38,246 nucleotides of DNA from Ignavibacteria bacterium. GTDB lineage: Bacteria > Bacteroidota > Ignavibacteria > Kapaibacteriales > UBA4661. Positions 1-38,246 of the stretch are shown here, piece by piece. Location of the stretch: the NCBI GenBank assembly GCA_014654705.1, contig JACVZY010000022.1, positions 40,673 through 78,918 on the forward strand, given 5' to 3'. Positions within the stretch are counted from its first letter, which is position 1; the number at the start of each line of letters is the position of its first letter. A program made the translations under genes and the position numbers. The notes beneath the pieces are model-generated. The model was not told the origin of the DNA, ran no database searches, and saw only the letters and a program-made list of their open reading frames with translations.

Positions 1-160
1 ATAAGCCTAGCACAAAAGGTTCTTTCTCGCTTGCGCTACCCGATGTGCATTTCCTGCAAAGCACAACCAATAAGCCTAGCACAAAAGGTTCTTTCTCGCT
101 TGCGCTACCCGATGTGCATTTCCTGCAAAGCACAACCGATAAGCCTAGCACAAAAGGCTC
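1..160 (+). repeat. Tandem 69-bp coding repeat, 2.3 copies
   Basis: Copies begin at 1, 70 and 139 with a period of exactly 69 bases (23 codons). Copies one and two differ at about one base (AACCAATAAG versus AACCGATAAG at the boundary). Copy three keeps the first ~30 bases, then diverges. The array is cut by the left edge, so the true copy number is unknown. Confidence 0.9.
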
Positions 161-353
161 TTTCTCGGTGAGTACATCTTCCGTACAATTCTCACAAACC
201 AGTGTTCTCACCTTAGCGAACAATTATACCACTGTTAGCAAATACGGTAAAAAAAGTATCTTGCTTTCCATTTTCGACAAGGGTGTGATTACTGAACAAC
301 AGTATGCTGCCCACATCGCAAGAAGAAATGCGCTGCTAATAAAACGAAGCTAA
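3..353 (+). CDS. C-terminal end of a repeat-containing protein, cut by the window edge
   Basis: The reading frame is open to the left edge, so only the last ~116 codons are visible; the GTG at 45 is an internal repeat codon, not a credible start. The visible part begins with tandem 23-residue units (KPSTKGSFSLALPDV... then HFLQSTT), two nearly identical and a third that diverges after KPSTKGSFS. The tail (residues ~IFDKGVITEQQYAAHIARR) resembles a SHOCT-type C-terminal motif: a short helix, 'GxIT', then an acidic/aromatic helix. The repeats are Ser/Thr/Lys-rich and have no membrane segment. Function is unknown. A possible + strand terminator follows at 407-473. I am confident it is coding (in-frame 69-bp repeats, clean stop) but not of its role. 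Confidence 0.6.
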   Translation, partial: KPSTKGSFSLALPDVHFLQSTTNKPSTKGSFSLALPDVHFLQSTTDKPSTKGSFSVSTSSVQFSQTSVLTLANNYTTVSKYGKKSILLSIFDKGVITEQQYAAHIARRNALLIKRS

Positions 354-406
354 TTTCTTTCAGAAATAACGGCACGTAGTTATACAAATCAGTTTTGCTA
401 TGTAAC

Positions 407-473
407 AAAGGGGGCGGAGCAGATAATTTTGCTACAAGGTATTTTTATCTTTAATACCCCGCTCCCTTTTGTC
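407..473 (+). terminator. Possible terminator after the repeat protein
   Basis: AAAGGGGGCGG (407-417) pairs with CCGCTCCCTTT (459-469) with one G-U pair, followed by a short T run. The loop is long (~41 bases), which weakens the call. Confidence 0.35.
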
Positions 474-496
474 AGGCAAGATTTTGTCAGGCAAGA
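467..496. repeat. Two tandem copies of a 15-bp unit
   Basis: TTTTGTCAGGCAAGA occurs twice back to back in the spacer between the + strand repeat gene and the - strand HxlR gene. Together with the possible terminator this is all I see in 354-554. Confidence 0.8.
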
Positions 497-554
497 TTTG
501 GATAGGCTCCTAAAAAATACAAGTGCTTTACGTTTTACTTGCTGTTATTGACTC

Positions 555-974
555 TTACGCTGTGCTCTTGCCATCCGCCGATAAACGTGGCAACGGTCTC
601 TCTTGCTCAAGCCCATGGGGACTGCTCTCCTCTTGCTTCAGCCTATCTTGCTCTATCATTTTTACTCCGTAGTTGCGTATAATGGTGATAAGTTCAATCA
701 TTTCCCTCCCTTTGTCGGTAAGAGAATATTCAGTTTTTGGTGGTACAACAGCATACACCTTGCGGTCAATGTAGCCATCTGCTTCTAATTCTCGTAATTG
801 CGTGGTGAGCATTTTATCGGAAATATGGGGAATATCCGACCGCAGCTCACTGTAGCGCATTATTTGATTGCGCAAACGCCACAGAATAGGTGCTTTCCAT
901 GTCCCGCCTATTTGCTCCATCACCAGTTGAACGGGGTTGTAGTACACTTTTCCATTGTAGATAAAATCCGGCAT
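555..974 (-). CDS. HxlR-family winged-helix transcriptional regulator
   Basis: A 139-residue DNA-binding regulator. The core reads NPVQLVMEQIGGTWKAPIL, then RYSELRSDIPHISDKMLT and LRELEADGYIDRKVY, ending YSLTDKGREMIELI. This is the complete HxlR helix-turn-helix plus wing. A longer in-frame start exists at 1106, but those 44 extra residues do not resemble the family and would run through a perfect palindrome (1017-1043) that looks like an operator, so I place the start at the ATG at 974. There is no classic HxlR cysteine before the helix-turn-helix; the family often senses electrophiles or redox stress through such a Cys. A PfpI/DJ-1 gene, a common partner for stress regulators, is divergent. 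The Glu/Pro-rich C-terminal tail (last ~30 residues) is probably disordered. Confidence 0.88.
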   Translation of the reverse strand: MPDFIYNGKVYYNPVQLVMEQIGGTWKAPILWRLRNQIMRYSELRSDIPHISDKMLTTQLRELEADGYIDRKVYAVVPPKTEYSLTDKGREMIELITIIRNYGVKMIEQDRLKQEESSPHGLEQERPLPRLSADGKSTA

Positions 975-1010
975 ACCACGTTTCCAATCCTTACTATATT
1001 TTTGACGAGT

Positions 1011-1043
1011 TACTTTCCTAAAAGTATGTATCGAACTTTTAGG
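1011..1043. promoter_or_regulatory. Candidate HxlR operator (perfect inverted repeat)
   Basis: CCTAAAAGT (1017-1025) and ACTTTTAGG (1035-1043) are perfect 9-base arms separated by 9 bases. A second, overlapping inverted repeat, TACTTT-CCTA-AAAGTA, spans 1011-1026. It lies 37-69 bases upstream of the HxlR ATG and ~200 bases upstream of the divergent PfpI gene, the expected place for an autoregulatory site. HxlR regulators bind TACT...AGTA-type palindromes. The assignment to this regulator is inferred from position. Confidence 0.5.
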
Positions 1044-1245
1044 TGATATACATTGCGAAAATAAGCAAGGAATGTATTTTGGCAATATCGCTGGTGCAAA
1101 TATCACTTCTACAAAGTTCCGGACAAACTGTATTGGTGAGATTTGGAAACAACGCGCTCGTTGAAGCCGACGGCACCAGCAGCTGTCGGATGAGAAGCGC
1201 TAAAAACTATATTGCCTACTACAACACTTTAACCACCCTACCCCA

Positions 1246-2004
1246 ATGATAACCGAAGTATTGAACTATGTGCATCCGCACGGCGCACCCGCCAAAGGCA
1301 AAATTTTAATGGTTGCCAGTTCGCCCACGATTTCCAAACAAACCGGCTGGCACATCGGCTTTTGGGCTGCCGAACTCACTCACCCTTTGCGGATATTCCA
1401 AGAAGCCGGCTACGATATAGACATCGTCTCGACGGAAGGCGGTAAACTGCAAATGGATGGGTACTCAAATCCTACCGACCCAAGCGGATATTCCGCCCAC
1501 GATATTATTTCGTTAGGATATTTACAAAAACCGGAGTTTCTTGCAATGCTTGAAAACACCAAAAAACTTACGGAAGTAAGCCACAAGGATTACGCTGCAA
1601 TTTTTTTGGTTGGCGGACAAGCACCCATGTACACCTTTCGAGGCAATAAAGAGTTGGAAGAACTCTTTGTTTCGTTTTTCGAGGCAGGCAAGCCCGCAGC
1701 AGCCGTGTGTCATTCGACGACACTTTTGTTAGAGGCAAAAACCTCGAAAGGCGACCTTCTGGTACACGGCAAAACATGGACTGGATTCGCCGATGCTGAA
1801 GAAGATTTTGCCGACCAAGCAGTAGGACAAAAAATTCAGCCATACAGAATCGAAGAGGAAGCAAGAAAACTGCACGGCACAACCTTCAAGGTGGCAGCCC
1901 CGTTTTCGGCATTTGCCATTCAAGATGGCAATTTGATTACCGGACAACAACAAAATTCCGGCGCAGCAGCGGCAGAATTAGTCGTCAAAGCGTTACAGCC
2001 ATGA
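1246..2004 (+). CDS. DJ-1/PfpI family class I amidotransferase-like protein (Hsp31-type)
   Basis: A 252-residue cytosolic protein. The nucleophile elbow AAAVCHSTTL places Cys155-His156, and Glu43 in the WAAELTHP segment is the usual acid that activates the cysteine. The long N-terminal stretch with GFWAAELTHPLRIF and VSTEGG is the Hsp31/YDR533C arrangement rather than the short DJ-1 form. Members act as glyoxalases, deglycases or chaperones; the substrate here cannot be told. The divergent HxlR gene suggests induction by carbonyl or redox stress (inference). The stop overlaps the start of the next gene by ATGA, indicating translational coupling. The start is the ATG at 1246; no strong ribosome-binding site is visible, as for most genes here. 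Confidence 0.9.
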   Translation: MITEVLNYVHPHGAPAKGKILMVASSPTISKQTGWHIGFWAAELTHPLRIFQEAGYDIDIVSTEGGKLQMDGYSNPTDPSGYSAHDIISLGYLQKPEFLAMLENTKKLTEVSHKDYAAIFLVGGQAPMYTFRGNKELEELFVSFFEAGKPAAAVCHSTTLLLEAKTSKGDLLVHGKTWTGFADAEEDFADQAVGQKIQPYRIEEEARKLHGTTFKVAAPFSAFAIQDGNLITGQQQNSGAAAAELVVKALQP

Positions 2005-2669
2005 AAACAAACATTCTTTGCATAGTGATACTGTGTCTAGCAATGCTTCTCCAATTGAGGGGCATTGCTACGGCACAAATTCCTGTGGAAATCTTTGTTG
2101 GGCACGAGCGGACGACTCTTGATATTATGTTTTTCAAATTTTTTCTGAATGATGAAAACAGTCATACGCCTTGGTTGTTTTTTAATCGTACCAGAGCAGG
2201 TTTAGATTACCGCCTAACCGACACATCATACCTACCACAATTCGGTTTTACGGAGGCTCTCAGCTACAACCATCCGAGCCTCAAAGGTTTTGCAGCCGTC
2301 GGCGTTGTACAAATTCTGAATCGAGGTATTTTTCCTAAAGTCGGTATTCAATACGCCAACATCAGCACAGACGCAACGCTGTTCTCATGGGTAGTGGTCG
2401 AAACTCAGCGGCGCCCTGCCATTGATGTTTTCCTGCTGGCACGGTTCACCCCAAAAATCACCGATGCGTGGCGTCTGTTTACACAGATTGAACTCATCAA
2501 TGCGCTTCCTACCGAAGAGCAGGCTCTTTTTTCGTTCATCCAGCGCGGGCGACTGGGTGTCCAGTACCGCTCTTTTCAGTGGGGTCTGGGTGCAGATATA
2601 GCATTGACAGGCAAGAGCACTTTCGCGCACACGGCAAACATTGGGCTTTTTGTCCGACATGAATTTTAA
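2001..2669 (+). CDS. Exported beta-barrel-like protein of unknown function
   Basis: A 222-residue protein with a clear signal peptide (residues ~1-25, KTNILCIVILCLAMLL, cleavage near ATA-Q). The rest alternates hydrophobic/aromatic and polar residues in ~10-residue strands (VGIQYANIST, GVQYRSFQWGLGADI, HTANIGLFVRHEF) and ends with Phe after charged residues, as outer-membrane barrels do. I do not recognise a named family. It overlaps the PfpI gene by 4 bases and is followed 35 bases later by the bestrophin gene, so it sits in a four-gene transcription unit. Outer-membrane location is inferred from composition only. Confidence 0.7.
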   Translation: MKTNILCIVILCLAMLLQLRGIATAQIPVEIFVGHERTTLDIMFFKFFLNDENSHTPWLFFNRTRAGLDYRLTDTSYLPQFGFTEALSYNHPSLKGFAAVGVVQILNRGIFPKVGIQYANISTDATLFSWVVVETQRRPAIDVFLLARFTPKITDAWRLFTQIELINALPTEEQALFSFIQRGRLGVQYRSFQWGLGADIALTGKSTFAHTANIGLFVRHEF

Positions 2670-2704
2670 CGTCATACTCTCCCCTGAATTCACATCCAAC
2701 CGAT

Positions 2705-3640
2705 ATGATACTCAAACGAATTTTCAACCCGATTAAAGTGGTACAGTATGTCCGCGTCGAGCTATTGTTCAGTAGCACGGTAACGGTACTGGTGTATGTT
2801 CTATTCCAACAGAATGCACTTCCAGTGGTGTTACCATTTTCTGTGGCTGCAATTTTGGGCAGTGCGCTGGCAATTTTTCTTGCCTTTCGGAACAACTCAT
2901 CCTACACGCGGTGGTGGGAAGCACGCACGTTGTGGGGCGGTATCATCAATTCAAGCCGTGTTCTGGCACGATTGATTATTACCTTTACCGACAGCCATGC
3001 TCACCAAGCAAATTATGACAAAGATCGTAGCGAGAAATTCAAACGTGAGATGGTGTACCGTTGTATTGCCTGGGTTCATGCCTTGCGCTTGCATCTGCGA
3101 GGACAAGAATCGTGGGAAGAAATACAGGAATTTTTGCCCGACCAAGAATTTCAAGCGTTGCTTGTGGTAAATAATAAACCAAATTACCTACACTTATTGC
3201 TTGGCAGACGGGTGTACGAAGCTATGGCAAATGGCACACTAGGCGGCTTTGACAGCTTTCAGATGGAAGGTCAGCTTCTCGCATTAGCCAATTATCAAGG
3301 CAATTGCGAACGCATCAAAACCACCCCTCTGCTTCGCCAATATGATTATTTTACACGGCTTTTTTTGTATGTGTTTGTGATTGCTCTGCCGCTGGCATTA
3401 CTTGGTGATTTTGCTAAAATGGGTATGTCCGCTATGATGATACCTGTTTCACTCATCATTGCCTTTGTCTTTGCGGTGATGGGGAAAGTCGGCGAAGTAA
3501 ACGAAGACCCGTTTGAAAATCGTATCACCGATGTCCCTTTGACGGCATTGTGTAGGACGGTGGAACGCGACCTGAAAGAATTATTGGACGACCACACTAT
3601 CCCAGAAGAAATTCAAGCACACAAGGGATATTTGCTATGA
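2705..3640 (+). CDS. Bestrophin-family (YneE-type) ion channel
   Basis: A 311-residue inner-membrane protein. The family signature FRNNSSYTRWWEARTLWGG, followed by INSSR, begins near residue 62, after two hydrophobic N-terminal segments (LLFSSTVTVLVYVLF and LPFSVAAILGSALAIFLAF). Two more hydrophobic stretches lie near residues 222-265. The C-terminal DPFENRITDVPLTALCRTVERDL matches the conserved end of bacterial bestrophins. Bacterial members form pentameric channels; some are cation-selective (KpBest), unlike animal chloride bestrophins, so selectivity is not predicted. The stop overlaps the next gene's ATG (ATGA at 3637-3640), coupling it to a TMEM175-type channel. Confidence 0.9.
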   Translation: MILKRIFNPIKVVQYVRVELLFSSTVTVLVYVLFQQNALPVVLPFSVAAILGSALAIFLAFRNNSSYTRWWEARTLWGGIINSSRVLARLIITFTDSHAHQANYDKDRSEKFKREMVYRCIAWVHALRLHLRGQESWEEIQEFLPDQEFQALLVVNNKPNYLHLLLGRRVYEAMANGTLGGFDSFQMEGQLLALANYQGNCERIKTTPLLRQYDYFTRLFLYVFVIALPLALLGDFAKMGMSAMMIPVSLIIAFVFAVMGKVGEVNEDPFENRITDVPLTALCRTVERDLKELLDDHTIPEEIQAHKGYLL

Positions 3641-4245
3641 TGAACGACGAACCCATAATACCAAGCAGCCGTATTGAGGCTTTTAGTGATGGTGTTATAG
3701 CCATCATTATTACTATTATGGTCTTTGACCTAAAAATTCAGGGAATCCCGGATGATAAGAATGTCTGGAGAGAGCTTGCTGGATTGTTGCCGAAGATATT
3801 ATCCTACGCTGCGAGTTTTGTGATGATTGCTATAATGTGGGTGAATCATCACCAATTGTTTCATCAAATACACCGCACAGACCGAAAACTGTTGTGGTAT
3901 AACCTACATTTGCTTTTCTGGATGAGTCTGATTCCTTTTGCGGCAAACTTTATCGGTGCTAATCCTTTGCTTTGGCAAGCATCTTTTGTGTATGGTATTT
4001 TGTTTGCGTTGAATGCGCTGGCTTTTTCGTATTTGCGGACATATACAGTGTTCACGGGACTTTTACACGAAGCAATCAATTTGGAGCAGCATTACAAAAT
4101 TCGCAGGAAGAATAAAGTGGCGATAAGCATCTATCTTTCGGCTGCTGTGCTGAGTATGGTGTCCGTGTACATAGCATTTGTGCTATTTCTTGTGGTACCG
4201 GCAATGTATTTCATCCCCGAAAAAATTATTCATAAACAGTCGTAG
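3637..4245 (+). CDS. TMEM175-family potassium channel (DUF1211)
   Basis: A 202-residue inner-membrane protein with six predicted membrane segments. The first carries the selectivity signature RIEAFSDGVIAIIITIMVFDL (R12...F16-S17-D18), the RxxxFSDxxxAI motif that defines bacterial TMEM175 tetrameric potassium channels. MIAIMWVNHHQLFHQI near residues 66-81 matches the second conserved segment. Length is usual for the one-repeat bacterial form. It starts within the last codons of the bestrophin gene by a 4-base overlap, so the two channels are very likely co-translated. No terminator is evident in the 60 bases before the next gene. Confidence 0.9.
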   Translation: MMNDEPIIPSSRIEAFSDGVIAIIITIMVFDLKIQGIPDDKNVWRELAGLLPKILSYAASFVMIAIMWVNHHQLFHQIHRTDRKLLWYNLHLLFWMSLIPFAANFIGANPLLWQASFVYGILFALNALAFSYLRTYTVFTGLLHEAINLEQHYKIRRKNKVAISIYLSAAVLSMVSVYIAFVLFLVVPAMYFIPEKIIHKQS

Positions 4246-4305
4246 TATTTGAGCACAAATCGGTCGTTCACACTTACTCATTCATTCACCATTCTACAAT
4301 AAACT

Positions 4306-4938
4306 ATGAACGCAATGAATATCGCAATTATCGGCACCGGAAATGTCGGCGGTGCCTTGGCTACGCGGTGGTCTACGCACGGACACACTATTAACATTGG
4401 TGTCCGCGACAGATCACACTTCAAAGGCTCATCGTTGCTCAATAATGCTCACACGCAAGCGTTCAGCATTCAAGAAGCTGTCGAGAGGTCTGAGGTTGTG
4501 CTGGTAGCCACACCACCGCTTGCGATTGTCGATATTTTGCCCGCAATGGGTGATGCTTCTAGCGCTACATCCGATAAAGTTTTTATTGACGCTACCAATG
4601 CTGTTCGTCATGCACCCGACCCCTACAAAACGGTGTATCATTACCTTGTTGCCAACACGTCAGCAGATGTGGTGAAATGTTTTAATACGACCGGCTTTGA
4701 AAATATGCTCAATCCCGTGTATAACGGCGTAGGTATAGATGTCTTCATGGCTGGAGACAGTGCGAAAGCCAAAAATATTGCAAAAACACTAGCGTTAGAT
4801 GCGGGATTTGGGGATTGTATTGATTTTGGCAAGGGCGACAAGGTTGAATTGCTGGAGCAATTTGCTTTGGCATGGATAAATCTTGCCATTATGCAGGGAC
4901 ACGGACGAAACATAGCCTTTAAGCTCCTCCGACGGTAG
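4306..4938 (+). CDS. NADP-binding F420-reductase-like oxidoreductase
   Basis: A 210-residue protein beginning with a Rossmann fold: IAIIGTGNVGGALATRW gives GxGxxG at residues 10-15, then a beta-alpha-beta run to NIGVRDRSHF. EAVERSEVVLVATPP and VFIDATNAV match the coenzyme F420-dependent NADP oxidoreductase / YqeC-like superfamily (PF03807). The second half (KCFNTTGFENMLNP, VFMAGDSAKAKNIAKTLALDAGF) is also typical. Members reduce varied substrates with NADPH, and no F420 genes are visible, so F420 use is not implied. An alternative ATG at 4315 is equally possible. A strong terminator follows at 4972-5007. Confidence 0.85.
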   Translation: MNAMNIAIIGTGNVGGALATRWSTHGHTINIGVRDRSHFKGSSLLNNAHTQAFSIQEAVERSEVVLVATPPLAIVDILPAMGDASSATSDKVFIDATNAVRHAPDPYKTVYHYLVANTSADVVKCFNTTGFENMLNPVYNGVGIDVFMAGDSAKAKNIAKTLALDAGFGDCIDFGKGDKVELLEQFALAWINLAIMQGHGRNIAFKLLRR

Positions 4939-4971
4939 TATTTGCAAAGGTCAATACACGTAATAAAAAAT

Positions 4972-5007
4972 GGACACGTTGAAAAAATCTCTCGACGTGT
5001 CCTTTTT
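4972..5007. terminator. Rho-independent terminator
   Basis: GGACACGT (4972-4979) pairs perfectly with ACGTGTCC (4995-5002), followed by TTTTT. An A run at 4965-4970 would let it act on the other strand too. It ends the unit that begins with the PfpI gene. Confidence 0.85.
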
Positions 5008-5124
5008 CTGTTTATGCGAAAAAAATTTTGCCTGACTTCAACATCCTGACACACTGTTGTCAGTAGCTCTTGGTATCTTGCGTTAAATCGCTTTTCAAGA
5101 ACGTTCGAATTTTCAAGAACAGCT

Positions 5125-5541
5125 ATGAATAAACAACAGTCCGTCCCCACAACCATTGACGAATACATTGTTGGCTTTCCCGATGATGTACAAAAGATTT
5201 TGGAAAAAATCCGTACAACAATTAAGCAAGCAGCACCGGAGGCAGAAGAAACAATCAAATACGCAATGCCAACCTTCGTGCTGGACGGTAACTTGGTGTA
5301 CTTTGCAGCCTTCCAACATCACATCGGTTTTTATCCCGTACCGACAGGGATAAAAGCATTTCAGGAAGAACTTTCTGCGTACAAAACCGGAAAAGGCTCA
5401 ATTCAATTTCCCCTCGACCGCGAGATTCCGTTTGACCTCATTACGAAAATAGTCAAATTCAGAGTGATGGAAAATGCGGAACGCAGAGCAACAAAAGCAG
5501 CAACAAAAGCAGCAGCAAAAAAGAAATCGGTCAAAAGCTGA
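5125..5541 (+). CDS. DUF1801 / YdhG-like protein (iron-chaperone-like fold)
   Basis: A 138-residue soluble protein. TIDEYIVGFPDDVQKILEKIR, then APEAEETIKYAMPTF, LVYFAAFQHHIGFYPVP and GKGSIQFPLDREIPFDLI follow the DUF1801 (YdhG/Fra-like) pattern almost end to end. The last ~20 residues are an Ala/Lys-rich tail (ATKAATKAAAKKKSVKS) that probably binds nucleic acid or acidic partners nonspecifically. B. subtilis YdhG was proposed as an iron chaperone, but the family's role is poorly established. A direct repeat TTTTCAAGAAC lies just upstream (about 5092 and 5112). A second DUF1801 gene follows after 99 bases. Confidence 0.85.
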   Translation: MNKQQSVPTTIDEYIVGFPDDVQKILEKIRTTIKQAAPEAEETIKYAMPTFVLDGNLVYFAAFQHHIGFYPVPTGIKAFQEELSAYKTGKGSIQFPLDREIPFDLITKIVKFRVMENAERRATKAATKAAAKKKSVKS

Positions 5542-5640
5542 TACATTGTACCGATACACGTGTACCTACCAGCAAGTCAGTCATAGAACGTACCACGCTG
5601 ATTTCACAAGTCTTCAACAAGTATTTACCCTCAAAATACA

Positions 5641-6045
5641 ATGGCACAAAAGAAAGTCTATTCACCATCGGACGCCCGCTCCGATGCGGTCAACGAGTAT
5701 ATGAACGCCCTGGAGCATCCACTCAAAGCGGAATGGGCGGCAGTCAGAGAAATTATTCTAAGCGCAAATGTGAATATTTCTGAGCGCATAAAGTGGAACG
5801 CACCGAGCTTTTTCTACAAAGAAGACCTCGCCACGTTTCACACACGCAATCCAGCTGCCGTTCATATCGTGTTCCATCATCCTGCCATTGTCAGCATTCG
5901 GTCTGCGTTATTGGAAGGCGATTACAAGGATAGAAGAATGCTTTATTTACGCACTATGGACGACGTACAAACGCACAAACAAGAACTGGCAAGCATTATC
6001 AATGAACTGATACACCGCATAGATACAGCAGTTCCCGGTCAATAA
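5641..6045 (+). CDS. Second DUF1801-domain protein
   Basis: A 134-residue soluble protein of the same DUF1801 superfamily but only distantly similar to its neighbour. EYMNALEHPLKAEWAAVREIIL corresponds to the first helix, ISERIKWNAPSFFYKEDLATF to the conserved I-KW-APSF turn, and IVFHHP to the central strand. This is the subgroup that carries 'ikWnaPsF' instead of 'ikYamPtF'. The ATG at 5641 begins directly at a typical N-terminus. Function is unknown. Confidence 0.82.
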   Translation: MAQKKVYSPSDARSDAVNEYMNALEHPLKAEWAAVREIILSANVNISERIKWNAPSFFYKEDLATFHTRNPAAVHIVFHHPAIVSIRSALLEGDYKDRRMLYLRTMDDVQTHKQELASIINELIHRIDTAVPGQ

Positions 6046-6094
6046 TCACCTACTATTTTCAACCGTATTTTTCAGTAACAATTTCAACGACTCT

Positions 6095-6475
6095 ATGTCA
6101 CCAAAAGCATTTTCTATCGTGTATTGGACAACTACTGTCCTCATTTTTCTTTTTGAAGGCTTAATGCCTGCTTTTACGTCGCATACCCCAATAGCGGTAG
6201 AAGGCACACGACACTTGGGCTATCCGGATTACTTCCGGGTGATGCTGACTGTTTTCAAGGTCATCGGAGCATTGGTGCTTATTCTTCCCGTCATCAAAGG
6301 GCGCTTCAAGGAATGGGCTTACGCAGGCTTTGGTATTACGATGATTTCAGCCACCGTCTCCCATTGGGCAGTCGATGGACTCAGCGGACAAACAATATTT
6401 CCGATGGTGTTTTTTGGAATACTCGTGCTTTCGTACATTTGCTATCACAAACTCAATTCTTCCGTAACTACCTAA
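6095..6475 (+). CDS. DoxX-like small membrane protein
   Basis: A 126-residue inner-membrane protein with four hydrophobic segments (near residues 6-26, 48-68, 76-93, 100-118). GYPDYFRVMLTVFKVIGALVLILP followed by FKEWAYAGFGITMISATVSHW is the DoxX-like (PF13564) signature. Members are membrane partners of diverse oxidoreductases or are uncharacterised. It lies 12 bases before a RibD-C-like reductase gene, so the two are probably co-transcribed. Confidence 0.82.
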   Translation: MSPKAFSIVYWTTTVLIFLFEGLMPAFTSHTPIAVEGTRHLGYPDYFRVMLTVFKVIGALVLILPVIKGRFKEWAYAGFGITMISATVSHWAVDGLSGQTIFPMVFFGILVLSYICYHKLNSSVTT

Positions 6476-6487
6476 TCTCTCAGCACA

Positions 6488-7066
6488 ATGCGAACACTCA
6501 AATTACAAATGCAGGTTTCACTCGACGGCTTTGTTGCCGGAGCCAATGGCGAAATGGACTGGATGGTATGGGATTGGGACGATGAATTGAAACAGTATGT
6601 CAAGAATATAACTGCTCCCGTCGATTGCATCGTATTGGGGCGGGTACTTGCAACGGGCTTTATTCCTACATGGGAGGAGCAAGCGACAAACCCGGAAACT
6701 GCCGAAGATTTTGCTCGCACGATGAACGAAACTCCCAAAGTCGTTTTTTCAAAAACGCTTCTGGAATCTGATTGGAAAAGAACAGCACTTGCAAAGGGCG
6801 ATATTGTTGAGGAAATCAGCCGCCTGAAAGCACAAGCCGGAGGCGACATCATTGCGTACGGCGGAAGCAGTTTTGTCAGCGCTCTTATTCAACACGGATT
6901 GATTGACGAGTATCATCTTTTTATCAATCCTGTTGCTTTGGGCAGTGGTATACCCATTTTCACAAGCCTCAAGAGCAGGCTCAATCTCAATCTTGTGCGC
7001 ACAGAGTCTTTTAGCTGCGGAATTGTTGTGCTTCAATACAACGCAAGTTCGCTCAAACCTCAATAA
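6488..7066 (+). CDS. Dihydrofolate-reductase-like (RibD C-terminal domain) protein
   Basis: A 192-residue cytosolic protein of the RibD-C/DHFR superfamily. It opens with LKLQMQVSLDGFVAGANGEMDW, the family's first strand with the SLDG motif. CIVLGRVLATGF is the second conserved block. GGDIIAYGGSSFVSALIQHGLIDEYHLFINPVALGSG contains the NADPH-contacting GG and the downstream DEY. This stand-alone form ('dihydrofolate reductase family protein', YyaP-like) lacks the RibD deaminase half, and its substrate is unknown. It is the last gene of the small + strand cluster, followed by the lytS leader. Confidence 0.88.
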   Translation: MRTLKLQMQVSLDGFVAGANGEMDWMVWDWDDELKQYVKNITAPVDCIVLGRVLATGFIPTWEEQATNPETAEDFARTMNETPKVVFSKTLLESDWKRTALAKGDIVEEISRLKAQAGGDIIAYGGSSFVSALIQHGLIDEYHLFINPVALGSGIPIFTSLKSRLNLNLVRTESFSCGIVVLQYNASSLKPQ

Positions 7067-7080
7067 TTTTTTGCAGGACA

Positions 7081-7171
7081 AGTTTTTTATCTCCATTTCA
7101 TTGCACTTTTTTGACCGTTTTGTTGCAAACAGTGTGGTTATTTGAAATGTAACAGCTATTGTGTAGGTTTG
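7081..7171 (+). repeat. Leader element upstream of lytS, copy A of a dispersed repeat
   Basis: This segment shares TTTCATTGCACTTT, then CCG(T/C)TTTGTTGC, and further on a GTAACAG/GTAGCAG...TTGTGTA block with 9901-10010, allowing gaps. It is outside coding sequence and ~80-170 bases upstream of the lytS start, so it could hold the promoter or a regulator site. I aligned the two copies by eye. Confidence 0.55.
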
Positions 7172-7231
7172 GCTGTGCAGCCTCATCGTAAGGTGAGCCA
7201 TCACTTCATTTTTCTATCCACACTTTCACTG

Positions 7232-7245
7232 TGCCACTTGTGGCA
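7232..7245. promoter_or_regulatory. Perfect inverted repeat just before lytS
   Basis: TGCCAC-TT-GTGGCA ends 7 bases before the ATG at 7253. It may be a regulator site, or a hairpin that covers the start region of the mRNA. Confidence 0.35.
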
Positions 7246-7252
7246 TCCGGCA

Positions 7253-8542
7253 ATGAATAACAAGCGAGCACTTCTTCTGGTCGTTGTTGTCAGTTTTTGG
7301 GCGGTATTTATACTGCTCTCGGCATCTATTTTCTACGTTTTTGATGAATCACGCTTTACAGTCGAGTCACAATTTCCCTTTGTGCAGATTATTTTGCGCC
7401 ATCTACTCTGGTGGCTGGTATGGATTGGACTTACCTTCGCAGTGCTTTCCATTTGCCAGCGTTTCCCCATCACCACTTCTCCGGTTCGCAATGTATTCGT
7501 TCATATTCTCACCTTTGCGGTTCTTACGTCCTTCCATATCGGTTTTGTAGAGGTTGTTCTGCGCAATACCGTCTCGCCGGAAATGATGCTCATTCGGCAG
7601 ACCAAACGTGGTATGCTGAGTCGCCTGCTGACCGATACACTCTTTAGCCCTCAAAAATATGTGGAAGGCGATACGCAATTTAGTCGCCAGGGCGATACTA
7701 TTTTGGTCTCAAAAATCCCCACGCCCGATGCCGAAACACTCAAAAAACTGAATGACGCATTTCACCTAACCCGCATTCTTCGGGGCGTCATACCGATGAA
7801 TTTTCTGCTCTACTGCCTCATCGTCGGGGCGTGGCACGCTTTCAATTATTACCGCCTTTTCCGCGAACGCGAATTGCACACCAAAGAACTGCAAATCCTC
7901 TCGGCGCAACTGCAAGCAGAGTTAGTGCAGGCACAACTTCAGGCACTGCGGTCTCAGTTACAGCCGCATTTTCTTTTCAATACGCTCAATTCTATTGTCG
8001 CTCTCGTTCGTGCCGAACAAAAGCAGAATGCGATTCAGATGCTCACTCAGCTTGGTTCGCTCTTGCGCTACGTGCTGGAAGAAACAAATGACGATTTTGT
8101 ATCGGTCGAGCAAGAACTGAGTTTCATTCGCCGCTATATTTCTATTGAAGAAATTCGTTTCCAAAGCAAACTTATCCACAAACTTACCGTCGCACCGGAA
8201 GTATTGGAAGCGCAACTACCAAACCTCATCCTGCAACCCCTTGTTGAAAATGCCGTCAAGCACGGACTGGCAAACCATATAGGTTCAGTCGGGATTATTC
8301 ACATCACGGTTTCCCGCCACTCCCGGCACGACGAATCGCCGTTTCTCTGCATTGAAATTGCGGACAATGGCGTTGGATTGCCTCCGAACTGGAATATGAC
8401 TCATTCGGCTGGCATTGGTCTGAATAATGTTCTCTCGCGTTTACAGCATATTTACGGCGATGCGGCTTCGCTCGAATTAACTAATCGCCCTGACGGTGGC
8501 GTATCTGCTCGGTTGTGCTTGCCACTGGAACTTGCAGAATAA
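7253..8542 (+). CDS. LytS/YehU-type sensor histidine kinase
   Basis: A 429-residue inner-membrane sensor kinase. Four hydrophobic segments lie near residues 6-28, 46-67, 80-103 and 178-198, then a short coiled coil (ELHTKELQILSAQLQAELV). The His_kinase domain has the signature LRSQLQPHFLFNTLNSIVAL, with the phospho-accepting His239. LILQPLVENAVKHGLANH is the N box, and DNGVGLPPNW plus GIGLNNVLSRL are the G boxes. A longer reading from 7142 adds 37 residues without membrane character, so I start at the ATG at 7253. It is followed after 27 bases by its LytTR response regulator, the normal LytS/LytT pair. The large loop between segments 3 and 4 (~75 residues) is probably the extracytoplasmic sensor. 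Confidence 0.93.
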   Translation: MNNKRALLLVVVVSFWAVFILLSASIFYVFDESRFTVESQFPFVQIILRHLLWWLVWIGLTFAVLSICQRFPITTSPVRNVFVHILTFAVLTSFHIGFVEVVLRNTVSPEMMLIRQTKRGMLSRLLTDTLFSPQKYVEGDTQFSRQGDTILVSKIPTPDAETLKKLNDAFHLTRILRGVIPMNFLLYCLIVGAWHAFNYYRLFRERELHTKELQILSAQLQAELVQAQLQALRSQLQPHFLFNTLNSIVALVRAEQKQNAIQMLTQLGSLLRYVLEETNDDFVSVEQELSFIRRYISIEEIRFQSKLIHKLTVAPEVLEAQLPNLILQPLVENAVKHGLANHIGSVGIIHITVSRHSRHDESPFLCIEIADNGVGLPPNWNMTHSAGIGLNNVLSRLQHIYGDAASLELTNRPDGGVSARLCLPLELAE

Positions 8543-8569
8543 CTCGCCAGAACACTCAATTTTTTGACA

Positions 8570-9433
8570 ATGGATTCAACCACAATTCTTTCGCGTGTAG
8601 CAGAGGCTGTCGCCACACCAAACCGTTACAACGTGCTTCTGGTGGATGACGAGGATTTGGCGCGTCAAAATATTCGCCTGATGCTGCAAGATGACCGCGA
8701 AATTGCCTCAATTAGTGAATGTGTAAACGGCTTTGAGGCGGTAGAATTTCTGCACACAACCCCAACGGATATTGTTTTTTTGGATATTCAAATGCCCAAA
8801 ATGAACGGCTTCGATGTGCTTCAAACACTTGAGCCGTCGCAGATTCCCGTTGTGGTATTCATCACCGCATTTGACCGTTATGCACTCAAAGCATTTGACT
8901 CCAGTGCTGTGGATTATCTTTTGAAACCCGTTGAAGAAGAGCGCTTTTTTCAGACCTTAGAACGCGCAAAGAAAATGCGCCGACAGCAGAAAATAGACAA
9001 TATAACGACTCGGCTCTTAGAATTTCTCAACGAAAATCCCCTTTACACCCAGCAACCCACCGAGAGCGAGAGCGGCGACACGCACAACGCGAATGAATAC
9101 TGGGAACACATCACGCTCAATTCACGCGGACGGGCGGTCGTCGTAAAAACGCAAGACATTGATTGGATAGAGGCGGATACCTATTACGCTGAAATCCATA
9201 CCAAGCAAAAAACCTACCTTCTGCGGGAACGGATGCACATATTGGAAATGCGGCTTGACCCCACAATATTTCTGCGTATTCACCGCTCTATTATTGTCAA
9301 CGTCAATGTCATTCAAGAGCTGCAACACTTCACGCACAGCGACGGCGTGGTCGTTCTCACAGACGGGACAAAACTCAAATTTACCCGCACGTACAAATCC
9401 CGCCTCCAAGCAGCCCTGAATCTACGGCACTAA
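8570..9433 (+). CDS. LytTR-family response regulator
   Basis: A 287-residue DNA-binding regulator and partner of the LytS kinase just upstream. The receiver domain (residues ~20-140) has the acidic pair Asp26-Asp27, phospho-acceptor Asp72 (VFLDIQMPKMNG), Thr99 and Lys119 (YLLKPVE), all intact. The LytTR DNA-binding domain (~180-285) contains the segments IDWIEADTYYAEIHT and FLRIHRSIIVNVN. A TTG codon 6 bases earlier could also start it; I chose the ATG. It is the only receiver-domain protein in the window, which matters because seven other histidine kinases have no obvious partner here. Confidence 0.94.
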   Translation: MDSTTILSRVAEAVATPNRYNVLLVDDEDLARQNIRLMLQDDREIASISECVNGFEAVEFLHTTPTDIVFLDIQMPKMNGFDVLQTLEPSQIPVVVFITAFDRYALKAFDSSAVDYLLKPVEEERFFQTLERAKKMRRQQKIDNITTRLLEFLNENPLYTQQPTESESGDTHNANEYWEHITLNSRGRAVVVKTQDIDWIEADTYYAEIHTKQKTYLLRERMHILEMRLDPTIFLRIHRSIIVNVNVIQELQHFTHSDGVVVLTDGTKLKFTRTYKSRLQAALNLRH

Positions 9434-9485
9434 GCAACATCGTTTAAGGGTTCTCCTCTCTCTTCCCACCCCAAAAGTCCTGACA

Positions 9486-9780
9486 ATGCCTTTACTGGAC
9501 AGCATCAAACCCAAGCATTTGCGGCATATTGCCACCACGATTCGTACAGCGCTTCGTATCTTGGAAAAGGAACATATCACGATTGTTCACCCCGACCCAC
9601 GAGCGCGACACGTTTCTATTCGGTATCGCTGCGCAAATAACCCGTATTCCGCTTATCTGGCATGTGTGCGGCTATCCGAGCGAGAAAAATTTGACCGCAT
9701 CAACACAGCACCTGCATCGTCAGTGATTTGTGTATCAGAGGGCGTTGCAAAAGAGCGTTTTGGGCAGAACCATATCCAAT
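9486..9780 (+). pseudogene. Frameshifted remnant of a family-4-type glycosyltransferase N-terminus
   Basis: The 167-codon frame from 9486 is not a normal protein, but pieces of a GT4 N-terminal domain alternate between frames. Frame A (9486) gives IRTALRILEKEHITIVH. The +1 frame (9587-9705) gives HERDTFLFGIAAQITRIPLI then WHV. Frame A resumes with SSVICVSEGVAKERF (about 9718-9762). In GT4 enzymes these follow one another as '...IVHxHdxR...AArltriPliWHvR...IcvSegvakrF'. At least two frameshifts are needed and the C-terminal donor-binding half is missing. The fragment lies in the same orientation just downstream of the LytTR gene. Identification is by motif memory; a translated search would settle it. 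Confidence 0.55.
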
Positions 9781-9900
9781 CACCGCAAGAACGCATAAGA
9801 CAGGATACCATTGCTGAGGCACAGACAAAATACCGCGCCATTGACAACGATTCAAAAGAGCGGCATTCAAAATTGTCCACCTCGCCCTTGCGATATTCTA

Positions 9901-10010
9901 AGTTTATCTCTCCTTTTCATTGCACTTTAGTCCGCTTTGTTGCGAAACGTTTCCTCATGTCAATCCTCAGAAGTAATTTCATTCTGTGAATAGTAGCAGT
10001 TGTGTAATGT
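9901..10010 (+). repeat. Copy B of the lytS leader element
   Basis: This segment is similar to 7081-7171, with TTTCATTGCACTTT and TTTGTTGC in the same order and the TTGTGTA block ~50 bases further on. No lytS-like gene follows this copy; a terminator follows instead. It may be the leftover leader of a deleted paralogue. Confidence 0.5.
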
Positions 10011-10046
10011 TTAATCAGAATCATCGCTGCACTCTGAGCATAACTT

Positions 10047-10130
10047 ACTCAGCACCAGCCCTCTCACCGTGTGGCTTCGGGTCTAGAACCTCACCACAGA
10101 AAGCCACACGGGTGGGCTGAGTATTTTTTC
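10047..10130 (+). terminator. Strong hairpin terminator
   Basis: The inner stem CCGTGTGGCTT (10067-10077) pairs with AAGCCACACGG (10101-10111). The outer stem ACTCAGC (10047-10053) pairs with GCTGAGT (10116-10122). A TTTTTT run follows (10124-10129). The T run suits + strand transcripts from the lytSR side. The convergent DUF2807 gene ends at 10160. Confidence 0.82.
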
Positions 10131-10159
10131 GACTATTACCTTTTTAGCGAATCGCTTTC

Positions 10160-10852
10160 TTATCGTTTAACGAGCGAGCCGCTTCCACGAATGGACTGCG
10201 TAATAGAGGGTGAGCCTTTATAGTAAACATCACCACTGCCGCGTATTTGCGCATTGAGGGTTTTCTTCGCATGAACGTTTGCACTGCCGGAGCCGGAGAT
10301 TTCTACAATAACATCATCTGCTTCGAGATTATCCGCCATAACACTTCCACTGCCACTAATCCGCACATCGTGCCGTGCTGTTTTACCACCTTTGAACCGA
10401 ACTGAGCCGCTTCCGCTAATACCGCTCTGCATCTGCTTGGCATCAAAATCACTTTCCACATTAATCGAACCACTTCCGCTAATATTCACGCCCTCAAGTG
10501 TTGGGTTGACGATAGTATATTTCAAGTGAACATTATTCCATGAGCCTTTTTTCATACCAAGTGTCAGTGTGCCATCGCTACCGACTTCCGTGCGGACATT
10601 CTCAATCACGTTATCGTCTGCTTCCACGCGCACTTCGCGCTTTGCACCTTTGGTAATCACCACGTCGCCACTGCCGGTCAGATGAACTTTAGAGAATTCG
10701 GATACCTCACGGGTGTCGGATACAATTTTGCCGGAGCCTGTAGTGCCCCTGCCCCAAAACTGTGCCTGCAAGGATGTGGTAGCAAAAGCAACGAGAGCAA
10801 GAGCTGCAAACGCATGAGCGAATGCGTTTTTCAAGAAGTGTGTTGTTTTCAT
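10160..10852 (-). CDS. Exported DUF2807 (head-GIN, putative auto-transporter adhesin) protein
   Basis: A 230-residue protein with a signal peptide (residues ~1-31, ending SLQAQ). The mature part is a run of short beta turns carrying Gly-Ser-Gly: LTGSGDVVI, ISGSGSINV, ISGSGSVRF, ISGSGSVMA, ISGSGSANV, IRGSGDVYY and IRGSGSLVK, seven in all, spaced ~20-40 residues. This is the DUF2807 beta-helix pattern common in Bacteroidota, for periplasmic or surface proteins of unknown role. I use the ATG at 10852 rather than the TTG at 10861. It is divergent from the metallophosphoesterase; the 162 bases between them must hold both promoters. Confidence 0.9.
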   Translation of the reverse strand: MKTTHFLKNAFAHAFAALALVAFATTSLQAQFWGRGTTGSGKIVSDTREVSEFSKVHLTGSGDVVITKGAKREVRVEADDNVIENVRTEVGSDGTLTLGMKKGSWNNVHLKYTIVNPTLEGVNISGSGSINVESDFDAKQMQSGISGSGSVRFKGGKTARHDVRISGSGSVMADNLEADDVIVEISGSGSANVHAKKTLNAQIRGSGDVYYKGSPSITQSIRGSGSLVKR

Positions 10853-11014
10853 GGCTGTCAATAAAAAATGGTTACCAAAAAAGTTATCCCTTGCCTACGC
10901 AGAACCACGCGAAAATGTTGCACGGACTACCAGAGAAGGTTGATTTTTCGATACAAATAACCTATTTTGCAAACGTTCATCAACCCCATTCCCCCACATA
11001 CCTTCGATACGATT

Positions 11015-12004
11015 ATGCCCTCCTCTTCTCCTTCCCGACGTTCATTTCTCAAGCGCTCCGTAGCGTCATCGGCAGCATTACTCGCTTCCGGTACGGCGTT
11101 AGAGGCGCATACTACTTCTACATCGCTCCCCTTTGCTAACGTGCGCAAACGTGTTCTCCGCATCGCACACTTTACCGATGTACACGTGCAGCCGGAGCGC
11201 GGTGCAAGCGAAGGCATGGCAGCTTGCTTACGGCACATTAACGCACTTCAGGACAAGCCGGATATACTTTTCAATGGCGGCGATGCAATTTTCGACGGCT
11301 TAGAACAAAACGAACAACGCACCCAACTTCAATGGGATATATTTTTCGATACGCTGAAGCGTGAAACAAAGCTCCCCGTGCGGCATTGCATCGGCAATCA
11401 CGACGTGTGGGGATGGCTTCAGGACAAGAGCGGTGCGAAAGGCAACGAAGCACGCTATGGCAAAAAATGGGCAGTAGAAGTGTATGGAATGCCAAACCGC
11501 TATTACAGTTTTGCGCAAGCCGGATGGCATTTTATCGTGCTGGATAGTACGCAATCGCGCGGGAACATTGGCTACGAAGCACGGTTGGACAGCGAACAGT
11601 ACGAGTGGCTGCGCGGTGAACTGGCTTCGGTCAAACCCACAACGCCTGTACTAATAATGTCACATATCCCTATTCTCAGCATGACCTCGGCATTTTTTCT
11701 CCGCAAGCAAGAACACAACAGTGATTGGACAATTCAACGCAATCTCATGCACGCCGACGGTCTCCAAATTCAGCAGCTTTTTCGCAAATTCCCAAATGTG
11801 AAAGTCTGCCTCTCCGGACACACGCACCTCGTTGACAGACTTGATTACACGGGCGTAACGTATTTCTGCAACGGCGCTGTGAGTGGCGCGTGGTGGAAAG
11901 GGGCGTGGCAGGACTGCGAACCGGGCTATGCAGTGGTGAATCTCTACGATGACGGCTCGTTTGAACGGGAGTACATCACATACGGTTGGAAGCCGAAAGA
12001 ATAG
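11015..12004 (+). CDS. Tat-exported calcineurin-like metallophosphoesterase
   Basis: A 329-residue periplasmic or surface phosphoesterase. The N-terminus SPSRRSFLKRSVASSAALLASG is a textbook twin-arginine signal, which decides the start at 11015 over the in-frame codon at 10967. The two-metal site is complete: AHFTDVH (D-x-H), NGGDA (GD), CIGNHD (GNHD), MSHIP (H) and SGHTH (GHxH). Tat export fits a protein loaded with metal in the cytoplasm. The substrate is unknown; relatives include 3',5'-cyclic-nucleotide and purple-acid-type phosphatases. It converges with the TPR kinase (ends 12020) with 15 bases between and no terminator visible. Confidence 0.92.
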   Translation: MPSSSPSRRSFLKRSVASSAALLASGTALEAHTTSTSLPFANVRKRVLRIAHFTDVHVQPERGASEGMAACLRHINALQDKPDILFNGGDAIFDGLEQNEQRTQLQWDIFFDTLKRETKLPVRHCIGNHDVWGWLQDKSGAKGNEARYGKKWAVEVYGMPNRYYSFAQAGWHFIVLDSTQSRGNIGYEARLDSEQYEWLRGELASVKPTTPVLIMSHIPILSMTSAFFLRKQEHNSDWTIQRNLMHADGLQIQQLFRKFPNVKVCLSGHTHLVDRLDYTGVTYFCNGAVSGAWWKGAWQDCEPGYAVVNLYDDGSFEREYITYGWKPKE

Positions 12005-12019
12005 CTATGGAGGTAACTG

Positions 12020-14209
12020 CTAGATATACTTCTTCACTTCAAGCTCTTTGTCAAGAAGCGGCAGTTCCACAACCATCATTGCGCCTTTTCCTGCTTCACT
12101 TTCTATCCAGACCGCGCCGTTATGCATATCGACAATCTGCCGCACGATTGCCAAGCCGATACCGCTTGACGGCTCATCGCCGGTTGGCGTGGCAGAGAGC
12201 TTTTGAAAAAAGCCGAATGCCCGCACTTTGTCATCTGCCGTGAATCCCACACCTTCGTCTCTGACCGTGAATCGGGCTTTCCCGTCGTGGTGAGCAACTG
12301 CTATCCAGATTGTACCTGCAATCGGGGAGTATTTTATTGCGTTGCCAATCAAATTATCGAACACTTGGAATAATCGCTGCACGTCTCCCACCACCCATAC
12401 TTCCTCGTGTGGGCTAAAAATAAGCGTCTGTCCTTTGCGCTCGGAAGAATGAATGTGGTGCGCCAGCACACCGGCAACAATATCTTTAAGTTCGGTCGGC
12501 TGCAGTTGCACGTTCATTTTGCCGGCACCACGCGCTGCTGTGTCGAGCAAATCTCGCACAAGCCCACTCATCCGCTCTCCGGACTCGTTGATGTGGCGGA
12601 GCATATCTTGCGTTCTGGGGTCGTGCGTTGAATTATCATCAAGCAGCACATTGGTCAAGCCGATAATAACGCTAATGGGATTTTTCAAATCGTGCGATAC
12701 AATACCAAGCATATTCAACCGAAAGCGCTCTGCTTCTGAGAGCGCCTGATTTTTATACGAAAGTTCACGGTTCATTGCCTCTAATGCCGATTGTTGCTTG
12801 ACTCGCTCTGCATTGGCACGAAGCAATTCTTCATTGATGCGCTCTAAATGCTCGTTGGTGTGATGGGTTTCTGTTTGCGAAATCTTGAGTTGTTGCGCCT
12901 GTTCGGACTGAACCTTCAACTGGCGTTGAATTTCTTCGTTCGCTGCCTGTAGTTGTGCGTTTAATGCTTCCAGTTCTTGCGTTTGCTGCGAGATACGGCG
13001 GTTACGTTCCTCCACCAGCATAAAGGCTCGATGCTCTCGCCGTGCATAACGCCAAGCAAACATTCCCGCCACAGCTACTAGCACGACCAACACCGCCAGA
13101 CCAAAGGCAATGCGCCGTTGAAGCTGCTTATCGTTATCCAGTGCTTTCAAGCGGGCATCCATTTTCTGCGCATCGAAGTCCGCTTGTTGCAAAAGTATCG
13201 TATTGCGAATTTTGTCGGCATAGAGCATATCTTGGACTTCCACAAGCAACACTTGATAGGTAGAAGCCTGCTCGAACTTGCGAAGCGCTCGGTATCCTTC
13301 AGTGAGTGCCGTATAGACCTCTGGCATCATATCCTGTGTACTGATGGCTTTTGCAAGCGGAATCGCTTTCAACGCTTCGGCAATAGCTTTTTCCGGCTGC
13401 CCAAGTGCGTTGTAACTGCTGGCTGAGCGTCCATAATCAAATGCCAGCGCCCGACCAAGCCCCAGTGCCGTAGCAAAGGAAATTGCCTGCCCGTAGTATT
13501 CAAGCGCTTTTTGATGCTGCCCCTGAAGCGCATAACACTCACCCACATAGCCCAGCGATACGGTAAGGTTCGCAGTGTCGGCGTGGCGCCGGAAGAAGGC
13601 AATAGTTTTATTCAAATATTCCAGTGCTTCGGCGGGATGCTTCATCAGACGTTTATCTATGCCAATATCCAGCAAGAGCAACATTCTATTGGTGCTGTCG
13701 GCAAAGGAGGGCATGAGCGCAAGCGAGCGCAAGTGCTCGCGGTAGGAGCGTTCGGGGTCTTTGTACACACGCCGAAAAAGATTGCCTTTGTATTGTAAAA
13801 TTGTACCCAGCGTAGCATTGTCGCCAGTCTGCTCGGCAAGTGCTTGCCCTTGCAAAAACGCCCGCATCGCATCAGCATATTCGGAGCGCACATAATGGCA
13901 CCATCCCAAGGAAACAAGTGCGATTGCCTTACCGCGTGGGAAAGCGACACGCTCCGCAATACCGATAGCTTCTTGCGCCTCCCGTATGCCAACATCGGGA
14001 CTGGTCAGCCAGCGCGAATATGCTTGGTCTGCAAGTGCCAGCACAAACGCTGTATCGTTCTTCTGCTCGCGTGCATCTTCCAGACGGCGCTTTAGAGCAT
14101 CATCACCGGCAACAGCATGAGCAAGAAAACAAGACGACATCAGGGTAAGAATGACAAGCGCCATTCCCGCCCTGAACAATGCGTTTGCTGTCCATGCAGT
14201 ATTTCTCAC
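12020..14209 (-). CDS. TPR-sensor histidine kinase (divergent catalytic domain)
   Basis: A 729-residue membrane kinase starting with GTG at 14209, with AAGG ~9 bases upstream; an ATG for MALVILT at residue 16 is an alternative. Order: signal/anchor (11-34), TPR repeats (~45-330, e.g. LGYVGECYALQGQHQKALEYY), one membrane segment (367-387), a long coiled coil (390-490), HisKA with MLGIVSHDLKNP (His506), then HATPase with DNLIGNAIKYSP and DEGVGF. The TPRs precede the membrane segment, so they are probably periplasmic. Its C-terminus (FFQKLSATPTGDEPSSGIGL) is the least similar of the seven kinases. It is the last of three kinase genes in a row (gap of 44 bases to the one upstream). No receiver domain or adjacent regulator. 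Confidence 0.9.
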   Translation of the reverse strand: MRNTAWTANALFRAGMALVILTLMSSCFLAHAVAGDDALKRRLEDAREQKNDTAFVLALADQAYSRWLTSPDVGIREAQEAIGIAERVAFPRGKAIALVSLGWCHYVRSEYADAMRAFLQGQALAEQTGDNATLGTILQYKGNLFRRVYKDPERSYREHLRSLALMPSFADSTNRMLLLLDIGIDKRLMKHPAEALEYLNKTIAFFRRHADTANLTVSLGYVGECYALQGQHQKALEYYGQAISFATALGLGRALAFDYGRSASSYNALGQPEKAIAEALKAIPLAKAISTQDMMPEVYTALTEGYRALRKFEQASTYQVLLVEVQDMLYADKIRNTILLQQADFDAQKMDARLKALDNDKQLQRRIAFGLAVLVVLVAVAGMFAWRYARREHRAFMLVEERNRRISQQTQELEALNAQLQAANEEIQRQLKVQSEQAQQLKISQTETHHTNEHLERINEELLRANAERVKQQSALEAMNRELSYKNQALSEAERFRLNMLGIVSHDLKNPISVIIGLTNVLLDDNSTHDPRTQDMLRHINESGERMSGLVRDLLDTAARGAGKMNVQLQPTELKDIVAGVLAHHIHSSERKGQTLIFSPHEEVWVVGDVQRLFQVFDNLIGNAIKYSPIAGTIWIAVAHHDGKARFTVRDEGVGFTADDKVRAFGFFQKLSATPTGDEPSSGIGLAIVRQIVDMHNGAVWIESEAGKGAMMVVELPLLDKELEVKKYI

Positions 14210-14253
14210 AATGTTTACCTTACTGTTTTTGGCTCTCTATGAAGCCGATACTA

Positions 14254-16779
14254 TCACTCGCGGAAAGGAGAAGGGCTAGGCAGTTCCACAACAAACATCG
14301 CCCCATGACCCGGCTCCGACTCACACCACACGCGCCCTTCCATCGCTTCGACCATTTTTTTGACGATACTCAAGCCCAGTCCGGTAGAGTGCTCGCCGCC
14401 GGTCGGCTGTGCGGAAAGACGAGCGAATTTACCAAAAAGCCGCTTCATATCCTCGTGCGAAATACCTTCACCTTCGTCTTGAACTTCGATGCGGATAGCT
14501 GCTTGACCGCTTGAAACCTGCTTCCTCGAATCGGTGTGCAGCGCTCCTGATGTGCCATTTCTGATTCTAATAAAAACATTTTTTCCCTGCGGCGAGTATT
14601 TCACAGCGTTAGAGATAAGATTATCCACTATTTGCAATATAGCTTGCTCATCCGCAATGGCAAGTGTGTGGGGCGCTTCGGCGCTGTAATGGAAGGTAAT
14701 ATTTTTCACCTCTGCCGCATGGCGATACTGCCAAATAGTCGTGTCGATAAAAGGCGCAACGTCTATTTCAACACAATGATACACCTTCGCGCCAGATTCC
14801 AATCGGTTGAGGTCGAGAAGATTGCCAACAAGCCCCAGCATACGGTTTGCGGTATTGATGATGTTTTCAGCAACCATCTTTGGCTTCAGCGTCTGCTCCG
14901 CCGCAATAAGTTCTGCCATAGAACGCACCGCACCGATAGGATTCTTGAGGTCATGCGCTACAATACTCATCAATTCGTTTTTCTCGGTGTTCAGCGCGGC
15001 TAATTGCTGGTTCTGCTCGTCAAGCTGAGTATTGTGGAACGAAAGTTGGGTGTTCACTTCTTGAATTTGAGAAGCTTGCCTTTCCAAAAGGTGTTTTTGC
15101 TCCATAATCTCCTGCATTTGTCGGCGCTTGTCCTCATAGACGACCTCCATTGCTTTGAAAACATCGGCATATAAATCATCACTTGGCAATCGAGGCGGTT
15201 CCAGCGTCTCCGGCTCGCTGTCCGCTATACGAGCCAGCAGCGTATAAATCTGCTCTATACGGCGCTCGTGAAAATCTGCTTGATGACTCTCCGTCTGCTT
15301 TATTCCTTCGCTCTGCGCTCCCACCGAAGTCTCCTCGGCATCAGAGGCAATAAAATGCACAAGCATTGCGTCCAACGCCTCGCCCATCGTCCTTACGAAC
15401 AATACCGATTTTTCTTCCACGCCGCCATCCGCGCTGCGGAGTGGAATCATGATACGAGATGTTTGCACTTTTTCCTGTACAACTGGCGAGGCAAGACAAC
15501 ATATCCGTATCAGCCTTGTGTGCCGAAATGCAAACTCGGCATCAGCGCAGAGGAGCGCTGCGTCTATCGGCACATCAGAGAAATCCAGCGTCAATGCCAT
15601 TGGTATTTCTTCATTTCCGTTGTGGCGAAGAATCTGCTCTATGTGCTTCATCATTGCTTGTATTGATGCTTTGTCAAGACTTTGAGATTGCACCTTGACA
15701 ACAATCATTGCGCCTTCAAGCATGGACACGACTTGCTCCCCCCCCATTCCTTGATACTGCCACTCCGCAGGCTGCACTTTACGCAATTTTACCCCTTCGT
15801 GTTCAAGATATTCCAATGAATACTTCCAACGCTCCTCAAAATAGGGATTGGTAGGAAACGAATATTCGCGCGGCTGTCCGAGAGTATTGTCCGGCACTGC
15901 GGCGCGAGAGTATTGCGAGAGAATGGAGCGAATACCGTCATGGAAACTGTCGGCAATACGAATGGAACGAAAGGCGCTTGGGGCAAAGGGCTTTGAGAGC
16001 TGGAAGGACACCCGCACGGCAGGGTTGAGAAACAAATAACAATCCCAAATACGTGCAGCTTCGCCGTAGAATTGGGCTGCAATTTTTCGCGCTTCAAAGG
16101 ATGACTTACGGACATTATAGGCATCAGAAAAAAGAACTGCTCTGGTATGGCGAATGTTCATTTCGTCGGCAATTTGCCACACTAAATCAACCGCATGGCG
16201 CGTCGCAACACCGTTTGGCGAACCAATGGCAGTTTCGACCATGATAATACCTTCCAGCACAAATATCACATCCGTAAATTCCGGCGATTCAAAACGCCAG
16301 TGCGGGAGTTCTACCTTACGCAAACGCACAGCTCCGGCATCGTAATACTGAGGATTCGCCGACCACAGTGCTTCAAATATTGGGTTGATAGGAAAAGTAT
16401 AGGAGAGTGGGGACGTGCTGGAATCAAGCGCAGGGATATGGACAGGTCGCGGGGCAAGTATTTTTTTTACAAGCGTAAAAGCCGAAAGCGCGAGCGAGAG
16501 TGCTACAAAACCAAGACAGAACCACATCTGCACAGCAGTCAGCACAACTATTTGAACGAGACATACCGTGAGCACGGTTATAGTGAGTACGCGGCTGAGA
16601 ATGAGGCTTATCGGTAAACTTGCAGACAAATTTACCGATGTAATAACTTGCTGCGTGTCCCCGTCGTGAGTGTGGCGACTGTCTCCAAAATATTTCCACA
16701 GCAATAGTACGCCTGCTATGCAATCAAGCATATATGCGGCATACACGGCGAAAAGCAGCGACATGGAAGGAATGTGCAT
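14254..16779 (-). CDS. Histidine kinase with a tandemly duplicated unrecognised sensor module
   Basis: An 841-residue membrane kinase; GTG at 16824 and ATG at 16764 are alternative starts. Order: three or four hydrophobic segments (residues ~5-25 and 55-108), two related ~165-residue cytosolic modules (126-287 and 306-473), a coiled coil (~540-600), HisKA with SIVAHDLKNP (His609), then HATPase with DNLISNAVKYSP and DEGEGIS. The modules share YTFPINPIFE...W / YSFPTNPYFE...W, V(R/K)LRKV, and a strand around FVLEGIIMV / SMLEGAMIV. They alternate strands and helices somewhat like a STAS or SpoIIAA-like domain, but I recognise no named family. The catalytic end is nearly identical in pattern to the neighbouring kinases. 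It lies between two other kinase genes (gaps of 75 and 44 bases). Confidence 0.9.
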   Translation of the reverse strand: MHIPSMSLLFAVYAAYMLDCIAGVLLLWKYFGDSRHTHDGDTQQVITSVNLSASLPISLILSRVLTITVLTVCLVQIVVLTAVQMWFCLGFVALSLALSAFTLVKKILAPRPVHIPALDSSTSPLSYTFPINPIFEALWSANPQYYDAGAVRLRKVELPHWRFESPEFTDVIFVLEGIIMVETAIGSPNGVATRHAVDLVWQIADEMNIRHTRAVLFSDAYNVRKSSFEARKIAAQFYGEAARIWDCYLFLNPAVRVSFQLSKPFAPSAFRSIRIADSFHDGIRSILSQYSRAAVPDNTLGQPREYSFPTNPYFEERWKYSLEYLEHEGVKLRKVQPAEWQYQGMGGEQVVSMLEGAMIVVKVQSQSLDKASIQAMMKHIEQILRHNGNEEIPMALTLDFSDVPIDAALLCADAEFAFRHTRLIRICCLASPVVQEKVQTSRIMIPLRSADGGVEEKSVLFVRTMGEALDAMLVHFIASDAEETSVGAQSEGIKQTESHQADFHERRIEQIYTLLARIADSEPETLEPPRLPSDDLYADVFKAMEVVYEDKRRQMQEIMEQKHLLERQASQIQEVNTQLSFHNTQLDEQNQQLAALNTEKNELMSIVAHDLKNPIGAVRSMAELIAAEQTLKPKMVAENIINTANRMLGLVGNLLDLNRLESGAKVYHCVEIDVAPFIDTTIWQYRHAAEVKNITFHYSAEAPHTLAIADEQAILQIVDNLISNAVKYSPQGKNVFIRIRNGTSGALHTDSRKQVSSGQAAIRIEVQDEGEGISHEDMKRLFGKFARLSAQPTGGEHSTGLGLSIVKKMVEAMEGRVWCESEPGHGAMFVVELPSPSPFRE

Positions 16780-16854
16780 GATGATTGGTGAGAATGGAAG
16801 AGTGCAAAAAAAACGAACAGTCACCCTGCTTTCCCCCTTGTTCTCAAGGAAGCA

Positions 16855-19800
16855 TTATGCTTGTTCTGCTTTCGGCAATTCCACGATAAACGATGCACCC
16901 ACACCAAACTCCGACTCACACCAAACGCGCCCCTGCATCGCTTCGACCATTTTTTTGACGATGCTTAAGCCCAAACCCGTCGAATGTTCGCCGCCTGTGG
17001 GCTGTGCCGAAAGACGAACGAATTTACCAAAAAGCCGCTTCATATCCTCATCCGAAATGCCGGGACCTTCGTCTTGCACTTCAATTCTCACAAATGATTC
17101 GCTCACATCGTCATGTATTCTCACAACAACATTTTTTCCATGCGGCGAGTATTTCACGGCATTGGAGACGAGGTTTTCGAGTACTTCATGCGTTTTGGTA
17201 AAATCCGCAAAGATAAGCACTTCACGGTCCTGAGGCGATTCCACGTGAAGTGTAATGCTTTTTTCGGCAGCACGCTCTTGGTATTCTTCCAGAATATCCT
17301 TTACCAGAAAAACCGCATCAAATTCCGCCGGATAAAGCGTGAGCGCACCCGATTCCAGAGCGTTCACATCCAGCACATCAGCAATAATATCGCGCATCCG
17401 CATAGCAGTTAGCTCAATTTTGGATACCTTCTCCATCAGTTGTGCGCTGTCCAAAACTTCGTGCTGATACTGAATCATTTCAGCAAGCAGCACAATACTC
17501 GTGAGTGGATTTTTGAGGTCATGAGCGGCTATGCCCAAAAACTCGTTCTTTTCGGTGTTCAGCCGCTCCAGTTCTTGATTGCGGGCATTTAATTGCGTGT
17601 TCATCGTCGCAATTTCCCATGCCTGCTCGCTGACAGTTTGAATGTGCTGCTGAATTTCCTCATTTGCTTGCGATAGTTCGATATTACTTTCTTGCAACTG
17701 CTCGGTACGCTCTCCCACAAGCCTCTCCAATTCTCGCTTTTGATAATTCACACGCCGCCATCGCGCCCAGAACCACGCTCCGCCTGTGCCGACAAAGCCT
17801 AAAACGATGCCCGCCCGAAACCAAATCGTCATCCACCACGGCGGCAAAATTCTGATGTGCAGGCGTGCGCCACGATCGTTCCAGTGACCATCATTATTAC
17901 AAGCCTTGACGCGAAAGGTATAGACTCCTGGGTCGAGATTTGTATAGGCAGCTTCACGGCTCGTTCCTGCGTCTATCCAGCGTTTGTCGAAACCTTCTAA
18001 TTTGTAGAGATAGCGATTTTTTCTGGCGTTGGTGAAATTAAGAGCCGCGAACTCGATAGAAAAAAAATTGTCATCGTAAGGAATCGTAAGCTCAGGCTCG
18101 GCGGTAAGGTCTTGCCAAAGCTGCACGGGTTTGTTGAATTTTTTGAATCCCGTTATGACGACCGGCGGCGGTGTGGTATTGTCGGCGATACGAGCGGGCG
18201 TAAACACGCTCAGCCCGTTTACACCACCCACATAAAAGCGCCCGCTTTCGCCCGCATGATATGCCCCACTATTGAACTCGTTACTTTGCAAACCATCATC
18301 GGCATCGTAGGTGCGGAACGTCCGCTCATCAGGGTTAAAGCGGGCAAGACCATTATTCGTTGTGAGCCAAAGGCTTCCCGCGCTGTCTTGCAAAATCCCG
18401 TACACAGCGTCATTCGGCAGTCCGTCCTTCTCACGAAAAACCTCGCAACGCCCCGTTGTGCGGTCAAAAAGATGTAAGCCACCACCCCAGGTTCCCACCC
18501 AAAAGCGCCCTTTATTATCCTCAACCATGGAACGGATATTACCACTTTGCAAGGCGTGTGCATCGTTCATGTTGTGCGTAAACTGCGTAAAAGTGCCACT
18601 TGCGGGGTCGAACTTGTTCAATCCCTGCAACGTCCCCACCCACAACGTTCCCGAACGGTCTTTGTACAACGTCAAGACCGACTCAAAAGTGAGGCTTCGG
18701 TTATCATTGGGGTCAGAATGATACGCCGTGAAGCGCTCAGTTGATGGGTCAAAGTGATTCAGCCCGTTTTCCGTCCCCACCCAGAGCGTACCATCATCAT
18801 TGAGCAAGAGCGGTCGGACAACATCACTGGAAATCGAATATGCTTTGCTCGCATTCGCTCGATAGGCTGTAAATATGCCCCGTTTAGGGTCAAAACGGTT
18901 CAGTCCACCACCGGCTGTCGCTATCCAGAGGACACCGCGTTTTTTGTCGTTTACAATGCCACGCACAATGTCATTGCTGATGCTCCGCGCGTTGCCGGAC
19001 TGATGGCAGTAGGCTGTGAATTTCTTTGTGAAAGGGTCGAATTTACTTAGCCCGCCACCTTCTGTACCGACCCACACTGTACCGCATTCATCTTCGAGAA
19101 TCGCCCGGACAACGTTATTATTGAGACTGAACGGGTTATTGATTTCTTGGCGGTAGGAGACAAACTTTCGCGCAAAAGGGTCAAATTTATTCAGCCCGCC
19201 GCCCATTGCGCCAAGCCAGAGTGCACCTTGCTTATCACGAAAAATACAACGGATATTGTCATTGCTCAGACTTGCGGCATTCGTTGGTTCGTGACGATAA
19301 TTTTCCGTGTGCCCGGTCTTTTTGTCCAGAAGCGTTACGCCGCCTTGCTCGGCTGCAATCCAAAACGTTCCACCTCCATCTTGCCAAAAGGAACAAATCA
19401 TGTTCCCGCCTAGAACATTCGGTTTTTCGGGGCTGTTTGCGAAATGAGTGCTCGTGCCTGATGCAAGATTCAAAAGGCTGACACCGCCCGCAGTACCGAC
19501 CCAGATATCACCATCACTATCTTGGAAAAGCGCAGTTACAAAATCGTTGATGAGCGCATTCGACGGCGATTTGCTGTCAAAGCGTGTGATTATACCTGTC
19601 TTGGGATTGATTTGGTTTACTCCTTTGCCCCAGGTTCCCAGCCAAATCATGCCATCGCGGTCAAGCAGCAGAGCGTTCAGGTGATTGTGGCTCAGGCTAC
19701 CTGTACCTGTGGGATTATTCGGGTCAGAGCACATTCGTCCCCATTTGCCGGTGCGCTTATTAAACGTGTTCAGCCCGTTGGTAGTGGCTATCCAGAGCGT

Positions 19801-20349
19801 TCCAGATGCATCTTCGCAAATGCCACGTAGAAAATTACTGCCTAAGCCTTCGCGCTTGATACCAGTTTTCTGAGGCACATTTCTATCATCGTTGAAATCA
19901 GATTGGTAGCGAGTAAAACTTTCTGTTTTGCGGTCATAAGCGTTCAGTCCGCCATTTTCCACACCAACCCATAGTGTGCCATCGCGATCTTCATACAAAA
20001 TTTGCACAAGATTTGCCGACAGCGAGCGAGGATTTGTAGGGTCGTGGCGGTAATGCGTGAAACGATAGCCATCGTAGCGATTGAGTCCGTCTTCAGTGCC
20101 AATCCAGAGAAAACCGTGCTTGTCTTGCAATATCGCATAAACACTACTCTGAGAAAGACCTTCGGCAAGGCTGAGATGTTCAAACCACAACTCTGGGCGT
20201 GACGAGACAGAAAGGGGATGCCGTTGCGAGGCGGCTTTTGTGGTTGTATTCTGATTACGGGCAGAAGCGGGAACGGCTTGCAAAGAGCATAGAAAGAGGC
20301 ACCAAAAAGCGATACCGAAAACTACGCTTCGGTAAGTGGTTGTCTTCAT
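16855..20349 (-). CDS. Two-component propeller (Reg_prop/Y_Y_Y) sensor histidine kinase
   Basis: A 1164-residue membrane kinase. Order: signal peptide (~1-30); 14 Reg_prop blades (~45-720), each with an LW(I/V)GT...GL(N/S)xFD core, enough for two seven-bladed propellers; a Y_Y_Y domain (~755-830, with RYLYKLEGFDKRWIDAG); a membrane segment (~838-862); a coiled coil; HisKA with LGIAAHDLKNP (His943); and HATPase with ENLVSNAVKYSP and DEGPGIS. Unlike the classic Bacteroides hybrid systems of this architecture, which sense polysaccharide fragments, it has no receiver and no AraC helix-turn-helix, and no carbohydrate genes are nearby. I chose the ATG at 20349 because MKTTTYR gives a normal signal-peptide start; 20376 adds nine residues. 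It is the first gene of the three-kinase run. Confidence 0.93.
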   Translation of the reverse strand: MKTTTYRSVVFGIAFWCLFLCSLQAVPASARNQNTTTKAASQRHPLSVSSRPELWFEHLSLAEGLSQSSVYAILQDKHGFLWIGTEDGLNRYDGYRFTHYRHDPTNPRSLSANLVQILYEDRDGTLWVGVENGGLNAYDRKTESFTRYQSDFNDDRNVPQKTGIKREGLGSNFLRGICEDASGTLWIATTNGLNTFNKRTGKWGRMCSDPNNPTGTGSLSHNHLNALLLDRDGMIWLGTWGKGVNQINPKTGIITRFDSKSPSNALINDFVTALFQDSDGDIWVGTAGGVSLLNLASGTSTHFANSPEKPNVLGGNMICSFWQDGGGTFWIAAEQGGVTLLDKKTGHTENYRHEPTNAASLSNDNIRCIFRDKQGALWLGAMGGGLNKFDPFARKFVSYRQEINNPFSLNNNVVRAILEDECGTVWVGTEGGGLSKFDPFTKKFTAYCHQSGNARSISNDIVRGIVNDKKRGVLWIATAGGGLNRFDPKRGIFTAYRANASKAYSISSDVVRPLLLNDDGTLWVGTENGLNHFDPSTERFTAYHSDPNDNRSLTFESVLTLYKDRSGTLWVGTLQGLNKFDPASGTFTQFTHNMNDAHALQSGNIRSMVEDNKGRFWVGTWGGGLHLFDRTTGRCEVFREKDGLPNDAVYGILQDSAGSLWLTTNNGLARFNPDERTFRTYDADDGLQSNEFNSGAYHAGESGRFYVGGVNGLSVFTPARIADNTTPPPVVITGFKKFNKPVQLWQDLTAEPELTIPYDDNFFSIEFAALNFTNARKNRYLYKLEGFDKRWIDAGTSREAAYTNLDPGVYTFRVKACNNDGHWNDRGARLHIRILPPWWMTIWFRAGIVLGFVGTGGAWFWARWRRVNYQKRELERLVGERTEQLQESNIELSQANEEIQQHIQTVSEQAWEIATMNTQLNARNQELERLNTEKNEFLGIAAHDLKNPLTSIVLLAEMIQYQHEVLDSAQLMEKVSKIELTAMRMRDIIADVLDVNALESGALTLYPAEFDAVFLVKDILEEYQERAAEKSITLHVESPQDREVLIFADFTKTHEVLENLVSNAVKYSPHGKNVVVRIHDDVSESFVRIEVQDEGPGISDEDMKRLFGKFVRLSAQPTGGEHSTGLGLSIVKKMVEAMQGRVWCESEFGVGASFIVELPKAEQA

Positions 20350-20660
20350 GCGGGGCAAGATGTAGAGAAAGTACATAGCGGGAAGACGACGGTGATGAAA
20401 GTTGAGCCGTTCTTCTCCCTGTACGAAGGAACACGAAAAAAGTTCTACGTGATTCTGTTTACTGACAAATTTTTGACCGTAATTGGTGGCATCTATGACC
20501 TTTTGGCATAGAAGATACTGACCTTCAGCTAGATGTTTGACGAGTACCGATTGTGCATTTTTGTATCAGTTACCTGAGGGGAAACACCACGGGGAAAACA
20601 GCACCATCAACAGCAACAACACAACAAGTTTTTTATCTACCATTTTTTTGGAGAACCGTT
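20350..20660. promoter_or_regulatory. Divergent promoter region with an inverted repeat
   Basis: 311 bases separate the propeller kinase (-) from the di-heme protein (+). TCTATG (20492-20497) and CATAGA (20507-20512) form an inverted repeat with a 9-base spacer, a possible regulator site. I see no further gene; the reading frame that opens at 20553 is an upstream extension of the di-heme gene. No promoter could be assigned with confidence. Confidence 0.3.
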
Positions 20661-22097
20661 ATGAGAGCATTTGTAAGCGCAACATTTCTTTGCGCAATCA
20701 CCGGTCTGGCAGCACTTGGAATGGCTGGGTGCTCCAATACAGAAGAGATAACCCCCATCCAAACCTCCCTTGACGACCCCGCAGCTCCGCCTCGCCAACA
20801 ACCACGCGGCGCGGATGAACGTCTTTCGGGCGGCGCCACAACCGTGTTTTTGACCGATGAAACAGCCTTCGGACAAGCAGCACCAAACGTCATGGGTGCA
20901 AGTCTGGCAAAACATGATGCGGGAGATGAGGCATTTGCAGCTGAGTTTGCACCACGTGCGTCCGCCGGGCATCCGGGCGGCTTAGGTCCGATTTTCCATA
21001 ACGTATCGTGCGAGAGTTGCCATGTAGGCGACGGACGTGGAAAACCGGAAATGGCAAATGGAGAAATGAATGCTTTGCTCTTGCGCCTGAGCACTATGGG
21101 AGCAAACGAGCATGGCGAACTTAATCCAGTGGCAGGCTTTGGCGGACAGCTCCAAGACCAAGCAGTAGCAGGAGTTGCACCGGAAGGTAAATTTACGATT
21201 GCGTATAGCGAAGTCCCCGGCTCCTTTACTGATGGAACCGCTTATTCGCTTCGCGCACCGCGCTACAATATCCACAACACCTATCTCCCGCTTCCGGGCG
21301 GTGTGCAGGTTTCACCGCGCATGGCTTCGCCTGTCTTTGGATTGGGTCTTCTGGAAGCCATTGACGAGCAAACGATTCTTGCCGCCGCCGATCCGAACGA
21401 CCGCAACAACGACGGCATTTCCGGCAAAGCAAACTACGTCTGGGACGTGAAGTCGCAAAAAATTGCTCTTGGGCGCTTTGGTTGGAAAGCAAACCAGCCT
21501 TCGCTTGCTCAACAAAATGCGGCTGCCTTCAATGGTGACATGGGCGTAACCTCATCACTCTTCCCGAACGAAAGTTCTGCCGGACAGGTGCAGGCGATTC
21601 CGGCACACGCACCGGAAGTAAACGACGAGACGCTGAATGCTGTTTTGCACTACACTCGCACACTTGGGGTTCCTGCTCGCCGAAATATCACCGACCCCGC
21701 TGTTCAACGCGGCAAAGTGGTCTTTGATGCGGCAAAATGTAACGCATGCCATACGCCCTCCGTGCGGACAGGTACGCTGCAAGGTGTACCGGAAGTCTCG
21801 AATCAAAATATCTTCCCCTATACCGATATGCTTCTGCATGACATGGGTGAAGGTCTTGCCGACAACCGCCCTGACTTCCAAGCAAACGGACGCGAATGGC
21901 GCACGACACCGCTCTGGGGGCTTGGGCTGACAGCAACAGTGAACAAACACACCTTCTTGCTGCACGACGGACGCGCTCGCAATGTGATGGAAGCAATTCT
22001 CTGGCACGGCGGCGAATCGCAGCAATCACGCGATTACGTCCGCCGACTGCCGAAAGCTGACCGCGATGCACTCTTGGCATTTCTTGGGTCGCTGTAA
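20661..22097 (+). CDS. Di-heme oxidoreductase (DUF1111, thiol-oxidoreductase-like) lipoprotein
   Basis: A 478-residue exported cytochrome. The ATG at 20661 has GGAG 7 bases upstream, one of the few clear ribosome-binding sites here. The N-terminal hydrophobic stretch ends LGMAGC, a plausible lipobox, so the protein is probably a periplasmic lipoprotein. Two c-type heme sites are present: CESCH (about residue 115, after GLGPIFHNVS) and CNACH (about 358). RAPRYNIHNTYLPLPGG, MASPVFGLGLLEAI and FLLHDGRARNVMEAILWHGGES are the conserved DUF1111 blocks that follow the hemes. The family is related to MauG-type di-heme peroxidases, and its physiological substrate is not settled. It often accompanies imelysin-type iron proteins, but none is here. 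It needs a cytochrome c maturation system outside the window. Confidence 0.92.
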   Translation: MRAFVSATFLCAITGLAALGMAGCSNTEEITPIQTSLDDPAAPPRQQPRGADERLSGGATTVFLTDETAFGQAAPNVMGASLAKHDAGDEAFAAEFAPRASAGHPGGLGPIFHNVSCESCHVGDGRGKPEMANGEMNALLLRLSTMGANEHGELNPVAGFGGQLQDQAVAGVAPEGKFTIAYSEVPGSFTDGTAYSLRAPRYNIHNTYLPLPGGVQVSPRMASPVFGLGLLEAIDEQTILAAADPNDRNNDGISGKANYVWDVKSQKIALGRFGWKANQPSLAQQNAAAFNGDMGVTSSLFPNESSAGQVQAIPAHAPEVNDETLNAVLHYTRTLGVPARRNITDPAVQRGKVVFDAAKCNACHTPSVRTGTLQGVPEVSNQNIFPYTDMLLHDMGEGLADNRPDFQANGREWRTTPLWGLGLTATVNKHTFLLHDGRARNVMEAILWHGGESQQSRDYVRRLPKADRDALLAFLGSL

Positions 22098-22117
22098 TTA
22101 ACCGTAGCACAGACACA

Positions 22118-22154
22118 AAAAGCCCGCAAGAAACGAACGTTCTTGCGGGCTTTT
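22118..22154. terminator. Bidirectional rho-independent terminator
   Basis: AAAAGCCCGCAAGAA (22118-22132) pairs perfectly with TTCTTGCGGGCTTTT (22140-22154) around a 7-base loop. It serves both the di-heme gene (+) and the converging 7TM kinase (-). Confidence 0.93.
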
Positions 22155-22166
22155 GTTTTATCTCTT

Positions 22167-24533
22167 TCACGAATAGGACGCTTCCGATATAGAAGTTGGT
22201 AATTGCACAATAAACGTCGCACCCTTGCCCGCTTCCGACTCGCACCAGACGCGCCCGCTCATAGCCTCCACCATGCGTTTGACAATGCTCAAGCCCAAGC
22301 CCGTCGAGTGTTCGCCGCCCGTAGGCTGCGCCGAAAGCCGTGCAAACTTACCGAAAAGTTTTGTCTTGTCTTCTTCGGTGAATCCCGGTCCTTCGTCTTC
22401 GACTTCTACTCTGACAAACGATGACGCATTGTTTGCGGCGCTTCCATCTGCTTCATTGGGCAGACTTGCGACGACATTCTTTACCCTGACGTACACATTT
22501 TTACCGTGCGGCGAGTATTTGACGGCGTTAGAAATAATGTTCTCCAGCGCTTGCATCACGGCTTGCTCATTGGCAAAAACAATGCTGCGCGAGGTCGCTG
22601 GAAGCTCCGTGTGGAAGGTGATATTTTTTGCAACGGCAGGAGCAGCATACTGTTCAATTATCATAGAGATAATCGGTACAATATCGAACGCGTAGCAATC
22701 CATGGCGAATTCTCCCGATTCGAGCTTATTGATGTCGAGAAGTTTGCTCACCAGTTCCAGCATACGTTCAGAGGTCTGTATAATCTGTCTGGCTGCATTC
22801 GTAGTCTGTGTTCTGTCGTCGGCAAAGACCGACTCAATCAGTTCTGCCATTCCACGCACTCCGCCGATAGGATTTTTGAGGTCATGCGCCACAATACCCA
22901 TGATTTCGTTTTTCTCGCGGTTTGCTTCCGCAAGGTCGTGGTTTTGCTGCTGCAAGGAAATATTCAATTCTGTTACTTGTGCGTTCATCTCTTGAATTTC
23001 GGCAGCTTGCTGCATAATCTCACTTTGCTGGCGAGTGATTTCTTTATTCGCTGACGATAGTTCTTCGTTTTGGAGGCGGTACAGCTCGCCTTGCAGTGCT
23101 TTGCGCTCTGCTTCTTGCTTTGCGCGTTGCAGCACCGTGATGCGGTCAGCAAGCGCCAAACCCATGAGCATCATCTCAACGGCGGGGACGAGAAGGGAAA
23201 GTTGGCTTACCCAAATAGAAGAATAGGAGATCATACCGAGCGCTGCGAGTGAATTTGCACCGATACCAATTTCTACAATTACTCGTGAAGCAAAAACGTA
23301 CAGTGCTGGACGGTAGCCGCCTCGCCATGCAGAAAAACTCATCCCGAGCGTGGTCGGGACAGCCAATATCAAATACGAATAATAGAGGATGTCAAGCGAT
23401 ACACCTCGAGCATCGGCAAATTCTGCAACCAATGCAATTAGGCAACAAACCCAAAACAAATACGCCAACCACTCCCAGATCTTCGGTACAACGATGCTAC
23501 GCTGTTCCCGCACAAACTCCCGAACAAAAAATACTCCTACCGCCATGCTTGTCAACCATGAGAGAATGTAAAGTCGATTATTCAGATGAGGTGCAGAGAC
23601 CTCGAAGACCTGATAAAAATGCCCCATGTCAATACTTATACTCAATGTCAAGCAAACAATATAAAACCCATAGAGACCGTAATAGCGGCTGCGCGTAAGT
23701 ATCCAAGAAAGAAGACTAAAAATAATGGCGAAAATTGTAACACCATAAAATATAAAAAGTGGGAGCTTAAAGTTGAATGTTCTTTCGGCAAATTGTCTCT
23801 CGGGCTGTACAGCAACTCCGTAGTACATTATTCCATTCATGTTCATACGCACATAACAGACCATTCTCTCGCCAACACCAATAGGAAGAGGAAACGCTAT
23901 CTTCATAGAAGGTACATGCCAGCGAGAATACGATACCGAATAACCGACCGTATCAGCATAAATAATTGAGTCTCCACGAGTCATATAAAATTCTACACTA
24001 TCGGCAGACCTATTCTCTAAGAGCAAAACCCACGGGCAAAGAGCCTCGCTAAGTCTTGCTTGAGCGAGCGTTATAGCGCGAACACCGTCATCGTGGGTGC
24101 CCTTACTTTTGATGCTATCCCTCCCGATATTATCGGCAAGACGCTTCAACTCATCGCGCTCAGGAAGTCTTTGTAGTACAAATTGTATCCAGACCACACG
24201 ATGCCCGTTTCCCAAAAGTACGGAAGAAGTAGTAGCCTTACGAAAACCCTGTACACTGATGGGTGATTGCATTAGACGCTGAACCGTCATCGTCTGTGCA
24301 GTGTCTATCCAATATTTTGTTCTAGCAGTAACATGACGTGTAGAAGGCTTCCCGTCAATACCGAATTCAATAACACCAAGAGAATCACTACGAATGCTAT
24401 TGTCAGAAGAATCTCGTGTATCGGGCGTGAAGTATAGATGAGCAAAAGAATGCGGCGAGAAGAACACCAACAACAAACCGGAGAGGATAAAAAGTGCGAA
24501 GGCAGTATCAAGAGAGCGTCGTGAAAGAAGCAT
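22167..24533 (-). CDS. 7TMR-DISM sensor histidine kinase
   Basis: A 788-residue membrane kinase. Order: a signal/anchor segment (~10-30); an extracytoplasmic beta-rich domain (~50-250) with WIQFVLQ and CPWVLLLENRSADSVEFYM, typical of 7TMR-DISM extracellular domains; seven membrane segments (~255-470, with GLYGFYIVCLTLSISI and ASRVIVEIGIG); a coiled coil (~475-540); HisKA with MGIVAHDLKNP (His550); and HATPase with ENIISNAVKYSP, DEGPGFT and GLGLSIVK. DISM kinases are thought to sense carbohydrates or other small ligands; the ligand here is unknown. It follows the borosin methyltransferase on the same strand after 126 bases and has no adjacent response regulator. Confidence 0.92.
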   Translation of the reverse strand: MLLSRRSLDTAFALFILSGLLLVFFSPHSFAHLYFTPDTRDSSDNSIRSDSLGVIEFGIDGKPSTRHVTARTKYWIDTAQTMTVQRLMQSPISVQGFRKATTSSVLLGNGHRVVWIQFVLQRLPERDELKRLADNIGRDSIKSKGTHDDGVRAITLAQARLSEALCPWVLLLENRSADSVEFYMTRGDSIIYADTVGYSVSYSRWHVPSMKIAFPLPIGVGERMVCYVRMNMNGIMYYGVAVQPERQFAERTFNFKLPLFIFYGVTIFAIIFSLLSWILTRSRYYGLYGFYIVCLTLSISIDMGHFYQVFEVSAPHLNNRLYILSWLTSMAVGVFFVREFVREQRSIVVPKIWEWLAYLFWVCCLIALVAEFADARGVSLDILYYSYLILAVPTTLGMSFSAWRGGYRPALYVFASRVIVEIGIGANSLAALGMISYSSIWVSQLSLLVPAVEMMLMGLALADRITVLQRAKQEAERKALQGELYRLQNEELSSANKEITRQQSEIMQQAAEIQEMNAQVTELNISLQQQNHDLAEANREKNEIMGIVAHDLKNPIGGVRGMAELIESVFADDRTQTTNAARQIIQTSERMLELVSKLLDINKLESGEFAMDCYAFDIVPIISMIIEQYAAPAVAKNITFHTELPATSRSIVFANEQAVMQALENIISNAVKYSPHGKNVYVRVKNVVASLPNEADGSAANNASSFVRVEVEDEGPGFTEEDKTKLFGKFARLSAQPTGGEHSTGLGLSIVKRMVEAMSGRVWCESEAGKGATFIVQLPTSISEASYS

Positions 24534-24563
24534 ACAAACGCTTTAATTCTTAATGAAAATACT

Positions 24564-24609
24564 GAGAAAGACTATCTTTCTCAAAGTACGTTTTTGTTAT
24601 AGCGTACTA
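24564..24609 (-). terminator. Paired small hairpins after the borosin methyltransferase
   Basis: GAGAAAG-ACTAT-CTTTCTC (24564-24582) is a perfect 7-bp stem, and AGTACG...CGTACT (near 24584-24609) a second one. On the - strand they follow the methyltransferase stop (24660) and are followed by a modest T-rich stretch. They could end the borosin transcript or form part of the kinase leader. Confidence 0.35.
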
Positions 24610-24659
24610 CCTCTTTTTAGAACAAGAAGATTAAATAGTTAGGCAAAAAGTTAATTTCT

Positions 24660-25451
24660 TTACCTTCCGTGAGATAATACCTTATAGCGCTCATACATAC
24701 TGTGGTCAACTTTTACGGCTGCTGCCGGAGGCACTGAAAGCGTAGAACGTGCTGAGACAACATCTGCTCGAAGTTCATTCAGAGGAACTTTGCGGATATG
24801 CGCTTCGCAATCTATCATCACAGCCGCTTCATACACTATTACCTCATGGGAAGGTGGATACCACCGAAGCAGCTTTTCGACAAGCAAAGGTAATGCCGCC
24901 AAATTATACTCCCCTTCGTGAAAAGTTAAGTCACCCACAGCGCCAATTTGCCACAGAACAAGATGGCTTGAGGAATCTAAACGACGGTCATTCCAGAGAA
25001 AATCAGTTGCCTCGTAGGTTTGGTAGCCTGTCATTGCGTGGTCTAATCCCAAATCAGCAAAAAGACAATCCTCCGCCGAAACAGCAGGTAACATCATCGC
25101 TTTGAAGCCCTCTAGTCGAGAGCGACGGATTGATTCATGTCCCGGATATGCCATCACGCCAGGATGCCCGTAGAATGTACAAACGGTTAAGCCCGGCTTC
25201 CGAACGCTTTCCATGATTGTTTGCACCATCGCTTCGTAAGTCTCCGCACGGGGCTTGTTCTCACCATAAAGATGAGTAAGCGTCGAGAGTTCAGCCGAAG
25301 GATTAATGCTGGAGAGCACAGCAACGATAAGTGGGTCGTCGGCAATATGGAAAATACGATCAGCACATTTAATCCACGCGGTGCTTTCTACGGTCAACTG
25401 CCCAACAAGCCGAATACCCGTACCAATCACAACCAAACGCTCATCAGTCAT
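24660..25451 (-). CDS. Split-borosin peptide alpha-N-methyltransferase
   Basis: A 263-residue SAM-dependent enzyme of the tetrapyrrole (uroporphyrin-III C/precorrin) methylase fold. It opens LVVIGTGIRLVGQLTVES and has TVCTFYGHPGVMAYPGHESI, FKAMMLPAVSAEDCLFADLG and TYEATDFLW, then SSHLVLWQIGAVGDL. The last three blocks mark borosin methyltransferases, not cobalamin enzymes. Tyr62, Arg68, Tyr72 and Tyr94 have the same spacing (6, 4, 22) as the catalytic residues of OphMA (Tyr66, Arg72, Tyr76, Tyr98, as I recall). In fungi the substrate is the enzyme's own C-terminus; this protein ends soon after the fold (KVDHSMYERYKVLSHGR) and has no core, and a separate precursor gene lies 5 bases upstream. 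This is the bacterial 'split' arrangement known from Shewanella SonM/SonA. It would iteratively methylate backbone amides of the precursor core. Confidence 0.93.
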   Translation of the reverse strand: MTDERLVVIGTGIRLVGQLTVESTAWIKCADRIFHIADDPLIVAVLSSINPSAELSTLTHLYGENKPRAETYEAMVQTIMESVRKPGLTVCTFYGHPGVMAYPGHESIRRSRLEGFKAMMLPAVSAEDCLFADLGLDHAMTGYQTYEATDFLWNDRRLDSSSHLVLWQIGAVGDLTFHEGEYNLAALPLLVEKLLRWYPPSHEVIVYEAAVMIDCEAHIRKVPLNELRADVVSARSTLSVPPAAAVKVDHSMYERYKVLSHGR

Positions 25452-25456
25452 AACGA

Positions 25457-25693
25457 TTATCCTTGCTCCGGTGGTTTTGCAGCACCATTAGCAACAAAAG
25501 GAAATGCTTGAGGAGCATCCGGTTCTTGCTCTTGAATATACTTTCGTATGAGATCTTCGTCGTGCCCTTTTATCAATGCTTGCTCCTGGGGGCTAAGTCC
25601 CGCAGCCTGCATTGATTTATCTTTATCCGCTCTGAAGGCAGCAAGTTGCTCGGCATCAGTTGCCAGCGTAATAAGAAACTCTCTGAGTGTCAT
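25457..25693 (-). CDS. Split-borosin precursor peptide
   Basis: A 78-residue precursor. Residues ~1-55 (MTLREFLITLATDAEQLAAF, then AAGLSPQEQALIKGHDEDLIR) match the LigA-like helical 'borosin binding domain' of SonA-type precursors, with the pattern F-L-x3-D-A-x-L-x2-F...GLS-x2-E...L-x2-G. After an acidic linker (IQEQEPDA) comes a short hydrophobic segment, residues 61-70 PQAFPFVANG, then AAKPPEQG. The likely core is AFPFVAN, where backbone N-methylation would occur. The two prolines cannot accept a methyl on their amide nitrogen. The start is the only ATG. The gene is 5 bases upstream of the methyltransferase and 88 bases after the TPR kinase. Alternative reading: a free-standing LigA or Nif11-like domain; the neighbouring enzyme argues against it. 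Confidence 0.9.
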   Translation of the reverse strand: MTLREFLITLATDAEQLAAFRADKDKSMQAAGLSPQEQALIKGHDEDLIRKYIQEQEPDAPQAFPFVANGAAKPPEQG

Positions 25694-25736
25694 GGATTTG
25701 GTAAACAGTAGAACACAACTATTGGCTTATGAACGC

Positions 25737-25765
25737 AATATCGTACAAGTATGCTCTTTTGCCAA
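25737..25765 (-). promoter_or_regulatory. Possible promoter for the borosin pair
   Basis: On the - strand TTGGCA (25765-25760) and GATATT (25742-25737) are separated by 17 bases, a fair sigma-70-like pair (5/6 and 4/6 matches). It would give a leader of ~35-40 bases before the precursor ATG at 25693. If real, the pair can be expressed independently of the upstream genes. Confidence 0.3.
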
Positions 25766-25781
25766 GTAATATTTCATTTTT

Positions 25782-28022
25782 TTATGCCTTTGGCAATTCC
25801 ACAATAAACATTGCACCCTTGCCCGCTTCGGACTCGCACCAAACGCGCCCCTTCATGGATTCCACTAATTTTTTGACAATACTCAGCCCCAATCCCGTGC
25901 TTTGTTCGCCACCAGTGGGAAGTGCCGAAAGACGGGCAAATGTGCCGAAAAGTCGGGCTTTATCGTTCTCATTCAGTCCCGGTCCTTCGTCCTCGACTTC
26001 CACCCGAACGGTACTATCACCTGCCTTGACGCGCACCAGAACACGTTTCCCATGTGGAGAATACTTTATCGCATTCGATACCAAATTGTCCAGCACTTGT
26101 TCGGCATATCCTTTATCGGCGCGAGCAAACGCTTCCTTCTTTCCATCATCATCATCATCAGGCACACTGTCCATTTGCAAGGTGATTGACTTTGTGTGAG
26201 CCGCATGACGAAAGCGCTCCAACGAAGTCGCGGCGAGTTGCACTACGTCCACAGGCTCAAGTGTGAGGTTGATAGCACCACGCTCCAGCGCATTGACATC
26301 CAGAAGGTTCTCTACCAGATGCAGCATTTTGGAAGCAGAGGTTTCTATGGTGCGAGTGCCCCACAAGGCAGACGGCGGCAGAGGTACGCTTTCCGGCGGC
26401 ATCTCAGCTGCGTAGCTTGTCAAATCTTCTCGCAGCACAGACCCGACGGTCATAATGTTGGCAAGTGGGTTGCGAAGGTCGTGCGCAGCGATTCCCAAAA
26501 ATTCGTTTTTTTGCTCGTTCAGCGCAATCAGGTCGAGATTCTGTAATGCCAGACGTTCATTCGCCTCAGAAAGTTCAGCGTTGGTATGAAATATTTCTTG
26601 TGCTTGTGCTTCCAGCTTCTCTTGCTGCCGCATAATATGAGCGTTTATATACCGAAGCTCTTTCTCTGAGCGGCGTTTGAGACGATACCGATTCACAATG
26701 GCAATAAGAGCCACAAGCAAACCACCAATGCCAAGCAACAAACCATTGCGCATCGTGCGGGCGTTTGCCTCGTCCGTGCGTTTTTGTTCCTCAATGTGGC
26801 GTATTTCCATATTTTTCTGCTCGGTCGCATATTGAAGCTGCAATGCTGCGATGCGCTGTGCACCGTCATTACTGAAGAGCGAATCATTCAAACGCATAAA
26901 ACGGCGATACCACCGAAGAGCATCATCAGTCTGTTGCAATGCCTCGTGCGCATTAGCCAGCATTTCCGCAGCATCACGTTCCTCGCGCAATGCTCCGATA
27001 GCTTCGGCAATATCCATAGCTTGGGAAGCGTTGCTTATTGCCTCGCGGTAATGATAGAGAGCATTGTCAGCAGCAGCGAGCGCATTGAGCGCACGAGCTG
27101 CGCTCCGCTTATCGCCGATGTCTTGAAAGCGCAAAAACGCATTGAGCAACGTGGTCTGCGCTTCGCCATACCGCCGCGTCACCATCTGTACACGCCCCAG
27201 TTCGCCCAGCGTGAGAGCCGTACCGTGACGGTTATGCACTTTGTCAAAAATATGGAGCGCACGAGTGTATAGGTCAATTGCCTCAGCAAAATGATGTTCG
27301 GCTTGATGAAGATTGCCCATAAAATAAAGCGAATACGCCAGTGCATCGCCGCCCGAAACGGTCGTGGAATCAAAGAAACGTTCACGCAAAGCAAGCGCAC
27401 GGTCGTGGTAGGCATGTGCAGCGGCAAACTGCCCGACAAGCGTATAGGCTACGCCGATATTTGCCGACACCAGAGCAATTCCCTTGTCATTGCGCGAGGC
27501 TTCATAGAGCGCAAGAGCCTGAAAATAGTAGTCCAGTGCACGGGCATATTCTCCACGACTTTGGTAGATGTTGCCAATGTTGTCCAGCGCATCACTGCTT
27601 GCATTGGTATCACGAAGTTCGGAAAAAATTTTCCATGCACCGACACTTGCCCGCAATGCACTATCGTAGCGGTCGGTAAGGCGATAATTAGCGGCGAGAG
27701 CGGTAAGTGCATTAGCTAATTCACGCTTCAGCGCTAAATGTTCTGCCATCTGAGCAGCCCGACGTGCGTACTCAAGCGAGATTTCCGAGTGTGCATCAAA
27801 TTCTATCCACGCAAGTCGTGTCAAAGCATTCACGATGAACACATCACCTTGCGGACGGGATGATGCGGCAGCAACCAGCGCCCGAAGGCTATCACGCTCC
27901 GCAAAAGTACGTTCCGAAGAAGTATCGGAAACTTGACTCATAGCAGAAAGAGAAGCACAGAGTAGAACAACTGCGCCAGCGAACAACTGATACAACCATC
28001 TCATAGCGTGCGAAAACATCAT
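25782..28022 (-). CDS. TPR-sensor histidine kinase upstream of the borosin pair
   Basis: A 746-residue membrane kinase. Order: signal peptide (~7-30, AVVLLCASLSAMSQ); six or more TPRs (~60-400, e.g. GNIYQSRGEYARALDYYFQA); a membrane segment (~424-445); a coiled coil; HisKA with LGIAAHDLRNP (His514); and HATPase with DNLVSNAIKYSPHG, DEGPGLN and GLGLSIVK. The TPRs are probably periplasmic. A run of Asp codons (ATC repeats on +, ~26148-26160) sits between HisKA and HATPase. A longer frame to 28136 would overlap the glycosyltransferase gene by ~80 bases, so I chose the ATG pair at 28022/28019; the ATG at 28004 is also possible. It lies 31 bases after the glycosyltransferase and 88 bases before the borosin precursor, so it is placed to control or respond to the pathway. 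Confidence 0.9.
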   Translation of the reverse strand: MMFSHAMRWLYQLFAGAVVLLCASLSAMSQVSDTSSERTFAERDSLRALVAAASSRPQGDVFIVNALTRLAWIEFDAHSEISLEYARRAAQMAEHLALKRELANALTALAANYRLTDRYDSALRASVGAWKIFSELRDTNASSDALDNIGNIYQSRGEYARALDYYFQALALYEASRNDKGIALVSANIGVAYTLVGQFAAAHAYHDRALALRERFFDSTTVSGGDALAYSLYFMGNLHQAEHHFAEAIDLYTRALHIFDKVHNRHGTALTLGELGRVQMVTRRYGEAQTTLLNAFLRFQDIGDKRSAARALNALAAADNALYHYREAISNASQAMDIAEAIGALREERDAAEMLANAHEALQQTDDALRWYRRFMRLNDSLFSNDGAQRIAALQLQYATEQKNMEIRHIEEQKRTDEANARTMRNGLLLGIGGLLVALIAIVNRYRLKRRSEKELRYINAHIMRQQEKLEAQAQEIFHTNAELSEANERLALQNLDLIALNEQKNEFLGIAAHDLRNPLANIMTVGSVLREDLTSYAAEMPPESVPLPPSALWGTRTIETSASKMLHLVENLLDVNALERGAINLTLEPVDVVQLAATSLERFRHAAHTKSITLQMDSVPDDDDDGKKEAFARADKGYAEQVLDNLVSNAIKYSPHGKRVLVRVKAGDSTVRVEVEDEGPGLNENDKARLFGTFARLSALPTGGEQSTGLGLSIVKKLVESMKGRVWCESEAGKGAMFIVELPKA

Positions 28023-28053
28023 GAAGTATTCTTTGCTTGTGCATTGTGAGCGT

Positions 28054-29283
28054 TCAGTAACGCATCCTGTCAGCAATAAAGTCCTGAATCTCATCTGCCG
28101 CTTTCTGCGCTCCCCCTGCTCTTCGCAGCGTATCACCCAATTTCGTACTTACCTCCTTGTACGACTGCGTAGTAAGAATCTTTTCGACGGCATTGCGCAG
28201 CCTTTCGGCATTCACTTCGTCCTTGGCGATGCGTATCCCTGCGCCGAGTGCATCCAAGCGCTTCGAGACAAATTTTTGGTCGGCAGCCTGCGGAACAATC
28301 ACCGTCGGTACACCGAACCACAGCGCCTCATGGACACTATTCATACCACCATGGGTGATAAAAACATCACTTTTGCGCAATACATCCAACTGTGGCACAA
28401 AGCTGTACGCGCTGATGTTCGACGGAAGTGTGCCCAAGTCTTGTACCGCAATTTTCTTGCCGATAGACATAATCACGCGAGCATCCACGCCGGAGAGCGC
28501 TTCAATACACATCTTGTAGAACGGTAGATTGTTATTGAAAAGCGTGCCCAGCGAAATATAGATGCGGCGCTGGGGCGCATCGGGCAAAGGAAAATTGCTT
28601 TGAGCGAAATTGCTTTGAGCGAAATCGCTATCGGGCGGCTTTTCCTCAATTGAAGCACCCACAAAGCGGAAATTGGCTGGAAACGATGCCGAATACGGCT
28701 GCAATTCCGCTGAGGTATAAATGATATTTCTGTCTGAGAAATTGCTATACATTTCCGGCGGGACCGCCTGCGCAAAGCCGTACTCGCGGCGCAAAGCCGC
28801 ACCGATACGAAAAAATTTCACCAAATCAGATGCCGATTCCAGCATCATCGCCCCAAAATCCCACGCATCGCGGAAAGACGTTACTGCCACACGCGGAGAA
28901 ATCGCAAAGGTCGAAATAGAGCAGATGGACGGCAATTTCAGCGACCGCGCAATAATTAGCCCCCAAGCACACAACGAATCATGGATGATAGCATCGGGCT
29001 TCTCTGCTACCACACGCGGGAGTAGCTGTGGGACAAGTAATTGTGCAGTCTCCAGTAATTCTGTCGCATAGCGTACCAAATTCGGGTCGGGGTTATCGGG
29101 GTCAATCGGCAATTCTTGGTCGTAGCTACGAAACTCCGCGCCTGTGCTTTCGATGGCGGCTTGGAACTTTGTGAATGAATAATATATCACCGTATCGCCA
29201 CGACGTACTAGTTCTTTCACCACTGCCAACGTAGGATTGGTATGCCCCTGAGCAGGGATATTCATAAAGACAATTCTTGCCAT
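28054..29283 (-). CDS. Macrolide-type (MGT/UGT-like, GT1) glycosyltransferase
   Basis: A 409-residue cytosolic enzyme. The N-terminal ARIVFMNIPAQGHTNPTLAVV is the acceptor-domain start of MGT/YjiC enzymes. The donor-binding region has DVFITHGGMNSVHEALWFG and VPTVIVPQAADQ, the UGT signature for a nucleotide-sugar diphosphate (THGGxNS...PxxxDQ). These enzymes transfer a sugar to hydroxyls of small natural products or sterols. A 15-bp duplication in the interdomain loop (~28595-28630) yields FAQSNFAQSN. It is 58 bases downstream of the PhlG/flavoenzyme fusion and 31 bases upstream of the TPR kinase, so it is probably co-transcribed with the fusion. The acceptor is unknown. Confidence 0.92.
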   Translation of the reverse strand: MARIVFMNIPAQGHTNPTLAVVKELVRRGDTVIYYSFTKFQAAIESTGAEFRSYDQELPIDPDNPDPNLVRYATELLETAQLLVPQLLPRVVAEKPDAIIHDSLCAWGLIIARSLKLPSICSISTFAISPRVAVTSFRDAWDFGAMMLESASDLVKFFRIGAALRREYGFAQAVPPEMYSNFSDRNIIYTSAELQPYSASFPANFRFVGASIEEKPPDSDFAQSNFAQSNFPLPDAPQRRIYISLGTLFNNNLPFYKMCIEALSGVDARVIMSIGKKIAVQDLGTLPSNISAYSFVPQLDVLRKSDVFITHGGMNSVHEALWFGVPTVIVPQAADQKFVSKRLDALGAGIRIAKDEVNAERLRNAVEKILTTQSYKEVSTKLGDTLRRAGGAQKAADEIQDFIADRMRY

Positions 29284-29341
29284 TACTACTCCGAAAAGTG
29301 ATGAGAACTCAATGATTGGTTAGGATATTGGTGAGCTATCG

Positions 29342-31504
29342 TTATGAAATTTCCGGCTTGCTGTGCCATTCGTGAAACATTCCCTTTGGGTCTCGGGCAG
29401 CACGTATTTCTTGAAATTTTTTCATATTCTCATTCGATAAAAACGGTGCAGCGCGTTTATGTAAGCCCTCGTCTGCGAGTTGGATTCCGGTCGAATGGTG
29501 TGCCATTTTTTTCATCATATTCGTTGCCCAGTCCCCATATTTGGCGGTCTCGGCAGCAGATTTCCACGTTGAATAGAGCGCAATGTAGATATTATCCTCG
29601 TTAGAATAGACCATATCTTGACGTGTACTATTCGGATGCCAATTCAGCCAGAGAACATGGGAAGGCGGTGGGGGCAGGGTTTCAGCGATTTCTTTCATGA
29701 ATGGTATCAAGTCGTCTATAGGCGCGTGTGTCCACATATTGTCCACTCCCCAATAGCGATTCTCCGGATAGTGTGTCATTGCTGTTTTGTACATAAAGTT
29801 AATTCCCGGATTCAAAGGAGGAGTTCGCAGAAGCGCTTTTTTCTTAATGGGGCTGTTCTTCATAAATTGCATTGCTTCGTAATATTCATCTTTAGTGTCG
29901 GCAAAGATTGGCGCTATGGCTTCTATGCCGGGTCCCAGCAAATTCATCATATTCTTGCTCAAAATCATCTGAAATTCTACCGCATTCGGTACATTCGGAC
30001 CAACTTCATACGCCCAGCGATAGACATCTTCCAAATGCTTGATAGAGAAATTGTGCAAAATCGTTCCCCTGTATGGCGGCAACACCGATAATTTCAAGGT
30101 AAAGCGCACAACCACACCAAAAAAGCCTGCTCCCGAACCACGCGCCGCCCAGAATAAATCAGCGTTTTCGGTCTCGCTCGCATGGACAAACTCGCCGTCC
30201 GCCGTTACAATGTCCATACCAATCACATTTTCACACGCCATACCTGTTTTTCTGCCGTTCCACCCGTACCCGCCTTGCAGCAAGTACCCGCCAATGCACA
30301 CGCCCTTGCAGTGTCCGGCAGGAAAAAATAATTTCTGCTTGTACAACGCCGAAAGCAGCGTACTGCCACCCACCGCCGGTCCCGCCGTTGCGGTCATTTC
30401 TTTGGCATTAATTTCATAGCTATTGAACTTGGACATCTTGATAAGAATACTATCGTTTCTAAGGTGATTAGCAGACCAGCTATGCCCGCCTGAACAAACG
30501 GTAATCTTTTTGCCCAGTGCTTGCGCGTACTTGATGGTGGCAATAATATCCTGAACGCTTGTCGGTTCCACGATAGTGTCCGGTTGTCTTCCGGGATGGA
30601 GTTTATTAAACAGCGTTCCCATAAGAATATGGTCAAAATCGTTATCGGTGTGCTGTATAATTCTACCCTGCACATGAAGTTTTGTGTCGTTCTTTTGGTT
30701 TATATCGCTTTGGTTCATATCGGCATAGATAGTGGGTAAAAAAGAAGCCAAATGGTTCATTTCTTCAGCACAATGAAGCAACAAATCTTTGGCAAACTGC
30801 TCCGAAACTGATTGCATCTTTTGCACAAAGCCGGAGACGACCTCAGCCAGCATGCCCTCCTTGCGCACGTGAATATACTCGCCGCCCAACCAAAAGCGCG
30901 AACGCATTTCCGAACCACCTTCGACGGCTCTGATTTGATGCAACAAATAGCCATAGTCCACTGGCAACGACGCATGACCGACTCTGGCGCAAATATACAC
31001 TGCTTCGCTTGGATTCTGAACTGCCTCGGGAGAAAAACCAAATTCGACGGGCGACCTAAACTGAACAGCACCCTTTGTTTTTTCTGTACCAATAAATTCT
31101 TCTATAATCGAAGTCCGCCCGATGTAAGCAACGTCATCTCTACCGTCTTCCCAGTGCGCGTCTAAGTGTGCAAGCGGATGCCAGAGTTTGTAGCGCTGCG
31201 CCGAGCAGCCATGCCATGCGAACCACCAATCCCACATTTGCGGCGTCACGCCGGGCATCGGCGTTAGCACGGCAACATGGGCAGATCCGTCAGATTCCAT
31301 TGTGTAGCCTGTTTCCACATCCGCGTAGCCGCTTTCCTGCATGGCGCGGACGCCGGCAAAGGTTGGCAACGTGCCCCTCGGCAAAGGCGATTGCTCCAAA
31401 GCAGCTTGTACGTGAGCAGGTATAGGCTGAATTTTGTCATCGTAAAATTTTGCGTATTCCGTCGAGGAATCCTTTGGCGTAGCGCCTGTGGCATTGTGAG
31501 CCAT
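29342..31504 (-). CDS. Fusion of a PhlG-like hydrolase domain and a berberine-bridge-type FAD oxidase
   Basis: A 720-residue two-domain enzyme. Residues ~15-265 match the DAPG-hydrolase (PhlG) domain: LTPMPGVTPQMWDWWFAWHG, YKLWHPLAHLDAHW, and H244-C-A-E-E248 with the His-x3-Glu spacing of PhlG's metal site. PhlG cleaves a carbon-carbon bond in 2,4-diacetylphloroglucinol. Residues ~285-720 are an FAD_binding_4 / BBE oxidase: VCSGGHSWSAN places the flavin-linking His341, FPAGHCKGVCIGGYLLQGGYG places Cys399 where bicovalent enzymes attach the second flavin bond, and FHEW near the end fits the BBE tail. There is no signal peptide. Substrate unknown; aromatic/phenolic chemistry is the family expectation. 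36 bases separate it from the chemoreceptor upstream. Confidence 0.9.
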   Translation of the reverse strand: MAHNATGATPKDSSTEYAKFYDDKIQPIPAHVQAALEQSPLPRGTLPTFAGVRAMQESGYADVETGYTMESDGSAHVAVLTPMPGVTPQMWDWWFAWHGCSAQRYKLWHPLAHLDAHWEDGRDDVAYIGRTSIIEEFIGTEKTKGAVQFRSPVEFGFSPEAVQNPSEAVYICARVGHASLPVDYGYLLHQIRAVEGGSEMRSRFWLGGEYIHVRKEGMLAEVVSGFVQKMQSVSEQFAKDLLLHCAEEMNHLASFLPTIYADMNQSDINQKNDTKLHVQGRIIQHTDNDFDHILMGTLFNKLHPGRQPDTIVEPTSVQDIIATIKYAQALGKKITVCSGGHSWSANHLRNDSILIKMSKFNSYEINAKEMTATAGPAVGGSTLLSALYKQKLFFPAGHCKGVCIGGYLLQGGYGWNGRKTGMACENVIGMDIVTADGEFVHASETENADLFWAARGSGAGFFGVVVRFTLKLSVLPPYRGTILHNFSIKHLEDVYRWAYEVGPNVPNAVEFQMILSKNMMNLLGPGIEAIAPIFADTKDEYYEAMQFMKNSPIKKKALLRTPPLNPGINFMYKTAMTHYPENRYWGVDNMWTHAPIDDLIPFMKEIAETLPPPPSHVLWLNWHPNSTRQDMVYSNEDNIYIALYSTWKSAAETAKYGDWATNMMKKMAHHSTGIQLADEGLHKRAAPFLSNENMKKFQEIRAARDPKGMFHEWHSKPEIS

Positions 31505-31540
31505 ATTGTTGAGGTTATATGGTGAAAAAGTGTACCGTCT

Positions 31541-33310
31541 TTAGGCAAGCAGGCGTTTACTATCAACTCTGCTTTGTAAGGGTTGTGTGTGCCTACCAGT
31601 ACTACCCAAACGCTGAATACGGAATTGCGCGATAAGTTGACGCAGTTCGTCGGCTTGGAGCTTCAGCCCTGCTGTACTGTCGGCAATATTGCTCACCCCA
31701 CGCGATGATTCCTCAATAACTGTGGAAATGTCGTTCACACTTTGCGCCATTGAATTGCTGGTGGCGGCTTGTTCCTCGGCAGCACCTGCCAGTTGCGACA
31801 TCACATCCGACACGCGCTCGGTGCGCTGCAAAATTGCCGCGAATGCTTCGGCGGTGCGCGTAACGGCTTGCTCACCTTCTTTGACAAGGCGCGTTCCTTC
31901 GCCCATAGAACCAACAGCATCGGCGGTGTCGTTCTGAATAATTTTTATTCTCGCGGAGATTTCTTTCGTTGCTTTTTGCGTACGCTCGGCGAGTTTGCGC
32001 ACTTCGTCTGCCACCACTGCAAAGCCACGTCCTTGCTCACCTGCACGGGCGGCTTCGATGGCAGCATTGAGCGCAAGAAGGTTCGTTTGGTCAGCAATTT
32101 CATCAATGACTTCCACAATTTCCCCGATTTGCTCGCTGGATTTGCCGAGAGCCGTGATACGCTCGGCGGTCGTGATAACCACGTCCGAAATACTCCGCAC
32201 GTTTGTCATCATGGCTTGCATGGTCGCATTGCCGCTCAGTGCATCTTCGTTGGCAAGCGAGGCTTCGTGCGCGGCGAGCGATGTTTGCTGCGTTGTCCCC
32301 TCAATCGTCGTGGACATTTCTTCGACCGCCGTAGCGACTTGACCCGCCTGCGAGGACTGCCTATTGGAGGAGGACGCAAGTGCTTCGGTCGTGCCGGAAA
32401 TTTCCACAACGGCAGACATGGTGCGGTCGGCGCTATCAGCAACACGGGCAAGCATCTGCTCAATGGTGCCGATGGTTTGGTTCAGCGTGGTGGCGAGTTT
32501 ACCGATGTCGTCGCTTGATTCTATCGGTACACGCACGGTCAAATCCCCGTCGGCAATTTGACGAATATGCCGAAGCAGCGTTTCGACACTGGTGGTTAAA
32601 TACTGCTTTTGCTCTTCCGAGCGTCGTAAATCCTCCGCAGCACGGTCTTCAGAAGAGGCTTTGAGTTCCTTGAGCGACTGATAATCCTCCTCCGCCTTGC
32701 GTTCAGCCTCAGCGCGAGTCTGTACCGCCAAGTCAAGTGCGTTATCTTTCGCACGAATGGATTGCACCGACAGGAGCGAAATAAGCAGCAGCGTTGATGT
32801 CGTACCGAGAAGACGTTGCGCCAGCATCAATTCGGGCGGAATAGAAACGGGCGGGAACGCCACACCAAGCGCATTTGCGGCAAAGAGTATCAACACCAGC
32901 ACGAAGGATATTGCCGTCCATGCAATCGCTTGCCTAGCACCATTGAATAATGCTGCCAAGAGTGGAATAGCAACGAAGAAATACTGTGAAAGCCCAAGTC
33001 GCAAGCCGTCATTGAGAATGTAACAATGCAAAAAGATAGCTATTGCCGACAGCGAGACAATCAAATTTCCGGTCAGTCGAAGAGATGCCGTATTGCGGAG
33101 AAGAAAAGGGTTATACAACGAAAGCGCTGCTCCCAGAAGCCATATCGCCACGAAAATCCATGGAATATTCATAACGATTGATTGGATGGTAAGCGCGAGA
33201 GAAGCAAACAATAGCGTCCACGAAACTGAGACAACTAAACGGGCGCGGCGAAATTCATCGGCATCGCGGCGCAACGATTCTGGAATAAACGACAGTATCA
33301 AAGCATTCAT
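31541..33310 (-). CDS. Methyl-accepting chemotaxis protein with a multi-pass membrane N-terminus
   Basis: A 589-residue receptor. The first ~190 residues hold about six hydrophobic segments with short loops and no large periplasmic domain, so it probably senses something in or across the membrane. A coiled coil (~195-245) leads to a HAMP domain (~245-295, [20 protein letters not shown]). The signalling domain has the invariant hairpin tip [20 protein letters not shown], followed by [20 protein letters not shown]. No C-terminal CheR-tethering pentapeptide is seen, and no che genes are in the window. I used the ATG at 33310; a TTG at 33334 adds eight residues. A hairpin terminator upstream (33374-33410) suggests it starts its own transcript. 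Confidence 0.94.
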
Positions 33311-33373
33311 AGTGCGTTCCAAGTAGATAGACAAAAGTGGTGAAAATCGTTTGTGGGGCTTTGGTCAATATAC

Positions 33374-33410
33374 GCAAAAAAGCATCCCAGCCTGATGCCA
33401 ATGACTGGGA
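33374..33410 (-). terminator. Terminator of the hydrolase/PAS-kinase unit
   Basis: Read on the - strand: TCCCAG (33410-33405), 14-base loop, CTGGGA (33390-33385), then TGCTTTTTTGC. It lies ~100 bases after the PAS kinase stop. A T run at 33421-33427 could also serve + strand transcripts. Confidence 0.65.
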
Positions 33411-33510
33411 ATAGTAGCATTTTTTTCCTCGCGAATGTACAAAAAACTTCCACCAAACGGCACAGAAAAACGGAGTCGGTCGTGGGGAATTATGTCGGTA
33501 AGGAACGAGA

Positions 33511-34647
33511 CTATATCTGCGGCAATTCCACGATAAATGTTGCCCCTTTGCCCTCCTCGCTTTCGCACCACACTTTGCCATTCATGGCTTCCACCATTTT
33601 CTTGACAATGCTTAACCCAAGACCTGTCGAATGTTCACCACCGGTGGGACGAGCAGAAAGGCGGGCAAATTTGCCAAAGAGCTTTTTCATATCTTCGGGT
33701 GAAACGCCAGCGCCTTGGTCTTGAATTTCTATACGCAGACTTCTGCTATCGGATGTCAAGCGCACCAACACAACTCCTCCAAGCGGCGAATACTTAATTG
33801 CATTCGAGAGCAAATTGTCCAGCACCTGCTCAAAAAGTTCGCTGTCAAGACGCCATATCACAGTATCGGCATTGCTGCTCGTCTTCAGCGTAATGTGTTT
33901 TGCTTCGGCACGCAAGCGGTAGTCTTGTACAACGCCCTCCAGTAAATGCCGCACGTCCAGCACTTCGGGATGCGAGTGTACTGCACCTTGCTCCAGTTCG
34001 TTCAACTCCAAGAGATTCGTTATCAGCGCGGTCATACGGTCTATTGCCGCTATGTTGCCACTCAATAACCCCAATCGATCTGCCTCAGCGGAGACTCCAT
34101 TCATAGATTGAAGCATTTCGTGCGCCATGCGAAGACCATGAAGCGGATTTTTGAGGTCATGCACTGCCATCTGTATTAAATCATTAAGCTGTCTATTTGA
34201 CTCGGTAAGGCGTTCATTCAAATCTTCAGCGTACTTTTTAGCAAGAAGAAGCTCCCGTTCATACTCCTTTCTTTCGGTCATATCTATCACCACCGAACGG
34301 CTCAGAAGCACGTTTCCTTCGCTGTCTTTTACCTGCACTGCGTTTATCAGCATCGGTATTTTTGCACCTGTTTTGCTGACGACATCCATATTGATTTCTT
34401 TGACAACACCATACATTTGCAACATGGGAGCAAAATGCGTCTCGTAATACATCTTTCCGCCCATTGTTAAAAAGTCTTGCCACCGCACTATTCCCACCAC
34501 TTCGGCACGTTCTCGCTGAAGCCATTGCAAGAGCGTATCGTTTATCTTCACGATTATTCCATCGGGCAACGCCGTGAAATACCCACAGTAGGGGTTATTA
34601 TACAGTTCCTCTGCACTTTCGTTGATATAGCGTTCTATCTCTTGCAT
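33511..34647 (-). CDS. PAS-domain histidine kinase paired with an RsbQ-like hydrolase
   Basis: A 378-residue soluble kinase with no membrane segment. One PAS domain (~15-125) with GYFTALPDGIIVKINDTLLQW, MYYETHFAPMLQMYGVVKEI and DMTERKEYE. This 'YYETHFAPLL' type of PAS is one I associate with RsbP-like and related sensors. HisKA follows with MAVHDLKNP (His163), then HATPase with DNLLSNAIKYSPLGG, DQGAGVS and LFGKFARLSARPTGGEHSTG. It starts 8 bases after the stop of the RsbQ/KAI2-like hydrolase. In Bacillus, RsbQ works with the PAS phosphatase RsbP; here a kinase takes the place of the phosphatase (inference from order and PAS type). A TTG at 34659 would overlap the hydrolase by 4 bases. Confidence 0.92.
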   Translation of the reverse strand: MQEIERYINESAEELYNNPYCGYFTALPDGIIVKINDTLLQWLQRERAEVVGIVRWQDFLTMGGKMYYETHFAPMLQMYGVVKEINMDVVSKTGAKIPMLINAVQVKDSEGNVLLSRSVVIDMTERKEYERELLLAKKYAEDLNERLTESNRQLNDLIQMAVHDLKNPLHGLRMAHEMLQSMNGVSAEADRLGLLSGNIAAIDRMTALITNLLELNELEQGAVHSHPEVLDVRHLLEGVVQDYRLRAEAKHITLKTSSNADTVIWRLDSELFEQVLDNLLSNAIKYSPLGGVVLVRLTSDSRSLRIEIQDQGAGVSPEDMKKLFGKFARLSARPTGGEHSTGLGLSIVKKMVEAMNGKVWCESEEGKGATFIVELPQI

Positions 34648-34655
34648 GGCAGTAA

Positions 34656-35459
34656 TCAATGCTCCGCCAGAAATTTTTTCATAGCGGCAATTGTTTCACT
34701 TGGGGCGCTCAGATGGGGACAGTGCCCCGTGGCTTGAAGCACGGCAAGCGTACTGCCTGCAATGTGGCTATGAACATACCTGCCGACCTGAAGCGGCGCA
34801 ATCATATCGGATGAGCACTGCAGTATAAGCGTTGGCGCGGTAAGATTGGCGAGGTCGCTTCGGTTGTCGCCCAAGAATGTTACCTGCGCAAAGTGCTTTG
34901 CAATCGCGGGATTATTCCGACAAAAACTCTCCGTTAGCTCCTGCGCTAGCTCAGGCTTATCGGCATTGCCCATGATGACTGGCGCAATAGAACTTGACCA
35001 TCCTAAATAATTGCTGTCCAATGATTCCAAGAGTTCGTCAATAGCACAAGGGGCAAATCCACCGATGTAGTCGCCATCGTTGATATAGCGCGGCGACGGG
35101 CACACCATGATAACCGATTCAAACAAAGACGGGTGTTGCGTTGCAGCAAGCATCGCAATCATTGAGCTGACCGAATGCCCGACAATCGTTACGTTCTGCA
35201 AAGAAAGTTCCGTGCAGATTTCTATAATGTCGTCGGCATAGCCCTGAAGCGAACTGTATTTTTCAACAGAATAGGCGCTCACATCGGACTTGCCGGAACC
35301 AACGTGATCCATAAGAACAATTCTATACGAATCGCGGAATGCCGGCGTGATAAAACGCCACATATTTTGGTCGCAACCGTACCCATGCACAAAGAGTAGG
35401 GTCTTGTCCCCATGCCCTTCGGTGGACACGTTATTGCGTAGCGTAGCGTTTGTTTTCAT
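34656..35459 (-). CDS. RsbQ/KAI2/D14-like alpha/beta hydrolase
   Basis: A 267-residue cytosolic serine hydrolase. KTLLFVHGYGCDQNMWRFI (oxyanion-hole HGYG), VLMDHVGSGKSD, and the nucleophile elbow IVGHSVSSM with Ser96 are present; Asp218 (LQCSSDMIAP) and His246 (ATGHCPHLSAP) complete the triad. Bacillus RsbQ has Ser96, Asp219 and His247 as I recall, so the frame is almost residue-for-residue. RsbQ binds a small hydrophobic ligand and is needed for energy-stress signalling through its PAS partner; plant KAI2/D14 are hormone receptors with the same fold. I chose the ATG at 35459, where the family begins; the 27 extra residues from 35540 are atypical. It sits directly upstream of a PAS kinase. 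It probably acts as a ligand-sensing input, not a metabolic esterase (inference). Confidence 0.93.
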   Translation of the reverse strand: MKTNATLRNNVSTEGHGDKTLLFVHGYGCDQNMWRFITPAFRDSYRIVLMDHVGSGKSDVSAYSVEKYSSLQGYADDIIEICTELSLQNVTIVGHSVSSMIAMLAATQHPSLFESVIMVCPSPRYINDGDYIGGFAPCAIDELLESLDSNYLGWSSSIAPVIMGNADKPELAQELTESFCRNNPAIAKHFAQVTFLGDNRSDLANLTAPTLILQCSSDMIAPLQVGRYVHSHIAGSTLAVLQATGHCPHLSAPSETIAAMKKFLAEH

Positions 35460-35569
35460 CTGCTTTATCGGTGAATGAGGCTCAATGACAATGAGCGTGA
35501 ACAAATCGTGAATACGTGCGTGAATAACCAAACCGAACAAATCCCACAGAACTAACCGTCAGGCTTTTA

Positions 35570-38203
35570 TCAATCTATGCGGCTTTCATCGTGGGCAATT
35601 GGGAACTCCACAATAAATGTTGCCCCCTGCCCAAGTTCTGACTCGCACCATACCTTTCCGTTCATGCCTTCGGTCAGTTTTTTCACAATGCTCAGTCCCA
35701 GACCTGTACTATGTTCGCCGCCTGTGGGCTGCGCGGAGAGGCGTGCAAACTTACCAAAGAGCTTTTTCATATCGCTCTGGCTGATTCCCGGTCCATAATC
35801 TTGCACCTCAAATCTCACGGCGGTATCCCTTGCAAGTAGTCGCACATCAATCGGTAAATCGAGCGGTGAGTATTTGACGGCGTTAGAAATCAGATTTTCA
35901 ATAACTTCCTGCATAAAGTGCGGATCTGCTAAGACCGTTACTTCAGGAGCACGATTCTCCAGACGAATCGTAATATTTTTGGGATGCGCATGCTCTCGAT
36001 ATAAATCTACAACCGCTTCCACGGTCGTCCCCAAGCTAAACTCTATACTTTGAATGGTTAATTTTCCACTTTCGATTTTGTTCACATTCAGCAGTTTGTT
36101 GATAATATCCAACATTCGCTCTGCTGTTATATCAATATCTTTGAGCTTTTCGATGATTTTTTCGGCAGTTGCGGGGAGTACCGACAAATGTTGTTCTTCT
36201 ACCTGCTGTAAGCGGTGGCGGACAATCTCTGTGGCAATCATAATGCCGGCAATCGGATTTTTGAGATCGTGCGCAGCAATACCAAGAATTTCATCTTTTT
36301 CGCGGTTTAATTCCTGAAGTTCCCGTGTCCGCTCTTCTACACGGTCTTCCAAGACCTGCGTCCAAATCTGTAATTCCTCTTCGATACGCTTGCGCTCAGT
36401 GATTTCATACCGAACTGAGACATATTGATAGATCTCCCCTTGTCGGTCAAACATAGGACTAATTGCGGTTTCTACCCAATAATGGGAACCATCTTTGGCA
36501 CGATTGCGTATTTCGCCACGCCACGGCTTCCCAGATGTGATAGTTTCCCACATCTGACGAAAAAAACCTTGCGCATGATAACCGGAGTTCACCAAGGTAT
36601 GATCGTTGCCAATCAGTTCTTCGATGCTGTACTTGGATATTTCAGTAAATGCTTTATTCGCATAGACAATTTTACCGTTCGCATCGGTCATCGAGACAAT
36701 GGCGCTTGTTTCGAGAGCGGTGCGGAAGTTTTGTATTTCCACATAACTCTCCATTAGTGCTTCGTTTTGCTCTTTTTCATGCGTACTGTCTTGTTCAATA
36801 GCTATGAAACCTTGTAGCAATCCTGCTTCATCAAACAATGGGTCGGCTTTGATATGCACCCAATAAAGCCTACCACTTTTGGAATAATTAGCAATCTCCA
36901 CCTCAAATGATTGCCCTGCACGAATAGCATCACTCATTTGCCGCACCGCCGCTGCGTCGGTACGTTCTCCCTGCAAAATTTCGCCCGGTTTTTTACCAAT
37001 CACTTCTTCTCTGGTGAACTCCGATATTCGCAAAAAGCCTTCATTTACCCACGTTGTAGTTCCCAGCGCATCGGTGATAATAACGGCATTGCTTGTTTTA
37101 CTTGCTACCATTGAGAGAAGATTCAACTCCTCTTCGGCACGCCTGCGGTCGGTGATATTGATAAAAATGGTTGCAAATCGCCCATTTTCAGGTAAGGTGG
37201 TCACGATATCGAACCATCTATCCGTCGGCTGATGATAAAACTCTGTGCGAGGGATAGTGGTCAAAGCAATATGTTTCTTCCACCATGCGCGAATAAAATC
37301 CACATCCATTTTGTACAGATCGGTCGCCCGTCTGCCGAGTGCTTCGGTCATCGTATAGGGCGAATGGCGCTCGAAGGCAGGATTGACATCTATAATAATA
37401 TAATCGACCACATCACCGTTTTCGTCGAACACTGCTTCATTGATAGCCACACCTTCATCCAAAACATTGAACAAACTCCGATAGCGCTCTTCACTTTCGC
37501 GCAAGGCTTTATCCAGCGCTTTGCGCTCGGTAATATCATAGAGAATCACGAGATAGAGGTCTTGAAATTCTTTTCCTAGCGGAACCGCACTGACAAGTGC
37601 AGTACGTATGCTGCCATCTTTACAGCGAATCATTAGCTCTAATTCTTCAAATTGTATTCCTTCGCGCTGTGCGGTCTCCACGTTCTTGCGCCATGTCATC
37701 TTTACCCATTGGCGATAGTCTTCGTCGGGATAGGCTTGAAGCCACCACTCTGATAAAGTCGGAATGTCGCTCTGGGTATAACCAAAGGTTTGAATAAAGG
37801 CAGGATTGAGATACGTGATATTATGATTCTTGTCGTTGAGGGCGTACGGCACGGGCGAGGAATCAATAATGCTGCGAAACTGTGCTTCGCTGTGCTGCAA
37901 GTCCTCATACGCCTGCTCTCGCTCGGAGACATCACGGGAAAACGCTTCAAAGCGAGCAACTTCTTGCGTTCCGGAAACAAGAACGGGTTTTAGTTTGCTC
38001 TCCAGCCAGATGTAGCGTCCGTCTTTACGTTTGGCACGATAGGTTATTTGCTGCTCTTTGCCATCTAAGACGTTTCGCAATGCTGCCTCTGTACGCTCGA
38101 TATCGTTGGGATGGTGGAATATACGAGCGTTCGCCCCTATCATTTCTGACGGCTCATAACCGAGAGTATTTGCGACCGATGGAGTAATGTACAATAATGC
38201 CAA
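35570..38203 (-). CDS. Multi-PAS histidine kinase, first PAS apparently truncated
   Basis: An 877-codon kinase. Five PAS units lie at about 1-95 (incomplete), 105-228, 240-355, 362-475 and 493-605, each ending in a D(I/V)(T/S)(E/D)R-type exit where complete. The fourth (GEILQGERTD) and fifth (HTLVNSGYHAQGFFRQMW) are Aer/LOV-like but have no flavin-binding Cys. Then a coiled coil (~605-640), HisKA with LGIAAHDLKNP (His645), and HATPase with ENLISNAVKYSPLD, DYGPGIS and GLGLSIVKK. No membrane segment is seen. The first PAS starts mid-strand (LLYITPSVANTLGYEP) from a TTG right after an in-frame TAA; a normal PAS has ~15 more residues. Either the gene is disrupted, or the last ~40 bases of the window are not its true upstream sequence. 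Confidence 0.85.
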   Translation of the reverse strand: MALLYITPSVANTLGYEPSEMIGANARIFHHPNDIERTEAALRNVLDGKEQQITYRAKRKDGRYIWLESKLKPVLVSGTQEVARFEAFSRDVSEREQAYEDLQHSEAQFRSIIDSSPVPYALNDKNHNITYLNPAFIQTFGYTQSDIPTLSEWWLQAYPDEDYRQWVKMTWRKNVETAQREGIQFEELELMIRCKDGSIRTALVSAVPLGKEFQDLYLVILYDITERKALDKALRESEERYRSLFNVLDEGVAINEAVFDENGDVVDYIIIDVNPAFERHSPYTMTEALGRRATDLYKMDVDFIRAWWKKHIALTTIPRTEFYHQPTDRWFDIVTTLPENGRFATIFINITDRRRAEEELNLLSMVASKTSNAVIITDALGTTTWVNEGFLRISEFTREEVIGKKPGEILQGERTDAAAVRQMSDAIRAGQSFEVEIANYSKSGRLYWVHIKADPLFDEAGLLQGFIAIEQDSTHEKEQNEALMESYVEIQNFRTALETSAIVSMTDANGKIVYANKAFTEISKYSIEELIGNDHTLVNSGYHAQGFFRQMWETITSGKPWRGEIRNRAKDGSHYWVETAISPMFDRQGEIYQYVSVRYEITERKRIEEELQIWTQVLEDRVEERTRELQELNREKDEILGIAAHDLKNPIAGIMIATEIVRHRLQQVEEQHLSVLPATAEKIIEKLKDIDITAERMLDIINKLLNVNKIESGKLTIQSIEFSLGTTVEAVVDLYREHAHPKNITIRLENRAPEVTVLADPHFMQEVIENLISNAVKYSPLDLPIDVRLLARDTAVRFEVQDYGPGISQSDMKKLFGKFARLSAQPTGGEHSTGLGLSIVKKLTEGMNGKVWCESELGQGATFIVEFPIAHDESRID

Positions 38204-38246
38204 TTAAAAGTTAAAAATCAGAGCAATCAAAGCGGCAGCCAGTCTG

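Follow-up and report, generated by a model that had tools for sequence, protein, structure and literature searches.

A probable split borosin RiPP pair of type IV layout in an Ignavibacteria bacterium

Closest described systems and the gene pair

Split borosins have been described as widespread in bacteria, and borosins have been sorted into types 0-XI (PMC8429565, PMC11395268, PMC11285071, PMC10947093). The closest described system is the type IV pair SonM/SonA of Shewanella oneidensis. The leader of SonA is a five-helix bundle (residues 1-53) whose structural homologues cap dioxygenases. In the enzyme, SonM, Tyr58, Tyr71 and Arg67 hold and polarise the amide and Tyr93 helps bind SAM, and SonA is methylated at Leu63 and then at Ile65 (PMC8429565). 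According to the same paper, no type IV pathway had been linked to a final product as of 2021. The fungal systems OphMA and dbOphMA are fused, with enzyme, clasp and core in one protein.

We analysed a stretch of 38,246 nucleotides from an Ignavibacteria bacterium, called the window below. On its reverse strand a precursor ORF is followed after 5 bases by a methyltransferase ORF in a different frame (Table 1), and the genome holds a single copy of each. The first-pass annotation had read these as a split borosin, and we believe it was very probably right: the enzyme groups with SonM and dbOphM, the precursor has borosin-type homologues next to such enzymes, the layout is that of type IV, and backbone methylation of the precursor tail is predicted. 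The two ORFs, their strand and spacing, and every residue pointed out in them are there: Tyr62, Arg68, Tyr72, Tyr94, SAEDCLFADLG (125-135) and EATDFLW (147-153) in the enzyme, and AFPFVAN as residues 63-69 of the precursor. As in SonM/SonA, a separate 263-residue enzyme and a precursor of about 75 residues are encoded by adjacent genes (PMC8429565). The order here is precursor then enzyme, whereas a Shewanella relative (L064) has enzyme then precursor. No single polypeptide combines enzyme and core, as it does in the fused borosins of types I-III, where OphMA and dbOphMA differ from the separate ORFs of the window. In the scheme of PMC11395268 the pair is of class 3, with leader and core in one protein and the enzyme separate. 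Since split borosins are already described and typed in the papers cited, the pair is a further example of a known system. On sequence comparison it stands far above chance, with the enzyme matching SonM at an E-value of 7e-55 and the precursor leader kept in a sister species. Bin contamination was considered and rejected, as the pair lies on a contig of 78.9 kb and the C-terminal halves of the neighbouring kinases match the sister species.

Table 1. Positions of the features in the window
Feature	Position	Strand	Basis
7TMR-DISM sensor histidine kinase (DISMED2 + 7TM + HisKA + HATPase)	22167..24533	-	conserved neighbour in G005; role putative
Terminator-like hairpin between methyltransferase and downstream kinase, weak	24562..24584	-	hairpin scan
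Borosin-type alpha-N-methyltransferase, 263 aa, ATG start	24660..25451	-	Pfam, PDB sequence search, tree, AF2 model, Foldseek, alignment
Tyr94 of methyltransferase	25170-25172	-	aligned with SonM and dbOphM
Tyr72 of methyltransferase	25236-25238	-	aligned with SonM and dbOphM
Arg68 of methyltransferase	25248-25250	-	aligned with SonM and dbOphM
Tyr62 of methyltransferase	25266-25268	-	aligned with SonM and dbOphM
Split-borosin precursor, 78 aa, ATG start	25457..25693	-	ORF translation, homologues, predicted fold
Putative core AFPFVAN, residues 63-69	25487..25507	-	position by analogy with SonA (PMC8429565); boundaries putative
Val67, motif-aligned with SonA Ile65; predicted methylation site	25493..25495	-	putative
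Pro65, motif-aligned with SonA Leu63; cannot be N-methylated	25499..25501	-	putative
Borosin binding domain (leader), residues 1-56	25526..25693	-	predicted model and Foldseek
TPR sensor histidine kinase, upstream of precursor	25782..28136	-	domain search, kinase comparison

The search against PDB sequences, the tree and the predicted fold all agree that the enzyme belongs to the borosin family. SonM is the best PDB sequence match, and dbOphM, OphMA and MroMA match at 4e-48 to 3e-41 (dbOphM at 4e-48). The AF2 model, from an alignment of 40 enzymes, has a pLDDT of 92.5. The best 50 Foldseek matches listed from the PDB are all borosin methyltransferases (TM by query length 0.84-0.91), and the fungal OphMA/dbOphMA fold is matched at a TM of about 0.9. 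Our tree has 98 rows: 93 enzymes from the loci and the window, SonM, dbOphM, and three TP methylases from the window's own genome. The window enzyme, SonM and dbOphM fall in a common 96-row group, with bootstrap that is not fully settled. The window enzyme lies inside a 21-row set (support 100/96), on a different branch from SonM; its weakly supported neighbours (89/78) are the enzyme of another member of the genus, G005, and those of three Acidobacteria (L041, L072 and L074).

The catalytic residues point the same way. Tyr62, Arg68, Tyr72 and Tyr94 align with SonM Y58, R67, Y71 and Y93, and the fungal enzymes share the quartet. Of 95 rows, 79/92/92/92 have Y/R/Y/Y at the four columns; where Tyr62 is lacking (16 rows) the alignment reads YN, a one-place shift, and five other rows depart genuinely (L062, L080, and one each of L084, L004 and L076). 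The Tyr62-Arg68 loop is three residues shorter than SonM Tyr58-Arg67 and equal to that of dbOphM, whose side-clamp spacing it shares. By sequence, tree and predicted fold this is an enzyme of the borosin-type backbone N-methyltransferase group, presumably with the corresponding activity. The precursor would use its N-terminal borosin binding domain to dock on the methyltransferase dimer, the flexible C-terminal tail would thread past SAM, and the enzyme would then methylate one or a few backbone amides within about residues 63-69. Holding and polarising the amide, the part played in SonM by Tyr58, Tyr71 and Arg67, would fall to Tyr62, Tyr72 and Arg68, and Tyr94 would help bind SAM like its equivalent Tyr93.

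Leader, tail and predicted methylation site

The precursor adjoins the enzyme as a separate protein whose N-terminal domain, like the SonA leader, has five helices (3-12, 14-22, 24-30, 35-43 and 46-56), with the reservation that this fold is a prediction and its Foldseek E-values are not significant. In the model (pLDDT 83.7, 30 aligned precursors) the helices span residues 3-56 and are followed by a disordered C-terminal tail. The best 29 Foldseek matches in the PDB are all SonA chains, at E-values of only 0.17-1.4; 19 of the 29 fit at 1.0-1.5 A over about 50 residues, the other 10 worse than 1.5 A. Ranked below them are an unrelated chain, MroMA1 and LigAB. Against PDB sequences the precursor has no significant match (best E 0.18). 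The domain had also been called LigA-like, and here the resemblance is real but stays below the Pfam cut-off, at 19.1 bits (E 0.0014) against a gathering score of 25.3, so the precursor does not qualify as a LigA dioxygenase subunit. The likeness is explained by the dioxygenase-capping structural homologues of the SonA leader (PMC8429565).

With a leader profile that had the window precursor as its seed, we counted same-strand ORFs of up to 200 aa lying no more than 1.5 kb from the enzyme. A leader-like ORF is found there in 38 of 88 loci, the window, as profile seed, included. In a looser search that left position, strand and length free, 39 of the other 50 loci gave a match with a domain E-value below 1, some of them weak, and 11 gave none. 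Small ORFs match the profile far more often near the enzymes (40 of 1051) than elsewhere in the loci (20 of 5208), and most of those 20 are precursors sited further from the enzyme. Profiles built with rows left out still work: without L060, L063, L064 and L082 the profile recovers SonA at 3.8e-15, and without the window and L020 it recovers the window precursor at 1.6e-16 (both Z=1000). The precursor thus has many borosin-type homologues adjoining such enzymes.

The clearest comparison is with a precursor in another species of the genus, G006 (L097:205-447), which is 62% identical to the window precursor over residues 1-61. Without gaps, 36 of 57 leader residues are identical and none of the 21 tail residues, and the core DNA shares 21 of 63 bases; the leaders are alike and the tails unrelated. 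A conserved leader with a variable core is the pattern of a RiPP, here seen in one pair. Over the first 55 codons the differences fall 12/9/33 at codon positions 1/2/3, and because they concentrate at the third position the ORF behaves as a translated gene; dS between the leaders is saturated. The enzyme gene was not found in G006, where the contig ends 204 bases past the precursor and shows no enzyme; this would fit either an orphan precursor or a gap in the assembly. Found in a lineage where such systems are rare, and with a sister precursor that has kept its leader and replaced its core, the pair offers a clean test of what is dictated by the leader alone. In G005 (JAAFIV010000016.1, L020:4643-5837), also of this genus, 94 bases separate precursor and enzyme, the enzymes are 46% identical, the genes upstream are other than the window's, and the precursor tail is KITVESSVTNNV, which lacks Pro.

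The core was said to be unlike that of SonA, and this is half right. The sequences differ, but the junction QAFPFVA parallels SonA QSYLVIS: SonA reads QSY-L63-V64-I65-S where the window reads QAF-P65-F66-V67-A. In this motif alignment Pro65 would occupy the place that is methylated first in SonA, Leu63. Proline has no amide hydrogen. Because Pro65 sits at the place of the first methyl, Val67 is predicted as the likely site. The prediction is soft, since anchoring at the leader end pairs SonA Leu63 with Gln62 instead; we prefer the motif alignment because linkers vary and a PDB title reports a SonA variant with QSY deleted. The motif Q-[AS]-[FY] occurs in 5 of 54 tails against a shuffled mean of 0.67, and none of 1000 shuffles reaches 5. 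It is important to realize that this motif was chosen after viewing the sequences, that the window and SonA defined it, and that two of the five are Shewanella. The wider motifs fade: [AS][FYW]x[VILF] occurs 8 times against 3.5 (22 of 1000 shuffles reach 8) and [FYW]x[VILF] 21 times against 17.3 (152 of 1000 reach 21). The junction motif is a lead only.

The first-pass annotation went further and proposed that a Pro-interrupted, Phe-rich core would be a new product class. This is not supported. Divergent cores are normal in the family, and the putative core has just two Phe. OphMA tolerates Phe (PMC10947093). We compared 53 tails, from precursors with a leader domain E-value of at most 1e-3, a whole length of at most 130 aa and a tail of 8-60 aa; long precursors such as L009, L010, L011, L014, L024, L034 and L040 fall outside this set. 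In 19 of the 53, Pro lies within the most hydrophobic 7-mer (interior in 16), so we reject the idea that Pro-holding cores are unique to this locus. The window is not among the 19; its best 7-mer, FVANGAA, lacks Pro because it begins after Pro65. Its tail is short and weakly hydrophobic, ranking 42 of 53. The SonM authors have suggested that a methylation disrupts the core helix as a proline does and shifts the next residue into place (PMC8429565), and Pro65 at the first methylation place would bear on this idea.

Neighbouring kinases and competing readings

The pair sits among sensor kinases. In the two genus members in which the enzyme is known, the window's genome and G005, the methyltransferase is followed by a 7TMR-DISM kinase, so the order precursor-enzyme-kinase is conserved between two species, and we take the kinase as a lead on function. 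Its sensor half, at E-values up to 1e-10 across ten genomes, finds only itself and the kinase that follows the enzyme in G005. These two kinases, 39% identical over 735 aligned positions, are reciprocal best hits: searching back with the G005 kinase gives the window kinase at 1.5e-22, the best match outside G005, and the next at 2.2e-11. Such conservation would suit a modified tail that acts within the cell, perhaps as a signalling subunit for the sensor kinases nearby, rather than being released as a product. However, the genus has many 7TMR-DISM kinases (18 matches in the window's genome, 16 in G005) and kinases abound in the window; enzyme and kinase are separated by a terminator-like hairpin (three such sites in 24400-25900 against a shuffle mean of 1.3); and the link is absent outside the genus, where one weak match to a DISM-type sensor, 1.8 kb upstream, was found in 86 other loci. 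We consider intracellular use unlikely. A general link between borosins and kinases was also considered and is rejected, as kinases occur in 4 of 86 loci with a custom profile (the window, L001, L002 and L020 excluded). A literature search on borosins with histidine kinases gave nothing beyond a marine RiPP review.

It could also be argued that the pair is a true borosin in decay, with an intact enzyme and a core that has drifted into a poor substrate. The weakly hydrophobic, Pro-holding tail would fit this, as would the patchy occurrence in the genus (2 of 8 genomes have the enzyme) and the G006 precursor that lacks a visible enzyme. Against it, the reading frames are intact, the catalytic quartet is complete, the QAF junction resembles that of SonA, and divergence of the core is expected of a RiPP; we think decay quite improbable. 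Still more speculative, and in our opinion very improbable, is the combination of a peptide signal read by the downstream 7TMR-DISM kinase with a Pro65 whose inborn tertiary amide replaces the first methylation, so that the enzyme starts at Val67. If true, a split borosin would have a function assigned to it, and proline would be seen to substitute naturally for an N-methyl group.

The last alternative, that the enzyme is a tetrapyrrole (cobalamin/siroheme) methylase or YabN-like and the small ORF an unrelated LigA-like protein, can draw on the Pfam match to TP_methylase (1.6e-13), the NCBIfam YabN model (3.6e-11) and the LigA resemblance, but YabN scores 42.7 bits against a cut-off of 525, LigA is sub-threshold, and tree, alignment and Foldseek side with the borosin enzymes, so we reject this identity as having next to no chance of being correct. 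The TP_methylase superfamily includes borosin enzymes, and SonM itself is labelled a TP-methylase family protein in the PDB. Grouping with the cobalamin/siroheme methylases was checked in the tree: of the three TP methylases from the same genome, two (L091, L092) lie outside the 96-row borosin group, while the third (L090) falls in the group's open fork, a place that is uninformative because its branch length is 10. In a forced alignment L092 shows Y, R, Y, E at the quartet columns, so the first three residues alone are not diagnostic. Tyr94, GHPG and Gln168, common to the window enzyme, SonM and dbOphM, are missing from all three. The split borosin reading is the one we keep.

The surroundings hold further genes. 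At least eight histidine kinases lie in window positions 7142-38203, and the seven compared resemble one another in their C-terminal halves, which suggests that sensors have expanded. In G006, too, the precursor has a histidine kinase before it; only its kinase half matches the window's TPR kinase, and the sensor parts that were compared do not match. Beyond the TPR kinase lie a macrolide-type glycosyltransferase and then an ORF (29342-31504) in which a DAPG-hydrolase (PhlG) domain and an FAD-binding oxidase domain are combined. No peptide transporter was recognised among the scanned window ORFs, and the sole peptidase-like one is a general alpha/beta hydrolase (34656-35540; serine aminopeptidase S33, 4.8e-12), 9 kb away with no obvious link.

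Distribution and other borosin-type loci

By sequence search the system is rare in its own phylum and widespread elsewhere. The enzyme occurs in 2 of 395 sampled genomes of the phylum and in 2 of 61 genomes in the search of relatives, the window's own included both times. Elsewhere there are at least 556 enzyme relatives among at least 593 genome-contig stretches, the best 80 of which were used here; a single-sequence scan of genome contigs gave no match. Separate searches gave 12 plasmid records and one viral contig, with none in phages. Among the matches listed in a literature search on Ignavibacteria, Chlorobi or Bacteroidota, borosins are not named.

Several of these loci show arrangements of their own. 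In two MAGs, of Paracoccaceae and Reyranellaceae (L013:3814-5004 and L016:3772-5004), a PRMT-like methyltransferase carries a C-terminal borosin binding domain and its end overlaps the start of the borosin methyltransferase by 4 bases; in these cases it looks as if the leader domain docks a second enzyme. Another C-terminal borosin binding domain is carried by a flavin amine oxidase (L028:389-2191), encoded some 2.8 kb ahead of a borosin enzyme and on its strand. Among the Acidobacteria, L041 and L072 have a 324-aa PRMT-like methyltransferase just upstream of or beside the borosin enzyme and L074 has an ORF that agrees in place and length; the three loci gave no match to the borosin binding domain. 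The binding domain is fused N-terminally to the borosin enzyme in L089 (the viral contig), L017 and one of L084.

Precursors vary as well. Two from Myxococcota (L024:4063-4992 and L034:4015-4992) are long, with tails repeating VVYAAG or MVYGA units, as if one precursor carried many cores. A Bradyrhizobium plasmid (L004:4974-9986) clusters two borosin-type methyltransferases, a TauD dioxygenase, a precursor and a prolyl oligopeptidase. Archaeal assemblies of Thermoplasmata (L070, L081, L088) and Nitrososphaera (L059) have borosin-type enzymes and leader-like ORFs in the same loci, and in cyanobacterial loci (e.g. L021, L022, L032, L042, L045 and L057) the precursors have Asp/Pro-rich tails and are encoded about 1-3 kb downstream of the enzyme.
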